DNA of 64,000 bases, taken from NCBI GenBank assembly GCA_029637525.1, contig CP072660.1, positions 1,327,612 through 1,391,611 on the forward strand. The letters run 5' to 3'. Each line of letters begins with the position of its first letter. Position 1 is the first letter of the stretch. The notes under the pieces were generated by a model. The model had not been told where the DNA came from, searched no databases, and saw nothing but the letters and a program-made list of their open reading frames with translations. A program made the position numbers and the translations under genes. This DNA is from Desulfurococcaceae archaeon MEX13E-LK6-19 (GTDB lineage: Archaea > Thermoproteota > Thermoprotei_A > Sulfolobales > Desulfurococcaceae). Positions 1-64,000 of the stretch are shown here, piece after piece.

Positions 1-1061
1 CTCGAGGTGCTCTCGTATCTCCTCTGACCAACAATACTGACAATCCTGTCGAACTTCTTCTTGAGTACGCGGGCTACGAAACTAAGCTTGATTACTTTGC
101 AGCACCACCTATAGTCTCTCGCTGGGGGCCCGTAGACGCTTAATGCTCGCCAGAAAGTGTCTCCCGCCTCGATCCTAATGAGGTCGAGACCTAGCTTCTC
201 GACAACCTTCTCCACGGTCTCTATGGTCTCGGGGAACTCTATCCCTGTGTCCAGGAAAACAGCTTTGTTGTAGCCTGCTAGAACAGCTGTATATGCTGCC
301 GATGTGCTGTCCTTGCCTCCGCTGATGTTTATGAGTGGTGTTCCATACTTGTCTATAGTCTTGAGGAACTCGATTGCGTCTCTCTCAAGAGCATCCAAGT
401 GCTCACTGTTGGCTTCCACCAGATCCCTTAGAGTCTTCCTCTCGGGTTCGAAGTAGAAGTCTCTAGAAAGTCTCCACACCTTGGCAACCCTGATCCTTCC
501 GTCCCTCATGTTTTTACCTAGCCCGTAGACATCCTGGTTCCTAGAAGCTATAGGGATCCATTTCAAGTCGCTTGGCGGTTTTCCTCTATAGTCTCCTTGG
601 CTGAGCACATCGTCTTCGTGGATAGTCTTCGTAGCAACTATGAAGGGGGCTAGCTCCTCGTCAGCAATAAGTTTCACTCCATAGTACATTGGCTTGAAAA
701 CCCATTTTCTAGAATAGATATCGTACTCACGGATCCCAATACTATACCCGGACACTATCACTTCATCCGAGGCATCAATAGACTGGACCTTGTTGAGCAG
801 TACAAGAGGTTGTTTCCCGAAAACCCTGTCCGCAAGCTCTCTACCATAACTCTCCTCTACAGCCCTACGAGTAACCTCGACATCCTTCTCAAAAGCAGGC
901 CTAATATCACCAGGGGGTACAAGCTTTATCCTAAAGAGCTCGCCATACCTCCTCCTATCATAACTGAAAACAGGTACTCCAAGGTCACGCGACCAATAAA
1001 CCAGAGGGACTATGCTCCGGAAAAGCCTTGTAGCCTCAAGCCCCTTAAGTCTCCTACCCAT
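1..1061 (-). CDS. PAPS reductase-like PP-loop protein (3' end outside window)
   Basis: Only the N-terminal 353 codons are present; the gene runs off the left edge. My translation has an N-terminal region of about 220 residues rich in charged and aromatic residues, then the PP-loop SGGKDST that binds ATP or an adenylylated substrate in PAPS reductase/ATP sulfurylase-type proteins, followed by FLDTGIEFPETIE and RWCCK, both typical of this family. The ATG at 1059-1061 follows GGAG at about 8 bases. Family members of this build include PAPS reductases and thiolation enzymes, so the substrate cannot be fixed from sequence. Two more PP-loop proteins of the family are in the window (2095-3234 and 33028-34383), each with a different N-terminal part. 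Family assignment is firm, reaction is not. Confidence 0.85.
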   Translation of the reverse strand, partial: MGRRLKGLEATRLFRSIVPLVYWSRDLGVPVFSYDRRRYGELFRIKLVPPGDIRPAFEKDVEVTRRAVEESYGRELADRVFGKQPLVLLNKVQSIDASDEVIVSGYSIGIREYDIYSRKWVFKPMYYGVKLIADEELAPFIVATKTIHEDDVLSQGDYRGKPPSDLKWIPIASRNQDVYGLGKNMRDGRIRVAKVWRLSRDFYFEPERKTLRDLVEANSEHLDALERDAIEFLKTIDKYGTPLINISGGKDSTSAAYTAVLAGYNKAVFLDTGIEFPETIETVEKVVEKLGLDLIRIEAGDTFWRALSVYGPPARDYRWCCKVIKLSFVARVLKKKFDRIVSIVGQRRYESTS

Positions 1062-1210
1062 ACTATCCACTCCACAAAAACAAGTCCAACAACCCTAATA
1101 ACACTTCCTCAAATCCTATAAAACACAAAGACACTTAGCGTAACATACGAAGAAATAAAGTGATATACTTGTTTGACTTAAGACTACTTCTCCTTCCTAG
1201 ATAAGAAGCA

Positions 1211-1244
1211 TTGGTTTACCCAACTGTTTATTAATTGGTTTACC
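1211..1244 (+). promoter_or_regulatory. Direct repeats around the vapB promoter, likely operator
   Basis: Two exact copies of TTGGTTTACC lie at 1211-1220 and 1235-1244, 24 bases apart. They flank an A/T-rich element (GTTTATTAA, about 1225-1233) placed correctly to be the TATA box for vapB. A near-identical motif occurs before the second ribbon-helix-helix gene at 7652. VapB-type antitoxins usually bind their own promoter, so autoregulation is the natural inference. Confidence 0.5.
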
Positions 1245-1267
1245 TAAATGTATACCTTGGTGATTAC

Positions 1268-1498
1268 ATGAGTGTTGTTAGTTTTAAGGTAAAGAGGGAA
1301 ATCAAGGAGAAGATGGAGAAGTATAAGGATAGAATCAACTGGGCTGAAGAGCTTAGAAGGTTTGTTGAAGAGAGAATTAGAGAGCTTGAAGCCGAGGAGA
1401 ATATGAGGAGAGTTATTGAAGAGCTTGAGAAAATACCCGTACATGCTCCACAGGGTTTCTCGAAAACTTCTGTGAGGGAGGATCGTGATAGTAGTTGA
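1268..1498 (+). CDS. vapB: VapB-type ribbon-helix-helix antitoxin
   Basis: Small protein of 76 residues beginning MSVVSFKVKREIKEKM, a beta strand plus helix as in ribbon-helix-helix DNA-binding antitoxins, followed by a long charged helix (EELRRFVEERIRELEAEE) and a C-terminal tail that should wrap the toxin. The ATG at 1268 has GGTGAT five bases upstream; an upstream TTG at 1235 falls inside the probable operator and is unlikely. The frame overlaps vapC by 14 bases, so the two are translationally coupled. Role by family: neutralises VapC and represses the operon. Crenarchaea carry many such pairs, so it need not be recently acquired. Confidence 0.85.
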   Translation: MSVVSFKVKREIKEKMEKYKDRINWAEELRRFVEERIRELEAEENMRRVIEELEKIPVHAPQGFSKTSVREDRDSS

Positions 1499-1892
1499 TG
1501 CATCCGCTCTTTCAGCATTTATACTCAAGGAACCAGGGTGGAGGGCTCTATCAAAATATCTCATAAACTCTGTGTCCGTAGACCATATTGTTAAGGAGGT
1601 TACTAACTCCATATGGAAGGCATGTGTGCTAAAGAAGATCATGAGTATTAATGAAGCATTAAAGCTTTACATGATTATGTCGTCTATGATAGGCGTGAAT
1701 ATAGTCCTTGAGCCCGAGGACAAGTATATAGAAAAAGCACTCAAAATAGCGCTAAACCATAAGATCACTGTCTACGATGCACTATATCTCGCTCTAGCCA
1801 AGGAAAAGAACTTGCCGTTGTTAACATTAGATGAAAAGCAAGCTCAAGTAGCTGAAAGATTGGGCATAGAGATAATACATTTTAAAACATAA
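1485..1892 (+). CDS. vapC: VapC toxin, PIN-domain ribonuclease
   Basis: Protein of 135 residues with the PIN fold layout: IVVDASAL at the N-terminus (first catalytic Asp), KEVTNSIWKA in the middle (Glu), TVYDALYLALA (Asp) and LLTLDEKQA (last Asp). All four acidic positions of the Mg-dependent nuclease centre are present, so the toxin is probably active. Starts with GTG at 1485 behind GGAGG, inside the end of vapB. PIN toxins of this family cut tRNA, rRNA or mRNA; the target here is unknown. Confidence 0.9.
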   Translation: MIVVDASALSAFILKEPGWRALSKYLINSVSVDHIVKEVTNSIWKACVLKKIMSINEALKLYMIMSSMIGVNIVLEPEDKYIEKALKIALNHKITVYDALYLALAKEKNLPLLTLDEKQAQVAERLGIEIIHFKT

Positions 1893-2094
1893 TAGAATCA
1901 TGTAAAGAGACAAACCATAAAATATTGACTATGAAAAGATTCATATAATCGTATTGAAAAACACTTTTCTTCAATAAAATAAAACCCAATACAAACCTTA
2001 GTGGAACATAGAATAGGGGACTACACGAAAAATACTGCGTTAAGAGGAGTTTATCTTTTGGGAGAAGTATTATTAATATGATTGTTGTTGCTAG

Positions 2095-3234
2095 CTAATG
2101 TTGTTGCGGTTGTTTGATCTCGTTCTCTAGTTCAGTGATAATCTTTCGAACAAAGTCTTTGTCTACGCCCCTGGAGGCTTCTATGTGGCTTCTCGTGATT
2201 ATTTCTTGTGCTCTAGATAAGGATAGGGTTTCTATTCTGCATTCTTCTATGATTCTTTTTCTTGCTTTGTAGATTGTTTTTGCTGTCTCTTTACTATATC
2301 TCCATAGCCCCATGTATGCGTAGTCTATAGGGTCTATTCCGTTGGCACCTATTTTCTTCATGTACTCTTCTACTGCTCTAACGTATTCGTTTACTGTCTC
2401 TACGCCTTGTGTCATGCTTTTTAGTAGTTGTAGTGTTATCTCTGCTGATGATGCGTATGGGCAGAAGGTACAGGAGGCTCTTGTAGCTACACTATAGACT
2501 GGGTTTAACAGGTTCTCTTTGACGACTATGTGTAGTACATCTGCTGTTGTCATGTAGAGTATAGGGTTTACCCTACGAGCGTTATGTGTTGGTGGAACAA
2601 TGTGTTTGTGTCTATACCTCTTTATCCTAGACCCGGTCTCGTAGACTCTTAGCCCACTAGCTCTAAGCCCATAGGACTCCATATAGGGTTTCAGAACATG
2701 GTGTTTAAGCCTAGTACACCATCGATCTATTTTAGAAGGAAGTAGCCCCCTCACCAGCTTATGGAGTATCTTTTCTCTCGGGGCCTCAGCTATATCTGCG
2801 CTAAACCTCTTGATTAGCTTCTTAGACTCCTCCAAAAGAAGATCCTCGAGGACTGGTAGATACGAGAACACGGCTTTGTACGGTATACCAAGAGCTTCCA
2901 GGAGCAAGAGTACAACAGTAGAGTCTTTACCACCACTAAACAGCACGAGAACACCCTGGCTCCCAGCACGCTTCTTGATCTCCTCAAGCTCTCTCCTATG
3001 CCTATCAATATAGTCGTCTAGACCACTATACCTCCTATCATAGATCACAAGAGACTCCTTGAGACCGCGAATAAGCGAGGAGACTAGACGCTGATAATAC
3101 ACGGGATCAGTATTCTCACGAGCCCACTCAAGAAACTCCCTCCTACCAACAAGACCAACTCTACACCCAGGAAACGCGATCATAAAAGAATCAAGCCTAA
3201 TAAAATACATGAAATCATGAACAGAAACAATCAA
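2095..3234 (-). CDS. PAPS reductase-like PP-loop protein
   Basis: Protein of 379 residues. A helical N-terminal part of about 90 residues precedes LVLFSGGKDSTVVLLLL (PP-loop), then RWCTRLKHH and CTFCPYA near residues 195 and 255; these cysteines are spaced as in archaeal members that hold an Fe-S cluster or a redox-active thiol. Family proteins use the PP-loop to bind PAPS/APS or to adenylylate an RNA or protein substrate. The annotated TTG at 3234 has GGTG 8 bases upstream; ATGs at 3210 and 3183 lack a ribosome-binding motif. No sulfate-activation genes are visible nearby, which argues slightly against assimilatory sulfate reduction and for a thiolation-type role. Confidence 0.8.
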   Translation of the reverse strand: MIVSVHDFMYFIRLDSFMIAFPGCRVGLVGRREFLEWARENTDPVYYQRLVSSLIRGLKESLVIYDRRYSGLDDYIDRHRRELEEIKKRAGSQGVLVLFSGGKDSTVVLLLLEALGIPYKAVFSYLPVLEDLLLEESKKLIKRFSADIAEAPREKILHKLVRGLLPSKIDRWCTRLKHHVLKPYMESYGLRASGLRVYETGSRIKRYRHKHIVPPTHNARRVNPILYMTTADVLHIVVKENLLNPVYSVATRASCTFCPYASSAEITLQLLKSMTQGVETVNEYVRAVEEYMKKIGANGIDPIDYAYMGLWRYSKETAKTIYKARKRIIEECRIETLSLSRAQEIITRSHIEASRGVDKDFVRKIITELENEIKQPQQH

Positions 3235-3280
3235 CGCTTACACCAAACAACCCTCATACCATAAACCAAGGAAGAAAGCG

Positions 3281-3357
3281 TTGGAAGGGCAAGGGGCCAC
3301 ACCCCGTCCCATACACTCCCATACGGGAGCTACGGACGGGGCGCGGGAGCCCAGACA
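3281..3357 (+). ncRNA. GC-rich structured RNA candidate (H/ACA-like)
   Basis: A GC-rich island in an A/T-rich gap of 323 bases (3235-3557). CCCCGTCC (3302-3309) pairs perfectly with GGACGGGG (3334-3341); inside it CTCCC (3316-3320) pairs with GGGAG (3325-3329) around an ATAC loop. GGGC (3287-3290) can pair with GCCC (3349-3352), leaving two internal-loop strands, and ACA follows at 3355, 13 bases after the upper stem. That geometry resembles an archaeal H/ACA guide RNA, but I see no kink-turn motif in the upper stem, which is a serious gap. GC islands in hyperthermophile intergenic DNA often mark structured RNA. The rest of the gap holds only the promoter of the next gene. Confidence 0.35.
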
Positions 3358-3526
3358 CATTATATCTACACCCAGCTATTATTCATTCAACACAATGGTC
3401 TAATAGAGACACATCATCCTTATCCATGCGTCCTCATTGATGCTCCTCCATGATATGTTTTCTTAAGCTCAGTAAAACCCTTTACCTCAACCTTCAATGG
3501 AAAACCGGTTATGAAACCATAGATGG

Positions 3527-3535
3527 TATTTATAC
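3527..3535 (+). promoter_or_regulatory. TATA box for the 3558 gene (leaderless)
   Basis: TATTTATAC is centred 27 bases before the ATG at 3558, so transcription would begin at or next to the start codon, as in many crenarchaeal leaderless mRNAs. Confidence 0.5.
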
Positions 3536-3557
3536 CGAAGTCGATAAATAAGGATCT

Positions 3558-3911
3558 ATGAGGGTTAATGCAATGCCTGTCTATCTTGTAGAAATGTGGA
3601 TCCCTAAGGATGGGATGGAGAAACAGTGTTTAGAGCTTAGCCGGAAGATCCTCGAGTATGTTAGGAGTCATAGAGATGAGTTTAAGGAGATGAAGTCTCT
3701 TAGACTGTTCAGAGTATTCATAGGTGGTAAGCCTTATTTCATTACTGTTCAGGAGTACGAAGATCTTAAGTCTATGGAGGAACTAGACAAGAAGATCATG
3801 GAGAATCAAGAGTATGTAAGGCTGATCATGGAGTGGAAGAAATGTATAGATGAAACACAGACGCAGGGGCTACTACTCTTCGATGTACTGAGAGAGCTTT
3901 GGCTAGAATAA
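3558..3911 (+). CDS. Small alpha/beta protein, unknown function
   Basis: 117 residues, no signal or membrane segment. The pattern PVYLVEMWIPKDG, long charged helix, RLFRVFIGGKPYFITVQEY, helix resembles a ferredoxin-like dimeric alpha/beta barrel, in which a beta strand, helix and two strands repeat. This is a fold impression and not a named family match. The ATG at 3558 sits 27 bases after a good TATA element; a second ATG at 3573 has GAGGG upstream and is an alternative. It stands alone between a PP-loop gene on the other strand and a membrane protein pair. Confidence 0.7.
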   Translation: MRVNAMPVYLVEMWIPKDGMEKQCLELSRKILEYVRSHRDEFKEMKSLRLFRVFIGGKPYFITVQEYEDLKSMEELDKKIMENQEYVRLIMEWKKCIDETQTQGLLLFDVLRELWLE

Positions 3912-4015
3912 GTATTCCAGCGGATACCTGTGTTGCCTCCCATTAGTATCTGCATGTTTTACTAGAGATAATGTTAAGTAGTGGTTGATGTTAAGTAGTT
4001 CTCGGGGTTTAGTTC

Positions 4016-4792
4016 TTGGGCTATGAGTACTCTACGGGACTCAATAGTCTCACTATTTTCTGTGCTGTTGTATCAATTATCGTCTTCGTGTTTTTCGAGA
4101 TATATTATGTCCCTCTCTTCACTGGGGAAGAACATAATGCGTTTGAGGTACTGGGATCTAGAGCTCAGTCTTCTCAGAGAGTATTTGTTGAGAAAGCAGA
4201 TATCGTCTATAGAGATTCCATTATTGAGCTGAAGATAGTGGTTGCATTTGAGAACATCCCGGTATGGTATTTAGAGAGTGAGGAATGTGATGTTGTAATC
4301 GGGATAAAGGTGTTCATTAATGGTACTAGTGTTGAAAAGTATTATGCACCACATGTAGGCTTCTCCTATGATAGAACTACCGGCAAGGGCCGTCTATTCT
4401 ATACGTACCCTCTAAGTTATACTCCCTTTGTGAAAGGACTCAGGAACACATACAATATCACGGTGTTTCTTAATACAACGGCGGGTTTGTTCAAGTACTC
4501 TGTAATAAAGACTCTTGTCCTCGAGCCACCAGTGGTTAAGAAGACTAATAGCACATTCCAGATTGTCAACAACCTGCCTTTCCCGGTGGAAGTAGAGTAT
4601 AATGTCACGCTAGTATCTAATGAGACAGTGGTTGGGGTACTCAATGAGACTACTAGGATTTACCCTGGCAGGACATGGACTTATACGCCATATTATACAG
4701 GGCTCATAGACAAAAATATTGTTAGGATCAGGATTGTTTGCGAGAAAATAAACTATGTCCAAGAACAAACAATAGTGGTGAGTAGGCAGTGA
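4016..4792 (+). CDS. Single-pass exported protein, unknown
   Basis: 258 residues. One hydrophobic segment near residues 12-36 is followed by a large extracellular part with many N-X-S/T glycosylation sequons (NGT, NIT, NTT, NST, NVT, NET), spread over beta-rich sequence. It is therefore probably a membrane-anchored, glycosylated surface protein facing outward. No domain that I recognise. Start taken at TTG 4016 with GGGG about 10 bases upstream. The stop overlaps the GTG of the following membrane gene by four bases, so both are translated from one message and may form a complex. Confidence 0.7.
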   Translation: MGYEYSTGLNSLTIFCAVVSIIVFVFFEIYYVPLFTGEEHNAFEVLGSRAQSSQRVFVEKADIVYRDSIIELKIVVAFENIPVWYLESEECDVVIGIKVFINGTSVEKYYAPHVGFSYDRTTGKGRLFYTYPLSYTPFVKGLRNTYNITVFLNTTAGLFKYSVIKTLVLEPPVVKKTNSTFQIVNNLPFPVEVEYNVTLVSNETVVGVLNETTRIYPGRTWTYTPYYTGLIDKNIVRIRIVCEKINYVQEQTIVVSRQ

Positions 4793-5478
4793 GAGTCATC
4801 GAGAAACCAGTAGTTGAAGCCATAGCATTGATTCTCTTGGTGGCGGCGATCTATCTAGTCTATCAGGTTTGTACATCGGATATTATTATCTACAGGGGGT
4901 TCTTCAACGGGTACTCAAATTTAGAGAAGACGCATATCGAGGTCAAGGGGTTTAAAGCTCTGCCAGTAAACTACTTGTCAGCAAGTTCCCCTATTGTACC
5001 CGTTGACACTAGTAGTGAAGACTACTACACTATTATAGATGCTAGCGTATCGAATATCAGAAGCAAAGCTCTACCAGCACTCTACGTGGTTATTATATTG
5101 ACAGCACTCTACACGATATTCCTGTTAATGATGTTTAAAGGAGTTTATGTTACTAGAACAGCCAATATAATCCTGATGCTTGCATCAATAATGCTACTGA
5201 CAATAGCGATACCCGTTCACCATATACATAGCTACTTGGTGGTAAGAAACACGATATACTGTGGCAGCATCCAGCAGTTCTTCGGAAGCGATGAGGGGGT
5301 TCTAGAGCCTATTATAGTTTATAGCAACGACACCACAACATACTGTACTATAATACCGCCCGAGAGATCATATGCAGCCATAATATTAGCGCTGACATCG
5401 ATAGTAATGATAGTGTGTGTAAGCATGTATTATGTAAGGTCTAGGAAATCCGAGGAACCAAAGATGTATCCAACATGA
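4789..5478 (+). CDS. Four-helix membrane protein, unknown
   Basis: 229 residues with hydrophobic segments near residues 8-26, 97-117, 124-144 and 195-215, and polar loops of about 70 and 45 residues between the first two and last two. Starts with GTG overlapping the stop of the preceding exported protein (GTGA). No family recognised. Two-gene membrane units of this kind in crenarchaea are often uncharacterised surface complexes. The same frame continues past the stop into a decayed-looking reading frame at 5485. Confidence 0.7.
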   Translation: MRVIEKPVVEAIALILLVAAIYLVYQVCTSDIIIYRGFFNGYSNLEKTHIEVKGFKALPVNYLSASSPIVPVDTSSEDYYTIIDASVSNIRSKALPALYVVIILTALYTIFLLMMFKGVYVTRTANIILMLASIMLLTIAIPVHHIHSYLVVRNTIYCGSIQQFFGSDEGVLEPIIVYSNDTTTYCTIIPPERSYAAIILALTSIVMIVCVSMYYVRSRKSEEPKMYPT

Positions 5479-5484
5479 CACTCC

Positions 5485-5678
5485 ATGGGAGGCTTCTATA
5501 AACAAGTTATAGCAGACTTCATAGACTATAGTCTTGAAGCAAACATGGCCTTCGCAAACAGGCCAGCAGTATACATACCAGGTAAAAGCGGAGTAGCATA
5601 GAACAACATGTACTCATTACTCAGAATGGCTATGGAATCCCAACTAAATTTCACATAAAATTCCTGGGCACTAGTTAG
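5485..5678 (+). pseudogene. Decayed reading frame
   Basis: From ATG 5485 there are 38 sense codons with protein-like composition (start MGGFYKQVIADFIDYS), then a single TAG at 5599, then more plausible coding sequence in the same frame (NNMYSLLRMAMESQLNF) up to TAA 5656; a one-base shift near 5650 would extend it with HIKFLGTS to TAG 5676. One stop plus one frameshift in coding-like sequence fits a gene remnant. No family recognised. It could also be chance, or a short gene of 38 codons ending at 5601. Confidence 0.35.
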
Positions 5679-5717
5679 AAATACCTATTTGATCGAGGAA
5701 CATTTTCGCAATACGCT

Positions 5718-6500
5718 TTATGTAGTATCTGCTCTCTGCAGCCTCGTAATTACTTCAAGAGCCCCTTTTGCCAGTTCTTGATATATTCTATCAACTTTCC
5801 TACTTAGCTCTGTTTCAAATCCACAGTCTTTTCCTAGAACAACATTATCGCTTACAGCAAGTAGAACTAGTGACGGTATACCAGCAAGGTAGCTTAGAGT
5901 ATAGAGAGTTGATGTCTCTCCATCCACGCATAAAGCTCTATGTCTTCTCCATGCCTCAATACGTTCTGGTGTTTCAGCAAGCATTGCTGAAGTTGTTACT
6001 GTTACTCCTAGCCATAGATTTGACCCTAGTTTTTCAATACGGGGCTTAATATTCTCCATAGCCATAGCCACAAGCCTGGGATCACCTATAGCAGGGAAGC
6101 ATGGATCAACATAGTGTGTCGAGGTATCCTCGTCTCGTATAGTCGCTACTGGGATAACAGCATCTCCTATCTCTATGTCCTCTTGGAGAGCGCCACACCA
6201 CCCTACCCCTATCAATGCTCTAGCATTCTTCATATGAGCTAGTGCTACAACCCATTCAGTATAAGACGGTCCACCACCCATAGCTACAACAGAAACTTTT
6301 GCCTCCTTATAGTACCCAGTGTACGTCTTTATTGTCCTAGCATAACCAGATACATCACGGGGATCCTCAAGCAGTTGGGGAAGAACATCAAATCCTCCGC
6401 CAAGACCAACAACAATATAGTCTCCTAATAAGCTCAGATCACCGTTACGAACCATCAATTTTCTAACAGAGTCCAGGAGATATCTCGGGCAACGGAACAA
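5718..6500 (-). CDS. Purine/uridine nucleoside phosphorylase
   Basis: 260 residues of the PNP_UDP_1 family, which cleaves nucleosides with phosphate to base and ribose-1-phosphate. Visible family features: GLGGGFDV near residue 32, AMGGGPSYTEWV (phosphate loop) near 73, IGVGWCGALQEDIEIGDAVIP near 97, IRDEDTSTHYVD near 120, and VDGETSTLYTLS near 193, which corresponds to the ribose-binding Met-Glu region although Met is replaced by Gly. Length fits hexameric archaeal members. TTG start at 6500 with GGTGAT 4 bases upstream. Substrate (purine or uridine) cannot be decided. With the nucleoside importer and phosphoribosyltransferase in this window it supports nucleoside salvage. Confidence 0.88.
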   Translation of the reverse strand: MFRCPRYLLDSVRKLMVRNGDLSLLGDYIVVGLGGGFDVLPQLLEDPRDVSGYARTIKTYTGYYKEAKVSVVAMGGGPSYTEWVVALAHMKNARALIGVGWCGALQEDIEIGDAVIPVATIRDEDTSTHYVDPCFPAIGDPRLVAMAMENIKPRIEKLGSNLWLGVTVTTSAMLAETPERIEAWRRHRALCVDGETSTLYTLSYLAGIPSLVLLAVSDNVVLGKDCGFETELSRKVDRIYQELAKGALEVITRLQRADTT

Positions 6501-6721
6501 GATATCACCACTTCAAAATAGAAGCTCTACATGAATAAAAGACTATTGCGATTACAATCTATCGAACAACATATACATTTTTCTTCACAGAAGTATCCTA
6601 TGTATTGAGCAACTTTACCACATAATTCTTCACCACTCATAGTAATAGCTAAGGCTGATATCGGGGAAGCATTGAAAATATGTTATATAAAGGTAGAAAC
6701 TAAGTTAAGTTCTATCAATGT

Positions 6722-7543
6722 TTATCCTTTTGCGTAATTTAGAATTCCATATATTTTGCTTGTGTCTTCATTGTATTTAGGCCCTAGTCTCATTCTGGTG
6801 CAGTATACTAGCGGTTTTGCTCCCACTTTATTCATGAGCTCTACCGCCTTGGTGTTGGCTTCGGGGATAGTTATCTTTGTTACACCCAGTCTTATGCTCT
6901 CCAGTATTAATGTACAAGCTGTATCCTCGTTGTTTGCTATCACGGGCCCGATCCTGGTCTTCTGGACCATGGCGTAGCCTTGATCCCTGATGACTAGTAG
7001 TTTTGCCCCTCTCTTAAGCCAGGCCCTGAGTACACGTACTCTATCCCCACCAAAAACCATGCGATCCGTTTCAGCGACGAAATCGGGGATATTGTCTAGA
7101 ACCTCTACTTCATCTTTACTAGGACATAAGCTGGTATCAATGTTTGAGAGATCGTAGGTTATAGTCTTGTACTCTTCGATAAAACCCAGCTTCTTATAGA
7201 GCCTGTACCCTGCCTTAGTTGAGTCAAGCCTAATGGTCTCGATACCCCGTGTTTTGAGTTCCCGGAGTATTCTCTCCATGATCCTAGTGCCAATACCTCT
7301 ACGTTGATACTCCGGAACAACACATACACCACCAACCCAAGCAAAAGAACCGTAGATAAAGAAGCATCCCGTGCCAACAACTCTGTTATCCAGGCAAGCA
7401 ACAAAACAACCATCAGGCTGGACTTCAAGACAAACCTCAAACACCATTTTAACGAGCGAGATATCACCCTTAAACCCGAATGCTCTCGCATAAACACTAG
7501 CCATAGCATCAAGATCATTATACGTGGCATTACGGATAATCAT
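6722..7543 (-). CDS. GNAT acetyltransferase with extra C-terminal domain
   Basis: 273 residues. Residues 1-130 form a GNAT domain: MIIRNATYNDLDAMASVY start, VCVVPEYQRRGIGTRIME (acetyl-CoA pyrophosphate-binding motif A) and GYRLYKKLGF (motif B). The remaining 140 residues look like a second, degenerate GNAT-like half (VMVQKTRIGPVIANNED, then a helix-strand repeat), as in YitH-type two-domain acetyltransferases. The acceptor is unknown. It is transcribed away from the ribbon-helix-helix gene at 7684. The gap of about 220 bases on its 3' side (6501-6721) shows nothing but A/T-rich sequence. Confidence 0.85.
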   Translation of the reverse strand: MIIRNATYNDLDAMASVYARAFGFKGDISLVKMVFEVCLEVQPDGCFVACLDNRVVGTGCFFIYGSFAWVGGVCVVPEYQRRGIGTRIMERILRELKTRGIETIRLDSTKAGYRLYKKLGFIEEYKTITYDLSNIDTSLCPSKDEVEVLDNIPDFVAETDRMVFGGDRVRVLRAWLKRGAKLLVIRDQGYAMVQKTRIGPVIANNEDTACTLILESIRLGVTKITIPEANTKAVELMNKVGAKPLVYCTRMRLGPKYNEDTSKIYGILNYAKG

Positions 7544-7651
7544 AATGAGACACCAGAAAGTGTTTACTTAGTAAATACTTTTCATCGTATTCGCTTAAAC
7601 ATGTTATTTAGCTATCATGCTACATGGGTTTGAGGGAACAGAATATGTAGT

Positions 7652-7680
7652 TTGGTTTACCTGGTTTAACTAGGTTGCCT
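7652..7680 (+). promoter_or_regulatory. Repeated GGTTTACC-like half sites before RHH gene
   Basis: TTGGTTTACC at 7652-7661 exactly matches the repeats before vapB, and is followed by CTGGTTTAAC (7661-7670) and TAGGTTGCCT (7671-7680), giving imperfect units about every 9-10 bases, one helical turn. They sit immediately upstream of the start codon. Likely binding site of the ribbon-helix-helix protein encoded next, though this is inference. Confidence 0.45.
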
Positions 7681-7683
7681 AGT

Positions 7684-7971
7684 ATGGACTTGTTCAACCA
7701 GTTGAAAAGAACTAGGCTAGTGGCGATCAAGAATTTTGATGAAGAGCTCTATATGCTTGTTAAGACTTATGCTTCTCTTGAAGGAAGAACAATTGCATCT
7801 ATTTTGAGGAGGCTATTAGCTCAGGGTTTCCAAGGTATTGATCGAAGTCAATGGTTCAAGCATTCTTTGTACAGCGTATACAATACTAGGGGTAAGGAGA
7901 GCTCTTATTTTGAAGAGAAGTTCTCAAGAAGACTGGTCTACTATATAGGCCTCCCAATGAGCTCAAAGTAG
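7684..7971 (+). CDS. Orphan ribbon-helix-helix protein (antitoxin-like)
   Basis: About 95 residues. RLVAIKNFDEELYMLVKTYASLEGRTIASILRRLL gives the strand-helix-helix of an RHH repressor in archaeal VapB style; the region after residue 55 is polar and aromatic and could be a toxin-binding tail. No PIN gene follows; the next gene, 115 bases on, is a large GNAT protein. Start taken at ATG 7684; an in-frame TTG at 7675 is possible. It may be a stand-alone autoregulated repressor, an antitoxin that lost its toxin, or the regulator of the flanking acetyltransferases. Confidence 0.7.
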   Translation: MDLFNQLKRTRLVAIKNFDEELYMLVKTYASLEGRTIASILRRLLAQGFQGIDRSQWFKHSLYSVYNTRGKESSYFEEKFSRRLVYYIGLPMSSK

Positions 7972-8085
7972 GGTTTGGAGAATCTACCTGAAAATCTAGG
8001 GAAACATATATACTACGCGGGATAGCTATACTGTATCTTTTAGAAATACCTAGTATTTGAAATACATGTTATTAGGTGTTTGCTA

Positions 8086-9018
8086 ATGTTATATATTAGG
8101 ATGGCTTCTCTTGATGATGTTAAGGGTATTGTTGAGGTTCATTGTTCTGGTGTTGATAAGTGGTATAAATGGGTTGATGGAAGGAGAATTGAGGCTAGTT
8201 ACGACGAGCTCAGCGTCTTGGATCGCTGGGGTCACGGCGGCCCATGGATGAGTATCGAGACATGCGCTATCCATATCAACTACGTGCTTGTCCACAACCA
8301 GTATCCTCTCGTGGCTCTACTTGACGGCAAGATTGTTGGTGAACTAGAGCTCTATATCGGTAAGGAGAAAGGAGTTCTCGGCAAAACAGCTTTCATCGAT
8401 ATACTCGAGGTCCATAGGGACTATAGGCGTAGAGGTATCGGTAGATCCCTTGTCAACAAAGCAATAGAGATCGCGAAAGAACGCAACTGTGATACCGTTA
8501 GTGTTTGGCCCGCTAAAGAAGCTGTGGGTTTCTACAAGAAATGCGGGTTCAACACCATTGCATACAATATAGTTAATGCAGAACTAGACATAGAAAACAT
8601 TAAACCACATAGCGTATCATATGATGTCAAGGAGTTTCCAAGCAACTATAATGTACTAGAGGATACATGGTTTATATCACCACGCATAGAGTCATCTTTC
8701 ACTGCATGGATTAAAAGCAGATGGAAATACGCTGTAGAAGAAGAGGTAGTAAAAACCATAGAAGGCTACATACCAGGACTACAGACAGCCTTTATCATTG
8801 AGAGCCTTTGGATGAATAAGGATACAGCTAGTCTATACCTTTGGATCAAAGACGTAGCCAGTTTACCTGAGGCTATAGATACAATGCTCGAGATCGCTAG
8901 AAACGCTGGGTTCAAGAAGCTACGCCTGATAATAGACAAAAACATATATGAAAGGTATGTCAAAAACTATCAGCATAAAATTATTGAACAGGAGATTGTT
9001 CTCTCAATAAAACTATAG
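8086..9018 (+). CDS. GNAT acetyltransferase with extra C-terminal domain
   Basis: 310 residues. The N-terminal GNAT domain starts LYIRMASLDDVKGIVEVH and contains ILEVHRDYRRRGIGRSLV (motif A) and AVGFYKKCGF (motif B). An insert of about 40 residues (WYKWVDGRR to HINYVLVH) widens the first half. The C-terminal 140 residues form a second alpha/beta half with no clear motif A. ATG at 8086 has GGTG 7 bases upstream, better than the TTG at 8080. General architecture parallels the oppositely oriented protein at 6722-7543. It is much longer than GNAT toxins (about 170 residues), so a toxin role is unlikely. Confidence 0.85.
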   Translation: MLYIRMASLDDVKGIVEVHCSGVDKWYKWVDGRRIEASYDELSVLDRWGHGGPWMSIETCAIHINYVLVHNQYPLVALLDGKIVGELELYIGKEKGVLGKTAFIDILEVHRDYRRRGIGRSLVNKAIEIAKERNCDTVSVWPAKEAVGFYKKCGFNTIAYNIVNAELDIENIKPHSVSYDVKEFPSNYNVLEDTWFISPRIESSFTAWIKSRWKYAVEEEVVKTIEGYIPGLQTAFIIESLWMNKDTASLYLWIKDVASLPEAIDTMLEIARNAGFKKLRLIIDKNIYERYVKNYQHKIIEQEIVLSIKL

Positions 9019-9072
9019 TTACGTACTCTTACGGTGTTAAAAACAATACATCTTCGTTGGGATTATTTTGTT

Positions 9073-9615
9073 TTAGATTTCGGATAATAATTCCCTCAAA
9101 TGTTCTATGTAGAGATCATCATTATAGAAGTCGTCTCCTACGGTGGTAACGAAGTTTGCTCTATCCCAGAAATCACTATACACTGTTTCAAGAGCTTCCC
9201 TGAATTCTTCGTCTGTCAAATACTTTGTCCTAATCTTCTCGAAACCATGGATTTTAAGTAATCGTGCAGTTTCATTTAACAACCTAACAATATCATGTAT
9301 TTTGTTCTCCTTACCTAGAAGACTAAGATATTCACCATAGTACTCAAGATATTCTAGGTCAGCAGCTAGTTTGTCTACAGATGCATTAAACAACGTTTCA
9401 TTACCTTCTTTTAGAGACTTAATAATATCTGCCAAGTCATCCCTTATCGGGACAAGACTCGCTCTAGCCAACGATTTTATGAAGCCATTCCTGCTAAACT
9501 CCTTGACCATAAGTTGATGGGTTACGTATACGGAGAAACCTATGGATAATATGAATAGAAGAACTATGGCAAGTACCTTCATACGATTTCTCTTACTGTT
9601 TTCACTCAAGTACAC
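9073..9615 (-). CDS. Membrane-anchored helical extracellular protein, unknown
   Basis: 180 residues. A basic start (NSKRNRMK) leads into a hydrophobic helix at about residues 13-33, then an all-helical, acidic domain with two N-glycosylation sequons (GNET, FNAS). It should be anchored by an uncleaved N-terminal helix with the rest outside. No family recognised. GTG 9615 is the longest start and has GGTGG just upstream; ATG 9582 is an alternative that still keeps the anchor. Divergent from the carboxypeptidase gene. Confidence 0.65.
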   Translation of the reverse strand: MYLSENSKRNRMKVLAIVLLFILSIGFSVYVTHQLMVKEFSRNGFIKSLARASLVPIRDDLADIIKSLKEGNETLFNASVDKLAADLEYLEYYGEYLSLLGKENKIHDIVRLLNETARLLKIHGFEKIRTKYLTDEEFREALETVYSDFWDRANFVTTVGDDFYNDDLYIEHLRELLSEI

Positions 9616-9762
9616 TATCCCACCCTTAGAGATTGAGTAATAGCAAATACTTCTTAGTTGTTTCTGAACTATACTAGTTTTTCTCTGTTTTCACTATAGG
9701 TGTTTTATTTTTGATTCGGTCTTAGACAAGTTTTTATTGCTGGGTAATGAATTTTGTTTTTC

Positions 9763-11283
9763 ATGGGAGGTGTTGTGGGCTTGTTTTCTAGGAAGAAGAT
9801 TATCAAGGAGATCCTGGATTACTATAGGAAGATCTGGGCTATTGGGCATGCTTTAAATCTTCTCCACTGGGACACAGAGACCTATATGCCTGAGAAAGGT
9901 GTTGTTGAGAGGAGTAGTGCTGTTGCCGAGCTTAGCGTTCTTGCCCAGAAGCTTATCACTGATGAGAAGTTTGTCAAGCTTGTTGAGAAGGCGGCCGAGC
10001 TCAAGGATCTTAATGATTATGAGAAGGGGTTGATTCGTGTCCTAGAGAGGACTATTAGGGTTGCAAAGAAGCTCCCGCCTAGACACGTCCACGAGTTCGC
10101 TAAGGTTACGCAGGAAGCTGTTGTCGTGTGGAGGAATGCTAAGAAGGCCAACAACTATGATTTATTCAAGCCTTATCTCAAGAAGATCATTGAGTTAAAT
10201 AGAGAGAAAGCAGAGTACCTAGGGTACAAAGAGCACCCTTATGATGCACTCCTGGATCTCTACGAGGAGGGTATGACTACACGCGAGGTAGAGGAGGTTT
10301 TCCGTGTACTCGAGCCCGGTGTTAAGAAGATCCTGGAGCGTGTTCTCGAGGAGAAAACGTATCCCCAAACACACCCGCTTGAGGAAGTAGAGTATAACAT
10401 CAGGGCTATGAAGCGTGTCAACGAGAGAGTCCTCAGGATACTCGGCTACCCATTCAACAGGGCTAGACTAGACGAGTCAGCACATCCCTTCACTATACAC
10501 ATGGGGATATTCGATGTAAGGATAACGACTAGGTATGAGGGCAAGGACTTCAAGAGGAGCCTCCTTGGGACAGTCCATGAATTCGGTCATGCTCTATATC
10601 AGCTACAGATCGATAAAAGGTTCTCCATGACACCACTAACAGAGATCACCTCACTAGGTCTCCACGAGAGCCAGTCCAGGTTCTGGGAAAACATTATCGG
10701 TAGAAGTATGGGCTTCGTCGAAACAATATACCCCATATTAGCCAAGAGCCTCAGGTTCATAAAGAACTATAGCCCCAATGACATCTACCTATACTTCAAC
10801 ACCGTCAAGCCCAGCCTCATTAGAACCGAAGCAGACGAAGTAACCTACAACCTCCACATAATCCTCAGGTTCAAACTCGAGAAACTAATGATAACAGGGG
10901 AAGTAAAAGCTGATGAACTCCCAGAACTATGGAACCAAGAAATGGAGAGACTCCTAGGGATAAAGCCCAAGACCTACAGCGAAGGCGTTCTCCAGGATAT
11001 ACACTGGAGCATGGGAAGCATAGGCTACTTCCCAACATACTCTCTAGGCACAATACTCGCGGCACAAATAAAGTACCATGCCGAGAAACAACTAGGCAAC
11101 ATAGACGAGATCGCTAGAGAAAGAAGATTCAAGCAAGTAAGAGAATACTTGAGAGAGAAAATACACCGTTGGGGCTCAGTGTATCCACCGAAAGAACTGC
11201 TTCAGAGAAGCTTTGGCGAGACAATAAACCCCGAGTACTTCATAAAATACCTAGAAGAAAAATATCTTCAAAAACAGTTTTAA
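9763..11283 (+). CDS. M32 family metallocarboxypeptidase (Taq-type)
   Basis: About 506 residues, the usual length of thermostable M32 carboxypeptidases, which remove C-terminal residues from peptides in the cytoplasm. Visible: KIWAIGHALNLLHWDTETYMP near the N-terminus, the zinc motif HEFGH at about residues 272-276, and HESQSRFWEN about 30 residues later, which carries the third zinc ligand, followed by the conserved IRTEADEVTYNLHI. Start is ambiguous: ATG 9763 is 27 bases after TTTTTATT and could be leaderless, while TTG 9781 has GGAGGTG at ideal spacing. Peptide catabolism fits the peptide importer at 60.7 kb. Confidence 0.95.
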   Translation: MGGVVGLFSRKKIIKEILDYYRKIWAIGHALNLLHWDTETYMPEKGVVERSSAVAELSVLAQKLITDEKFVKLVEKAAELKDLNDYEKGLIRVLERTIRVAKKLPPRHVHEFAKVTQEAVVVWRNAKKANNYDLFKPYLKKIIELNREKAEYLGYKEHPYDALLDLYEEGMTTREVEEVFRVLEPGVKKILERVLEEKTYPQTHPLEEVEYNIRAMKRVNERVLRILGYPFNRARLDESAHPFTIHMGIFDVRITTRYEGKDFKRSLLGTVHEFGHALYQLQIDKRFSMTPLTEITSLGLHESQSRFWENIIGRSMGFVETIYPILAKSLRFIKNYSPNDIYLYFNTVKPSLIRTEADEVTYNLHIILRFKLEKLMITGEVKADELPELWNQEMERLLGIKPKTYSEGVLQDIHWSMGSIGYFPTYSLGTILAAQIKYHAEKQLGNIDEIARERRFKQVREYLREKIHRWGSVYPPKELLQRSFGETINPEYFIKYLEEKYLQKQF

Positions 11284-11344
11284 GCAATAATACATTTCTT
11301 TTATTAGACCATCAATACTGCCATAAAGTCCTTATTGGTGTTGG

Positions 11345-11354
11345 CTATATATAG
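11345..11354 (+). promoter_or_regulatory. TATA box of the tandem C/D-like RNA
   Basis: CTATATATAG is centred about 27-30 bases before the first C-like box at 11381, the spacing expected if transcription starts at about 11377-11380. Confidence 0.45.
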
Positions 11355-11377
11355 CTATTATGATTTAATATATAATT

Positions 11378-11450
11378 GAAGCGATGAAGAGCGAACCCGT
11401 GTCAGAGCGTTACTTAACGCGATGAAGAGGGTCGGCGAAGCAGAGCAACA
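11378..11450 (+). ncRNA. Tandem box C/D-like sRNA with variant boxes
   Basis: Two 28-base units share both ends: GCGATGAAGAG (11381-11391 and 11419-11429), 11 variable bases, then CAGAGC (11403-11408 and 11441-11446), separated by GTTACTTAAC. This is the C-guide-D'-C'-guide-D layout of an archaeal methylation guide, with C boxes GCGATGA and D boxes CAGA. In the kink-turn model the G-A pairs and the C-G pair are kept, and U-U becomes U-A, so folding is still possible. TATA-like sequence lies upstream and a TTTTT tract (11451-11455) right after. Guides would be 11389-11402 and 11427-11440, each predicting a G target by the D+5 rule. The remainder of the 11284-11579 gap is A/T-rich with nothing else visible. 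Confidence 0.6.
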
Positions 11451-11579
11451 TTTTTGTAAGAAAACAGGATTCTAGTTAGCTTATGATTTTGAGAAAGATG
11501 TTCTTCTTTATACACTATAATTTTTATTTTAGGGTTATGATGTTATGATATTGAGCTTAGAGTAATTGGGTGCTTTAGG

Positions 11580-11939
11580 GTGGTTACTGGGTATTGTGTT
11601 GTTATACTAGGTCTTATTAGCTGGGTTGCTATTATCTGGTGTCTACTGTACGTGGTTAAGAAGAAGTATTTTGTCATTGACTACAGTAGGTGTACATCAT
11701 GTAGTTTTAGAAGTGTATGTTCTAGACTTAAATTAAACAAGATATTCCCTCCGACCAGGAGAGCAAAACCTATACCATGGGGTATGAGATTACTGATAGC
11801 TTTAATACCTGTTGTAGGCTATTTTGTTATAATCTACCTGGTATCTATAGTAAATAATGAGCCAATAAATCTCTACTCGATGGTTCTCGGAGCAACGGTA
11901 GCAACAGCATTTTCATTGGTCATAGCTGGAGAACTATAG
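11580..11939 (+). CDS. Small membrane protein with cysteine cluster
   Basis: 119 residues. A hydrophobic helix at about 5-26, then a positively charged segment with CTSCSFRSVC (three cysteines in ten residues), then two hydrophobic helices at about 70-89 and 98-117. The cysteine segment lies between helices 1 and 2, next to KKK and RRAK, so it is probably cytoplasmic and might bind metal or be redox-active. Starts with GTG at 11580; GGGTG is about 8 bases upstream. No family recognised. It faces thiL tail to tail. Confidence 0.6.
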   Translation: MVTGYCVVILGLISWVAIIWCLLYVVKKKYFVIDYSRCTSCSFRSVCSRLKLNKIFPPTRRAKPIPWGMRLLIALIPVVGYFVIIYLVSIVNNEPINLYSMVLGATVATAFSLVIAGEL

Positions 11940-11979
11940 GGAATACTGTACTTGGCTACTGCCATTATCTTATTGATGG

Positions 11980-12969
11980 CTAGCTAAGTATGGTCCATCC
12001 TTTGAATTGATCCCATCTGCGTGGTTTTAGCTCTCCATAACCTTCTATAGTGATTTGTTTGTCTTCAATTACTTCTCCTATTATCTTGAATGGTATATCG
12101 TAGTTTGTTAGTTCCCTAGTTATTTTGTCTAGGTATTTTTTGTCTACGACAAGTACTACACCGTATTCTTCTCCGCCGAAGAGTATGCGCTCCCAAATGC
12201 ATTTATCATTGTTTTTACAGTAGTCGTCGAGTTCCTTTGGGTATAGGGGTTTCTCTTTGATATGTATTCCTACTCCTGATGCCTTGGCTATAGTGTGTAT
12301 AGTATATGCAAGCCCGTCGCTTACATCCATTGTTGCATGGAAAGCTTTTGCATACCCTTGTATAATGCCTGCTGTCCTTACTTCGGTTATAGGTCTCTTC
12401 GTCTTCTCTACAACCCATTTGATATCCCTAGCTTTCTCGATACCATCCAGTGCAACAACTCCCATCGCGCCGTAGTTGTCTCCAGTCACGATAACAGCGT
12501 CCCCGGGCTTGGCGTTGTTTCTCGGGGGAGGATATGCTGTTGATGTGAAGCCTATTGCTGCTACAGTGATCCATGGGTCTTTCGAGGAGTTCGTGTCTCC
12601 TCCAAGGAACCTGACACCATAGTAACTACAGGCTTCACGAATACCCTTCATTAGGCTCATGATTTCTTCTATGCTCCACTCACGGGGGATCCCTATGCTA
12701 GCCATTACACCTTCGGGCCAGCCAGCTTTCGATACTATATCGCTTACGGTACCAGTTACCGCAGCCCATCCTATGTCCTCCAGTGTTCTCCATGGAAGCA
12801 AGGCTGATTCGATGCTATAGCCATCGATGCTAAAGAGGATCCTGGGTCCCTTCACAGTAATATCTCTCGCGTCATCGCCTTCAGGGAGTCTTTCTCCGTG
12901 AACCGGTTTATCGAGAAGCTTCACGATCATTCTAACTATCTCTTCTTCACCAACATCCCTTGCATACAT
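11980..12969 (-). CDS. thiL: Thiamine-monophosphate kinase
   Basis: About 329 residues of the AIR synthase/PurM-like fold. ThiL phosphorylates thiamine monophosphate to thiamine diphosphate with ATP. Features: DVGEEEIVRMIVKLL start, GDDARDI (Mg/ATP-binding acidic motif, here PEGDDA), DIGWAAVTGTVSDIVSKAG, FLGGDTNSS, MDVSDGLAYTIHTIA near the middle and FGGEEYGVVLVV. All are characteristic. Start chosen at ATG 12969 because it gives the family's usual N-terminus; an in-frame GTG at 12999 would be leaderless behind a TTTTATGA element. Divergent from sufC. Confidence 0.93.
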   Translation of the reverse strand: MYARDVGEEEIVRMIVKLLDKPVHGERLPEGDDARDITVKGPRILFSIDGYSIESALLPWRTLEDIGWAAVTGTVSDIVSKAGWPEGVMASIGIPREWSIEEIMSLMKGIREACSYYGVRFLGGDTNSSKDPWITVAAIGFTSTAYPPPRNNAKPGDAVIVTGDNYGAMGVVALDGIEKARDIKWVVEKTKRPITEVRTAGIIQGYAKAFHATMDVSDGLAYTIHTIAKASGVGIHIKEKPLYPKELDDYCKNNDKCIWERILFGGEEYGVVLVVDKKYLDKITRELTNYDIPFKIIGEVIEDKQITIEGYGELKPRRWDQFKGWTILS

Positions 12970-13192
12970 AGTGAACCCCGTTGTATGGTTCGAGTACACG
13001 TAAGGTAATCGGGCTAGTGTAGTATCATAAAACTCCTCCTTAAAACATGTAGTGTCCCGGAGAATACGGGTTTAGGTAGGGATAAATTGTTGCTCGGAGA
13101 TTAGTGTTCCCGCTGAGTGTAGCAGATAACCTGGATTAAGTGGGATAGATATAAAGTACTCCATATAGATTCACAATAGAGAGGTGGGCTAG

Positions 13193-13912
13193 GTGCCAGT
13201 ACTGGCGCTAGAGAACGTGAGCATCACGGTCAATGACTCCAGCAACATTATAGTAAAGAATGTCAGCCTTGATATTGAGCGTGGTGAAATAGCTGTTCTC
13301 CTTGGTCCAAATGGTAGTGGTAAGTCAACACTCTTGTATGGAATAATTGGTTTACCTAGATACAAGATTGTGACAGGGAAAATACTGTTCAATGGAGAGG
13401 ATATAACTGGGAAGCCTGTATGGGAGCGTGCCAGAGCAGGCATATCGTTGTTGTTCCAGAGCCCGCCTAGGATCAGGGTTAAGCTCGGGTATTTGGCTAA
13501 GAAGATAGCGTCCATGTATACGAGTCTTGAAGAAGTAAATACGCTTGTTAAAGAACTCAATGTAGAGTACCTGCTTGACAGAGATCTATACGATGGTTTT
13601 AGCGGCGGTGAAGTAAAGAGAACAGAGCTCTTCCTAACTATTCTACAGAAACCACGAGTAGCACTACTCGATGAGCCTGATAGTGGTGTCGATATTGATA
13701 GTATCAAGAGGATAGCATCGTATATCGATAAACTAGCTGACCAAGGCTCAGCTGTTCTCTTGGTTACACACCTAGGGTATATTCTCCGCTACCTCGATAA
13801 TCTTGGGAAAGGCTACATACTCATTAATGGGAGGATTGTCTATAGTGGTGATGCACACGACGTTATTAGGAAACTCCATCTCCACGGCTACAAGAGCTTC
13901 ATGAAGGAGTAA
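13193..13912 (+). CDS. sufC: SufC, ABC ATPase of Fe-S cluster assembly
   Basis: 239 residues. Soluble ABC ATPase with Walker A LLGPNGSGKSTLL (about residue 35), FQSPPRI Q-loop, signature FSGGEVKRTEL and Walker B VALLDEPDSGVDIDS; the DEPDSG/LD-type sequence and GGE-VKR signature are those of SufC, not of importers. It energises the SufBC(D) scaffold that builds Fe-S clusters in the cytoplasm. GTG start at 13193 behind GAGGTGGG. Followed by sufB 11 bases later, forming a two-gene operon, the minimal Suf system typical of archaea. Confidence 0.93.
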   Translation: MPVLALENVSITVNDSSNIIVKNVSLDIERGEIAVLLGPNGSGKSTLLYGIIGLPRYKIVTGKILFNGEDITGKPVWERARAGISLLFQSPPRIRVKLGYLAKKIASMYTSLEEVNTLVKELNVEYLLDRDLYDGFSGGEVKRTELFLTILQKPRVALLDEPDSGVDIDSIKRIASYIDKLADQGSAVLLVTHLGYILRYLDNLGKGYILINGRIVYSGDAHDVIRKLHLHGYKSFMKE

Positions 13913-13923
13913 TGGTGGTGTAG

Positions 13924-15015
13924 ATGACGGTTGAAGTAAGTATTGAGAAGATACTTAAGGAGGCTTTGTCTAAGGTAACACAGCTCGGATTCGAGGTTAC
14001 TAAGCAGGGCTCTATTGTCCTCAACGAGTCACTTGTTTATCACACGTTGTCTAAAGCATTAATGGAGTATGGTGTTATATATACTAGCATACGTGATGCA
14101 ATAAAGAATTACCCCGATCTAATAGAGAAGTATGGGTTCAAGAAAATAAAAATAGATCCCAAGAACATTGATGACGGAGTGTTTCTTTATGTTCCAAAGA
14201 ATACTAGGCTAGTCGACCCGATATACACGTGTTTCGTTCTCGGACGTAGAGGTGTTAGACAGAGAGTATACAACCTAACGATAATTGATGATGGTGGTGA
14301 AGCCGTTGCAGCCACTGGATGTTTGTCCCTCGTCGAAGAAGGCTATCACACGAGTTTCACTGAGGTATATGTTGGGAGGAATGCTAAACTCTACAAGATT
14401 ATGATACATAACTGGACGCCTTCAGTAGCAGTATCTACGGTCAAAAAGATTACTCTAATGGATAACGCTGTATACTATGATTACTACGTGAATTATACAC
14501 AGCTCAAGAAAATAAGTTTCATAACAGAAATATATCACGAAGGCAGCAACTCTGTTTCGAGAAGCGACACCATAGTTGTTGGTAAAGGAGAAAGCAACCT
14601 AGGATACACAACGACAGCATATCTTCTCGCAGCCGATGCCAGTGCCGAAATAATATCAAGACTCCTCGGCATGGATAAGAGCAGTATAGAATCCAGGGCA
14701 ACAATTGTAGCCGAAGTACCGGGTACAAGAGGTCATGTTGAATGTCATGGTCTACTGCTTAGCGACAATGCTACAATAGCAACAATACCCGTCTTGAAGA
14801 GTAGTACAAGCAATACAAACTTGACACATGAGGCAAGCATAGGGAGGATCTCTCAGGACGAACTAGAGTACCTTATGGCTAGAGGTTTTACTGAGGATGA
14901 AGCGATATCTATCATCATAAGAGGGTTCCTTGAGCTCGGGATAGAGAAGATACCGCCGAAACTCAGACCAATGGTAACAAGTGTACTCGATAGACTATCG
15001 GCGAAATCAATGTAA
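13924..15015 (+). CDS. sufB: SufB/SufD-family Fe-S scaffold protein
   Basis: 363 residues, shorter than bacterial SufB (about 470-490) but normal for archaeal SufB/D. The beta-helix core region is seen in repeated short strands from residue 120 to 290, and the C-terminal family signature LTHEASIGRISQDELEYLM followed by RGFTEDEAISIIIRGFLE is clear. Cysteines are few, so SufB versus SufD identity is not certain; with a single copy it most likely serves as the scaffold. ATG 13924 follows GGTG at 5 bases, within the sufC operon. Confidence 0.9.
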   Translation: MTVEVSIEKILKEALSKVTQLGFEVTKQGSIVLNESLVYHTLSKALMEYGVIYTSIRDAIKNYPDLIEKYGFKKIKIDPKNIDDGVFLYVPKNTRLVDPIYTCFVLGRRGVRQRVYNLTIIDDGGEAVAATGCLSLVEEGYHTSFTEVYVGRNAKLYKIMIHNWTPSVAVSTVKKITLMDNAVYYDYYVNYTQLKKISFITEIYHEGSNSVSRSDTIVVGKGESNLGYTTTAYLLAADASAEIISRLLGMDKSSIESRATIVAEVPGTRGHVECHGLLLSDNATIATIPVLKSSTSNTNLTHEASIGRISQDELEYLMARGFTEDEAISIIIRGFLELGIEKIPPKLRPMVTSVLDRLSAKSM

Positions 15016-15171
15016 CGCCAATACTGTTTCCTCCTACGCTTGTATTCCATGATAATAGTTTCTTTGATACTGTTTATCTTGTAGAAAGTGGAATAAACGT
15101 ACATGCGAAACATATTTTTGCGGGAAAAATACTGCAAAACCAAAGGAAAAAGCATGGGGGTGTGGAATGCA

Positions 15172-15885
15172 ATGAAGCCCAAGATACTGTTGATAAATGG
15201 TTCACCACGTAAATATGGTGCCGTATACAAGCTCTTGAAAATAGCTGAGAAAGGCGTTATTGATGCTGGTGGTGAGCCGAGAATTATTCATCTCTACGAT
15301 TACAATATCAAGCCTTGTATAGGCTGTGTATCTGATGAGCACTTGGTCTGCAGGTTCCCATGCATTATTAAGGACGATGACTTCAATAAGATCGGTGACA
15401 TGGTTCTGGAGAGCGACGGCATAATATTTGGTACACCAATATACTGGTACTCTGTATCAGGAGTGTTGAAGAACTTTATTGATAGGCTTACGAGTATGGA
15501 GAACATGATTTTTCACACGGGTAGAAGCCTTCTTGAAGGAAAAGTCGCTGGGTTCATAGCAACAGGTAATGATAGTGGTTCAATACACGTGTTAGCCTAT
15601 ATGATGGTGACAATGAATAGCATGGGTGTCCACATACCGGCATGGGCTATAGCATACCACCACACAGCTGATGATGTTCTGGAAGATGAGCAAGCCATTA
15701 GAGACTCCTACAACATAGGCTATAATGTAACCAAAGCTGCTGAGACGCTGAAAAACGTGGGCCCATGGTATAGAGCGAATATAGATCTCAATAAACTAGC
15801 TGAGATAGCGAGGGAAAGCGCTGAGAAAGAGAAAGCATCACAGTACCCGATTAGAGAGAAGTTCTATCGTGAATCACTTGGGTGA
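15172..15885 (+). CDS. NAD(P)H-dependent FMN reductase / iron-sulfur flavoprotein-like
   Basis: About 237 residues of flavodoxin-like fold. KILLINGSPRKYGAVYKLL is the FMN phosphate-binding loop; KPCIGCVSDEHLVCRFPCIIKDD carries four cysteines in a compact arrangement similar to iron-sulfur flavoproteins; FGTPIYWYSVSGVLKNFIDR is the second FMN-binding signature. Likely reduces FMN or quinone-like acceptors in the cytoplasm, or transfers electrons through an Fe-S cluster. Start set at ATG 15172, which has GGGGGTG at 10 bases and begins the fold directly; a longer frame from 15103 adds 23 unlikely residues. Located just after sufBC and overlapping the convergent ribL-like gene by 22 bases. Confidence 0.85.
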   Translation: MKPKILLINGSPRKYGAVYKLLKIAEKGVIDAGGEPRIIHLYDYNIKPCIGCVSDEHLVCRFPCIIKDDDFNKIGDMVLESDGIIFGTPIYWYSVSGVLKNFIDRLTSMENMIFHTGRSLLEGKVAGFIATGNDSGSIHVLAYMMVTMNSMGVHIPAWAIAYHHTADDVLEDEQAIRDSYNIGYNVTKAAETLKNVGPWYRANIDLNKLAEIARESAEKEKASQYPIREKFYRESLG

Positions 15886-16586
15886 CAATACTTTTCCTTG
15901 ATCTTCTCTATAATCCTTGATGTACTATACAGTTTTCCATCAACTCTATGAGGCAGTCTCTCGATCCTAATGTCCTTTAATCCCCGCTTCCTCAATTCCT
16001 CCAAAAGCTCGTTTTCCCGAGGCCATTGATCGGGTCCGAGCAGTATTATATCAGGCTTTATATCCTCTACAGGCTTTAAATAATCGTTCTCGTCGCCGAG
16101 AACAGCCTTGTAGACGTACTTGATGTTCTTTACAACCTCTAGCCTCTGTTCCTCGGGTACTATGGGTTCTCGTTTCTTAAACTTCTCGATACTCTTGTCC
16201 CGTGCCACAACAACGTATACTCTGCCCTTCTTCCATGCCTCCCTCAAATAGTATATGTGACCGGGGTGAATTATCTCGAAACTCCCGGCGACAAGTACTT
16301 TTGGTCTAGCAAGAAGCTTGCCTAGAGATTCCCATTCGATCTCTTCAAAACTAAGGTATCTCAGAGAATCAATAAGTCCTTCGGCATAAGCTATACAAGC
16401 AAGTGCTGTAAACAAGTCTTTCTTTTCCTCAAGATAATATTCTGCATCCTTCATATAAAGCTCGGCAGCTTCAACAAGCTTAGGGTATTTTTTATCAATA
16501 TCCTTGCTCCTGAGGCTATTGATAACCAGCTTGACGTTCTCTATATAGGCTCTCACTCTATCCTCGCTAGGAACCGAGTTGTACAA
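15864..16586 (-). CDS. ribL: FAD synthase (RibL-like) with N-terminal DUF357 domain
   Basis: 240 residues. The first 85 residues are helical and match the DUF357 type found fused to this enzyme in crenarchaea. From residue 95, VLVAGSFEIIHPGHIYYLREA carries the HxGH cytidylyltransferase motif (HPGH), and later STSRIIEKIK corresponds to the ISSTxI signature as STSRI. Archaeal RibL adenylylates FMN to FAD. TTG at 16586 with GAGGTG upstream. The 3' ends of this gene and the flavoprotein overlap; a flavoprotein beside an FAD synthase is suggestive but may be coincidental. Confidence 0.85.
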   Translation of the reverse strand: MYNSVPSEDRVRAYIENVKLVINSLRSKDIDKKYPKLVEAAELYMKDAEYYLEEKKDLFTALACIAYAEGLIDSLRYLSFEEIEWESLGKLLARPKVLVAGSFEIIHPGHIYYLREAWKKGRVYVVVARDKSIEKFKKREPIVPEEQRLEVVKNIKYVYKAVLGDENDYLKPVEDIKPDIILLGPDQWPRENELLEELRKRGLKDIRIERLPHRVDGKLYSTSRIIEKIKEKYCHPSDSR

Positions 16587-16664
16587 CTCTCTGCACCTCT
16601 AGGAAACTACTTGCCATGCCTTAGAGAAATAAAGACTAGTATGAAACCAAGTATACACAATACA

Positions 16665-17603
16665 TTATCTTATTATTTTTGATAACAGTTCTTCGAGTCT
16701 ATATGAAAATCTCCTCATGAACAATATGCTTAAAACGAATAATATCAGGAATGCTGCTGCGAAAACTAGTTTAAGCGAGAGAATAATGCTAAGTCTTATC
16801 ATAACGATCTTTTTTATAATTAATGCACCAGACCATGCTATTACTGCGTATTTATAACTATTGATCTCAAGAACTTTTGTGGCTAATTTCGCTGAGTAAT
16901 ACACGGTTAAACAAATAAGTATTTGTGTCAATAATAGTGAGAATACTATAAGTCTATACGTGAGATCGTTGTTAAACATGTTGGTCTCCGCTAGCGAGAC
17001 AAGCTCAAGCGCATTCATAATATCCTTTTCATTCACTAGGTAATGATCTCTATAGTAAAACAATTGAGTGAAAATATACCCGGCTCCAAATAATAGGTAC
17101 ATGTATACAACACGTACTCCTAGTATAATGAAGTATACTACAAGGAGAGCTACAACTATGTTATACAACGTATTCTCTCTTGAAACAATGTTATCTACGT
17201 TGTTACGGTTAAACGCTTTGAGGTCTCTATGCATTATAATGATGGACCCAGTCACTCCACCCAAAACAAAAATGATCGCTATATTTAAGAAAAGCATTGT
17301 AAAACTATCGGTTACAGTCTCCATTAAACAAAGCTCGTAAATTCTTGCAGCAAACTCGTCCGCAGCTATTTTCCCATGCATATATAGGTATCCGTAAAAA
17401 GCACTAAGTATTGAATCAAAAAACGCTACTCCAAACCTAAGAAGAATATAGAAAATAATAAGGAACCTGGTATACGTGCTTCTGAGCTCCTTCGGGAGAG
17501 CATAGAGTTCCTGTATTACTGAACCTGTTATAGTGCTCGTACCTCCAGTAGGAGGTTTATTCAAATCAACACACCTAGATTCCCTTAGCAGTAATATATT
17601 CAA
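16665..17603 (-). CDS. Multi-pass membrane protein, unknown
   Basis: 312 residues with about six hydrophobic segments: near residues 46-68, 100-122, 148-172, 215-238, 248-268 and 272-295. The N-terminal 40 residues are polar (PPTGGTSTITG). No motif recognised. TTG 17603 is the longest start; TTG 17564 has AGGTG at 8 bases upstream and is probably better, removing 13 residues. It stands alone between ribL and a phosphoribosyltransferase. Confidence 0.6.
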   Translation of the reverse strand: MNILLLRESRCVDLNKPPTGGTSTITGSVIQELYALPKELRSTYTRFLIIFYILLRFGVAFFDSILSAFYGYLYMHGKIAADEFAARIYELCLMETVTDSFTMLFLNIAIIFVLGGVTGSIIIMHRDLKAFNRNNVDNIVSRENTLYNIVVALLVVYFIILGVRVVYMYLLFGAGYIFTQLFYYRDHYLVNEKDIMNALELVSLAETNMFNNDLTYRLIVFSLLLTQILICLTVYYSAKLATKVLEINSYKYAVIAWSGALIIKKIVMIRLSIILSLKLVFAAAFLILFVLSILFMRRFSYRLEELLSKIIR

Positions 17604-17713
17604 TATGTTCTGATTAAAATAATGTTGACTTTAATATCTATGGATTGTACTAATAGGTTTGCCAAAAGAGATAGATAGAATCCTTTTTGCCAGGGGAAAT
17701 AAAAATATGATCG

Positions 17714-18313
17714 CTATTCTTGTTTAAGTAGTTCAAGGATCTTATTCAATATATGGCTATCGACTTCTTTCAAGCCATCACTTATTTCCTTCAACGCTTT
17801 CATTCCTAGTTCACGATATACCTCCAGTAACTCCCATGGGAAGACTACCCAGTTTCTCGTTGTTTTGTAGAAGTAGTCGGGTTTCATTGTTGTCCATGGC
17901 TTGACGTATAGTGCTAGTGTCTTGACTTTCTTGGCTCCATGCCTGTATGCTTCTTCTAGGACTAACTGTAGTGTTCTACCTGAATCAACTACATCATCTA
18001 CTATCAATACTGCTTTATCATACACATCTATGGTTAATGAGTGGAGAATTCTTGGCTTAGCCATTTGTACTCCTGCTTTCTTATAGAATTTTACAGCGAT
18101 AACACCGATATCCTCGATTCCCAGGAGATCGGATACTATTCTCGCGGGTATAAAGCCTCCCTTGGCGATAGCTATTATGGCGTCGAATTGGTGTCCGTCA
18201 TTTATTATCTTTTTGGACAAATCGATCAAGGCTTCATGTATTTCATGCCAAGAAACATATTCGAGTACAAGTTCTTGAGGCAAGTTTTCTTTGCACCCGT
18301 TTTCAAAGCCCAT
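17714..18313 (-). CDS. Type I phosphoribosyltransferase (xanthine/guanine-type)
   Basis: 199 residues. IIAIAKGGFIPARIVSDLLG near residue 46 and VLIVDDVVDSGRTLQLVLE near residue 100 are the PPi-loop and PRPP-binding motifs. The size and WVVFPWE near the C-terminus match archaeal hypoxanthine/xanthine-guanine-type enzymes, which make nucleotides from bases and PRPP. Regulatory proteins of this fold exist, so the substrate is inferred. ATG 18313 lies head to head with pyrG across 126 bases. Confidence 0.88.
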   Translation of the reverse strand: MGFENGCKENLPQELVLEYVSWHEIHEALIDLSKKIINDGHQFDAIIAIAKGGFIPARIVSDLLGIEDIGVIAVKFYKKAGVQMAKPRILHSLTIDVYDKAVLIVDDVVDSGRTLQLVLEEAYRHGAKKVKTLALYVKPWTTMKPDYFYKTTRNWVVFPWELLEVYRELGMKALKEISDGLKEVDSHILNKILELLKQE

Positions 18314-18395
18314 GTGCTTATGATCCCTCTGATCTCCTTTATTAACATTATTTACTAAATCTTGGTTGCACGCCTTGGCTGTTTAAGTAGCCAAG

Positions 18396-18403
18396 AATAT
18401 AAG
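18396..18403 (+). promoter_or_regulatory. TATA box for pyrG
   Basis: AATATAAG lies about 40 bases before the TTG start of pyrG, giving a leader of roughly 10-15 bases. Confidence 0.45.
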
Positions 18404-18433
18404 TAGTGGTCTAGGACTACACTATTATCGTGA

Positions 18434-20059
<1,626 letters not shown>

Positions 20060-20079
20060 GAAATGGGTAGGTGTGGTTT

Positions 20080-20796
20080 GTGAAGAGAAAACCACGTCTC
20101 ATAATAGCTCTTGACCCTCCACCCGATGTTGACGCCTATAACTGGGCTATAGACATTATAGAGTCTACTAGGGATCTAGTGGCAGGCTATGAAGTCGGGT
20201 TAACTCTTCTTGTTAAACTACGTGGACTCGAGGAGCTGAAGGACATAATAAATGCTATGAAGAACGTTGAACTAAAGATCGCTGACTTCAAGCTCGCCGA
20301 CATATCTGACATGATGCTTCTCGCTGTCGAGCCTCTCGTGAAAATAGGGTTCAACGCTTTTACAGCCCATGCATTCATAGGCTACGACAAAGGCTTGAAA
20401 GAGCTCAGCGAGTACCTTGCATCAAACAACGCTAGGCTACTGACTATAGTATCGATGAGCCATCCCGGCGGAGTATCTTTCCTCGATCCTGTGCTCGATA
20501 AACTGCTTGGCCTAGCCGTCAGAGCAAACTCATGGGGTATCATAGCACCGGCTACACGCCCCTGGGTTATAAGGAAGGCACGTAGGCTTCTCGAGGACTA
20601 TGGGTGGAGACACATAAAGATAATATCGCCGGGAATAGGCATCCAGGGAGCCAAGCCCGGGGATGGGCTTCTGGCTGGTGCTGATTACGAGGTTGTAGGC
20701 AGACTGATCACAAGGGATATTGATCCCCGGAATAAAGCGATGGAGGTTGTGGAGATTCATCAGAGGATTATTGAGCGTGTTGAAGAAATGAAGTAG
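20080..20796 (+). CDS. pyrF: Orotidine 5'-phosphate decarboxylase-family protein
   Basis: About 238 residues, TIM barrel. RLIIALDPPP at the first strand and KIADFKLADISDMM with the catalytic D-K-D triad of OMP decarboxylases; IISPGIGIQGAKPGDG near residue 190 is the phosphate-gripping loop. It converts OMP to UMP, upstream of CTP synthase. GTG 20080 has GGTAGGTG at 6 bases and is preferred over GTG 20071. Operon with pyrG; archaeal OMP decarboxylases are of similar length. Confidence 0.92.
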   Translation: MKRKPRLIIALDPPPDVDAYNWAIDIIESTRDLVAGYEVGLTLLVKLRGLEELKDIINAMKNVELKIADFKLADISDMMLLAVEPLVKIGFNAFTAHAFIGYDKGLKELSEYLASNNARLLTIVSMSHPGGVSFLDPVLDKLLGLAVRANSWGIIAPATRPWVIRKARRLLEDYGWRHIKIISPGIGIQGAKPGDGLLAGADYEVVGRLITRDIDPRNKAMEVVEIHQRIIERVEEMK

Positions 20797-20906
20797 AATT
20801 ACACCTTGTTTATACTCTTTCATACCGGGAAATACATTTATCCCTCGTGCATTCTTTTAATAATAGTAGTTAGCACACCACAAGTTTCTCAATGGTGAAT
20901 AGTTTT

Positions 20907-22175
20907 ATGCGTGGGAAGAAAGGTATAACTAAGACCGCTCTTGCAGCTATAATAGTCCTCATAATAATAATCGGTGTAGCAGGAGCATACTACTTCTTGT
21001 ACATGAAGCCTGCCGCGCCGAAAGAGAAGACGAAAATTGCTGTTGTCTACGACATTGGTGGACGTGGTGACCTAAGCTTCAACGACATGGCCTACCTCGG
21101 TGCATCAAAGGCAGCTAAGGACTTCGGACTAGAACTAGTTGAGGTACAGAGTAAAACAGAGTCCGACTACCTACCAAACCTTAGAACCCTCGCTAAATCA
21201 GGAGAATACGTTGTCATCATCGCGGTAGGATTCCTAATGACAGATGCTGTCAAACAGGTTGCTGACGAGTATCCAGACCAGCTCTTCGCCATAATCGACG
21301 GCTACATACCAGACAAACCCAACGTACTAAGCGTTCTATTCAAAGAGCATGAAGGCAGCGCATTAGTTGGAGCCTTGGCAGCCATGGTTGCACACTACTA
21401 CAACTGTAGCGCAGTCGGCGTAGTCCTTGGCATGGAGATACCAGTCCTATACAAGTTCGAGGCAGGATACTACTGGGGCATCAGGTACGGTGAAGAAATA
21501 TACAAGCAACACACAGGTGAGAACATTACACCACTAAACGTGCTCTGGACCTACACTGGAGCATTCAACGACCCAGCTAGAGGCAAGACTGCTACACAGG
21601 CACAGCTCGCACAAGGTGCTTGTGTCGTCTACAACGTTGCTGGTGCTACAGGTCTAGGTATCTTCGAGGCTGTTGAAGAGAAGTGTAAAGCTGAGGGCAA
21701 GGAGTATGGTCCACCATTCGCTATTGGTGTAGACAGCGACCAAGACTGGATCAAGCCAGGATACATCATAGCTAGCATGATGAAGAGAGTAGACGTAGGT
21801 GTATACACTGCTGTCAAGAGAGCACTAGACTACTACGACGGCAAGATCGAGACTTACGGCGGAATACTCGAGCTAGGTCTCAAAGAAGGCGGTGTTGCCA
21901 TAAGCAAGCTAGAAGACCTAGAGACATTCCTTGCAATTGCCGAACAAGCTGGTAAGGAGATAAACAAGACCTATATCATCAACAAGGTTAAGGCTATGAG
22001 AGAAAGGATACCCGACTGGATATGGGATGAAGTAGACAAGCTAGCCGAGAAACTCAAGACAAACCCAGACATCGAGGTTATGGGACTCAAGTTCTCAGAC
22101 ATAGAGAAGATGATACCACTTGATGCAGACGAGATCAAGCAGATACGTCAACAACTAGGAGTACCAACAGGCTAG
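20907..22175 (+). CDS. BMP-family nucleoside-binding protein of ABC importer
   Basis: About 422 residues. Short basic start with KKGITKTALAAI, then a hydrophobic helix, then a linker PAAPKEK and the periplasmic-type BMP/PnrA domain: KIAVVYDIGGRGDLSFNDMAY (ligand-site Asp and Phe-Asn), KEHEGSALVGALAAM, and GVDSDQDW near residue 280. No lipobox cysteine. K-G-I-T before the helix matches the class III (PibD/archaellin-type) cleavage consensus used by some crenarchaeal binding proteins. ATG 20907 has GGTGA at 8 bases; ATG 20892 is possible. C-terminal extension of about 70 helical residues beyond the core domain. First gene of the nucleoside import operon. Confidence 0.92.
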   Translation: MRGKKGITKTALAAIIVLIIIIGVAGAYYFLYMKPAAPKEKTKIAVVYDIGGRGDLSFNDMAYLGASKAAKDFGLELVEVQSKTESDYLPNLRTLAKSGEYVVIIAVGFLMTDAVKQVADEYPDQLFAIIDGYIPDKPNVLSVLFKEHEGSALVGALAAMVAHYYNCSAVGVVLGMEIPVLYKFEAGYYWGIRYGEEIYKQHTGENITPLNVLWTYTGAFNDPARGKTATQAQLAQGACVVYNVAGATGLGIFEAVEEKCKAEGKEYGPPFAIGVDSDQDWIKPGYIIASMMKRVDVGVYTAVKRALDYYDGKIETYGGILELGLKEGGVAISKLEDLETFLAIAEQAGKEINKTYIINKVKAMRERIPDWIWDEVDKLAEKLKTNPDIEVMGLKFSDIEKMIPLDADEIKQIRQQLGVPTG

Positions 22176-22284
22176 CCTTGGTTTAATCTCATAAAAATAA
22201 TCCCAACATTAATTTTTTATAGAAACTCCTTCTTAATACCTATATCATAGACTCTGTGGAAAGAATTTTCTTAGAGGATGCTCT

Positions 22285-23814
22285 ATGGCGAAGGGGGATA
22301 CTATAGTATACATGAAGAACATTGTTAAAGTATATCCCGACGGTACCGTAGCGCTCCGCGGCGTTGACTTCGAGGCTCGTGAAGGAGAGATACATGGTCT
22401 ACTGGGAGAGAATGGTGCAGGAAAAACAACCCTAATGAAGATACTCTCGGGTCTATTAAAACCTACCCAGGGAGAAATCTATATCAGAGGCAAGAAAGTG
22501 AGCTTCAAGAGCGCCTCGGAGGCACTCAAACACGGTATTGGTATGGTGCACCAGCATCTAGCTCTTGTGCCAGTATTCACGGCATTCGAGAACATAGCAC
22601 TTGGTCTCCCCTTGAAGACTGTTAAGAGAGAAGAAATAGTCAAACTTATGGAGGAAACAGGGCTGAAGATACCTCTCGACGCTGTTGTCGAGGATCTTCC
22701 ACTCGGTGTTAGACAAAGAATAGAGATCCTTAAGATGCTCTACCGTAACGTCAAGATACTCATCCTAGACGAGCCAACAACAAACCTTACACCAACAGAA
22801 ACCAAGGAGTTATTCAGGACACTAAAAGTATTGAAAGAACAAGGTAGAACAATAATTTTCATAACACACAAGCTACGTGAAGTCATGGAGATAACTGATA
22901 GAATAACTGTTCTAAGGAGAGGACGTGTAGTAGGTGTTGTCGAGACAAAGAATGTTACTCCAGAGCAATTAGCAAAAATGATGGTTGGGCGTGAGGTAGT
23001 ATTTAAGATCGAGAAGAAACCAGCTAAGCCACGTGAGCCAGCCCTTATAGTCAAGGACTTGTGGGTGAAAAGCGACTTAGGAGGCTGGGCTGTTAAAGGA
23101 GTTTCGTTCGAAGTTAGAGCAGGAGAGATCTTTGGCATAGCCGGTGTCGAAGGTAATGGACAGACAGAGCTCATCGAGGCGATAACTGGTCTACGCAAGG
23201 TAGAGAAAGGAGAGATCATTCTATTGGGCAAGAAGGTGACAAACAAGAACCCAGCTGAACTCTACAAGATGGGTCTCGGCCACATACCTGAGGATAGAAC
23301 AAAACTGGGACTCATACTCGAGATGAGTATAGCTGAGAACGCTATACTGGGTATACATAAGAACGCGGAGTTCCTCGGCAAATACTATACACTGAACTGG
23401 GATAACATATTCAAGCATGCCGAAAACGTTATCAACAGGTTCGATATAATCGCGCCTGGAGTCAAAGCCCCAGCGAAAAGTCTTAGCGGTGGTAACCAGC
23501 AGAAACTTGTTGTTGGACGTGAGATAAGTAAGCAACCAACAGTCATTATTGCTGCACAGCCAACACGAGGACTTGATGTCGCTGCTACAGAGTACATAAG
23601 GAAACTATTGATAAAAATGAGAGATGAAGGAAAGGCTGTTCTCCTGGTTTCAGCTGATCTAGATGAGGTTTTACAGCTTAGTGATAGAATGGCCGTTATG
23701 TATGAAGGAAAGTTCATGGGTATTGCTCGTCCCGAGGAGTTAACCAAGGAACAAATTGGTTTAATGATGGGTGGTTATACTCTTGAACAAGTTCTAGCCC
23801 GAGCCAAGAGGTGA
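22285..23814 (+). CDS. Nucleoside ABC importer ATPase, two nucleotide-binding domains
   Basis: 509 residues with two ABC domains in tandem, as in RbsA/NupA/BmpC. Domain 1: GENGAGKTTLM, Q-loop MVHQHLALV, LGVRQRIEILKML signature (LSGGQ replaced by LPLGVRQ) and ILILDEPTTNLTP. Domain 2: degenerate Walker A GVEGNGQTEL, full signature LSGGNQQKLVVGRE and IIAAQPTRGLDVAA. One normal and one degenerate site is usual in this class. It powers uptake of nucleosides bound by the upstream protein. ATG 22285; followed after 7 bases by the permease genes. Confidence 0.95.
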   Translation: MAKGDTIVYMKNIVKVYPDGTVALRGVDFEAREGEIHGLLGENGAGKTTLMKILSGLLKPTQGEIYIRGKKVSFKSASEALKHGIGMVHQHLALVPVFTAFENIALGLPLKTVKREEIVKLMEETGLKIPLDAVVEDLPLGVRQRIEILKMLYRNVKILILDEPTTNLTPTETKELFRTLKVLKEQGRTIIFITHKLREVMEITDRITVLRRGRVVGVVETKNVTPEQLAKMMVGREVVFKIEKKPAKPREPALIVKDLWVKSDLGGWAVKGVSFEVRAGEIFGIAGVEGNGQTELIEAITGLRKVEKGEIILLGKKVTNKNPAELYKMGLGHIPEDRTKLGLILEMSIAENAILGIHKNAEFLGKYYTLNWDNIFKHAENVINRFDIIAPGVKAPAKSLSGGNQQKLVVGREISKQPTVIIAAQPTRGLDVAATEYIRKLLIKMRDEGKAVLLVSADLDEVLQLSDRMAVMYEGKFMGIARPEELTKEQIGLMMGGYTLEQVLARAKR

Positions 23815-23821
23815 ACATGGA

Positions 23822-24952
23822 ATGTTTGGTTTCGGGAAACAGAAAAAGAAACCATCTTCTCAAGAAGAGATTTCCTTTAAGGAACTCTACGAGAAGTATC
23901 GTGAACAAATAGAGCGTCTCATAGAGATCATCGTAGCGATAATAGTGGGATTCGTGATAGCAGGTATTATAATGGCTCTCGGAGGCTATGACCCCATCAA
24001 AGCGTATAGCGCCATGTTTGAGACATCGTTCTCGCTAGAGGACCCATATTATCTCGCGATGACTCTTAGTTTCGCAACACCACTAATGCTTACAGCGCTG
24101 ACGTTCGCTGTTGGTGTTCGCGCAGGATTATTCAACATAGGTGCTGAAGGACAGGTGTACATGGGCGCACTTGGAGCCATAATTGTTGCATCGATGACTC
24201 TTCCCGGACCACTATACTTCCCACTAGCATTCCTGCTTGGCATGTTCCTTGGATCTCTATGGGGTCTTATTGCTGGTGTGCTGAAGTCTTTCCGTAAAGT
24301 AAACGAGGTTGTGACGACAATAATGTTGAACTGGATAGCGTACTGGATTGTAGAGTATGCTAGAGTATATGTCTATGCCGACCCAGAGAGACCAGAGAAA
24401 ACAATTAGTATGCCGGAAGCAGCAAGACTACCAATACTAGTCCCTGGATCAGAGCTCTCGCTAGCATTCATTATAGCTTTGGGTGTCGTTATACTAGTCT
24501 ACTATCTACTATGGCATACTGTCCTAGGCTATGAGATAAGAGCAACAGGTATGAACCCTAATGCCGCGAGATACGGTGGTATAGACCCTAGGCTTGCAAT
24601 GCTATCAGCATTCATGATCGGTGGTGTCACAGCAGGTATTGCTGGTGTGCTAGAGATTTGTGGTAGACCACCAACATACGCTATAACAACAGGATTGTCG
24701 AACCTAATGGGCTTAGGTTTCGACGGCATAGCCGTATCGCTTATAGGGGCAAACCACCCGCTAGCAATAATCCCTGCAGCAATATTCATTGGCGCATTGA
24801 CATCGGGTTCACGTGGTATGCAAATTGTTGCCGGTGTACCCCTAGAGATGGTCAAGGCTGTACAAGGTATAATCATTATGGCCTTGGCTGTACCGGGTCT
24901 CGTACGTTTACTCAAAACAAAATTCAGGAGGGGGATAAGTGTTGGAGTCTAG
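23822..24952 (+). CDS. Nucleoside ABC importer permease 1
   Basis: 376 residues of the BPD_transp_2 (RbsC/NupB) permease family. A polar cytoplasmic N-terminus of about 35 residues, then around nine membrane segments. Family motifs include GVRAGLFNIGAEGQVYMGAL and KVNEVVTTIMLNWIAYW, both diagnostic of BMP-type nucleoside importers. ATG 23822 has GAGGTG at 8 bases. Its 3' end overlaps the second permease by 14 bases. Confidence 0.94.
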   Translation: MFGFGKQKKKPSSQEEISFKELYEKYREQIERLIEIIVAIIVGFVIAGIIMALGGYDPIKAYSAMFETSFSLEDPYYLAMTLSFATPLMLTALTFAVGVRAGLFNIGAEGQVYMGALGAIIVASMTLPGPLYFPLAFLLGMFLGSLWGLIAGVLKSFRKVNEVVTTIMLNWIAYWIVEYARVYVYADPERPEKTISMPEAARLPILVPGSELSLAFIIALGVVILVYYLLWHTVLGYEIRATGMNPNAARYGGIDPRLAMLSAFMIGGVTAGIAGVLEICGRPPTYAITTGLSNLMGLGFDGIAVSLIGANHPLAIIPAAIFIGALTSGSRGMQIVAGVPLEMVKAVQGIIIMALAVPGLVRLLKTKFRRGISVGV

Positions 24953-25841
24953 CCTCATCCTTGACCTAATAAGGGATACCACATTCGCTATGACACCACT
25001 CCTACTCGCTGCTCTCGGAGAATTGTTTACTGAACGAGCAGGTATTGTAAATATTGGACTGGAAGGAATAATGCTGTTGTCGGCTCTAGCAGCTGTTGCC
25101 GTTGCAGAAGCATTCGTGAACCCATGGATAGGAGTACTTGCTGGCGTCGGCATGGGTGTCCTGATAGGTCTTATTCACGGCTATATATCAGCCTACTTCA
25201 AAGGAGACCAGATCATTAGTGGTCTCGGTATAAACCTGTTCGCACTAGGCTTCGTGGCTTTCGCTATAGAAGCGATATGGGGAGTTAGAGGCTACCACAC
25301 ACCACCCTATGAAGCCAAGGTACCCAGGATACCTGGGCTAGAGATATCACCGATCTTCATAGCATCGATTATACTAGTTATAGTAACATACTATATACTC
25401 TACAGAACAAGCCTTGGCCTCAAAATACGTGCTGTAGGCGAGAACCCCGAGGCAGCTGACGTAGTTGGAGTACACGTGGAGAGAATGCAGTTATTTGCAA
25501 CAGTCTATGGTGCAGCACTAACTGGACTCGCAGGAGCATTCCTTAGCATAGACTGGCTGGCAGCCATAACCAAGGAGTTGCCGGCAGGCAGAGGATTCAT
25601 AGCACTGGCCATAGTGAACTTCAGTAACTGGAATCCACTACTAGCTCTTGGAGGTAGTGTACTATTTGGCTTCTTCTGGGTGCTCGGCGAATGGCTTAAG
25701 AACATAGGTACAGTGAAAGCAGTAATCCCGATAACACTCATGAACACAATACCCTACATAGCAACATTAGTGGTCACTGCAGGAATAATAGGTAAATCAA
25801 GACCACCGAGACACGTTGGAAGACCCTACAAGAGAGAGTAA
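24939..25841 (+). CDS. Nucleoside ABC importer permease 2
   Basis: 300 residues, paralogous to the first permease. FTERAGIVNIGLEGIMLLSALAAV and KGDQIISGLGINLFALGF are family signatures; EWLKNIGTVKAVIPITLMNTIPYIATL is the conserved C-terminal region. About eight membrane segments. GTG 24939 is preceded by GGAGGGGG. Completes a four-gene import system beginning at 20907. Confidence 0.94.
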   Translation: MLESSLILDLIRDTTFAMTPLLLAALGELFTERAGIVNIGLEGIMLLSALAAVAVAEAFVNPWIGVLAGVGMGVLIGLIHGYISAYFKGDQIISGLGINLFALGFVAFAIEAIWGVRGYHTPPYEAKVPRIPGLEISPIFIASIILVIVTYYILYRTSLGLKIRAVGENPEAADVVGVHVERMQLFATVYGAALTGLAGAFLSIDWLAAITKELPAGRGFIALAIVNFSNWNPLLALGGSVLFGFFWVLGEWLKNIGTVKAVIPITLMNTIPYIATLVVTAGIIGKSRPPRHVGRPYKRE

Positions 25842-25854
25842 TGGATGCAATATT

Positions 25855-25882
25855 GTTTTTATTCTACCAATTAAGTATTTTT
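25855..25882. terminator. T-rich region between convergent operons
   Basis: GTTTTTATT at 25855-25863 and GTATTTTTTG at 25874-25883 follow the permease stop and precede the stop of the convergent ABC ATPase. Oligo-T tracts are the archaeal intrinsic termination signal; no hairpin is needed. Confidence 0.4.
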
Positions 25883-25900
25883 TGTAGCCATAACCGCTAA

Positions 25901-27025
25901 TTACTTGATTCTACTTAATGCCAATGCTTTTGGTGGGATATGTATGTATACTTTGTTCCCAGGCTTTATCTTGTCTAGTATCTCTAGAAGATAACCTCTC
26001 CCCACCTCTGCTTTAACAACAGTATTGATGTCTCGTAGTCTTAGCTCTAGCTTAATATTGCATTTGGTGACCTGTATACTAGATACAATTGCTTCGAACA
26101 CGTTTATTTTTATCCCACTATATTTACTAGAGACTATAACCACGTCATCAGGTCTAAAAAGCAGGAATACTTTGTCGCCTGCTCTCAGCCTATTATTGGT
26201 ATTCGAGACATATACTATGGCTTTCGTGCTCTCACTAAGCAATATCTTCATGAAACCATTACCAATGGTGTTCACGGTACCCTTCAGCATATTGAATCCA
26301 AGGAATCTAGCTGCTTCCTCCGATTCTATCTCCGAGAGCATGTTATCGGAAGTTCCTTTTCCAGCTATGCGCCCGTTAATTAGAACAAATATTTTATCAG
26401 ATAAGATCCAGGCATCATTCAGATCATGTGTCACCATCAATGTGGTAACTCCTATTCTTCTGAGTATGCTTCTGAGCTTTACTCGGGCACGCTCTCTAAA
26501 CATTGGGTCTATTGAGCTAAAGGGCTCGTCTAGAAGGAGGACTTCCGGGTCAGGTGCTAGGGCTCTTGCTATCGCTACTCTTTGTCTCTCACCACCACTT
26601 AGCTGGTGGGGATACTCTTTCTCTATACCGCTAATCTCCATGATATCCATTAGCTCTTTTACTCTACGTTTAATCTCGTTTTCACCGAGCTTCATACGCT
26701 TAAGCCCAAATGCTATGTTCTCGTACACATTGAGATGCGGGAATAACGCGTAATCTTGTGGTACATAGCCTACATTCCTATGCTCTGGAGGTACATTAAC
26801 CTCAATTGGTGATCCGTTGAGTTTCTGGAAAACAAGCTTACTGCCTATAATTATTCTTCCAGAATCAGGATTGATTATACCAGCTACTATGTTTAGTAAT
26901 GTTGTTTTTCCAGCACCATTGGGGCCGAGTAGTACGGCTAGTTCCCCGCGTCTTACATGTAATGATATATTGTCTAGTATTTTCCTCCTACCAAAATACT
27001 TGCTTACAGACTCTACAACGAGCAT
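25901..27025 (-). CDS. Molybdate/tungstate-type ABC importer ATPase
   Basis: 374 residues. ABC domain 1-235 with LLGPNGAGKTTLL, YVPQDYALFPHLNVYENIAFGL, LSGGERQRVAIARAL and VLLLDEPFSSIDP. A C-terminal region of about 130 residues (KVFLLFRPDDVVIVS and following) is the TOBE-type regulatory/oxyanion domain seen in ModC/WtpC/CysA. Together with the permease and ModA-like binding protein upstream it forms a Mo/W oxyanion importer; sulfate is a less likely alternative. Encoded last in the operon, 13 bases after the permease. Confidence 0.88.
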   Translation of the reverse strand: MLVVESVSKYFGRRKILDNISLHVRRGELAVLLGPNGAGKTTLLNIVAGIINPDSGRIIIGSKLVFQKLNGSPIEVNVPPEHRNVGYVPQDYALFPHLNVYENIAFGLKRMKLGENEIKRRVKELMDIMEISGIEKEYPHQLSGGERQRVAIARALAPDPEVLLLDEPFSSIDPMFRERARVKLRSILRRIGVTTLMVTHDLNDAWILSDKIFVLINGRIAGKGTSDNMLSEIESEEAARFLGFNMLKGTVNTIGNGFMKILLSESTKAIVYVSNTNNRLRAGDKVFLLFRPDDVVIVSSKYSGIKINVFEAIVSSIQVTKCNIKLELRLRDINTVVKAEVGRGYLLEILDKIKPGNKVYIHIPPKALALSRIK

Positions 27026-27038
27026 ACTGTAGACACCT

Positions 27039-27821
27039 CTATATCATGATCGTTTTCTTTTTCTCGATAATGTTCAGGGCCACCAACGTGATGAATGCTA
27101 TGATCAATAGTATTACTAGAAGCGCTATAGTCAAAGCTATATCGCCTGATGTCAACGCCAAGTATATTGCTATAGGGAGAGTCTCTGTCTTGAACCTGGT
27201 TGCCCCAGCCAAGGTGACTGAAGCACCGAATTCTCCTAGTGCTCTACTAAACCCTAGTATGAAAGCGGAGAATACACCGGTCTTACTCATGGGCAATACT
27301 ACTTTGTATAGAACAGCGGTTCTGCTATAGCCTAGTGTTCGTGCTACAGCTTCGTACTTTATATCAACCATGTCGAAAGTGGATTTCAGTATTTTCGTCA
27401 TCATCGGCAGTATGACAGTGTATTGGGCTACAACTAGTCCTGGTACTTCGAATACTATACTGAACAATGAATCCAGTGTCTTACCAGCAAAAGTATTGGT
27501 GAAGAATATGAGTAGTATTGTTCCGAGGGCTACTGGTGGCATGGCGAATGGGATCATAAGTATTGTCTCTACAACACTCTTTCCCCTGAAATTATGTCTA
27601 GACAAAACATAGGCTAGCGGTATGCTTGTAGACAAGGCGGCTATTGTCGCTGTCAATGATGTTATTAAGCTTAGTTTAACGGCAAAAACAGCCTCTTCAG
27701 AAAAAATCATTTGTAGCGACTTTAAGCCAGCCCAAGTAATAGTTGACACTACTATATACAAAAACAATAGAGCCATAATACACGGTAAGAGCAGTGGAGC
27801 GTATTCAGCCACTCGTTGCAT
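27039..27821 (-). CDS. Molybdate/tungstate-type ABC importer permease
   Basis: About 260 residues, six membrane segments. FAMPPVALGTILLIFF, RTLGYSRTAVLYKVVLPMSKTGVFSAFILGFSRALGEFGA is the long EAA-type loop and GEFGA signature of ModB/WtpB/CysT permeases. Start is uncertain: ATG 27821 overlaps the binding-protein stop by 17 bases and has GAGGT upstream; ATG 27851 would add ten residues and deepen the overlap to 47 bases. Confidence 0.88.
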   Translation of the reverse strand: MQRVAEYAPLLLPCIMALLFLYIVVSTITWAGLKSLQMIFSEEAVFAVKLSLITSLTATIAALSTSIPLAYVLSRHNFRGKSVVETILMIPFAMPPVALGTILLIFFTNTFAGKTLDSLFSIVFEVPGLVVAQYTVILPMMTKILKSTFDMVDIKYEAVARTLGYSRTAVLYKVVLPMSKTGVFSAFILGFSRALGEFGASVTLAGATRFKTETLPIAIYLALTSGDIALTIALLVILLIIAFITLVALNIIEKKKTIMI

Positions 27822-28662
27822 TAATCTCTGGTACCTCGGCATAGGGTGCATATTCTCTAGCCTCTTCTATTGTCGCGAAGTAATGGTATTTCCTAAAGAC
27901 TTCTTTAGCGAACTCCGAGGTTGTAACGAATTCTATGAATTTCAGAGCAAGGTCTATGTTCTTACAGAACTTGGTTACACCTATGGGTATATAGGAGATC
28001 TTTGGTATTTGCTCCGGTTTAAGCCATATGATCTCTGTTTTATCCGGGTACCAGTAGTGGAAAACATGCCAGCCGATAATAGCATCAACAGCTCCTGTGG
28101 CAGGCAACATGGCTGTCTTTGAGCAGCTTTCAGCATAAACAACAATATTATCTTTGACAACATCATATAATCCATTGTACTTAAGTAGATCAACCGCATA
28201 TTCTCCTACACAAACAGTCTCAGGATCACCTATACCAATCCTTACTCCAGGTTTCGCCAAGTCTTCGAGACTAGTGATATTCTTTGGGTTACCCTTGGGG
28301 ACGATTATTGCTGGCACAAGGTATGCAACTATCTTCACAGTATTAGGGTCGACTACACCATCCTCAATAGCCTTTATCATGTAATCAGGGGAGCCAGGAG
28401 CAAAAATATCGCCATCTTTTGTTATCTCTAGGACAGTAAGGACTTTACCAGAACCACTGAAATACGCCTCGACTTTAATCCCTGTTTCTTTCTCAAACTC
28501 CTCGATTATCTCTCTCCAAGGCTTCTCGGCTGCAGCACCAGCAAAGAACTTCAATACAGGTCTTTCTTCTTCTCTAGCAAGGCTATTGATTACATTGGAT
28601 AAAGCAAATCCAACAATCACGCCAATAATAAATACACCAATTATAATCACTGTGTACTTCAT
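27805..28662 (-). CDS. ModA-like oxyanion-binding protein
   Basis: 285 residues. Hydrophobic N-terminal helix (about residues 4-26) with no lipobox, then LKFFAGAAAEKPWREIIEEFEKETGIKVEAYFSGSGKVL, the ModA start with the conserved G-S-G anion site, DIFAPGSPDYM and RIGIGDPETVCVGEYAVDLL. These match the molybdate/tungstate family more than phosphate or iron binders. It differs from the second system's protein at 31836, which has the WtpA-type DPCGYRS. A TATA-like CATAAATATTT is about 45 bases upstream of the ATG. Confidence 0.87.
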   Translation of the reverse strand: MKYTVIIIGVFIIGVIVGFALSNVINSLAREEERPVLKFFAGAAAEKPWREIIEEFEKETGIKVEAYFSGSGKVLTVLEITKDGDIFAPGSPDYMIKAIEDGVVDPNTVKIVAYLVPAIIVPKGNPKNITSLEDLAKPGVRIGIGDPETVCVGEYAVDLLKYNGLYDVVKDNIVVYAESCSKTAMLPATGAVDAIIGWHVFHYWYPDKTEIIWLKPEQIPKISYIPIGVTKFCKNIDLALKFIEFVTTSEFAKEVFRKYHYFATIEEAREYAPYAEVPEINATSG

Positions 28663-28904
28663 AACAAATCCCTCATCTTGTAAATAAGCGTGCTTGACAA
28701 TTAAAAATATTTATGGGAAAATAATTCAAACAATTCTGTTTGACAAAAAGAGCCTACAAGCAATAACGGTTTTACACATCATGTGGAGTAACAGGTTGAT
28801 TACCAAGGACAAGAACATACTGGTATGATGCTTCTTTAAGACAAATAGCAGAGACTATAACTCATTACCAAAAACATTAAGAAATCATCAATTATATTGA
28901 CGGG

Positions 28905-29108
28905 CTATCCTCCCGTAGCGACTCTAACTAGTTTAACATCATCACCTTCCTTCACGATGTAATCTAGGTCTTCTATCAAGTGGTTATTTACAAGTACTGC
29001 TACATCATCTTCGTCAAAATCAAACCGCTCAAGAATATCCCTGACCCTCAATTCTTTCTCCTCAAACTCTATAACCTTCCTATCAGGTATCAACAAAACC
29101 TTAATCAT
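28905..29108 (-). CDS. MoaD/ThiS-like ubiquitin-fold sulfur carrier
   Basis: 67 residues ending in ATGG, so it has the C-terminal di-glycine needed for adenylation and thiocarboxylate formation. MIKVLLIPDRKVIEF, then RVRDILERF, then AVLVNNHLIEDLDYIVKEGDDVKLVRV matches the beta-grasp pattern of MoaD/ThiS/SAMP proteins. ATG 29108 has GGGGATG at 8 bases; the longer frame from 29147 adds an unlikely cysteine-containing segment. Possible roles are molybdopterin synthesis, thiamine or tRNA thiolation, or protein tagging. Lying between two Mo/W importers favours a pterin-cofactor role, but this is inference. Confidence 0.85.
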   Translation of the reverse strand: MIKVLLIPDRKVIEFEEKELRVRDILERFDFDEDDVAVLVNNHLIEDLDYIVKEGDDVKLVRVATGG

Positions 29109-29243
29109 AATCGATGCATCCCCACATTTCCTATTTGAATAGAACATGTTACATTAGGAGGCTGATATACTTATCCAACCAATACTTGTAACAGATTCAA
29201 CGCTGATAACAATATTTCGACTGATATTAATGGCATGATTTTC

Positions 29244-29250
29244 TTTTATA
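29244..29250 (+). promoter_or_regulatory. TATA box of the C/D sRNA at 29278
   Basis: TTTTATA lies 31 bases before the C box, giving a predicted transcript start at about 29273-29276, directly before the RNA. The rest of the gap from 29109 to 29503 is A/T-rich with no other gene. Confidence 0.5.
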
Positions 29251-29274
29251 GGGTTTAACAAATATTAGTAATAG

Positions 29275-29340
29275 TAGGTGATGAAGGCCAGGACAAAAGA
29301 GCCCGTAGTGGGCAATGACTTCAACCCTGGTTACTGAAGT
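29275..29340 (+). ncRNA. Box C/D guide sRNA
   Basis: A perfect C box GTGATGA (29278-29284) and a perfect D box CTGA (29334-29337) are 49 bases apart, the size of archaeal C/D sRNAs. A weaker C' box GCAATGA is at 29312-29318; I cannot pick out a clear D'. The D guide is the sequence ending GGTTA before CTGA, so by the D+5 rule the target is a C. A TTTTTT tract at 29340-29345 ends the unit and a TATA element starts it. These RNAs direct 2'-O-methylation of rRNA or tRNA with L7Ae, Nop5 and fibrillarin; the target was not identified. Confidence 0.65.
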
Positions 29341-29503
29341 TTTTTCAGGTCATATTTTGCGGAGCTATGAATATATTGCTTAGAGCTAAAGAAGAGACTT
29401 AATTTAATATGTATCTTAAAATAATGCTTTATTAATTACTATTATGTGTTTATGTATGTGTAGAAAATTAATAGTGAACATTAATAATCATGGTGTTGAA
29501 GCT

Positions 29504-30130
29504 ATGTTAAAGAAAGTATGCTATTTCATAGACTACTATCCTGACCTTGCTGTCTTTATCAGTGTCTTGATTACATCTCTACTCCAGGCGGTTATCGGTA
29601 ATAGTATTGATGTCTTGGTGTTCGCTATCTTCATGATGTTGATTAGCTTTGCGGTCACACTCCCGGTAAACATCATAGTAAAGAATATGCTCAGAACAAA
29701 GCGGCCGAAGAACTACTATGACCACTATGGATGTGTGAAAAATGTGTTTGAAGGATCTTTCCCGTCGTTCCATGCGCAATTCGCGTTTAGTGTAGCAACA
29801 TCATATATCGTGGCAATATACTTCACGAGCCCTGAGAGCATCCGTTTGCTTGCAACAATACTAGCAATTCTTACCTCAGGAGTAACAGCTCTAATAGTTG
29901 CATGGTCAAGGGCTTGCCTAGGCGTACACTATCCTGTAGACATTGTAGGAGGTATTATCATAGGGTTCGTAACCGGGTTTGCAACCGCCTATACACTAGT
30001 ATCGCTCCTAAAGAATACGCCGATGATATACCAGATTATAGGTTGTATGATCTTCTTTGCCTCGATATACTTGCTCTCAAGAAAAGCGAGAATAAAGAGG
30101 GCGTCGGCAGTCTATATCAATCCCGAATAG
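29504..30130 (+). CDS. PAP2-family membrane phosphatase
   Basis: About 208 residues, five to six membrane segments. The three phosphatase motifs are present: KNMLRTKRP near residue 65, FPSFHA near 86 (the usual PSGH reads PSFH) and SRACLGVHYPVD near 133. Family members dephosphorylate lipid pyrophosphates such as polyprenyl diphosphate, or phosphatidate-type lipids, at the membrane. ATG 29504 has GGTG at 8 bases; the longer frame from 29444 begins with an unlikely cysteine-rich stretch. It lies between two C/D sRNAs. Confidence 0.88.
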   Translation: MLKKVCYFIDYYPDLAVFISVLITSLLQAVIGNSIDVLVFAIFMMLISFAVTLPVNIIVKNMLRTKRPKNYYDHYGCVKNVFEGSFPSFHAQFAFSVATSYIVAIYFTSPESIRLLATILAILTSGVTALIVAWSRACLGVHYPVDIVGGIIIGFVTGFATAYTLVSLLKNTPMIYQIIGCMIFFASIYLLSRKARIKRASAVYINPE

Positions 30131-30234
30131 TTACATGATTAAACATTGATCTAAAACTGAATACCGTATAGATGCCCTTGTAACAACACATACATGACTA
30201 CTTTATTACCTGGCTTGCTACTGTATTTCCTAAT

Positions 30235-30291
30235 GGAGTGAAGAGAATTGCACGGACTGACTCCCGTGATGATCCTCCACCGGGTCTGACC
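30235..30291 (+). ncRNA. Box C/D guide sRNA with two guides
   Basis: Complete archaeal layout: C box GTGAAGA (30238-30244, one mismatch), 12-base guide, D' box CTGA (30257-30260), 5-base spacer, C' box GTGATGA (30266-30272, perfect), 13-base guide, D box CTGA (30286-30289). Two G-C pairs can close the ends (GG at 30235-30236 with CC at 30290-30291). A TATA-like ACTTTATTA at about 30199-30207 and a TTTT tract right after fit a self-contained unit. Predicted targets by the D+5 rule are a U (first guide) and a G (second guide). It lies immediately 3' of the convergent ABC ATPase gene. Confidence 0.82.
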
Positions 30292-30298
30292 GTTTTCT

Positions 30299-31021
30299 CT
30301 AAAGCCTTACCTTTTCCAGAAGATGCCTTACTTCCTTGAGGTATGGTGCAGCCCATTCTGTTTTGAGGAATTTCTCTGGTGTTGCAACGATCTTTAGTTC
30401 TCCCTCCTCTATGTAGGCTATCTTGTCGGCTAAGTATACCGCTTCTGCTAGGTGATGAGTCACATGAATTGCTGTGAAACCCAGTTTCTTATGGAGTTCC
30501 TTGAGGAACTCCATGGCTTTTGTTTTTATCCGAGGGTCCAGGTTAGAGAAGGGCTCGTCAAGCAATAGTATCCTGGGCTCTACTACTAGTGCTCTAGCAA
30601 GTGCTACACGTTGCTGTTCACCACCAGATAATGTACGTGGTTTTCTATAGAGTATTTTCTCCAAACCAAGAGTACGTGCTATTCCGATTACTTTCTTCTT
30701 GATTACTTCCTCGCTTTGCCCTCGTGCACGAAGCCCATAAGCTATATTATCGTAAACACTCATGTGTGGGAATAACCCATAGTCCTGTGGTATAATAGTT
30801 ATTCCTCTCTTTTCTGGGGGCTCATGTGTGACATCAACACCGTCTATAATGATCCGTCCTCTCCTCGGCTTTATCACTCCTAGTAGCGTGTAGAGTAGAA
30901 CAGTTTTCCCTACACCACTAGGCCCCATGATAACAAGATACTCTCTATCATTAACCACGAGTTCCTCTATCCAAAGCCTAAAGTCTTTGAGTTCCACGAG
31001 CAGATCCTCTACTTTAATCAT
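30299..31021 (-). CDS. wtpC: Tungstate/molybdate-type ABC importer ATPase
   Basis: 240 residues, a compact ABC ATPase: IMGPSGVGKTVLLYTLLG, IIPQDYGLFPHMSVYDNIAYGL, LSGGEQQRVALARAL and ILLLDEPFSNLDP. It lacks the TOBE extension of the ATPase at 25901. Its start overlaps the upstream permease stop (ATGA). It belongs to the second Mo/W-type system in the window, with the WtpA-like binding protein. Confidence 0.85.
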   Translation of the reverse strand: MIKVEDLLVELKDFRLWIEELVVNDREYLVIMGPSGVGKTVLLYTLLGVIKPRRGRIIIDGVDVTHEPPEKRGITIIPQDYGLFPHMSVYDNIAYGLRARGQSEEVIKKKVIGIARTLGLEKILYRKPRTLSGGEQQRVALARALVVEPRILLLDEPFSNLDPRIKTKAMEFLKELHKKLGFTAIHVTHHLAEAVYLADKIAYIEEGELKIVATPEKFLKTEWAAPYLKEVRHLLEKVRL

Positions 31022-31833
31022 CTACGCGTCACCACCATTCTTAATAGTGTGAACAGGATGAGCGAGACTACTACCAGTACTATTGATAAAGCTATAGCAT
31101 ACTGGAGTCCATAGGTGTTAAACCATTCTATGACAAGAACGTTGATTGTTTTTGGATAATACGCTACTATCAGTATAGCGCCTACCTCGCTTACTGCACG
31201 AGCCCACGATAGTATGAACCCTGCTATAATGCTGTGGAATGAGATCGGGAGTGTTACAGTGAAGAAGACCCTCCATGGGCTTGCACCGAGGCTCCTAGCT
31301 ATATATTCGTACATGGGGTCAACGTCTTGTATGCCCACCTTAACTGTATCAATCATTATCGGTGCTGAGACGAACAACATTACCGCCACTATACCCCAGA
31401 AACTATCGGCAATAGGTATCCCCAGAGTGCTTGTTACTGATGAAAACAAGCCGCGTCTACTATATGCCACAAGAATCATTATACCAGCTACAGCATGGGG
31501 TATCATCAGCGGGATATCGATTAGCCCCTCGAGTATATTCTTGCCTGGGAAATCCTTTCTGGCGAGAATGTATGCTAGTGGAATACCGATGACCAAGAGT
31601 AGTATTGATGAGAGTGTTGCAGCAAGCATAGTCCTATAGAATGCAGCCCAAGCTTCTTCCGCGAGAACACGGTCTTTAAACAAGGCTTTCTCGAATACCA
31701 TGGGATCCATCATGAGGAACAATGCGATAATTGGTGCCAAGAGGAACAGTATTGTTATAGATGATAAAACCGCTATTGTCAGAAAAAACGATTCAAACCT
31801 ATAGAACTTCTTAGACATAGAGGATCCTCTCAT
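31018..31833 (-). CDS. wtpB: Tungstate/molybdate-type ABC importer permease
   Basis: 271 residues, six membrane segments. PLMIPHAVAGIMILVAY and ARSLGASPWRVFFTVTLPISFHSIIAGFILSWARAVSEVGAIL form the family's loop region, with SEVGA in place of GEFGA as in Wtp/Tup permeases. ATG 31833 comes two bases after the binding-protein stop; ATG 31818 has GAGAGGAT and is the better ribosome site. Confidence 0.87.
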   Translation of the reverse strand: MRGSSMSKKFYRFESFFLTIAVLSSITILFLLAPIIALFLMMDPMVFEKALFKDRVLAEEAWAAFYRTMLAATLSSILLLVIGIPLAYILARKDFPGKNILEGLIDIPLMIPHAVAGIMILVAYSRRGLFSSVTSTLGIPIADSFWGIVAVMLFVSAPIMIDTVKVGIQDVDPMYEYIARSLGASPWRVFFTVTLPISFHSIIAGFILSWARAVSEVGAILIVAYYPKTINVLVIEWFNTYGLQYAIALSIVLVVVSLILFTLLRMVVTRR

Positions 31834-31835
31834 CC

Positions 31836-32855
31836 CTAGCCTTTGAGCTCCTCTGGTACATCACCATAGAATATCGGCTTTTCGAGGAAAGGCTGTCCTA
31901 GGCTGTTGAATATCTCTCTTCCTGTATCACTGAGCAGTAGCTTAATGAACTTTATTGCTAGATCCCTGTTTTCAGCGTTTAAAGGTATTGTGGCTCCGTA
32001 TGTTATTGTCTTGATTAATATGCTTCTCTCGTCATCTGTGCCAACAAGAATCTTTACTGTTACCCTGTTGTAGACTTGTTCTAGTGATGGGTCGCTCAAG
32101 TTTATTTCCTTAGGCAGCTCTATGTAGCTGAGATTGTGTTGCACGGCAACACTCTTGTACTCAAAAGCGTAATCAAGCACGCCGCTTTCAAGCAGTGAAA
32201 TCAGGTCAACACTCTTAGGCCTAATCATGAGATCATCTGCATATACCTGGAGATTAGCCGGGACGGTGACTATTGCCGTGTTATTCGATATTTCTACCTT
32301 TATGTTCGTCTTATTCGTTATGAGACCAAGTATCGATGGGTCGTTATAGTACATGCTGGCAAGCACTATAACCGCTACACTACGATAGCCACAGGGGTCT
32401 TTATTGGGGTCTGAGAAACCCCATTTGACGTCTTCTCGTGCCAGGATCTCATACCATTTGTCTGGATGCTCTCTTAGTTCATCAGCGTATTTCGACGTAT
32501 TCGTGAACGCTAGGACTACCTCGTTTGTAGCGAACACGACGTACCAACTAGCATAATCAGGGATCATGTATTTCTTTATGAGAGTATAATCGGCTACAGC
32601 CAGGACATCAGCTGTTTTACCTAGATCGGTTATTTTCCTTACAGCTTCAACACTACCACTAGCCTCTATGTGTACTTTAACACCATATTCTTTCTCATAA
32701 ATTGCTGCTAGTTTCTGTAATGGTATTCTCAGCGAGCCTGCACAAAAGATCTTTAAGGTTTTCTCTTCACCCATGAACCACATGAAGTAGGCGATAGCAA
32801 TGCCCGCTATGAGGGCTATTGCTATAGCTATTATTAGGATGTAGTTTCTCGACAA
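31836..32855 (-). CDS. wtpA: WtpA-like tungstate/molybdate-binding protein
   Basis: 339 residues with an uncleaved-looking hydrophobic N-terminal helix (5-27), then LKIFCAGSLRIPLQKLAAIYEKEYGVKVHIEASGSVEAVRKI, KTADVLAVADYTLI and the diagnostic GFSDPNKDPCGYRSV near residue 150. The DPCGYRS motif is typical of archaeal WtpA, which binds tungstate and molybdate very tightly. N-glycosylation sequons are present. TTG 32855 has AGGTG at 6 bases. Tungsten enzymes are common in hyperthermophilic archaea. Confidence 0.9.
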   Translation of the reverse strand: MSRNYILIIAIAIALIAGIAIAYFMWFMGEEKTLKIFCAGSLRIPLQKLAAIYEKEYGVKVHIEASGSVEAVRKITDLGKTADVLAVADYTLIKKYMIPDYASWYVVFATNEVVLAFTNTSKYADELREHPDKWYEILAREDVKWGFSDPNKDPCGYRSVAVIVLASMYYNDPSILGLITNKTNIKVEISNNTAIVTVPANLQVYADDLMIRPKSVDLISLLESGVLDYAFEYKSVAVQHNLSYIELPKEINLSDPSLEQVYNRVTVKILVGTDDERSILIKTITYGATIPLNAENRDLAIKFIKLLLSDTGREIFNSLGQPFLEKPIFYGDVPEELKG

Positions 32856-32948
32856 CTGCTACACCTGAGAGGACTCTTTTTCCCGCAATAATACTCGGTG
32901 GGCTCTAGTTTAAAAACATTTATGGTATGCTATCTGTTATGGTGTTCT

Positions 32949-33023
32949 ATGAGTTTATCGAACAAATGGGATCGTGAGACAAGTATTTTTGACCCTAATA
33001 CAAGATATATGGCTAGGCTATGA
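32949..33023 (+). CDS. Possible 24-residue upstream ORF
   Basis: ATG at 32949 with GGTG 4 bases upstream opens a frame reading MSLSNKWDRETSIFDPNTRY and ending at TGA 33021-33023, five bases before the ATG chosen for the PP-loop gene. Composition is protein-like and the ribosome site is better than that of the next gene. It may be a leader peptide or small protein that couples translation, or the first part of a longer protein separated by a frameshift. Weakly supported. Confidence 0.3.
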   Translation: MSLSNKWDRETSIFDPNTRYMARL

Positions 33024-33027
33024 TGTT

Positions 33028-34383
33028 ATGCTTGAGGTTATAGTTCGTAGTAAACGCGATGCAGACGCTATGAAGGCTGTGTTTAGGACGTTTTATGGTG
33101 AATGGGATTTCAGAGTACATACTCTGCATGGTGCACGTAGTCTTGACAAAGCATTAGAAGAGATCAAGGATATTGTTGACGATGATAAATTCTATGTGTT
33201 GCTTCTTGGCAGAGAAGATGAGAAGGTCGCTATGGAGCTTGATCACATTCTGCCACCTAATATCGCTGTACATATTGTCCCACGGGCAAAGATAAGGAAT
33301 ACGCGTATAGAACACTTGGCACACGAACTCGATGTTGCAAGAAGCAAGATCAGGCTTGCGGTATGCTGGGACAATGACTCTAAAACATATGTTTTCATGT
33401 TACGCTCGGGAGATAGGCTCCCAGGGTATGAGTATAATCCTGCTTATGATGTATTCCTTGGTTTAAACACGTGTATGCTCGAGGAGATTCTTGGAGGAAA
33501 AATTTGTGGTACACCGCTTTTGGTTAGGAAGTTTGGTGGAGAACATGACGTATATTGTGGCAAAGAGCTTGTGGGTAAGCTAGAGATACCTGATGAAGGG
33601 TTTAAGCCTACGGGGAAGCTCTTCAAGCAACCCGATGGTGATGTTGGTACTAGTCTTGATAAGGTCATTGAGGTTAATAGGAAGTCTATGGAACTCTATG
33701 AGAGAGTCTCAAAGAGCTTCCTAAGCAAGTATAGAGACTGGGCTGACACAGTGATAGTACCGTGGAGTGGTGGTAAAGATAGTACTGCAGCTCTCCTCCT
33801 AGCCCTGGATGTTTTCCCGAAGAACAAGATCAAGGTTATGTTCGCTGATACAGGAACGGAGTTCCCGCAGACAATAGAGTACGTAGAAAAGATCGCAAAG
33901 ATCCTCGGCATAAAAGTCCATAGAGTCTACGCTGGTGTTGACAAGGGTATTCTCGAGGAAGGAATGCCTATGCCCACGCACAGCAATAGATGGTGTACGG
34001 GAAGGAAGATAGCCAGTATAGAGAACGGGCTTAGAGATCTTGCTGAAGGCAATACGTTGATCATAACAGGCGACCGTGATGTCGAGTCGAGGACCAGGAG
34101 TGCTAGACCCCCAGCTAGACACGGTGAGGAAAGAGTCATGATAGTATCGCCTTTAAAACTATGGAGTACAGCTCATGTACAGCTCTACATATTATCGAAA
34201 GGCATACCAATGAACCCATTGTACTACATGGGGTTCTACAGGATAGGCTGCTACATATGCCCGGCTCTGAGAAGCTGGGAGATATACATTATGTTGAATA
34301 ATAAAGAGCTTAGACAGAGTCTTGACAAGCTAGAGTTGTTTAGGAGATTTATAGAATACAGGATGAAGTTAAAGGAAAAATAA
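33028..34383 (+). CDS. PAPS reductase-like PP-loop protein, two-domain
   Basis: About 451 residues. The N-terminal 220 residues form a separate alpha/beta region unlike the other two paralogs (MLEVIVRSKRDADAM to GEHDVYCGKEL). From about residue 245, VIVPWSGGKDSTAALLLAL is the PP-loop, followed by FADTGTEFPQTIEYVE, RWCTGRKIAS and YRIGCYICPAL; the last three supply conserved cysteines. Substrate unknown; candidates are PAPS/APS or an RNA to be thiolated. ATG 33028 is preferred; GTG 32974 is an in-frame alternative that would add 18 poorly convincing residues and overlap the upstream small ORF. Confidence 0.82.
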   Translation: MLEVIVRSKRDADAMKAVFRTFYGEWDFRVHTLHGARSLDKALEEIKDIVDDDKFYVLLLGREDEKVAMELDHILPPNIAVHIVPRAKIRNTRIEHLAHELDVARSKIRLAVCWDNDSKTYVFMLRSGDRLPGYEYNPAYDVFLGLNTCMLEEILGGKICGTPLLVRKFGGEHDVYCGKELVGKLEIPDEGFKPTGKLFKQPDGDVGTSLDKVIEVNRKSMELYERVSKSFLSKYRDWADTVIVPWSGGKDSTAALLLALDVFPKNKIKVMFADTGTEFPQTIEYVEKIAKILGIKVHRVYAGVDKGILEEGMPMPTHSNRWCTGRKIASIENGLRDLAEGNTLIITGDRDVESRTRSARPPARHGEERVMIVSPLKLWSTAHVQLYILSKGIPMNPLYYMGFYRIGCYICPALRSWEIYIMLNNKELRQSLDKLELFRRFIEYRMKLKEK

Positions 34384-34395
34384 GGTAGTTATAAG

Positions 34396-35490
34396 CTAGA
34401 CTATGGCTTCCCCGGTTTTCTTGTTGAATATGTGTAGGTACTTCATTACTGGTTTGACATAGATTTTTGCTCCAATAGGATAGTCCACGTCTCCCTTGAC
34501 TACTACTTTGAATATTTTCTTGCCGACTTTAGCGTTTATCACGGTCTCCGAGCCAAGAGGCTCAACAACATATACTTCTGATTCAATACTGTTCTCCACT
34601 GGTTTATCATAGATCTCCATGTGCTCGGGTCTTATGCCTATTACTACTTCTCCTCCACCGCCAATACTCTTCTCCACAATACTGCCTATCTCTGGGTCTA
34701 GCACTAGCTTGAAATCACTTGCGTCGAGTATGTACTTGTTCTCCTTGACGGTGAATGTCGCGTCGAAGAAGTTCATTGGCGGGGATCCTATGAAGCCTGC
34801 TACGAATATGTTTGCGGGCTTCAAGTATAGTTCGCGTGGTTTACCTACTTGCATTATTCTTCCTTTGTTCATGACTGCTATTCTGTCGGCCATAGTCATT
34901 GCTTCTGCCTGGTCGTGGGTCACGTAGATCGTGGTTATTCCTAGTTCTTTCTGGAGTCTCTTGAGCTCGGCTCTCATGTATACCCTTAGTTTAGCGTCAA
35001 GGTTGGACAAAGGCTCGTCCATGAGGAAGACACGTGGTCTACGTACGAGAGCACGTCCCAAAGCTACACGTTGTTGTTCTCCACCGGATAACTGTCCTGG
35101 TTTCCTGTCGAGTAGGTGGTCTATGTGGAGTAGCTTGGCTACTTCACGGACACGCTTATCTATTTCTTGTTTACTAAGCCCCATGTTCTCGAGTGGGAAG
35201 GCAAGATTCTTGTATACGGTCATGTGTGGGTAGAGTGCGTAGTTCTGGAAGACCATTGCTATGTCTCTCTTGTTCGGAGGGACATCGTTCACTATCTTGT
35301 CGTCTATGAGAACATAGCCTTCGTCAGGGTCTTCAAGTCCAGCTATTATTCTCAGTGTAGTTGTTTTACCACATCCACTTGGTCCCAGGAGTACGAAGAA
35401 CTCACCGTCATTAATCTTGAGGGACACGTGGTCTACAGCTACTACTCGACCAAACCTTTTGACTATATTACGGAGCTCGACTTTAGACAC
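34396..35490 (-). CDS. Sugar ABC importer ATPase (MalK/UgpC-type)
   Basis: 364 residues. ABC domain: LLGPSGCGKTTTLRIIAGL, MVFQNYALYPHMTVYKNLAFPL, LSGGEQQRVALGRAL and VFLMDEPLSNLDAKLR. The C-terminal 130 residues are the MalK regulatory TOBE/OB domain, ending with VIGIRPEHMEIY and YPIGAKIYVKPVMKYLHIF. It energises the two permeases encoded upstream. GTG 35490 with GGGGGTGA just before. Last gene of a four-gene operon; MalK-like ATPases can serve several sugar systems. Confidence 0.94.
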   Translation of the reverse strand: MSKVELRNIVKRFGRVVAVDHVSLKINDGEFFVLLGPSGCGKTTTLRIIAGLEDPDEGYVLIDDKIVNDVPPNKRDIAMVFQNYALYPHMTVYKNLAFPLENMGLSKQEIDKRVREVAKLLHIDHLLDRKPGQLSGGEQQRVALGRALVRRPRVFLMDEPLSNLDAKLRVYMRAELKRLQKELGITTIYVTHDQAEAMTMADRIAVMNKGRIMQVGKPRELYLKPANIFVAGFIGSPPMNFFDATFTVKENKYILDASDFKLVLDPEIGSIVEKSIGGGGEVVIGIRPEHMEIYDKPVENSIESEVYVVEPLGSETVINAKVGKKIFKVVVKGDVDYPIGAKIYVKPVMKYLHIFNKKTGEAIV

Positions 35491-35510
35491 ACGGGGTCAC
35501 CCCCATGGGT

Positions 35511-36425
35511 TTAGACACCTTTCAGGGCCCCTGCCAGGAGACCCCTCACGAAGTATCTACCCAGGAAAATGACTATGATCGTTGGCGGCAGTATTGCTAT
35601 CACAGAACCCGCCATCAATGTATTCCACGAGACCGTTGTTGTACCTCTTAGGTTTGCTATTTCTGGCTGGACAGTTCTGACCAATGGGTTAGTGCTTAGT
35701 GTTACTGCTATCAGGAACTCGTTCCATATGTTCATGAATATTATTATTGTAGTCGATATTATGCCGGGTAAGGCGACAGGCAATACTACCTTGAAGAATG
35801 TTTTTATCGGTGTAGCACCATCAATCAACGCCGCTTCCTCTAGATCCTTGGGTATTGTCATGAAGAATGCCGCTGAGATCAATGCAGCCCATGGGCTGAA
35901 TAGTATTGTGTAAGCCAGTATCAGGCCTATATGAGTGCCCATGAGCCCTATACTAGACAGTATCTGTACTATAGGTATCAATACTATCTGGTACGGTATG
36001 AATGACGCCACAGCTATCGTGAAGAATAGTAGTTGTGCACCCTTGAACCTATATCGCGCTAGATAGTAGCCGGCCATTATGCCTATTAGTACGGCAAGGA
36101 ATGTCGCTGGCAGCGAGACTATTATGCTGTTGAAGAATCCTCGCGATATCCTATTCCATGCCTCTATCCATGGGTCTAACAACGGGTTTGAAGGTGGTTG
36201 CAATACATTGCTTTGGTATATTTCTCTATTGCTCTTCGAGGCAGTAACTATTGCTATGTATAGTGGGAGAATCCATACCACCGACACTAATACGAGCACC
36301 AGGTAGGCAATAGCGATCTTTAGGTACATTCCATACTTGGTGCTGAACACGGAGTCTATTTTCTGCTGTATTCTGGTGAGCTTCTTTATCGAGGATAAGT
36401 CTTTGAAGGAAGTCATGGAGACCAT
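35511..36425 (-). CDS. Sugar ABC importer permease (MalG-type)
   Basis: About 304 residues, six membrane segments. A polar N-terminus of about 35 residues precedes the first helix. EEAALIDGATPIKTFFKVVLPVALPGIISTTIIIFMNIWNEF is the EAA loop contacting the ATPase, very well conserved. The ATG at 36425 overlaps the stop of the preceding permease (TAATG) and has GAGGAGGTG at 9 bases; the GTG at 36437 is less likely. Confidence 0.94.
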   Translation of the reverse strand: MVSMTSFKDLSSIKKLTRIQQKIDSVFSTKYGMYLKIAIAYLVLVLVSVVWILPLYIAIVTASKSNREIYQSNVLQPPSNPLLDPWIEAWNRISRGFFNSIIVSLPATFLAVLIGIMAGYYLARYRFKGAQLLFFTIAVASFIPYQIVLIPIVQILSSIGLMGTHIGLILAYTILFSPWAALISAAFFMTIPKDLEEAALIDGATPIKTFFKVVLPVALPGIISTTIIIFMNIWNEFLIAVTLSTNPLVRTVQPEIANLRGTTTVSWNTLMAGSVIAILPPTIIVIFLGRYFVRGLLAGALKGV

Positions 36426-37294
36426 TACCTGAACCACCTCCTCAAAGCTGTTACGGCGTATGGTATTACGATCACTAGCGATAGCGCGAACATCACGACA
36501 GCTATGGCAGCACCGTCAGCCATGAACCTAGCCCAGAACGCCATTTCCCACATGTACATACCTAGGACGTCGGTGGCGTATCCGGGTCCGCCACGTGTTG
36601 CAACAAATACTAGGTCGAATAGCTTGAGTATAGCTAGTGAGAGCAAAGGTATTGTTACAAGGAACCCCGACTTAGAGAGAGGCAGTATTATTCTGTAGAA
36701 TATCTTGAAACCAGATGCTCCATCGATTCTAGCTGCCTCGATAATAGCTTTATCGATACTCTTTATGGTTGCCTCGAATACTACTGTGGCGAAGCCTAGG
36801 TAGAGCCATACCGTGACGAAGATCAGTGCGTACAATGCTGTACCGGGGTCTGCTATCCACGAGTGCTTCAGGAAGCCTAGCCCAATCATGTCTAGTAGAG
36901 TATTTATTGCACCGTTTTCGCCGTACATCCAGACCCATATTGTAGCTGATACAACCATTGACATTGCTGTTGGTATCAATAGTATTGTTCTAAACAATGT
37001 TTCCTTGCCAGTAATCATCATTAAATAGGCTATTACTAGTCCAAGGAAGGATGTGGGTACAACGAATATGGCTATCCACATAAGGTTGTTGCGTAAGTCT
37101 ATCCAGAATCTTTCTGTACTAAAGATCCTCTGGTAGTTTTCTAGTCCAACAAAGTTAAGTGATATCCTGGCGCTCCTCCAGTCACTCATCGACACATATA
37201 TTGTCTCTATTATCATGAAGTAGAGAACCGATATTATTATCAATATTGGTCCAACGAATACAAGGAAGTCCTTGATCGTTGTTACCTTAGGCAC
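36425..37294 (-). CDS. Sugar ABC importer permease (MalF-type)
   Basis: 289 residues, six membrane segments. IEAARIDGASGFKIFYRIILPLSKSGFLVTIPLL is the EAA loop. N-terminal region KDFLVFVGPILIIISVLYFMI begins the first helix and WMYGENGAINTLLDMIGLGF is typical of MalF-like permeases without the large MalF insertion. GTG 37294 has GGTGA at 7 bases. Confidence 0.94.
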   Translation of the reverse strand: MPKVTTIKDFLVFVGPILIIISVLYFMIIETIYVSMSDWRSARISLNFVGLENYQRIFSTERFWIDLRNNLMWIAIFVVPTSFLGLVIAYLMMITGKETLFRTILLIPTAMSMVVSATIWVWMYGENGAINTLLDMIGLGFLKHSWIADPGTALYALIFVTVWLYLGFATVVFEATIKSIDKAIIEAARIDGASGFKIFYRIILPLSKSGFLVTIPLLSLAILKLFDLVFVATRGGPGYATDVLGMYMWEMAFWARFMADGAAIAVVMFALSLVIVIPYAVTALRRWFR

Positions 37295-37388
37295 TACGGA
37301 TTCACCAGAGGTTTACCTCACGAATAGAGAACGGGTGTATTAGGGAAAAAACTTATTGCTTATTACATGTGATTACGTATAGTTATGG

Positions 37389-38789
37389 TTAGCTCCTCCT
37401 TGTTATGAAGTAGTCTACTGATACGCCGGCCCAGAAGTCTGGTAGGCCAGTGTTTGGTATAGCGTTCTGTATGGATGCAATAGCGGCGTTGACCGCGTCT
37501 TCAACGCTTGTTCCAGCGCCAATGGCGGTGATCATGTTGGTTAGTATGTTGTGCATCTCTGTTACAAAGGCCTCCTTCGAGACACCGCCGTGTACAGCGC
37601 TTGGCACTAGTGTTGATTTCTTGAAGTCTTCTGCTGTCTCGGGTCTATAGGGGTCTGGATAGCTTGGTGATACGTCTGTACGAGCAGGGATTGAGCCTTT
37701 GATTAGGTTGAACTGTTCTTGTGCCTCCTTGGAGCCTACTACGAGTAGCCATTTCTTGGCTGCATCTGGGTGTGGAGCGTTCTTAGGCATGTTGAAGGAG
37801 TCTGATAGTAGTATGAACACGTTCTTGGGGAATGGTGCTGCAGCCCAGTCCTCGCCGTACTTGTAGTTGTTTGCTATGTAGTAGCCGGCTACCCAGTCAC
37901 CGTGGATGTACATGGCTGCCTTGCCTTGTGCTACTAGTGCTGCAGCCTGGTCCCATGTTAGCTCTGGGTGGTTGCTGTTGAACAAGCCCTCCTTGGCCAT
38001 TGTACCTATTACTTCTAGTACGTCTCTAACAGCCTTCCATACGGGGTCGTTGGGGTCGTTGTAGTTGAACTTGCCTGTCCAGAACTTCACGTAGATCTCG
38101 GGTCCACCGTGGAGGACTAGTAGTACCTCGAATAAGTGTGTTAGAGGCCACTTGTTTCTAGTAGCAAGAGCTATGGGGGCTACGTCTGGCTTGTGCTGTT
38201 TGATGTACCTGGCGACTTCGAGTAGTGTTGTTAGGTTCCATTCTCTTGGGTCACCGAACTTGTCAATAATCTTTAGTTCATCAAAGATCTTGGGGTTGTA
38301 CCATAGTACGTTGGATCTGTGTACGTTGATTGGTACAGCGTAGTAGTGTCCATTGAACTTACACATGGCCTGGAGTGTCTCGGGGATAACATCCTTTAAG
38401 CCAAGCTCGTCCCATACTTCATCAACAGGCTCGAGGTAACCTGCGTCAACATATTCTTTCAGCTCACCACCAGCGTGAACCTGGAACGTATCTGGTGGAG
38501 TCCCGGCTGCCAAGAGGCCCCATATAACAGCCTTCATTACGGCTCCAGCGCCACCTGCAACAGGGTTCTCAACAATATCGATTCCATACTCATCCTTGTA
38601 AATCGCGAATACCTTGTCTATGGCTTCTCTCTCACCACCAGCTGTCCACCAGTGGTAGATCACCAACTCCTCTTTCTTCGTGGGCTGCTGAGTGTAATAC
38701 CACCAGGCGACTCCACCAATGATCGCGATTATGATAATAACAGCTATTACAGCTGCAATGGTTTTAGAAATAGCCCGAGGGGAGACCAT
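37389..38789 (-). CDS. Sugar-binding protein of ABC importer (family 1)
   Basis: 466 residues. Short start MVSPRAISKTIAAVI, hydrophobic helix to about residue 30, QQPTKKEE linker, then an extracellular sugar-binding domain: LVIYHWWTAGGEREAIDKVF, DTFQVHAGGELKEYVDAGYLEP, VAQGKAAMYIHGDWVAGY and DSFNMPKNAPHPDAAKKWL, all usual in MalE/glucose-type proteins. R-A-I-S before the helix fits a class III (PibD) signal, as in Sulfolobus sugar-binding proteins. The sugar cannot be told from sequence. ATG with GGTGGGATATAG upstream and a TTTAAATAG-type TATA at about 38848. Confidence 0.92.
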   Translation of the reverse strand: MVSPRAISKTIAAVIAVIIIIAIIGGVAWWYYTQQPTKKEELVIYHWWTAGGEREAIDKVFAIYKDEYGIDIVENPVAGGAGAVMKAVIWGLLAAGTPPDTFQVHAGGELKEYVDAGYLEPVDEVWDELGLKDVIPETLQAMCKFNGHYYAVPINVHRSNVLWYNPKIFDELKIIDKFGDPREWNLTTLLEVARYIKQHKPDVAPIALATRNKWPLTHLFEVLLVLHGGPEIYVKFWTGKFNYNDPNDPVWKAVRDVLEVIGTMAKEGLFNSNHPELTWDQAAALVAQGKAAMYIHGDWVAGYYIANNYKYGEDWAAAPFPKNVFILLSDSFNMPKNAPHPDAAKKWLLVVGSKEAQEQFNLIKGSIPARTDVSPSYPDPYRPETAEDFKKSTLVPSAVHGGVSKEAFVTEMHNILTNMITAIGAGTSVEDAVNAAIASIQNAIPNTGLPDFWAGVSVDYFITRRS

Positions 38790-39079
38790 CTATATCCCAC
38801 CCGTGCATAATTCAGAACTTACACTATTCAATTAAGCACATATACTATTTAAAAAATTATCGTAAGAATATGTTATAGTCAGAATTAGTTGTTTCTCAAT
38901 GATCATCCTATACAGAAACTGGATGGTTTATATTAAGACCAAACATTAGATACTATGTTTTATTTAATATTCTTATAGAAGGGAGACATTGTTTACATAC
39001 TTGTACTTGGATACATTGTACTATAATATAGATGTTTCAAAGTTAATATGCCTTTTGAAACTATTATGAAGATAAGCGA

Positions 39080-39089
39080 AATATTTATG
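39080..39089 (+). promoter_or_regulatory. TATA box of the QueT/ECF operon
   Basis: AATATTTATG is about 50 bases before the ATG at 39133, giving a leader of about 20 bases. The remaining gap from 38790 to 39079 is A/T-rich and contains the divergent TATA element of the sugar-binding protein near 38848; no RNA or ORF is visible in it. No preQ1-type riboswitch is recognisable. Confidence 0.45.
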
Positions 39090-39132
39090 TTTTACGTTTT
39101 TCGTGTTAGACTAGGTTAAGGTGGTAAATGCT

Positions 39133-39639
39133 ATGAGGTCTCGTTTGACTATAGAGTCGGCTAAAGCAGCTGTGATAGCAGCTGTTTATGCTGCTGTGAC
39201 CATAGTGCTCCAGCCAATTAGCTTCGGTCCACTCCAGGTGAGGATAAGTGATGCATTGCTACCCTTACCTTATATACCGTACTTCGGGTTCCCAGCTGTA
39301 ATAGGATTGACTATAGGGTGTTTACTAGCAAACATGGTTTCCCCATACGGGATCATAGACATTGTCTTGGGTACGCTCACTAATTTCGCTGCAGGCTTAT
39401 TCGCCTGGTCTATAGGCAAGACATACTATGGTAAAGAATGGGCGAAGGTACTCGTGCTTATAGCACAGATATTAATTGTCACAGTAATCATAGGTGTTGT
39501 ACTGCTTCACATAATATTCGCTATCGAGCTGGAATATGCAGTACCAGGTGTGCTCCTAGGCTCAACAATAAGTATTGGTGTTGGCGGGTATATCCTGCTG
39601 ACAACTATTGAGAAGAGGATGCCTAGACTATGGAAGTAA
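39133..39639 (+). CDS. queT: QueT-family ECF transporter substrate component
   Basis: About 168 residues, five to six membrane helices. AAVIAAVYAAVTIVLQPISFGPLQVRISDALLPLPYI is the QueT signature, followed by GLTIGCLLANMVSPYGIIDIVLGTLTNFAAGLFAW. QueT proteins are S-components thought to import queuosine/7-deazaguanine precursors. An archaeon could use these to make archaeosine in tRNA. ATG 39133 has AAGGTGGT at 7-9 bases; GTG 39121 is less likely. It overlaps the ECF ATPase gene by 10 bases, so the transporter is dedicated and not shared. Confidence 0.87.
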   Translation: MRSRLTIESAKAAVIAAVYAAVTIVLQPISFGPLQVRISDALLPLPYIPYFGFPAVIGLTIGCLLANMVSPYGIIDIVLGTLTNFAAGLFAWSIGKTYYGKEWAKVLVLIAQILIVTVIIGVVLLHIIFAIELEYAVPGVLLGSTISIGVGGYILLTTIEKRMPRLWK

Positions 39640-40355
39640 TTGTCAATAGAGTGACAGTGGATTATAATGGGAAACGTGCTCTAGACAATATTTCTTTCTC
39701 CCTTGGGGAAGGAGTACATATCCTATTGGGATCCAATGGAAGCGGTAAGACGACGCTATTGAAGGTATTAGCCGGATTAATCAAGCCTACGCAAGGAGTA
39801 GTCAAGATAAACGGTATTATCCCTTGGAGTATTAGCAGGAAGAAACTAGCCAGAATAGTGGGGTATGTATGGCAGAACCCATACTATGGGTTCGTTGAAG
39901 CAAGAGTTATCGATGAGATAAAGTTCATTCTGGAGGCAACAGGTGCTGAAGGCAACTGGTTTATTGTTGAGAAACTTGTTCCCAGAGAATTATTCGAGAG
40001 AGACCCATTTACTTTGAGTGGCGGGGAAGCACGACGAGTCTCTATCGCTAGCGTCTTGGTTGCAGATCAAGATGTATGGCTTCTCGACGAGCCTTTTGCT
40101 AATCTAGACAATAAAGGCGTTAACGACTTGATCGAAGTAATCGATTATGGTAGAAGAAGAGGCAAGACAATAATCATAGCAACACACCACGTACTATACG
40201 CTGACATGGTTGAACCCGATACTCTTCTCCTCCTGGATAACGGCAGGCTTGTGCTAACCGGTGACTGGAGTAGTGCTACAGACGATGTATTGATGAAACA
40301 CAGGGTTATGCCACGGGGTGTTCTATGTGGAGAAAATATTCAGAGAAGCAAATAG
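39630..40355 (+). CDS. ECF transporter ATPase
   Basis: 241 residues. LLGSNGSGKTTLLKVLAGLI, YVWQNPYYGFVEARVIDEI (Q-loop in the ECF form), LSGGEARRVSIASVL and VWLLDEPFANLD. A single ATPase gene is present, so the complex probably uses a homodimer. Overlaps queT at its start and the transmembrane subunit at its end by 38 bases. Confidence 0.92.
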   Translation: MEVIVNRVTVDYNGKRALDNISFSLGEGVHILLGSNGSGKTTLLKVLAGLIKPTQGVVKINGIIPWSISRKKLARIVGYVWQNPYYGFVEARVIDEIKFILEATGAEGNWFIVEKLVPRELFERDPFTLSGGEARRVSIASVLVADQDVWLLDEPFANLDNKGVNDLIEVIDYGRRRGKTIIIATHHVLYADMVEPDTLLLLDNGRLVLTGDWSSATDDVLMKHRVMPRGVLCGENIQRSK

Positions 40356-40905
40356 ACTACAGTACAGCAAGACCATCCTCCATAACATCAACTTGTTTCC
40401 AGCAAAGATAGCATACATAGCATTTATTGCCTCAACAATATTCTACCTCGACATAGAATACTACCCGCTCCTCATAGCGATCAATATTGCCATGCTAATA
40501 TTCATCCACGCATACCGCGTCCTAGCTGGTACAACAATATCGTACTTGTTCCTATCGTCGATAATAATTCTCATAGACTATCTCTCGGGAACCCTGACAA
40601 CAAGTGTTATCCGTGTGATAGTATACGGCTATACATCGTTTACAGCAATAGCGCTATTCTACACTACAACACCACCATATCATCTAAGACATTACCTTGG
40701 CCTCAATGCCCTGACCCTAGCTTACTTGATAATACATGATACATTAAATGAAGTAGCCGAGATAATGTACTCACTCAAAGCACGTGGATGGGAGCCTGGA
40801 CTGAATCCTCTCAAGTACATAGGATTACTGTATACTTCATTAATGATAATGATCATGAGGATATCCCATATAGAGGATTCACTACGTGCACGAGGTGTAG
40901 ACTAG
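40318..40905 (+). CDS. ecfT: ECF transporter transmembrane coupling protein EcfT
   Basis: 195 residues, about five helices. The two coupling motifs of EcfT are present in order: YSLKARGWEP near residue 154 and DSLRARGVD at the C-terminus; the Ala-Arg-Gly triplets dock onto the ATPase. Shorter than many bacterial EcfT (about 250 residues). GTG 40318, overlapping the ATPase gene. Confidence 0.88.
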   Translation: MFYVEKIFREANRLQYSKTILHNINLFPAKIAYIAFIASTIFYLDIEYYPLLIAINIAMLIFIHAYRVLAGTTISYLFLSSIIILIDYLSGTLTTSVIRVIVYGYTSFTAIALFYTTTPPYHLRHYLGLNALTLAYLIIHDTLNEVAEIMYSLKARGWEPGLNPLKYIGLLYTSLMIMIMRISHIEDSLRARGVD

Positions 40906-40913
40906 CTAGACTG

Positions 40914-42680
40914 CTACTTTGCCTTGTATAGTTTTTCTATAATGTATTTATGGAGATCATAGGCTGTAACTAGACCTACATACATACCATCGTCATCGGT
41001 TATAATTACCACTGGCATATTGTATCTCGTCATTAGATCTATTATTTCAGATAAACATGCATTTATATTTGTTTCAGGAGGTTTGATCAAATCTAGTTCA
41101 TTTACTTTATGCTTTATAGTTAGCTTATCTGCTTGTCGTGATAGGGTCTCTGTATTTATCAGTCCGAGAGGTCTACCTTTATCATCAATTACAGGGAGAT
41201 ATCTTAGATGAGTAGTAGTGTATACTTCGAGAAGATACTCTATGTTGTCGCTAGGCTTTAGCACAGGGACGGTTTTCACAACACTTGCCGCAGGCTTAGA
41301 TAATACTTCACCGATATTGGTATTAGCAATGAGAATGAGAAGATTCTCTAACTCTCTTACGAGCCGTGTGTTTCTCTGATTAATGTATAGTGTGTGTTTA
41401 CCTATGATTTCTCTTGAAATAATTGCTGATGTGAGACAAGGCAAGAGTAATGCGTAATTCCCAGTTATCTCGCTTACGAGTATGCTGGTGCCAAACGGTG
41501 TTGTTGATACTGCTCCATAGACGGCAGCCATCCCAATATAGGCATAGAGTATTGCAGGTAACGGCGAGATATACTGGCCTATAATATAGTAGTATATGAT
41601 CCCAGTTAAGGCTCCCACATAGATTCCTGGCCCAAATAAACCAGCACTTGCACCTGAATTTACAGTTAAACCCGTGGCAATGGTTTTCATCAACAAGAGT
41701 ATTACAACAATTGTTAACACATGATACATGGACTCGGCTGATAGGATTTCCTTAAACAAATTATTTAAATATACTGGACCCAGACCGAGAGCACCAGGTT
41801 CAATAAGCCCTATTACGCCAAGGACTAAGCCGAATAGACTAGCCACGATTATATCCGAGAATTTCTTGACAAGAACTTTTCTTAAAACCATTATACCTCT
41901 TATAGTGGAGACGTAAAGAAGTGCTGTTATTGAAGAGAATACTCCAAATATTATGTACGACAATATGCTTGTGTACATGAATATCGTTGATACATCTATA
42001 CTCACTATTGGAAACAACCGCCTAGGACCAAGTATACTATAAGAGATGAGAAATCCCGTTATACTCGAGAATAATACTGGTACCAAGGCCCTAGCTTCTA
42101 GATCTCTCTTGTAAGGTACTTCGAGCGCGAATACTGTTGCACCAAGTGGTGCCTGAAATATTGTTGAAAGCGAGCCAGCTACACCTGCTAGTACGAGAGT
42201 CTTTCGTTCAACACTTCTCGTACCAAAATATCTTGAGAAAACACTTGCAATACCACCTCCTATAAGGCTCCCTGGCCCCTGGAGTCCACCACTACCCCCT
42301 CCACCAATAGTGATTATTGTCGATACTATTTTCGCGAAAACAACTCTCATCCTTATTCTCCCAGCCCTAAAATGATAGCTTTCAAGAAGAGACTCTATAC
42401 CCGCCCCCATAGCTTCACGAGCATTAAGGAGTTTGATAATAACGTAGCTTAACACTATGGATGAAAACACTATTACTGGTATCAAGTATTTATTTGGTGT
42501 TTTTAATGCTACAACAGAAAAATCATTACCCGATATACTAGAGTCAACACCAAGTAGTAATGAGTATGCTGAAGTAAGCAGCATTAATCCTTCTATAAAG
42601 ACCAATGTTATTATGCTTGATATAAAACCTATGACTATTCCATACAGTACAAGTCTCTGGAGACCTTGTATCCTATACAA
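40914..42680 (-). CDS. CLC-family chloride channel/transporter with CBS domains
   Basis: 588 residues. About ten membrane segments up to residue 440, then two CBS domains (about 455-515 and 525-585; VPVLKPSDNIEYLLEVY and MPVVIITDDDGMYVGLV). CLC selectivity regions: GAGIES near 92, GGGSGGLQGPGSLIGG near 128-142, and SAGLFGPGIYVGAL near 345, corresponding to GSGIP, GKEGP and GxFxP. The gating glutamate position reads Gln (Q134). CBS domains usually sense adenine nucleotides. TTG start at 42680. Convergent with the ECF operon. Confidence 0.92.
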   Translation of the reverse strand: MYRIQGLQRLVLYGIVIGFISSIITLVFIEGLMLLTSAYSLLLGVDSSISGNDFSVVALKTPNKYLIPVIVFSSIVLSYVIIKLLNAREAMGAGIESLLESYHFRAGRIRMRVVFAKIVSTIITIGGGGSGGLQGPGSLIGGGIASVFSRYFGTRSVERKTLVLAGVAGSLSTIFQAPLGATVFALEVPYKRDLEARALVPVLFSSITGFLISYSILGPRRLFPIVSIDVSTIFMYTSILSYIIFGVFSSITALLYVSTIRGIMVLRKVLVKKFSDIIVASLFGLVLGVIGLIEPGALGLGPVYLNNLFKEILSAESMYHVLTIVVILLLMKTIATGLTVNSGASAGLFGPGIYVGALTGIIYYYIIGQYISPLPAILYAYIGMAAVYGAVSTTPFGTSILVSEITGNYALLLPCLTSAIISREIIGKHTLYINQRNTRLVRELENLLILIANTNIGEVLSKPAASVVKTVPVLKPSDNIEYLLEVYTTTHLRYLPVIDDKGRPLGLINTETLSRQADKLTIKHKVNELDLIKPPETNINACLSEIIDLMTRYNMPVVIITDDDGMYVGLVTAYDLHKYIIEKLYKAK

Positions 42681-42790
42681 TACAATCCCCGAGATTCTTT
42701 ACGGCATTACATGGTATAAGCCAAGGAGTTTAAAGAATCTTTATGGTAATTAATTATGTAAACTCGGAAAAGCGTCTTGGTGGTAAAACT

Positions 42791-43636
42791 TTGAGAGCGT
42801 ATGTCTCAGTTGATTTCGAAGGATTACCCGGGATACCCGTTGGAGGTCTTGTCCCTAGATCTCCACAATACTCTAGGAGCGAATGGATCGTAACAAGGAT
42901 TTCCAAGGCTGTTGTAGAGAAACTGCTTGCCAGCGGCTTCGATAAAGTCACTTTAGCTGATAGCCATGGGTACATGACCAATATTGATTACCGCGAGATA
43001 CCCCGCGGTGTAACACTTGTCCAGGGATTCCCGAGACCCTTGTCAATGATTACTGGGATCGAGGAAGGCTATGATGCTGCCTACTTCATAGGATACCACG
43101 CGGCAGCAGGTACTATGAAGGGCTATCTCGACCACACATACAGTGGCATGACATTCCACCGCGTTTACATTAATGGGCATCAGACAAGCGAGTTCCTGTT
43201 AAACGCATTGGTTGCAGGCGAGTATGGTGTTCCAGTAGTTCTTGTAGCCGGGGATAAGGCTCTGGAAACAGATGTGGAGAAGCATACTCCATGGGCAGTG
43301 TTTGTCCCACTAAAACAAGGACTAGGACGCTATGCCGCATCATTCGAGAGCCTTCCCGAAGTCATTGAGAGCCTCGAGAAAGGTGTTGAAGAAAGCGTTA
43401 AAGTGCTGAAAGAGGGTAAAGCAAAGCCTCTGGTGTTCGAGAAACCAATGGAGCTTGTTGTAGAACTCAGGGAAACAGTATTTGCTGATGCAGCTTCACT
43501 AATCCCTGGTGTAATGAGGGAAGGTGCATACAAACTTGTCTACAAAGCAGAGTCAGCTAAGGAGCTTATGGAGGTTATTGAGGCTATTACACTAGTGTGC
43601 TTTGGTATAGCTTCTCTAAGAGAAAAACTAAGGTAG
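42791..43636 (+). CDS. M55 family D-aminopeptidase (DppA-like)
   Basis: About 281 residues. From the TTG at 42791 (GGTGGT at 6 bases) the protein begins MRAYVSVDFEG, so that D8, E10, H59, H103 and E134 fall almost exactly where B. subtilis DppA has its zinc-site residues; this supports the start over ATG 42743. ADSHG, IGYHAAAG and LDHTYSG are the family blocks. DppA is a self-compartmentalising decamer that removes N-terminal D-amino acids, and archaeal relatives act on peptides more broadly. Another peptidase in a window rich in peptide use. Confidence 0.9.
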   Translation: MRAYVSVDFEGLPGIPVGGLVPRSPQYSRSEWIVTRISKAVVEKLLASGFDKVTLADSHGYMTNIDYREIPRGVTLVQGFPRPLSMITGIEEGYDAAYFIGYHAAAGTMKGYLDHTYSGMTFHRVYINGHQTSEFLLNALVAGEYGVPVVLVAGDKALETDVEKHTPWAVFVPLKQGLGRYAASFESLPEVIESLEKGVEESVKVLKEGKAKPLVFEKPMELVVELRETVFADAASLIPGVMREGAYKLVYKAESAKELMEVIEAITLVCFGIASLREKLR

Positions 43637-43672
43637 AGAGCTGAGGAGTTAAAGGGAAAAATCTGGTTTATG

Positions 43673-45052
43673 TTATTTTTTACCAGCCACGTTTATTCTT
43701 TCAACAAGTATTCCTGGAGATACAGTATTTTCTATAACAACTCTCTCTTTGCTCAATCCTACAAGGTCTTCCTTCAATAGCTTATAGAGGTTACCTGATA
43801 TTACAACGCCTTTAATAGGGTGTTTTATCTTGCCTCCTTTAACATAGAATCCATGGGATACTGTAGCCATTATGTTGCCGTTAACGGGGTTGGACATCCA
43901 GTAGCCTATGACATCATATATTATGATTCCTTCCTTAACCTCTTTAGCTATAAGGTCTTCGCTTAAACCACCTGGTTCCACAGCTAGGTTATATACCACT
44001 GGCGTGGGCGGCGATGTTATGTTCCGTCTACGTGCATTGCCTGTAGACTCCTTGTTCTCCCTCTTGGCAGTATAGTAATCGTAGACATAGTTTGCGAGCA
44101 CGCCTTTCTGGAACAATGGCTTCTTGGTGGTCTTGATTCCCTCGTCATCAAATTCTCTTGCACCAGGAGCCCACGGCATGTATGGATCGTCATATATTGT
44201 TATCTTGTCAGAGAAAACCTCCTGCCCGATCTTGTCTCTGAGAGGAGACCTTTTCTCCTGGACATTGAGAGCAGAGAGTGCTGGAGAAAGCACCGTGGAG
44301 AGAATCAAGGCAGCAACTCTTGGTGTGAAGTATGCTCTATAAACTCCAGAGTCTACTGGTTTAGCTTTAAGGAATTCTACTGCTAGACTCCCGGCTTTCT
44401 CTACCTCGCCATAAATCTTTTCTTCAACCATTTTCCTGCTATCATATAGAGCCGAATAACTTGATTCATTACCTCCCTTCTTGACCTTCACTTGAATCCA
44501 TGCTCCAGCACTACTTGTCTTACCATATATTTCCTCTCCATAGCTATTGGCTATGAATAATAGTGTCTCACCAACACCAATCAACGCTCTCGATACAAGA
44601 GCTTCTTTAGCACCCTTCTTCTTCGCGGCGTCAACAGCTGTATCCAAGGTTTTCTTCGTTATCTCCATTAACTCGTTTGCCTCCATAGAAGCAGTTTTCT
44701 CGTCATAAATACCCTCCACACTTGCTCTATCATAGCCTCGTGCAAAACCACTCCACCTCGGATCCTCTGGCGCCGCTTTGGCTGTTTTTATCGCTGTCTC
44801 GACAACCTTGTCTATGGTCTCGAGTGACAGTTCCTCAGAACCATACACACCAATTTTCTTCCCAACTGCAACACGTACACAGTATCGTCCAATACTCTTA
44901 TCCACTATACCAACAATATTCCCGCCAGCTACTTTCACTAGGAGTTCTCTAGACCAGGTAGCATAGAATTCTGCTTCACTAGCACCTAGTTCACGTGCTT
45001 TAGCAAGAGCTTTCTCTGAGAGACCATGTAGTATTTCAAATGGTCTAGCCAT
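43673..45052 (-). CDS. TldE/PmbA-family protein
   Basis: About 459 residues of the TldD/PmbA fold without the HExxxH motif, so the inactive partner (TldE/PmbA). Conserved regions: ARELGASEAEFYATWSREL near the start, GSLAVEFLKAKPVDSG, and GNIMATVSHGFYVKGGKIKHPIKGVVISGN near the C-terminus. TldD and TldE form a heterodimeric metalloprotease acting on unfolded peptides. ATG 45052 follows GGGGGGTGAAGG at 8 bases; GTG 45061 overlaps the tldD stop. Translationally coupled to tldD. Confidence 0.92.
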   Translation of the reverse strand: MARPFEILHGLSEKALAKARELGASEAEFYATWSRELLVKVAGGNIVGIVDKSIGRYCVRVAVGKKIGVYGSEELSLETIDKVVETAIKTAKAAPEDPRWSGFARGYDRASVEGIYDEKTASMEANELMEITKKTLDTAVDAAKKKGAKEALVSRALIGVGETLLFIANSYGEEIYGKTSSAGAWIQVKVKKGGNESSYSALYDSRKMVEEKIYGEVEKAGSLAVEFLKAKPVDSGVYRAYFTPRVAALILSTVLSPALSALNVQEKRSPLRDKIGQEVFSDKITIYDDPYMPWAPGAREFDDEGIKTTKKPLFQKGVLANYVYDYYTAKRENKESTGNARRRNITSPPTPVVYNLAVEPGGLSEDLIAKEVKEGIIIYDVIGYWMSNPVNGNIMATVSHGFYVKGGKIKHPIKGVVISGNLYKLLKEDLVGLSKERVVIENTVSPGILVERINVAGKK

Positions 45053-45057
45053 GACCT

Positions 45058-46449
45058 TCACCCCCCGATAGTTATCTTCTTGACACGTATATGCGGGCCA
45101 CCATCACCCACTCTAGCCAACTGCCCATCCTTACCGCATCCACCGAAAACACTTGTCTTAACCTTGAGGTCTTTTGCAACAGCGTCAACATTCTTCAGTG
45201 TCTCGAGGATCATGCCAGAGAGCATTACGCCGCGTACAAGCTCCTTGATCTCTCCCTTCTCGATCAAGTAGCTTGGACCAGCTGTAAACGTGAACGTACC
45301 CATGCTCGTATCAACCTGCCCTCCCAAAGCACCACGTCCACGTACGTAGACACCCTTCTTGACTCCTTCAAATAATTCTTCGACACTATAGTCGCCGGGC
45401 TCCATGTAGGTGTTTGTCTGCCTGACAAGAACCTGATGCTCATAGTCTTGTGCACGCGCATTACCAGTGAGCTCCATGCCGAGCAATGTTGCTGTTGTAC
45501 GTGATTGCAGGAATCTCTTCAAGACACCATTCTCCACCGTCTTGACTTTCCTCTTCTTGACACCCTCGTCGTCGTAGGGAACAAAATATCCTCCCTCAAT
45601 AAGACCGTCATCGACTATTGTCACGTGCTTACTGGCTACTTTCTCTCCAACTTTACCATAGAGAATACTTCCTTTCCCCGCCACGATGTCTCCTTCTGTT
45701 GCATGACCAAATGCTTCATGGAGAAGGAGACCTACCATCTCGTTATCTAGTATGGCCGTGTACGTACCTGGCTTGATCGCCTTGGCTTGTGTTGCTTTGA
45801 CGGCTAGGTCCGAGACTTCTCTAGCAAAACCCGTGAGGTCAAGGCTTTTTATGTACTCCCATCCAGCAACCATGCTTCGTGAATCATATACTCTCTCCAT
45901 AACGCCTGCACGAGAGGCAATACTATACTGTCCAACACCTACAAGCCTAACCTCCACATCAACGTAGTCTCCTTCTGTTGACGCAAAGATCCTGTGGTCG
46001 TATTGTATCCCTAGTCTTGTTGTAGAGGATACAACTCCTTCTATTTCTCTAGACGCTTTATTCATCTCTTTCACTATACCGACCTTCTCCTCAGGATCAA
46101 TGGTCAAGGGGTCTATGGAGTATTTAGAGGAGATCTTGTCTTTTGATACAGGTTTCTCAGCGAGTTTTACTTTCTTGCCACCATAGCTCATTGCCCGAGC
46201 TGTCTTGATCGCTTTTTCTATAGCAATACGTATAGACTCCTTGTCTAGATTGTTTGTTGCGGAGAAACCTTCAAATCCATCAACAATAACTCTTATACCA
46301 ACACCCTTCTTCCTAGTAACACTATACTCACGCAAAACCCCATTATCCATGAGAACAAGCTCATACACATATTCTTGGTATAGAACACTAGCGTAGCTAG
46401 CACCCTTACTAACAGCTTCATCCAGTATAGGTTTAGGGTCAAAAGACAA
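45058..46449 (-). CDS. tldD: TldD-family metalloprotease
   Basis: 463 residues. LLHEAFGHATEGD near residue 240 contains the zinc HExxxH motif (HEAFGH); ELTGNARAQDYEHQVLVRQTNTYMEPGDYS and SVFGGCGKDGQLARVGDGGPHIRV are conserved TldD regions, the latter including the distal zinc cysteine. With TldE it digests peptides inside the cell. TTG 46449 with GGAGGG upstream. First gene of the pair. Confidence 0.94.
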   Translation of the reverse strand: MSFDPKPILDEAVSKGASYASVLYQEYVYELVLMDNGVLREYSVTRKKGVGIRVIVDGFEGFSATNNLDKESIRIAIEKAIKTARAMSYGGKKVKLAEKPVSKDKISSKYSIDPLTIDPEEKVGIVKEMNKASREIEGVVSSTTRLGIQYDHRIFASTEGDYVDVEVRLVGVGQYSIASRAGVMERVYDSRSMVAGWEYIKSLDLTGFAREVSDLAVKATQAKAIKPGTYTAILDNEMVGLLLHEAFGHATEGDIVAGKGSILYGKVGEKVASKHVTIVDDGLIEGGYFVPYDDEGVKKRKVKTVENGVLKRFLQSRTTATLLGMELTGNARAQDYEHQVLVRQTNTYMEPGDYSVEELFEGVKKGVYVRGRGALGGQVDTSMGTFTFTAGPSYLIEKGEIKELVRGVMLSGMILETLKNVDAVAKDLKVKTSVFGGCGKDGQLARVGDGGPHIRVKKITIGG

Positions 46450-46660
46450 AACTACGTCCCTCCAAGACCATAGGGTTTAAACATAGTGATTTAAATAATT
46501 ATCTAGACTTCAGACTATCTATTAACATAGAGCTAGGTAATCGGAGCCTGTTTAACCTACTAATATCACGGTAACTCAGCCCACCAGCAATACTGTTTCC
46601 CTACAGCACGACCTGGAGTACGCGTAGAATTTTATTGAATAGTGTATACAAGCAATAATA

Positions 46661-46682
46661 TTGTTCCAGAGGGCTGGAACAA
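46661..46682. repeat. Perfect inverted repeat
   Basis: TTGTTCCAG (46661-46669) and CTGGAACAA (46674-46682) pair perfectly around AGGG. It lies in the 333-base gap 46450-46782, about 50 bases before the TATA box of the exported protein gene. It could be an operator or an RNA hairpin; no T-tract follows directly, so a terminator is unlikely. No other feature is visible between it and the tldD start. Confidence 0.5.
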
Positions 46683-46721
46683 CCAGTCATTTCGCGGTGA
46701 AGGATTGTTTCATCTTGCCCC

Positions 46722-46765
46722 TTTTATAAACCAAACACCAAACTGTCTCCCAGGGAAAACCTGGG
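46722..46765 (+). promoter_or_regulatory. TATA box and 5' leader hairpin
   Basis: TTTTATAAA (46722-46730) predicts transcription from about 46750. Exactly there CCCAGG (46749-46754) pairs with CCTGGG (46760-46765) around GAAAA, so the mRNA of the exported protein would begin with a hairpin, followed by GGTGA (46771-46775) and the ATG. A capping 5' hairpin can stabilise messages; that role is inferred. Confidence 0.5.
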
Positions 46766-46782
46766 TGAAAGGTGAGTAGGGT

Positions 46783-48030
46783 ATGGAGAACACTTACCTC
46801 AAAGCTTTAGGATTAATCCTTGTGGCGCTAATAGGAGCATCTATAACAGGAGTAGCTATGCCTGTTATGGCTTGGAGTGTACCAGCCACACAGGCGGAGG
46901 AAGACAAACCCTGGTGGGCTAAACTAAACCTTACATTCGATGAGGCAGTGGCACTGGCATGGACTGTAAGAAACGAGACATACCCATTATTCATTTGGGC
47001 AAACAACTACTTATCTGAATACAATATAACTATAGCAGAGAAGCTATTAGAGCGTGGAGACTACTTCCTAGAGAAAGCATACAACCTAAGTGAGACAAAC
47101 GAGACACTAGCCACGGGATACGCATTCGTGGCAGCATTATTCTACGGCCGTGCACCAGTAACAGCATACATAGTACTAGGTAAGACCATTAGAGAGAATC
47201 TCGGCACCAACAACACACTAACAAACGAGTCAGTAATAGCAGTAATTGAGAAGGCAACTGAGCTCAAGGGACTACTCGACAACGCTACAAAGGTTGCTGA
47301 GGACTACAATGTAACAGTACCAGACATTGTATTCCTACTTGAAGCAAAAGGTGTTTCAGAACTCAACTTAAGCCAGCAACTACTAGAAGAAGGCTACCTA
47401 GGCCTAGCACTAAGATCAGCTATTAGAGGATATCACCTATTCGTGAGAGCCTACGGCGTATTAATCAAGGCCACGTTTGCCTACTACCTTGGCATCGATA
47501 TAACAGTCGTACACAGGCTATCACAGAAGATCACTACACAGCGTGTAGACGTCCAGGAGAGAGTCCAGAAAGTCCTTGAGAGACTACCAGAACACGTTAG
47601 AGAAAAGATCATGGAGCGCTGGAGAGAAAGACGCGAGCTAGGGCCAGAAGCCATTAAGGAAGCGGTCAGACAAGTCGTTTGCGAGTACAAGGCAAAGCTA
47701 AAGAACATAAGCATTGAGCAAACCACAAGGATTCTCGTCAGAGTAATAATCGTGGCAAGAGCCTTACCAGGTGACACAGGTCTAGCTATACAGCAGTGGA
47801 TGAGAGCGAAGGGATTAGTTACACCAAAACAAATCTACAACTACATAAAAGTACTAGTAAACAAGACATGTGAAGAATACAACGTCACAGGAATACTACT
47901 GATAAACAAGACCCTAGAGGTCTTAAGTCAAGAGATAAAGAACACAACAGGCATTGAAGTAGACCTAGTACATGTATTCTACGTACTAATAGTAGTACAC
48001 GTTGCCACACACCACAAGCACCATCCATAA
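46783..48030 (+). CDS. Exported helical glycoprotein, unknown
   Basis: 415 residues. Signal peptide with hydrophobic core about residues 8-30 and likely cleavage after VPATQA. The mature part is almost entirely helical, with about a dozen N-X-S/T sequons concentrated in the first half and near the C-terminus, one basic coiled segment (EKIMERWRERRELGP) and a final HHKHHP that could bind metal. Clean ATG with GGTGA at 7 bases. Codon use is unusually A/T-third-position and uniform, in keeping with an abundant surface protein. No family recognised; it may be part of the cell envelope together with the next gene. Confidence 0.75.
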   Translation: MENTYLKALGLILVALIGASITGVAMPVMAWSVPATQAEEDKPWWAKLNLTFDEAVALAWTVRNETYPLFIWANNYLSEYNITIAEKLLERGDYFLEKAYNLSETNETLATGYAFVAALFYGRAPVTAYIVLGKTIRENLGTNNTLTNESVIAVIEKATELKGLLDNATKVAEDYNVTVPDIVFLLEAKGVSELNLSQQLLEEGYLGLALRSAIRGYHLFVRAYGVLIKATFAYYLGIDITVVHRLSQKITTQRVDVQERVQKVLERLPEHVREKIMERWRERRELGPEAIKEAVRQVVCEYKAKLKNISIEQTTRILVRVIIVARALPGDTGLAIQQWMRAKGLVTPKQIYNYIKVLVNKTCEEYNVTGILLINKTLEVLSQEIKNTTGIEVDLVHVFYVLIVVHVATHHKHHP

Positions 48031-48133
48031 GAGCATAAGTCTTTTTCCTCAGTATTCGTTTGTAAAAACGTAAATATTTTTTTGCTATTATTTCCAATTA
48101 TCTTTCTGAAGAGCGTAAGGAGGGGATGTATGC

Positions 48134-48952
48134 GTGACAAAATATGTATTTTTGTTCATGTTACTTTTTGCTACTGCCCTGCTTGCTGTGCCGAGTGTTG
48201 TTGAGGCACAGACAATAAGCAAGATAAGCATTGCAATCAACTACGACCCAGTGCTCGATATAGCTATTGCTGAATACAACATAGTGTTTGACCAAGCAAT
48301 TAGTGGAGGTGTTGTCGTCGACATACCGCTGATAGTTGGTGAGACAGTAGAGATCATAAATGTTACTGGTGATGCAGGGCAAGTATTCCTATACGACTAT
48401 AATGCTGATACACACACCCTGACAGTATTCGCCAACGAGACAACGTCAATAACAGTATACTACACGACAACAGGGCTCTTCGAAGAAGTCGCCCCAGACA
48501 CCTTCAACGGCTTAATTGATTTATCAGAGTATACTGCTGGAACACTAGAGTTCACACTAACAATAGTTGGCATATACACTGTAGAAATAGATCCTACCGA
48601 GAACACTAGAGTCGACTACACTAGCGATACAACAATAATAACTATAACAGCGCCAGATGTTTACACGCTATTTATATATGCTCAAGTAGGAGAGCTAACA
48701 ACCACTACTACGACAACCACAACTACAACGACTACAACAACCACGACAACTACTACGACGACAACAACTACTACAACGCCTGAAGAAACTGAAACAGAGA
48801 CAACACCAACTACTACGACAACTACTACCACAACAACTACAGAAACATCAGTAGCACCACAACCAGGAGTAAACATTGGGTTGATTGCCGCAATAATAGT
48901 GATTATATTAATAGTTGTAGGACTCCTAGCGTACACTAAGATGAAGAAGTAG
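48134..48952 (+). CDS. Exported protein with Thr-rich stalk and C-terminal anchor
   Basis: 272 residues. Type I signal peptide (cleavage after VVEA, near residue 25), a beta-rich extracellular domain of about 160 residues, an uninterrupted run of 27 threonines, an acidic PEETETETTP segment, a second run of 11 threonines, then a membrane helix near 248-268 and KMKK. This is the architecture of S-layer-associated or surface glycoproteins with an O-glycosylated stalk. The Thr runs use all four ACN codons, so they are kept by selection on the protein, not by DNA slippage. GTG 48134 with AGGAGGGG at 8 bases and a TATA at about 48071. Confidence 0.8.
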   Translation: MTKYVFLFMLLFATALLAVPSVVEAQTISKISIAINYDPVLDIAIAEYNIVFDQAISGGVVVDIPLIVGETVEIINVTGDAGQVFLYDYNADTHTLTVFANETTSITVYYTTTGLFEEVAPDTFNGLIDLSEYTAGTLEFTLTIVGIYTVEIDPTENTRVDYTSDTTIITITAPDVYTLFIYAQVGELTTTTTTTTTTTTTTTTTTTTTTTTTTTPEETETETTPTTTTTTTTTTTETSVAPQPGVNIGLIAAIIVIILIVVGLLAYTKMKK

Positions 48953-49105
48953 ATCTAGGATATATGTTAGGTTGCACGTCTCCCTACTAGGTTACTATTT
49001 TTTCATTCATCGTTTGCTGTTTTTCAGTTTTTATAGGTAGACTATTTAATTTATTATAAGCAAGAACTTGTTTTACTCATCAGCCCACGAGAGGTGTTGT
49101 TTGCT

Positions 49106-50668
49106 TTGGCTAAATATGTTTTATCAATAGATCAGGGTACAACTGGTACTCGTGCCGCATTATTTAATGAGAATGGAGAACTTGTTGGCTATGCTTATAG
49201 GGAGCATAGACAGATTTATCCCAAACCCGGATGGCTTGAACACGATCCCCTGGAGATTTGGGAGAACACACGTATTGTCATAAGAGAAGTTCTTGAGAAG
49301 ACCAAGGTTAACCCTAGGGATATAGCTGCTATAGGTGTCACTAATCAAAGAGAAACAATTGTCGTATGGGATCCAAGGAATGGTAGACCATTGTATAACG
49401 CTATTGTATGGCAGTGTAGGAGAACAGCTCCTCTTGTCGAGAAGCTGAGGAAGTACAGGAAGACTATATACAAGAAGACTGGTCTTGTACCAGATGCCTA
49501 TTTCTCTTCGACAAAAATCTGGTGGCTTCTAGACAATGTCCCGGGGCTTAGAGAGAAGGCGGTACGTGGAGAAGCATTGTTTGGGACAATCGATACATGG
49601 ATTATTTGGAATCTCACACGAGGCTCAAAGAATACTCCTACGCCGGAGCGTGGCGGTGCTCATGTCACAGACTACTCTAATGCCTCGAGGACAATGATCT
49701 TTAATATATCGAAGCTTGACTGGGACGATGAACTCCTTGAAATCCAAGGCAAGATCCCTAGGGAGGCACTACCATTACCTCTCCCATCATCATACATCTA
49801 CGGCTACACGGGGCCCGATGTCAGTGAGAAACTATTCAACAACGTTTCTATACCGGTTGCAGGTGATGCTGGTGATCAGCAGGCAGCCTTGTTTGGCCAA
49901 GTAGGGTTTAGGGAAGGTGATGTAAAGTGTACCTATGGCACAGGCAATTTTGTCCTAATGAATACTGGTAGTAAACGTGTTAAATCAAAACATGGGCTGT
50001 TGACAACAATCTTCTACTCTCTGGAGAAAAACAAGGCTGTCTACGCAGTCGAGGGAAGCATATTTGTTACTGGTGCTGCAGTCAAATGGCTCCGGGACAG
50101 CTTGAAGATCATAGACACTGCTGCTGAAACAGAGGATCTAGCTAAATCTCTTGCAAGCAATGAGGGAGTCTATTTCGTCCCGGCATTCGTCGGACTAGGT
50201 ACGCCATACTGGGATATGTACGCTAGAGGGCTAATCATAGGTATCACGGGCAAAACCACCAGGGCACATTTGGCACGCGCGGTACTAGAAGCAATAGCCT
50301 ACTTGACACGAGACGTCATAGAGGTTATGAAGAAGGACACTGGGCTTGAGATAAAGGTATTGAAGGTTGACGGTGGTGCTTCAAAGAACAACTTCTTGAT
50401 GCAATTCCAAGCTGATATCCTTGGAGTCAGAGTAATCAGGCCAGTTATACTCGAGACAACATCTCTCGGAGCAGCATATCTAGCGGGCTTAGCCGTCGGT
50501 GTATGGAAGAATCTCGATGAGATAATCCGTCTATGGAGACCTGAGAAAGAGTTTACGCCACGCATGAGTGTTGAAGAGAGGGAGAAACTCTATAGTGGAT
50601 GGAAGCAAGCCGTGGAACGCGCTCTAGGCTGGGCAAAAGAAGTCCCATGGGCTTATGGACTAGAGTAA
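49106..50668 (+). CDS. glpK: Glycerol kinase
   Basis: About 520 residues, FGGY family. [18 protein letters not shown] start, [39 protein letters not shown] (ATP region), [14 protein letters not shown] and [20 protein letters not shown] are diagnostic of GlpK over other sugar kinases. It makes sn-glycerol-3-phosphate. TTG 49106 has GAGAGGTG at 9 bases and gives the standard N-terminus; GTG 49094 overlaps the ribosome site. An insert near residue 180 ([11 protein letters not shown]) is seen. First gene of the glp operon. Confidence 0.96.
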
Positions 50669-50701
50669 CAAAACAAGAGCCGAGGATCATAGGTGGGGGT
50701 T

Positions 50702-52186
50702 ATGGGGAAGACACGGGTACTGATAATTGGCGCTGGGATTACTGGTCTCTCCATAGCACGTGTTCTCAGTATGTATGAGAATCTTGACGTGGTTGTTGTC
50801 GAGAAAGAACCTGATGTTGGGTGGGGTGCTACCAAGGCTAATACAGCTATAATCCATCCATGCCATGAAGAAGACCCCGACAAGCATCCACTCAGAGCAA
50901 AACTATGCTTGGAGGGGCATGACCTCTGGTATAAGTGGACTAAAGAACTCGATATACCCGTGAAGTGGCCTGGGGAACTCATAGTCGCGACAAACGATGA
51001 AGAGGCTAGTGCTCTTAAACACTATCTAAGCCTTGGTATGAGAAACGGTGTAGCTGGCGTAAGAATTGTTGACAAAGAAGAGCTTGCCGCTCTAGAGCCG
51101 AACGTGAACCCTAATGCTATAGCTGGCTTGTGGGCGCCTACAGCCGGACAGATGAGTCCTTGGGAGGCAGCTGTTGCTCTCGCTGAAAACAGTGTATCCA
51201 ATGGTGCCAGAATCCTCTTTGAGACAGAGGTAAAACGTGTTGTTGTCAGGGAGAAGAAGGTTGTTGGTGTAGAGACTAATAATGGTTTCATCGAAGCAGA
51301 CATGGTTATCAATGCCGCTGGCATCCATGCAGACGAGATCTCTAGGTCTGCTGGTATAGACGAGTTCACTATTTTCCCGAGGAGAGGAGAATACGTTATC
51401 TACGATGAAGATGTCGACATCAAGGTTAAACGGATCGTACACACGGCACCGACACCCAAAACCAAGGGAGTCTATGTCACCACAACACTTGAAGGGAACC
51501 TGCTGATAGGCCCTACGGCCGAGGACCTGCCCATTGATGCCAAGGAGGAAAAGTCTACTACAAGAAATGGGATCAAGTACATACTAGAAGCCGCCAAGAA
51601 GATCCTTAAGACTATTCCTCCAAGGACAAAAATCATCAGGATGTTCGCTGGCTTGAGACCAGAGCCCTCCACGGGAAGCTTCATCATAAAATTCTATGAA
51701 GAGCCATGGGGCTTCATAAACGTGGCTGGGATAAGGTCTCCTGGATTAACAGCAGCACCGGCAATAGCCTATTATGTAAGAGACATGATTGCCGAGAGAA
51801 CTAGTCTCGTGGAAAAGAGGAAATGGAACCCGATAAGAAGAGGGATCAAAAGAATCAGTAGAATGAACCAGGATGAGAAAGCCAGAATCGTTAAGGAAAA
51901 CCCCAGGTACGGTAGGATCATTTGCTTGTGCAAGGAGGTGTCGGAAGCAGAGATCATTGAGGCGATAAAACGTATGAAAGCCATTGGGGTCAAGACTATT
52001 ACTCTTGACGGGATAAAGTTTAGGACACATGCTATGTTCGGTAGATGCCAGGGATCGTTCTGTAGACTGAGAATAGCCCTCTTGATATCAAGAGAACAAG
52101 ACATACCTCTGTGGAAAGTCAGCTTCAAGGGATCCGGGAGCGAGTACGGTGTCGGTGAGGTGAAAGAGGTTTTCAAGGAGGTGTAA
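50702..52186 (+). CDS. glpA: Glycerol-3-phosphate dehydrogenase with BFD [2Fe-2S] domain (GlpA-type)
   Basis: About 494 residues. Residues 1-375 are a DAO-type FAD oxidoreductase (VLIIGAGITGLSIARVL, WGATKANTAIIHPCHEE, RMFAGLRPEPSTGSF, VAGIRSPGLTAAPAIA). The C-terminal 100 residues contain IICLCKEVSEAEI and GRCQGSFCR, the four-cysteine BFD-like [2Fe-2S] domain. It oxidises glycerol-3-phosphate to dihydroxyacetone phosphate. ATG 50702 with GGTGG at 6 bases. Followed after 3 bases by a pyridine nucleotide oxidoreductase, which probably accepts the electrons. Confidence 0.93.
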   Translation: MGKTRVLIIGAGITGLSIARVLSMYENLDVVVVEKEPDVGWGATKANTAIIHPCHEEDPDKHPLRAKLCLEGHDLWYKWTKELDIPVKWPGELIVATNDEEASALKHYLSLGMRNGVAGVRIVDKEELAALEPNVNPNAIAGLWAPTAGQMSPWEAAVALAENSVSNGARILFETEVKRVVVREKKVVGVETNNGFIEADMVINAAGIHADEISRSAGIDEFTIFPRRGEYVIYDEDVDIKVKRIVHTAPTPKTKGVYVTTTLEGNLLIGPTAEDLPIDAKEEKSTTRNGIKYILEAAKKILKTIPPRTKIIRMFAGLRPEPSTGSFIIKFYEEPWGFINVAGIRSPGLTAAPAIAYYVRDMIAERTSLVEKRKWNPIRRGIKRISRMNQDEKARIVKENPRYGRIICLCKEVSEAEIIEAIKRMKAIGVKTITLDGIKFRTHAMFGRCQGSFCRLRIALLISREQDIPLWKVSFKGSGSEYGVGEVKEVFKEV

Positions 52187-52189
52187 GAC

Positions 52190-53440
52190 ATGGCCGGGCT
52201 TGTCTACGACGTAGTCGTTATAGGTGGTGGTCCAGCTGGTTTAGCAGCGGCAATAAAGACTACGGAGTATGGTCTCAAGACTCTTGTGCTTGAACAGGGA
52301 GAGAAGCTAGGCGGGATAACGCTACAGTGTATACACCCGGGTTTCGGAATCCATTACTTCAAGGAGGATCTTACTGGGCCAGAGTTCATTTATAGGTTCA
52401 TCAAGAAGATCGAGTCTCTTGGCGTGGAGTACTATACGAACGCCTATGTTGAGTCCATAGAGTATCGTAGCATCATGGAGAAAAAGATCTCGGTCATAAT
52501 GCCGGGTAGAGTACTCGATATCACTACAAAGACTATAATCTACACCACGGGTGCAAGAGAGAGGCATAGATACGAGATCAATATACCTGGAGCTAATGTC
52601 AGCGGCGTCTATACGGCTGGAGAAGCACAGGCAATGATGGACCTATGGGGTGTTATGCCCGGCAAGAGAGTAGTCATAGTGGGCTCTGGAGACGTAGGAT
52701 TGATTATGGCCAGACGCTTCGCCCTCGAGGGAGCTAGAGTCGAGGCTGTAATAGAGATCCTGCCTTACCCCGGTGGTTTAACCAGGAATATAGTACAGTG
52801 CTTGAAAGACTATAACATACCATTGTATCTCAGCCACGCTGTAGTAGAGATAAAGGGACGTAAACGCGTCGAGAAAGTAGTCGTGGCAAAAGTCAACGAG
52901 AACCTAGAGCCAATACCAGGAACCGAGAGAGAAATTGAATGCGATACAGTGGTCATAGCGGCTGGGCTCATACCACAGGTTAGGCTTCTCGAGAAACTAG
53001 GCGTACCAATAGACCCGGCTACACGTGGACCCATAGTCAACGACTACCTTGAGACCAGTATACCCGGGATATTCGTTGCAGGCAACGCACTGGTGATAAA
53101 CGATTTTGTTGACTACGCTGTAGAACAGGGAGAACAGGCAGCTGATGGAGCTCGTTTATTCATAGAAAACAAGGGTATACACACCAGGAAATGGAGGAGA
53201 ATAGTCAAAGGCAGGAACATAAGGCTCGCCGTCCCACACTATGTTAGTGGAGACAAGGACGTCGTATTATACGCTAGAGTCAAGTGGCCAGAAGACAATG
53301 TATGGTTTAGAATCCCGGAGACTGGTAGGAAGCTGTTCATGCCTAAGGTAAGACCCGCCGAAATGATCAGGTATGTCTTAGCTAAAGACGATATCCTCAA
53401 GACTACCGACAAGATAACCCTGGAGGTCTCCGGGCAATGA
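52190..53440 (+). CDS. FAD/NAD(P)-dependent oxidoreductase, partner of GlpA
   Basis: 416 residues. VVIGGGPAGLAAAIKTTEYG binds FAD, VVIVGSGDVGLIMARRFALEGA binds NAD(P), and GIFVAGNALVINDFVDYAVEQGEQAA closes the FAD site. LGGITLQCIHPGFG near residue 40 has the cysteine-histidine pair common to the glp-associated members. ATG 52190, stop overlapping the DUF1667 gene by four bases. Likely passes electrons from the GlpA Fe-S cluster to NAD(P) or another carrier. Confidence 0.9.
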   Translation: MAGLVYDVVVIGGGPAGLAAAIKTTEYGLKTLVLEQGEKLGGITLQCIHPGFGIHYFKEDLTGPEFIYRFIKKIESLGVEYYTNAYVESIEYRSIMEKKISVIMPGRVLDITTKTIIYTTGARERHRYEINIPGANVSGVYTAGEAQAMMDLWGVMPGKRVVIVGSGDVGLIMARRFALEGARVEAVIEILPYPGGLTRNIVQCLKDYNIPLYLSHAVVEIKGRKRVEKVVVAKVNENLEPIPGTEREIECDTVVIAAGLIPQVRLLEKLGVPIDPATRGPIVNDYLETSIPGIFVAGNALVINDFVDYAVEQGEQAADGARLFIENKGIHTRKWRRIVKGRNIRLAVPHYVSGDKDVVLYARVKWPEDNVWFRIPETGRKLFMPKVRPAEMIRYVLAKDDILKTTDKITLEVSGQ

Positions 53441-53811
53441 CTCGGGTTGTGAGGAAAGTATTGTGTATAGTTTGTCCTCGTGGCTGCGAAGTCAAGGTAG
53501 TGATCGAGGGTGGAGAGATAAAGTCTATTGAAGGCAATGCTTGTCCTCGTGGAGCAGAGTACGCTGTAACGGAAGTCAGGTCACCAAAAAGAGTGTTGAT
53601 GAGTGTTGTTAAGTGCAGAGACGGCGACTTACCTGTTGTCTCTGTGAAAACAGATAAACCCATACCGAAAGACAAGTTGCTCGAGGTCTCGAAGTATCTA
53701 GCCAACATAGAGGTAAAAGCTCCTGTCGAAATAGGCGATATTATTGTGGAGAATGTTCTTGGTCTCGGAGCAAATATTGTTGCAACAAGACCGTGTAGGA
53801 AACAAAAGTAG
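53437..53811 (+). CDS. DUF1667 protein, glp operon small subunit
   Basis: 124 residues. VLCIVCPRGCEVKVV (C10, C13, C17) and GNACPRGAEYAVTEV match the DUF1667 family, found beside GlpK-GlpA-type operons in Thermotogae and Firmicutes. The cysteine pattern resembles the N-terminal Fe-S site of molybdopterin oxidoreductases, so it may carry a cluster. ATG overlaps the preceding stop (ATGA). Probably the third subunit of the dehydrogenase complex. Confidence 0.9.
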   Translation: MTRVVRKVLCIVCPRGCEVKVVIEGGEIKSIEGNACPRGAEYAVTEVRSPKRVLMSVVKCRDGDLPVVSVKTDKPIPKDKLLEVSKYLANIEVKAPVEIGDIIVENVLGLGANIVATRPCRKQK

Positions 53812-53840
53812 AGGGAAAGAAAGGTTTGTTTTTAGACATA

Positions 53841-55130
53841 TTATTGTTGTTCTGCTCTAGCTTTATCTCTTGGATATGTTTTCGCTAGTATAATCCATGC
53901 TATGAGACTTATTATCCATAGCGAGACTATTAGTACAGCTGAGTACATTAGTGCTTGTTTTTCCTCAAATCCTATGTCCATGAAGTATTTCGAGAGCAAT
54001 GCGTATATTACTGGTCCCACGGCCCATCCTATAGTGTTGAGCACATTGTATACTGAGAAGACTGTTCCACGGATCTCTGGTTTGACTACATCGCTTATAA
54101 CGGAGTTTATGTTCGGGTAAGCGAATGTAGTGAACATCATTCCACATAGTGCTAGTATTGCTGGCGGTAATAGTGTTAACAAGTCTTCTTTACCATAGGG
54201 GTAGGGGTATGTTAGCATGGCGACCATTGCAGCGTAGCCTATTATGATGCCTATGATTGGTATCTTTACTCTAGCCAGTATGTCGCCTTTCTTTACTCTT
54301 CTGTCACTAAGTGTTCCGCCTATAACGTGTCCAAGAGCTATTGATAGTACTGCTATGGATACAACTAGTGATGCAGACTTCTTGCTTACGCCCCACTTAA
54401 CCTCGAAGTAATTTACAGCCCATAGGCTCAGCATACCCCATGGTATAGTCCATGCTATTATCTGGAGTATTATAATGAGTACTGTTGGTATCGCTAGTGC
54501 TTTCAATGCTTTCCTGAGACCGTACTTGCCTACTTCTTTCTTCTCAGCATACCCTATTGTTACTCCACGTGATATGACGTACAAGGGTATCGCGAAGACG
54601 AGGACGGCAAGACCTGTTGTCAGGTAGGCGTATCTCCATGTCAGTAGTATGCCGGCGATAACAAGGCCTATAGCCATGCCGAGGACGCTTGAAGCATAGT
54701 AGACAGCGTAGCCGGAGCCCCTCTTCTCTGATGGTACTACGTCTGCTATGAACGCGTAGATCACTGGGCCTATTCCTGTTATTGCTATACCGAATATCGT
54801 GAAGTATATCATTAGCTCGATGTATGATCTGGCTGTTGCTACTGCTAGAAGCGACAGCCCCATCATGACTCCTAGTACTGCAAGTACCTTCCTACGCCCT
54901 ATCTTGTCGGCAAGTACTCCCCAAAGGAACGAGAGGGCTAGACCTATTATCTGTGGTATAGTCCTGAGGAGCCCTGCGTATACTCTCCAGTCCTCTTTTG
55001 TACCAGGGATAAGTCCCTCTTTCCATAGCGTGTCAACAATAGCTGCTATCATGTAGTAGCCTGCAAAGTAGAATAAGACTAGTAGCCCGAGTAGCCCTAG
55101 TATAGGGCCTACACGTACTTTCTCGGCCAC
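53841..55130 (-). CDS. MFS transporter
   Basis: About 429 residues, twelve membrane segments. GVLADKIGRRKVLAVLG is the MFS loop 2-3 signature, repeated as GGTLSDRRVKKGD in the second half. GTG 55130 comes directly after the upstream hydrolase stop and has AGAGGTGG at 7 bases; TTG 55157 is less likely. The substrate is unknown. Its position between the glp operon and a hydrolase makes glycerol-3-phosphate, a glycerophosphodiester or a released acid plausible. Confidence 0.9.
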   Translation of the reverse strand: MAEKVRVGPILGLLGLLVLFYFAGYYMIAAIVDTLWKEGLIPGTKEDWRVYAGLLRTIPQIIGLALSFLWGVLADKIGRRKVLAVLGVMMGLSLLAVATARSYIELMIYFTIFGIAITGIGPVIYAFIADVVPSEKRGSGYAVYYASSVLGMAIGLVIAGILLTWRYAYLTTGLAVLVFAIPLYVISRGVTIGYAEKKEVGKYGLRKALKALAIPTVLIIILQIIAWTIPWGMLSLWAVNYFEVKWGVSKKSASLVVSIAVLSIALGHVIGGTLSDRRVKKGDILARVKIPIIGIIIGYAAMVAMLTYPYPYGKEDLLTLLPPAILALCGMMFTTFAYPNINSVISDVVKPEIRGTVFSVYNVLNTIGWAVGPVIYALLSKYFMDIGFEEKQALMYSAVLIVSLWIISLIAWIILAKTYPRDKARAEQQ

Positions 55131-55131
55131 T

Positions 55132-56049
55132 TTAGAGCCACCTCTTGAAGAAGCCAACGACTTTTTCTTCGTACTCCTTCGGGTAATCCTTTATTGCCGC
55201 GACATGCCCTGTATCAACAACCCATAGTTCAACGTTTTCGTTATGTTCTCTGAGTTTCTTGTAGAACTCTTCGATCTCATGTAGTGCAACTAGATCGTCT
55301 TTCCTGCCGGCTATAATGAATACTGGCTGCTTAATCTTGTCGGCGTAATTAAGGATTACCAAGTCTTTTACATTTATGTTTGCTTTCTTGGAAGTATATT
55401 TTACTATCAGCGAGTACACCGAAAGCAATAAGTTCCTTAGTGGAGGCTTTAGCCTCTTGATCCACCGGCGTCCAGAAGTGATGATATTAATATAGGGGCT
55501 ATCGGCGACAACAGCTTTGACTCTACTGTCTTTGGAGGCAAGCATTAGTGATACTGCTCCACCCATAGAGTACCCTATAACACCAATGCTCTTGGCTAGC
55601 TCGGGTTTGTTTTCCTGAAGCCAGTCAATAATCTTTCTTACATCATCTACTTCTCTGTATCCTAGCGTAGTGATCTCTCCTTCGCTTGCACCATGTGCTC
55701 TAAAATCGAATGCTACTACATTGAAGTTGTTCCTAGCCAAGATCTCTATGACAGGCTTTATGTAGTCTTCATCCCATTTACTTGACGTATAGCCGTGGAG
55801 TACTATCACTGTCTTATCGCTGCCGCGTGGAATAATCCATCCCTTGAGCTTCACCCCATCATCTGTAGTCACTTCAGCGTCTTCATAGTTGAAACCGAGG
55901 TCGCTTGGCTTCCAGTCGAGCACTTTCCTCGGAGGTCTCACTAACTTGTTGGCAGCTGCTTTCGCTAGCCCTACTAGTAGTAGCGCTATTAGAATGACTA
56001 GAGCTGTCAAAGAGACTACTAAGTAGATGAGAATAGTTTGGTCGATCAA
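55132..56049 (-). CDS. Membrane-anchored alpha/beta hydrolase
   Basis: About 305 residues. Hydrophobic N-terminal helix (about 5-28), then an alpha/beta hydrolase domain: TVIVLHGYTSSKWDEDY (oxyanion region), VAFDFRAHGASEG, the nucleophile elbow GYSMGG, AGRKDDLV (Asp) and DTGHVAA (His). Triad complete. Related proteins are esterases, lipases or thioesterases. With a glycerophosphodiesterase opposite, a lipid-ester role is reasonable but unproven. TTG 56049 has AGGTG at 6 bases; GTG 56058 is the longer option. Confidence 0.88.
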   Translation of the reverse strand: MIDQTILIYLVVSLTALVILIALLLVGLAKAAANKLVRPPRKVLDWKPSDLGFNYEDAEVTTDDGVKLKGWIIPRGSDKTVIVLHGYTSSKWDEDYIKPVIEILARNNFNVVAFDFRAHGASEGEITTLGYREVDDVRKIIDWLQENKPELAKSIGVIGYSMGGAVSLMLASKDSRVKAVVADSPYINIITSGRRWIKRLKPPLRNLLLSVYSLIVKYTSKKANINVKDLVILNYADKIKQPVFIIAGRKDDLVALHEIEEFYKKLREHNENVELWVVDTGHVAAIKDYPKEYEEKVVGFFKRWL

Positions 56050-56058
56050 GAGGGACAC

Positions 56059-56131
56059 CTAGATACATTATTTACATGATGGAAAATTTTAAGTTTAACC
56101 ACCTAGATAGGAGCCTACCATGGTGTAGTAT
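56059..56131. promoter_or_regulatory. Shared divergent promoter region
   Basis: The 73-base gap between the hydrolase/MFS pair and the glycerophosphodiesterase contains overlapping A/T-rich elements (AAAATTTTAAG at about 56085-56095) able to serve as TATA boxes in both directions, so the two units may be co-regulated. Confidence 0.4.
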
Positions 56132-56848
56132 ATGGCTTCTCTTGTACTGGGACATAGAGGCTACCCCATGAAGTATCCTGAGAACACTATTGCCTCGTTT
56201 CTTGCTGCAGTACTATACGGGGCTGATGGTGTTGAGCTTGACGTATGGCTTTCAAGTGATGGCGTCCCTGTTGTAATCCATGATAGAAGTACTGGTAGGG
56301 TTGCTGGAGTAGATGTTGATGTCAAGAAGACTAGTGTCGGAGAGCTTAAGAAACTCCATCTAGGTCTTGGACAGACTATTCCTTCTCTCGAAGAAGTCTT
56401 TAGGGCATTGCCATATGATACTCTTGTTGCCATCGAGATAAAAGATGTTGATGCTGTTGAGCCTGTGTACGAGTTGGTTAAGAAGTATAACTTGTTTGAT
56501 AGAGTTTTTATCATAAGTTTTATCGAGGAAGCGCTAAAGAGAATGCGCAGTCTTGACCCAAAGATTAAACTTGGCTTAAACATTGATAGTCTAGAGAAAG
56601 CACAGAGAGCTATTGAGCTAGCACGTGAACTCAATCTCTACAGTATAAACCCACCTATCCAAGGCATAGAAGTTGTTGGCGTGAACGTCTTCAAGAACTA
56701 CTTGAAGACCGTGAAGAGTATTGGCTGTAGAGTAATGCTGTGGACAGTCAATGACCCCAAGGTGCTCGCCGACCTAACTGAACTATACGATGTCGTGATA
56801 ACAGACAACGTGGAGACTCTAGTAAAGACTATAAGGTCTATTGAATAA
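56132..56848 (+). CDS. Glycerophosphodiester phosphodiesterase
   Basis: 238 residues, TIM barrel, GDPD family. LGHRGYPMKYPENTIASF start with catalytic His-Arg, GVELDVWLSSDGVPVVIHD with the metal Glu-Asp and catalytic His, VAIEIKD, and MLWTVNDPKVLADL near the end. No signal peptide, so cytoplasmic (UgpQ-like). Releases glycerol-3-phosphate from glycerophosphodiesters for GlpA. ATG 56132 has GGTG at 6 bases. Confidence 0.94.
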   Translation: MASLVLGHRGYPMKYPENTIASFLAAVLYGADGVELDVWLSSDGVPVVIHDRSTGRVAGVDVDVKKTSVGELKKLHLGLGQTIPSLEEVFRALPYDTLVAIEIKDVDAVEPVYELVKKYNLFDRVFIISFIEEALKRMRSLDPKIKLGLNIDSLEKAQRAIELARELNLYSINPPIQGIEVVGVNVFKNYLKTVKSIGCRVMLWTVNDPKVLADLTELYDVVITDNVETLVKTIRSIE

Positions 56849-56980
56849 TTGCAAATACAAGCAAACGTATAAGGCTACTCTAGAAATCTTTTAACAACCA
56901 CCATTACTGTATCTTTTGTTTAATACCAACTATTTATAGAGGCTATTACCTTATCCTATATCTCTTGTAGAGTGGAGCCT

Positions 56981-58315
56981 ATGGGTGATAGGAGTCTAAC
57001 TAGAGAGGTACTGAAGATCTCGTGGCCAATGCTGATAAGCGAGCTCAGCGAGAGCTTGTACTCTATAGCCGACACTTATTTTGTATCCAGCCTTGGAACC
57101 ACTGCTTTAGCCGCTGTTGGTGTTGGCAGCTACTTGTCGTGGCTTTTCTTCGTCGTGGTTGCATTGTTCTCGACTGGAGTCATAGTCTACGTCTCCCAGA
57201 GCTATGGTGCAGGCGAATTGTCTAAAGCAAGGCGTGCTCTAGGCGAAGCCATAGTCTATGGTGTTTTAACTACATCACTTGTAGCTATAGTAGTACACTA
57301 TAATTCATCGTGGCTTGTGAGCCTCATAGCCGGGCCTAATCCGGGAGTTGTCGCTGTTGGAGCCAGTTATCTTGCTACGAGAATCCTTGGGCTCCCAGTT
57401 CTCGTGGCAGCAGTATCAATGGATTCATCTCTCAGGGCAATTGGTGCTACGAAGTATTCCATGGTGGTTGTTCTCAGCAGCACGTTCTTGAACATAGTGC
57501 TTGACCCGTTGTTCATATTCGGGCTCTATGGGTTTCCTCGAATGGGTGTTGTTGGTGCCGCTGTGGCTACTGTAATATCCATAGTCTACATGGTCCCACT
57601 GGAACTGTTCTTCCTCAAGAAAACAGGTATTCCCCCGGCAATAACAGTCAATATACGCTTCTTAAGAGAGGGTTTCATCTATAGGATTGTGAGGATAGGT
57701 GCTCCAACGGCTCTCGAGAGAGCTGTTTTCGCGATCGGTAACAACGCGTACATAGCTTTCATAGCTAGATGCGGTGAAGTAGCGCTTGCCGCTCACCAGA
57801 TCGGTATTCGTATTGAGAGCTTCATCTACATGCCTGGCTTCGCTTTCTCGGTAGCAGCCTCAGCTCTTGTTGGGCAACGGATAGGAGCTGGTAACATAGA
57901 TGAAGCCAAGAGGATCGGGTGGGAAGCAGCAAGGATAGCAACAATAATCATGGCCGTACTAGGGGTGTTTCTCGCAGCAACATCGTATTACCTCGTGCTG
58001 CCATTCTCCCCTACAGCAGATGTGGCTCAACTAGCATCCATATACCTTATACTAGCTGGTTTAAGCGAGCCGGGACTAGCACTGGTAATGACGCTAAGTG
58101 GTGGTATACGTGGCGGTGGAAACACCTTGGTGCCAATGATGTTGAACGTGACCGGGCTTTATCTCTTCCGTGTACTGCCTGCAGCATTCCTAGTAAACAT
58201 CTATGGAGCGGTAGGTGCGTGGACAGCAATGTTCATCGATGTGTATCTCCGCGGCATAATCTTCCTGATCGTGTACCGGAGGTTCTTCAGGAGACTCGTC
58301 AAAAGAGTAGTGTAG
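56981..58315 (+). CDS. MATE-family efflux transporter
   Basis: About 444 residues, twelve membrane segments in two homologous halves. EVLKISWPMLISELSESLYSIADTYFVSSLG is the MATE start with the conserved membrane-exit Asp, VYVSQSYGAGELSKARRALGEA and VGQRIGAGNIDEAKRIGWEA are the matching loops of the two halves. Exports drugs or metabolites with Na or H. ATG 56981 chosen; GTG 56972 is in frame. TATA CTATTTATAG at about 56929. Confidence 0.92.
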   Translation: MGDRSLTREVLKISWPMLISELSESLYSIADTYFVSSLGTTALAAVGVGSYLSWLFFVVVALFSTGVIVYVSQSYGAGELSKARRALGEAIVYGVLTTSLVAIVVHYNSSWLVSLIAGPNPGVVAVGASYLATRILGLPVLVAAVSMDSSLRAIGATKYSMVVVLSSTFLNIVLDPLFIFGLYGFPRMGVVGAAVATVISIVYMVPLELFFLKKTGIPPAITVNIRFLREGFIYRIVRIGAPTALERAVFAIGNNAYIAFIARCGEVALAAHQIGIRIESFIYMPGFAFSVAASALVGQRIGAGNIDEAKRIGWEAARIATIIMAVLGVFLAATSYYLVLPFSPTADVAQLASIYLILAGLSEPGLALVMTLSGGIRGGGNTLVPMMLNVTGLYLFRVLPAAFLVNIYGAVGAWTAMFIDVYLRGIIFLIVYRRFFRRLVKRVV

Positions 58316-58368
58316 GTCTATATTGGATGATTGAATAAAGAAAAGTTGTTCCATTACTTCCTGTAACG

Positions 58369-58932
58369 CTATAGCCCTAATTCTCCTGCTATTTCTTTTA
58401 GTGCATTTAGCCCTATTTCCATGAATTCGTCGAGGCTTATGCCTAGTTCTTCTATCTCCTTGATCCTGTTTCTATCTATGTTTTTGGCGAAGTCTTTTGA
58501 CCTGTATTTCTTCTTGAGTGACTTGAGTTTTATCTCCTCGATCTTCTTATGTGGCATTACTAGTGCTGTAGCTATTATGAGTCCGGACAAGTGGTCTGCT
58601 GCACGTAGTGCGTGAACTATCTTTTCTACGCCTGGTATTGTTGGCTTGAACCCGTTGTGCTCATTGTGTGCTGCAATAGCCTCGATGGCTTCTCTCGGCA
58701 GTATCCCCTCAAGGATCTTCATTGCCTCGAGTCCATGCCGTTTGAGATCCCTGTTAACTATATCGTAGTCTATATCGTGGAGAAGCCCTATTAGACCCCA
58801 TAGCTCCTCGTTCTCGCCAAGCCGCCTCGCTACAGCCCTCATTATAGCCTCGACGGCCAGGCAATGCTTTACCATTTTCTCGTCACGTAGATTCTTCTTG
58901 AGTAGGTCAAGAGCTTCACTCCTGCTAATCAA
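58369..58932 (-). CDS. HD-domain phosphohydrolase
   Basis: 187 residues. VKHCLAVEAIMRAVARRLG, LIGLLHDIDYDIV (the HD pair), RHGLEAMKIL and IAAHNEHNGF supply the metal-binding His/Asp set, followed by ALRAADHLSGLIIA. This is the HDIG subfamily of small archaeal and bacterial phosphohydrolases, acting on nucleotides or unknown phosphoesters. TTG 58932 with GGAGGGGG at 8 bases. Confidence 0.88.
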   Translation of the reverse strand: MISRSEALDLLKKNLRDEKMVKHCLAVEAIMRAVARRLGENEELWGLIGLLHDIDYDIVNRDLKRHGLEAMKILEGILPREAIEAIAAHNEHNGFKPTIPGVEKIVHALRAADHLSGLIIATALVMPHKKIEEIKLKSLKKKYRSKDFAKNIDRNRIKEIEELGISLDEFMEIGLNALKEIAGELGL

Positions 58933-58954
58933 TACGTATACCCCCTCCTGGTTC

Positions 58955-59809
58955 TCAACTAGATTCTATGAAAATCCATGGCTTCTTCATTACCTTCCTA
59001 TAGCCTATTCTTGTATAAACTCTTATCGCGGGCTCGTTGTTCTCCGCAACATGGAGTAAGGCCTTGGCGCCGGATACTATGGCGTCTCTTGTCATAGCCG
59101 ATGTGACTATTTTCGCGTAGCCGTGTCCACGGTATTCTGGATGAGTATAAACATCGCCTATAATCCAGACCTCGTTTGTTCTCAAGTAGCAGCAAGCTAT
59201 GGAAACAAGTTTGGTGTCGACAAATACTCCATAGTATCTTGTCCTAGATAGTAATGCTTGAGCACTGGTGTAATCAATAATTCTGCCCTGGATTTTCTTG
59301 AGCTCCACAAACTCTCTAACATGGTGCTTATTCTCTGGATCGAGCTTGACAGCTTTCTCTGGATGATAAGGCGTGAATTCTTTCTCTGAGACAAGCATAT
59401 CAAGATAGTACATTGTCTTGAAAACAATATTCTTTGACTCAAGGAGTTTCTCTACTAGGTCTAGATTCTCTCTATTGTATACATGGATAATTGTGTTCTT
59501 TTCAAAGGGTATGAACTCCACTAGATTACTGACGTTTCCCCATAAATGAACGCCATTAACATTTGGCCCATGCCAGACAAGCACGTACCCATTGATCCTG
59601 TTATTATCAATGCTGAAGTATACATCCGTGTTATCAATCTCGTAGATAAGGTCGTATAGAAGATAGACATGTTCCAATGGGTTTCTCGAGTAGAGTTCCA
59701 TAATGTTTCGCCACAAGTTGTAATCAAGGTCGTATAGACGCCTACGTGCACTCATACAATGATGCCCTTCAACCACTTTGTGTTGCAGAGAGTAGGGGGT
59801 TCTCTTCAT
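58955..59809 (-). CDS. GNAT acetyltransferase
   Basis: About 284 residues. An N-terminal half of about 150 residues resembles a degenerate GNAT (YLLYDLIYEIDNTDVYFSID), and the C-terminal half is a functional one: VYTHPEYRGHGYAKIVTS (motif A) and PAIRVYTRIGYRKV (motif B). Third large GNAT in the window, with the active half at the C-terminus, the reverse of the other two. ATG 59809 is about 25 bases from an AAATATAG TATA element and may be leaderless; ATG 59755 is an alternative. Confidence 0.82.
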   Translation of the reverse strand: MKRTPYSLQHKVVEGHHCMSARRRLYDLDYNLWRNIMELYSRNPLEHVYLLYDLIYEIDNTDVYFSIDNNRINGYVLVWHGPNVNGVHLWGNVSNLVEFIPFEKNTIIHVYNRENLDLVEKLLESKNIVFKTMYYLDMLVSEKEFTPYHPEKAVKLDPENKHHVREFVELKKIQGRIIDYTSAQALLSRTRYYGVFVDTKLVSIACCYLRTNEVWIIGDVYTHPEYRGHGYAKIVTSAMTRDAIVSGAKALLHVAENNEPAIRVYTRIGYRKVMKKPWIFIESS

Positions 59810-59968
59810 CAAGCTTAATAAGTAGGTCTGCTATATTTTTGTTTAACAGTGTCTCTATGGTATCTCTTTGGTTTTATGTACTTTTCATACATATACTTCA
59901 TACATTACTATTTTATTAGGTAAGGATAATACTTAACTTAGTAAGTTTAAGTGGGGATGTAGGACATA

Positions 59969-60577
59969 TTGAAAAGTATAATTCCTTCGTTAATGATTAT
60001 GGCTATTTTATTAACTATGAGTATGGCTTATGCTATATGGCTTGATACTCTCAAGGTTAATGTCTATGTTACTGTAGCTTCTGGAAACCCTCATATAGGC
60101 TCTTATAGGGTGTTCAAATGCTGTGAACATTGCTGCTGTTGTTGCATTAAGTGTAAGGGGCTTGAAGACAACCAAATGATGTTGAGTAATGATAGTAGTA
60201 TCTTATTGCTAATGAATATTGAGTGTTGTAAACACTGCCTCCTACCCAAGGAGGATACTTTGCTATGGGTTGGACTTGTAATGGAGCATAATGGCACTTT
60301 ACCAACGAAGATCTATGGTGTAGATGTTGATGTAAATGGTAGCTATGATAGTGTTGAAGTTGAAATGTATGCCTATGGGCCCTATAGTGATGGTGTAGGA
60401 TTACATGAATGGGGTCACGTGGACCCCGATGACCTGCCTTATCCAGGCTATAATACGTCAGTAGTTATCGTAGGGAACGAGAAGGCTATACTATGGATAA
60501 AAATAGTGATCAAGGGGTGTAATGGGCTGGTAAACATATCCGTGAAACCTCTGGCAAAGCCATGGAATACAGGTTAA
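59969..60577 (+). CDS. Exported cysteine-rich protein, unknown
   Basis: 202 residues. N-terminal hydrophobic segment (about 4-23, MAYA then IWLDTLKVNV). At residues 51-62 eight of twelve residues are cysteine (51, 52, 55-59 and 62, interrupted only by EH and IK), with CCKHC at 86-90 and one more cysteine near the end. The rest is beta-rich with five N-glycosylation sequons (NDS, NGT, NGS, NTS, NIS). N-terminal pattern recalls archaeal and bacterial SipW/TasA-like fibre proteins, but the cysteine cluster is not part of that family. May bind metal or be heavily disulfide-linked. TTG start with GGGATG upstream. Confidence 0.65.
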   Translation: MKSIIPSLMIMAILLTMSMAYAIWLDTLKVNVYVTVASGNPHIGSYRVFKCCEHCCCCCIKCKGLEDNQMMLSNDSSILLLMNIECCKHCLLPKEDTLLWVGLVMEHNGTLPTKIYGVDVDVNGSYDSVEVEMYAYGPYSDGVGLHEWGHVDPDDLPYPGYNTSVVIVGNEKAILWIKIVIKGCNGLVNISVKPLAKPWNTG

Positions 60578-60701
60578 GTATAATGACTACCCCCCACAAC
60601 CATAGATAAGCCTATAGGAGAGTAATAAACCCCCTATCACAGGGTTCTACGATACCCTTAAATTACCCAGGTAGTCCCCCCTTTCCCAGAGGTGCGTGTT
60701 T

Positions 60702-62321
60702 ATGCGTAAACCAGTGGCCATAATACTCATAATAGTAGTCCTTGTGACAGGAATGCTGTCTTACTACTGGGTATATCAGTCTGCTAGAGAGCGTCCTCGT
60801 ATAGCGATCTATGCTTACGTCGACCCTATAACAGGTATTGATCCATCACTAGAGTTTGATACAGGTCTTGTCGTGCTTGGTGTCGTGTATGAGCCACTAC
60901 TATACTATAACCCGGAGACAGGAGAGCTTATACCAGCATTAGCCGAGTCATGGGAGTCGAGCAAGAACAATACTGTGTGGACTTTCCATCTACGCCACGA
61001 CGCTAAATTCCATGATGGTACTCCTGTCACAGCCTATGCTGTTAAATTCAGTATAGAGCGTGCTCTGAAGGCGTACTTGGAGGAGGGGGAAGGCCCTGGG
61101 TATATCTGGGAGGGTGTCAAGGAGATCAGGGTTCTCGATAACTATACTGTCCAGTTCATACTCGAGAGGCCCATGAGACTCGACTTGATTGCTGCAGCTA
61201 GTTATGGAGCCTACATCTATAGCCCGAAAGTGCTCGAGGAAGCTGGTGTAAGTGATCCACTCGACCCGGCTTTGAGAAACTGGTTTGACCAGGGACATGA
61301 AGCCGGGAGCGGGCCCTACATGATCGAATACTATAATCCGGAGAGCGAGATTAGACTGAAGAAATTCAAGGATTGGTGGGGCTGGAAAGTAGTCAACAAC
61401 CCCTATGCGCCAGACGTAGTAGTGATCAAGATAATAACTGATGATACAAGCCAGCTCAACGGCCTCAAGTCTGGTGCTATAGATATAGCCGCTGGCGTCC
61501 CCCTAGGAGAGATCCATAACCTGATCAAGGAAGGATTTAAAGTAAAGAACCAGACCACGTACCACAACTATGTCTTGATGTTCAATACCAGAAGATACCC
61601 GACAAACATAACGGAGTTCAGATTAGCGGTAGCACACTCCATACCATGGGATCGTGTTGTAGAGAAGGCTTTGAAGGGCTTCGGTGTACCCGGAAGCGGC
61701 ATCATACCCCATGGGTTCCCTGGTCATGTAGACAACCTCACGTATACCTACAACAAGACTCTCGCCAGGGAGTTGCTTGAGAAAGCAGGGCTCTACGGTA
61801 AGCACTTGAAGATAGAGATCATGATAACTAGTGACTATGAGAACGAGCAGGTTTTCGCAGAGATACTCAAGGGTGAACTAGCCGAGCTGGGTATTGAGGT
61901 CGAGATAATACCTGCACCATGGGATACTATTGTCGAGATCGGTCCGAAGGTCTGGGAGAACCCCGACGAGGTTCCACACCTTATTATAAACGACTGGTGG
62001 CCCACCATACCCTCTCCCTACGACTACCTCTACAACCTACTACACAGTGATGTGAAGGAGTGGAACTGGGTTGGATACAAGAACCCTGTGTTCGAGAAGC
62101 TTATAGATGAGGCATGGGAGATCGAGGGCGTTGACTACGATGGGGCTCTACAGCTTTACACTCAGGCACAAGTAATCGTGTACAATGAAGCCGTGGCTAT
62201 TAACCTGTGGGATGACGTACAACCCTATGTCTACAACCCAAGAATAGTATTGCCCGATGAAGCGTTGAACCCACTGTACATGTACGTGATCTTCTTCCAG
62301 TACGTCCAGGTTAAAGGGTAG
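60702..62321 (+). CDS. Oligopeptide/dipeptide-binding protein (family 5)
   Basis: About 539 residues. Uncleaved-type N-terminal helix (5-22) without lipobox, then LVVLGVVYEPLLYYNPETGELIPALAESWE, VWTFHLRHDAKFHDGTPVTAYAVKFSIERA, the standard start of SBP family 5 proteins, and FNTRRYPTNITEFRLAVAHSIPWDRVV in the middle. Captures peptides or related solutes for the two permeases that follow. ATG 60702 has GAGGTG at 7 bases; GTG 60696 overlaps it. CCTTAAATTA at about 60656 is a likely TATA box. Confidence 0.93.
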   Translation: MRKPVAIILIIVVLVTGMLSYYWVYQSARERPRIAIYAYVDPITGIDPSLEFDTGLVVLGVVYEPLLYYNPETGELIPALAESWESSKNNTVWTFHLRHDAKFHDGTPVTAYAVKFSIERALKAYLEEGEGPGYIWEGVKEIRVLDNYTVQFILERPMRLDLIAAASYGAYIYSPKVLEEAGVSDPLDPALRNWFDQGHEAGSGPYMIEYYNPESEIRLKKFKDWWGWKVVNNPYAPDVVVIKIITDDTSQLNGLKSGAIDIAAGVPLGEIHNLIKEGFKVKNQTTYHNYVLMFNTRRYPTNITEFRLAVAHSIPWDRVVEKALKGFGVPGSGIIPHGFPGHVDNLTYTYNKTLARELLEKAGLYGKHLKIEIMITSDYENEQVFAEILKGELAELGIEVEIIPAPWDTIVEIGPKVWENPDEVPHLIINDWWPTIPSPYDYLYNLLHSDVKEWNWVGYKNPVFEKLIDEAWEIEGVDYDGALQLYTQAQVIVYNEAVAINLWDDVQPYVYNPRIVLPDEALNPLYMYVIFFQYVQVKG

Positions 62322-62327
62322 TAAGAA

Positions 62328-63356
62328 GTGCCTGTGAGCCTCCACTACATATCCAAGCGTGTGGCATGGAGCGTCTTGGTAATAATAGGTGTTATTGTCT
62401 TTTCTTACCTCATAATACTCGCCGCCCCCGGTGATCCAGCCCGGATATGGGCTGGTAATCCTCGTGGAGAAAAAGCTAGTGAAGCCATTGAGAATGCTCG
62501 TAGAGAGCTCGGGCTAGACCAGCCTCTCCCGATCCAGGTTGTAAAATATGTCCTCCAGGTACTGAGCGGTAACATGGGCATCTCGATAGAGTACAAGGTT
62601 CCTGTAACCGAGATCATATGGAGAGGACTTACTGCCACACTCGAGCTACTGTTCATGGCCTACCTTATAGGCGTGAGCCTCGGCGTGATCCTGGGTGTTG
62701 AGTCAGCACTCAGAAGAGGCTCCAAGTTCGATGAAGCAGTACAGTCTCTCGCGATAATACTCGCGAATGCCCCCAGTTTCTGGCTCGGCATAGCCCTCAT
62801 AGTAGTGTTGGCTCAGACAATAGGCTTCACTGGCTATGGGAGAGTAGACCAGTACCTAGCGATCTCAACGGGTTTCCATCCGATCACGGGCTTCTACCTG
62901 CTTGACTCACTACTGCAGGGAAATCTAGACGTGTTCTTCGACGTACTATTGAGGCTCATACCGCCAGCTCTCGTTGTCTCGACATACCCATTCGGCCTAG
63001 GGATCAGGATTACACGTGCTCTTGTAGCAGAGAATCTCGGTGAAGACTATGTACGTGCTGCTGTGGCATGGGGTGTTAGAAAGAGAACTGTGATATGGAG
63101 ATATGCTTTCCGTGGAGCAATACCTAGTCTCACTCAAGTCCTTGGTCTCGCCTTCGCGTATAGCCTCATAGATGCTATGATAGTCGAGGTTGTTTTCGGT
63201 AGAGAAGGACTAGGCACCATAGCCTACAGCGTGATCGGTAAGAGCGACTACACTCTAGTAACAGGCCTGATGGTGACAGTGACCATATTCTATATCATAG
63301 TCAACACTCTAGCCGATATACTCCAGGCAATCATCGACCCAAGGGTGAGGCTATGA
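62328..63356 (+). CDS. Dipeptide/oligopeptide ABC permease (DppB-type)
   Basis: 342 residues, six membrane segments. RVAWSVLVIIGVIVFSYLIILAAPGDPARI start, LGLDQPLPIQVVKYVLQVLSGNMGISI, the loop ENLGEDYVRAAVAWGVRKRTVIWRYAFRGAIPSLTQVLGL and the tail VTIFYIIVNTLADILQAIIDPRVRL are characteristic of DppB. GTG 62328, seven bases after the binding protein; stop overlaps the next gene (ATGA). Confidence 0.95.
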   Translation: MPVSLHYISKRVAWSVLVIIGVIVFSYLIILAAPGDPARIWAGNPRGEKASEAIENARRELGLDQPLPIQVVKYVLQVLSGNMGISIEYKVPVTEIIWRGLTATLELLFMAYLIGVSLGVILGVESALRRGSKFDEAVQSLAIILANAPSFWLGIALIVVLAQTIGFTGYGRVDQYLAISTGFHPITGFYLLDSLLQGNLDVFFDVLLRLIPPALVVSTYPFGLGIRITRALVAENLGEDYVRAAVAWGVRKRTVIWRYAFRGAIPSLTQVLGLAFAYSLIDAMIVEVVFGREGLGTIAYSVIGKSDYTLVTGLMVTVTIFYIIVNTLADILQAIIDPRVRL

Positions 63357-64000
63357 GCGGGAGAAGAACTCTTGGAGAACACGCTCACGCCATAAAGAAG
63401 CTGTTGGCCAGAGCTTGGAGGAAGAGAATAGGGTTCCGTATAGGATTGGTACTAGCAACGATAATAACATTCATGGCCGTCTTCGGTCCATGGATAGCCC
63501 CTTACCCTGAGGAAGGATGGGGTATAGCGAAGCCTGAAACACAGCTCCGTGGTCCACAGCCGCCGAGTATTGAGCACCCGTTTGGAACTGATATTCTCGG
63601 CAGGGACTTGTTGTCTCGTATACTCATAGGAGCAGGGTATGCCCTGCTACAGATAACACTGGTTGTCAGCATCAGTCTGGTTATAGGCTTTGTTGTCGGC
63701 GTGACTGCAGCCTACTATCGTGGCGTGATAGAGAAGATCCTGAACTACTTCACCGAGGTATTTATGGCCTTCCCGGCAATAATAATCGCGCTTGCCCTCA
63801 ACACTCTCGTTGGCAGAGGACTATACGTTGTCATAGCGAGTCTCGTCATAACATGGTGGTCTTGGTACGCGAGAATAGCGTACGTTCATGCACGTGGTAT
63901 AAGAGAAATGGATTATGTTGTCTTAGCGGAGCTCGCTGGCGTCCCAAGCTGGAAAATAGTGTTGAGACACATCATGCCCAACACTTTTACACCAGTTTTC
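63353..64000 (+). CDS. Dipeptide/oligopeptide ABC permease (DppC-type), partial
   Basis: 216 codons are present before the window ends. A polar N-terminus, first helix ending GPWIAPYPEE, then GPQPPSIEHPFGTDILGRDLLSRILIGAGYAL and AELAGVPSWKIVLRHIMPNTFTPVF, the latter being the EAA loop. ATG overlaps the DppB stop. The ATPase genes expected next are outside the window. Confidence 0.95.
   Translation, partial: MSGRRTLGEHAHAIKKLLARAWRKRIGFRIGLVLATIITFMAVFGPWIAPYPEEGWGIAKPETQLRGPQPPSIEHPFGTDILGRDLLSRILIGAGYALLQITLVVSISLVIGFVVGVTAAYYRGVIEKILNYFTEVFMAFPAIIIALALNTLVGRGLYVVIASLVITWWSWYARIAYVHARGIREMDYVVLAELAGVPSWKIVLRHIMPNTFTPVF

Follow-up and report, generated by a model that had tools for sequence, protein, structure and literature searches.

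A 64,000-nucleotide stretch of a Desulfurococcaceae genome (1.91 Mb, one contig), hereafter called the window, carries a two-unit repeat in an intergenic gap, and the ends of the repeat resemble the boxes of a guide RNA with unusual letters. This raises the question whether the locus is a box C/D sRNA gene, whether its odd boxes are a functional variant or signs of decay, and which RNAs its guides would address.

Location and architecture of the locus

The gap of 296 bases lies between the stop of an M32 carboxypeptidase gene at 11283 and the start of an unnamed 119-aa ORF at 11580. Positions 11381-11446 read GCGATGAAGAG-CGAACCCGTGT-CAGAGC, then GTTACTTAAC, then GCGATGAAGAG-GGTCGGCGAAG-CAGAGC, which amounts to two 28-base units (11381-11408 and 11419-11446) with starts 38 bases apart, shared ends and differing 11-base middles, as an earlier note on this DNA had described. 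Taken alone, the repeated 11-mer is modest evidence, with 3 matches at one mismatch or fewer in 64 kb where 0.91 were expected. A scan for four C/D boxes returned 2 arrangements for the window, whereas 10 block-shuffled copies yielded none. At this locus the boxes follow one another as C, D', C', D and enclose 12-nt guides, the arrangement of archaeal box C/D sRNAs. A profile of 20 relatives built without the window copy placed the RNA at 11381-11447 (48.1 bits, E 2.4e-14), its sole match in 64 kb. The features of the locus are as follows.

11346..11353, + strand: TATA-like promoter element TATATATA, seen in the sequence 39 nt before the U of box C
11377..11382, + strand: terminal stem, 5' side, UGAAGC; its last GC pairs with the GC after box D
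11383: G11383, kink-turn bulge L1, in the register taken from 29 relatives
11384..11390, + strand: box C, AUGAAGA, in the register taken from 29 relatives (mostly RUGAUGA)
11391..11402, + strand: guide 1 (D' guide), GCGAACCCGUGU; N+5 is C11398
11403..11406, + strand: box D', CAGA; the family has CGGA, CAGA or CUGA
11407..11420, + strand: D'-C' spacer hairpin GCGUU-ACUU-AACGC, flush with D'; a G-A-U bulge precedes the sheared pairs
11422..11428, + strand: box C', AUGAAGA; relatives have RUGAAGA or RUGAUGA
11429..11440, + strand: guide 2 (D guide), GGGUCGGCGAAG; N+5 is C11436
11441..11444, + strand: box D, CAGA; relatives have CUGA, one CCGA
11445..11449, + strand: terminal stem, 3' side, GCAAC, from the pairing comparison
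11451..11455, + strand: T5 tract, a possible terminator, seen in the sequence

The earlier note had framed the transcript with this TATA and T5 tract. The TATA-like score, averaged over 25 family members, is highest some 36-43 nt ahead of box C; the signal is modest, and a further maximum lies at -16/-17. Runs of at least four T after box D occur in few relatives only, so the T5 tract is weak evidence of termination.

Distribution of the family

In a DNA similarity search, 20 of 60 other genomes matched at E<=0.001, all of them from the same family as the window genome, while the 24 genomes outside that family gave no match. Further members were found through either guide, and 30 (the window copy and 29 relatives) were compared. 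This collection is biased, as 25 of the 30 were gathered by searches that included guide 1 or its surroundings; in the five gathered through guide 2 alone, guide 1 is still nearly unchanged. Named records with the same RNA include MAGs of Desulfurococcales, Desulfurococcaceae, Thermogladius and Staphylothermus, and SKYB35, which is titled Sulfolobales. Four unrelated bacterial records were discarded, having only the search pattern and lacking the second half of the RNA. In Staphylothermus and a related genus the sRNA lies between PEBP-like and NDP-sugar nucleotidyltransferase genes (L106 1397-1591, L327 1392-1602); the window copy has other neighbours, and the gene context has thus changed around an unchanged RNA.

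With the covariance models of Rfam 15, nothing in the window reached a gathering score, and the members L001, L106 and L096 gave no match at E<=1. The family is apparently uncatalogued, being absent from Rfam 15 and from the literature searched, which left out the tables of Lui et al. 2018.

The repeat alone is weak, and it is the conservation across relatives that leads me to accept the sRNA gene as real. Judged by sequence and comparison, the region 11377-11449 is a genuine box C/D sRNA gene, in line with the two-guide C/D sRNA proposed by the earlier note: its four-box architecture is conserved in relatives, and the repeat has no gene-family explanation. That there is no RNA gene, merely a chance repeat or an element acting at the DNA level, is hardly credible. 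The repeat is indeed short and its 11-mer only mildly rare in 64 kb, but the architecture is kept in 29 relatives from many genera and in differing gene contexts, and the profile match found without the window copy contradicts a chance origin. A tandem duplication of the whole unit was also considered and rejected. The 28-base units share kink-turn positions only, and their symmetry is therefore explained by equal boxes and stems, although the CAGAGC end may have arisen by local conversion.

Box register and kink-turns

In relatives, box C is RUGAUGA, GCGAACCCGUGU adjoins it directly and C(G/A/U)GA comes next; in their second half, RUGAAGA (or RUGAUGA) is flush with NGGUYGGCGUUR, followed by CUGA. 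Since these boxes end flush with the 12-nt guides, the window boxes must be read as AUGAAGA, three bases further 3' than the GCGATGA of the earlier note, and with this shift the extruded U, which the note had given up as lost, is kept. The two sheared G-A pairs that it had recognised are present in both motifs, and the pair that follows them, 3b.3n, is A.A at both ends and not the U-A pair it had derived from U-U. The C'/D' motif has a perfect stem of 5 pairs and a three-nucleotide bulge. The terminal stem is weak, with 2 pairs followed by mismatches (a further two pairs and a last single one lie beyond).

Each window box, AUGAAGA twice and CAGA twice, is one base off the RUGAUGA/CUGA consensus of archaeal box C/D sRNAs. 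Comparison with the family makes the deviation smaller than it first appeared. CAGA occurs at D' in about a third of the family, most others having CGGA, and it is thus ordinary there; only the terminal C/D motif of the window departs from its relatives, which have RUGAUGA and CUGA at this end. Among the 30 members, terminal 3b.3n is U.U in 26 cases; the window alone has A.A, L103 has G-C, and a pair of members from one genus have A-U. The internal motif has A.G in 15, A.A in 10, U.G in 3 and A-U in 2. As A.A is common internally, the terminal motif of the window has adopted the combination of the internal motif. The terminal CAGA/AUGAAGA thus reads as a two-sided substitution in the pair following the sheared pairs. 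This upholds the view of the earlier note that a genuine variant is present and not decay as far as the terminal motif goes, and withdraws it for D', where CAGA is shared with a third of the family. A second C/D sRNA in the same window, at 30238-30289, has two canonical CUGA boxes, which means that CAGA is no genome-wide box code.

Set against the sequence rules for box C/D kink-turns (McPhee et al. 2014, PMC4382518; Ashraf et al. 2017, PMC5689011), the window keeps the G-A pairs 1b.1n and 2b.2n, the G-C pair 4b-4n and the C-G pair -1b-1n, and differs in having A.A at 3b.3n at both ends, where archaeal box C/D kink-turns are strongly U:U (PMC5689011). The A.G found at C'/D' in many relatives is of the Kt-7 type, which folds in metal ions (PMC4382518, PMC5689011). 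Combinations that stay unfolded in metal ions still fold with L7Ae (PMC4382518), so A.A is plausible for function, although this is no proof.

The D'-C' spacer hairpin

The spacers of the family are of two kinds, about four bases long (a k-loop) or longer. Longer spacers pair flush with D' and leave exactly three bases before the G-A pairs, although their sequences and lengths differ: the arms are GCGUU/AACGC in the window, GCCCCCUAU/AUAGGGGGC in L114 and GCCUAUACAUU/AAUGUAUAGGU in L096. In 16 distinct long spacers there are 102 flush pairs against 10.2 in shuffles, and 0 of 5000 shuffles reach 102, a figure that is no count of independent events because several long spacers come from close relatives. 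The window spacer alone has a shuffle value of 0.0053. In the window and several relatives, C'/D' forms a full kink-turn with a hairpin stem, unlike the short k-loop of known archaeal sRNAs.

Guide conservation and candidate targets

Guide 1 reads CGAACCCG(U/C/A)G from N+2 to N+11; this stretch is identical in 28 of 30 members and the other two differ solely at N+3 (C in G035, A in G012), while N+1 is variable and N+12 shows a single change. Guide 2 reads GGU(C/U)GGCGUU over the same positions, with a variable N+1 and a freely varying N+12, except that N+2/N+3 are AA in the window and G012 as opposed to UU in relatives. The near-invariant footprint from N+2 to N+11 coincides with the 10 nt that the recognition rule names (Yang et al. 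2016, cited in PMC6313347).

Targets were sought in 16S and 23S rRNA and in tRNA. Matching the guides to both had been proposed in the earlier note; rRNA gave no convincing site, and tRNA supplied the better candidates. A scan of the window genome's 16S and 23S, and also of the rRNA regions in G022, G017 and G012, gave no consistent site for either guide. As a positive control, the same scan was applied to the second window sRNA and recovered two 23S sites, 26 nt from each other. A 16S site near 1220 (GGUGCCGACC) was rejected for guide 2, as it needs three G-U pairs with the guide of relatives and fails with that of the window. I take G022 to be Staphylothermus marinus and G017 to be Thermosphaera aggregans.

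The second sRNA (30238-30289, + strand) reads GTGAAGA-GAATTGCACGGA-CTGA-ctccc-GTGATGA-TCCTCCACCGGGT-CTGA. Its guides match 23S with N+5 at 927 and 901 of the window LSU, making it a classic double guide. The LSU rRNA genes of G019 and G012 are 3.7-4.2 kb long (L195, L196) and that of G022 matches in pieces (L197-L199), so that insertions or introns are likely. Among the tRNA genes, L157 (C1:136891-137040) has apparent insertions in the D-arm and anticodon loop, possibly two introns.

Guide 1 pairs fully with the T-arm CGCGGGUUCG of tRNA-Ser and tRNA-Cys in G000, G022 and G017, with 9 Watson-Crick pairs and 1 G-U over N+2 to N+11 (tRNA positions 48-57) and N+5 at G51. Shuffled guide 1 cores reached the number of fully paired tRNA genes, which includes pre-tRNA intron sites, in 5, 0 and 6 of 400 cases in these three genomes. 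The U-to-C transition at N+3 in G035 yields ten Watson-Crick pairs with the T-arm. Against the T-arm stand the U that 28 of 30 members retain at N+3, though C would pair better with G49, and the A of G012 at this position, which breaks the match. The target of guide 1 is most likely the T-arm of tRNA-Ser and tRNA-Cys, with G51 as the predicted residue.

Guide 2 pairs fully with 12 of 42 tRNA genes in G022 and 12 of 43 in G017 at the junction of D-arm and anticodon arm (and at one chance site beyond the gene end), with N+5 at G26; the C/U difference at N+8 keeps the pairing to G29. Gly, Arg, Thr and Ser(GCU) tRNAs belong to the set matched at G26. As shuffled guide 2 cores reached the observed count in 9/400 (G022) and 20/400 (G017) cases and are thus only moderately rare, targeting of G26 is suggestive but unproven. 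In the window species and G012, guide 2 has no full 10-nt tRNA pairing, and no exact complement of the window guide 2 occurs elsewhere in its genome. Two pairs are lost in the window; Gly and Arg tRNAs keep the other eight (N+4 to N+11), which may or may not suffice. Full pairing over N+2 to N+11 is found for guide 1, and for guide 2 only in two relatives. All in all, the sRNA family most likely directs ribose methylation of tRNAs. G26 is an m22Gm site in hot-living archaea, and its ribose methylase is listed as unknown (PMC6313347).

Guide 1 also has complements in parts of pre-tRNAs that are removed. The tRNA-Asn introns L281, L306, L308, L292 and L314 from three genera contain CCACGGGTTCG, a perfect complement, and the tRNA-Asn intron of G012 (L256) contains CTCGGGTTTG together with a matching guide change. 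In the window genome, the intron of tRNA-Met (CAU; L030) contains CCACGGGTTCGG, and the complement in the leader of tRNA-Val(UAC) (L085 430-443, - strand; C1:258931-258942) ends two bases before the tRNA. This leader was rejected as the target, as the exact 12-nt complement is present in the window genome only and absent from relatives, and introns were rejected as the main target because they match in some genera only.

Discussion

The reading that I favour, at a probability of roughly 0.7, combines an autonomous C/D sRNA, guides directed to G51 and, in relatives, to G26, and functional A.A ends. Deduced from sequence, an RNA of about 70 nt would be transcribed from 11377-11449 on its own, using the TATA at 11346. 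It would fold into two kink-turns, C with D at the ends and C' with D' capped by the short hairpin, each with two sheared G-A pairs and an extruded U, then A.A. L7Ae, Nop5 and fibrillarin would assemble on both, and each guide would select for 2'-O-methylation the target residue that it pairs five bases upstream of its D box: guide 1 G51 in the T-arm of tRNA-Ser and tRNA-Cys, guide 2 G26 of a set of tRNAs in relatives, a site at which the window species retains eight pairs. At the ends of the RNA, CAGA/AUGAAGA would be a functional two-sided substitution. A more specific proposal, which I regard as tentative and less likely than not, is that guide 2 is the missing guide for ribose methylation of m22Gm26 in about a dozen tRNAs of Staphylothermus, Thermosphaera and relatives, alongside guide 1 for G51 of tRNA-Ser/Cys, and that the half directed to G26 has been lost or altered in G012 and in the window species.

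A true C/D sRNA family with some other target, be it a structured RNA, a pre-tRNA intron or an mRNA, would make the tRNA matches incidental to the GC-rich, conserved nature of tRNA. I consider this unlikely, although guide 1 forms ten Watson-Crick pairs with the tRNA-Asn intron in five genomes (G003, G016, G013, G022, G014) of three genera, the U-to-A change at N+3 in G012 is matched by A to U in its own tRNA-Asn intron, the tRNA-Met intron of the window pairs 10/10, and the tRNA-Val(UAC) leader is a full 12-nt complement. Most genomes that keep guide 1 have no such intron match, which leaves intron pairing as a rival or a secondary role; in G029, G011 and G005 the exact 10-nt complement occurs only antisense to the sRNA itself. 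Moreover, an AACC/GGTT inverted repeat in the Asn intron could produce part of the motif alone, and any methylation of an intron or leader would be lost once that segment is cut away.

Less probable still is that the window copy is decaying, its end boxes and guide 2 drifting while guide 1, or nothing, is still used. Such decay would account for the U missing from box D, the two pairs that guide 2 has lost next to box D, its want of a full tRNA partner and the interrupted terminal stem. It sits poorly with a change that is two-sided, affecting both C and D, and that gives the A.A which is normal in the C'/D' motif of ten members. No G-A pair has been lost, nor has the extruded U. Guide 1 shows no damage, the hairpin has no mismatch, and a TATA box still precedes the gene; G012, furthermore, has the same AA in guide 2 with canonical C and D boxes.

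The favoured sRNA would share with archaeal box C/D sRNAs (Dennis et al. 2015, PMC4644070; Breuer et al. 2021, PMC7994747) its length of about 70 nt, the order C-guide-D'-C'-guide-D, 12-nt guides, the sheared G-A kink-turn and the N+5 rule. About a third of known archaeal sRNAs have no rRNA target, and some match tRNA (PMC4644070, PMC7994747). Those directed to tRNA include one for Cm56 in Pyrobaculum aerophilum and others for the wobble positions of tRNA-Leu/Met/Trp in Pyrococcus, and T-arm position 50 has been suggested (PMC7912444, PMC7994747). As in these, a guide here is complementary to a tRNA arm and several tRNAs could be served, but the predicted residues are G51 and, in relatives, G26. 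Both guides would serve tRNA, whereas tRNA-directed sRNAs of Pyrobaculum usually have one orphan guide. An sRNA that addresses two separate parts of tRNA is less usual than a double guide for rRNA, a point against the favoured reading.

The tRNA targets, if true, link an orphan-looking sRNA to two tRNA positions, including G26 (PMC6313347). The family is also a natural series at 3b.3n, with terminal U.U, A.A, G-C and A-U and guides that are otherwise the same, and it offers a ready test of how far L7Ae tolerates such changes in a working sRNP.
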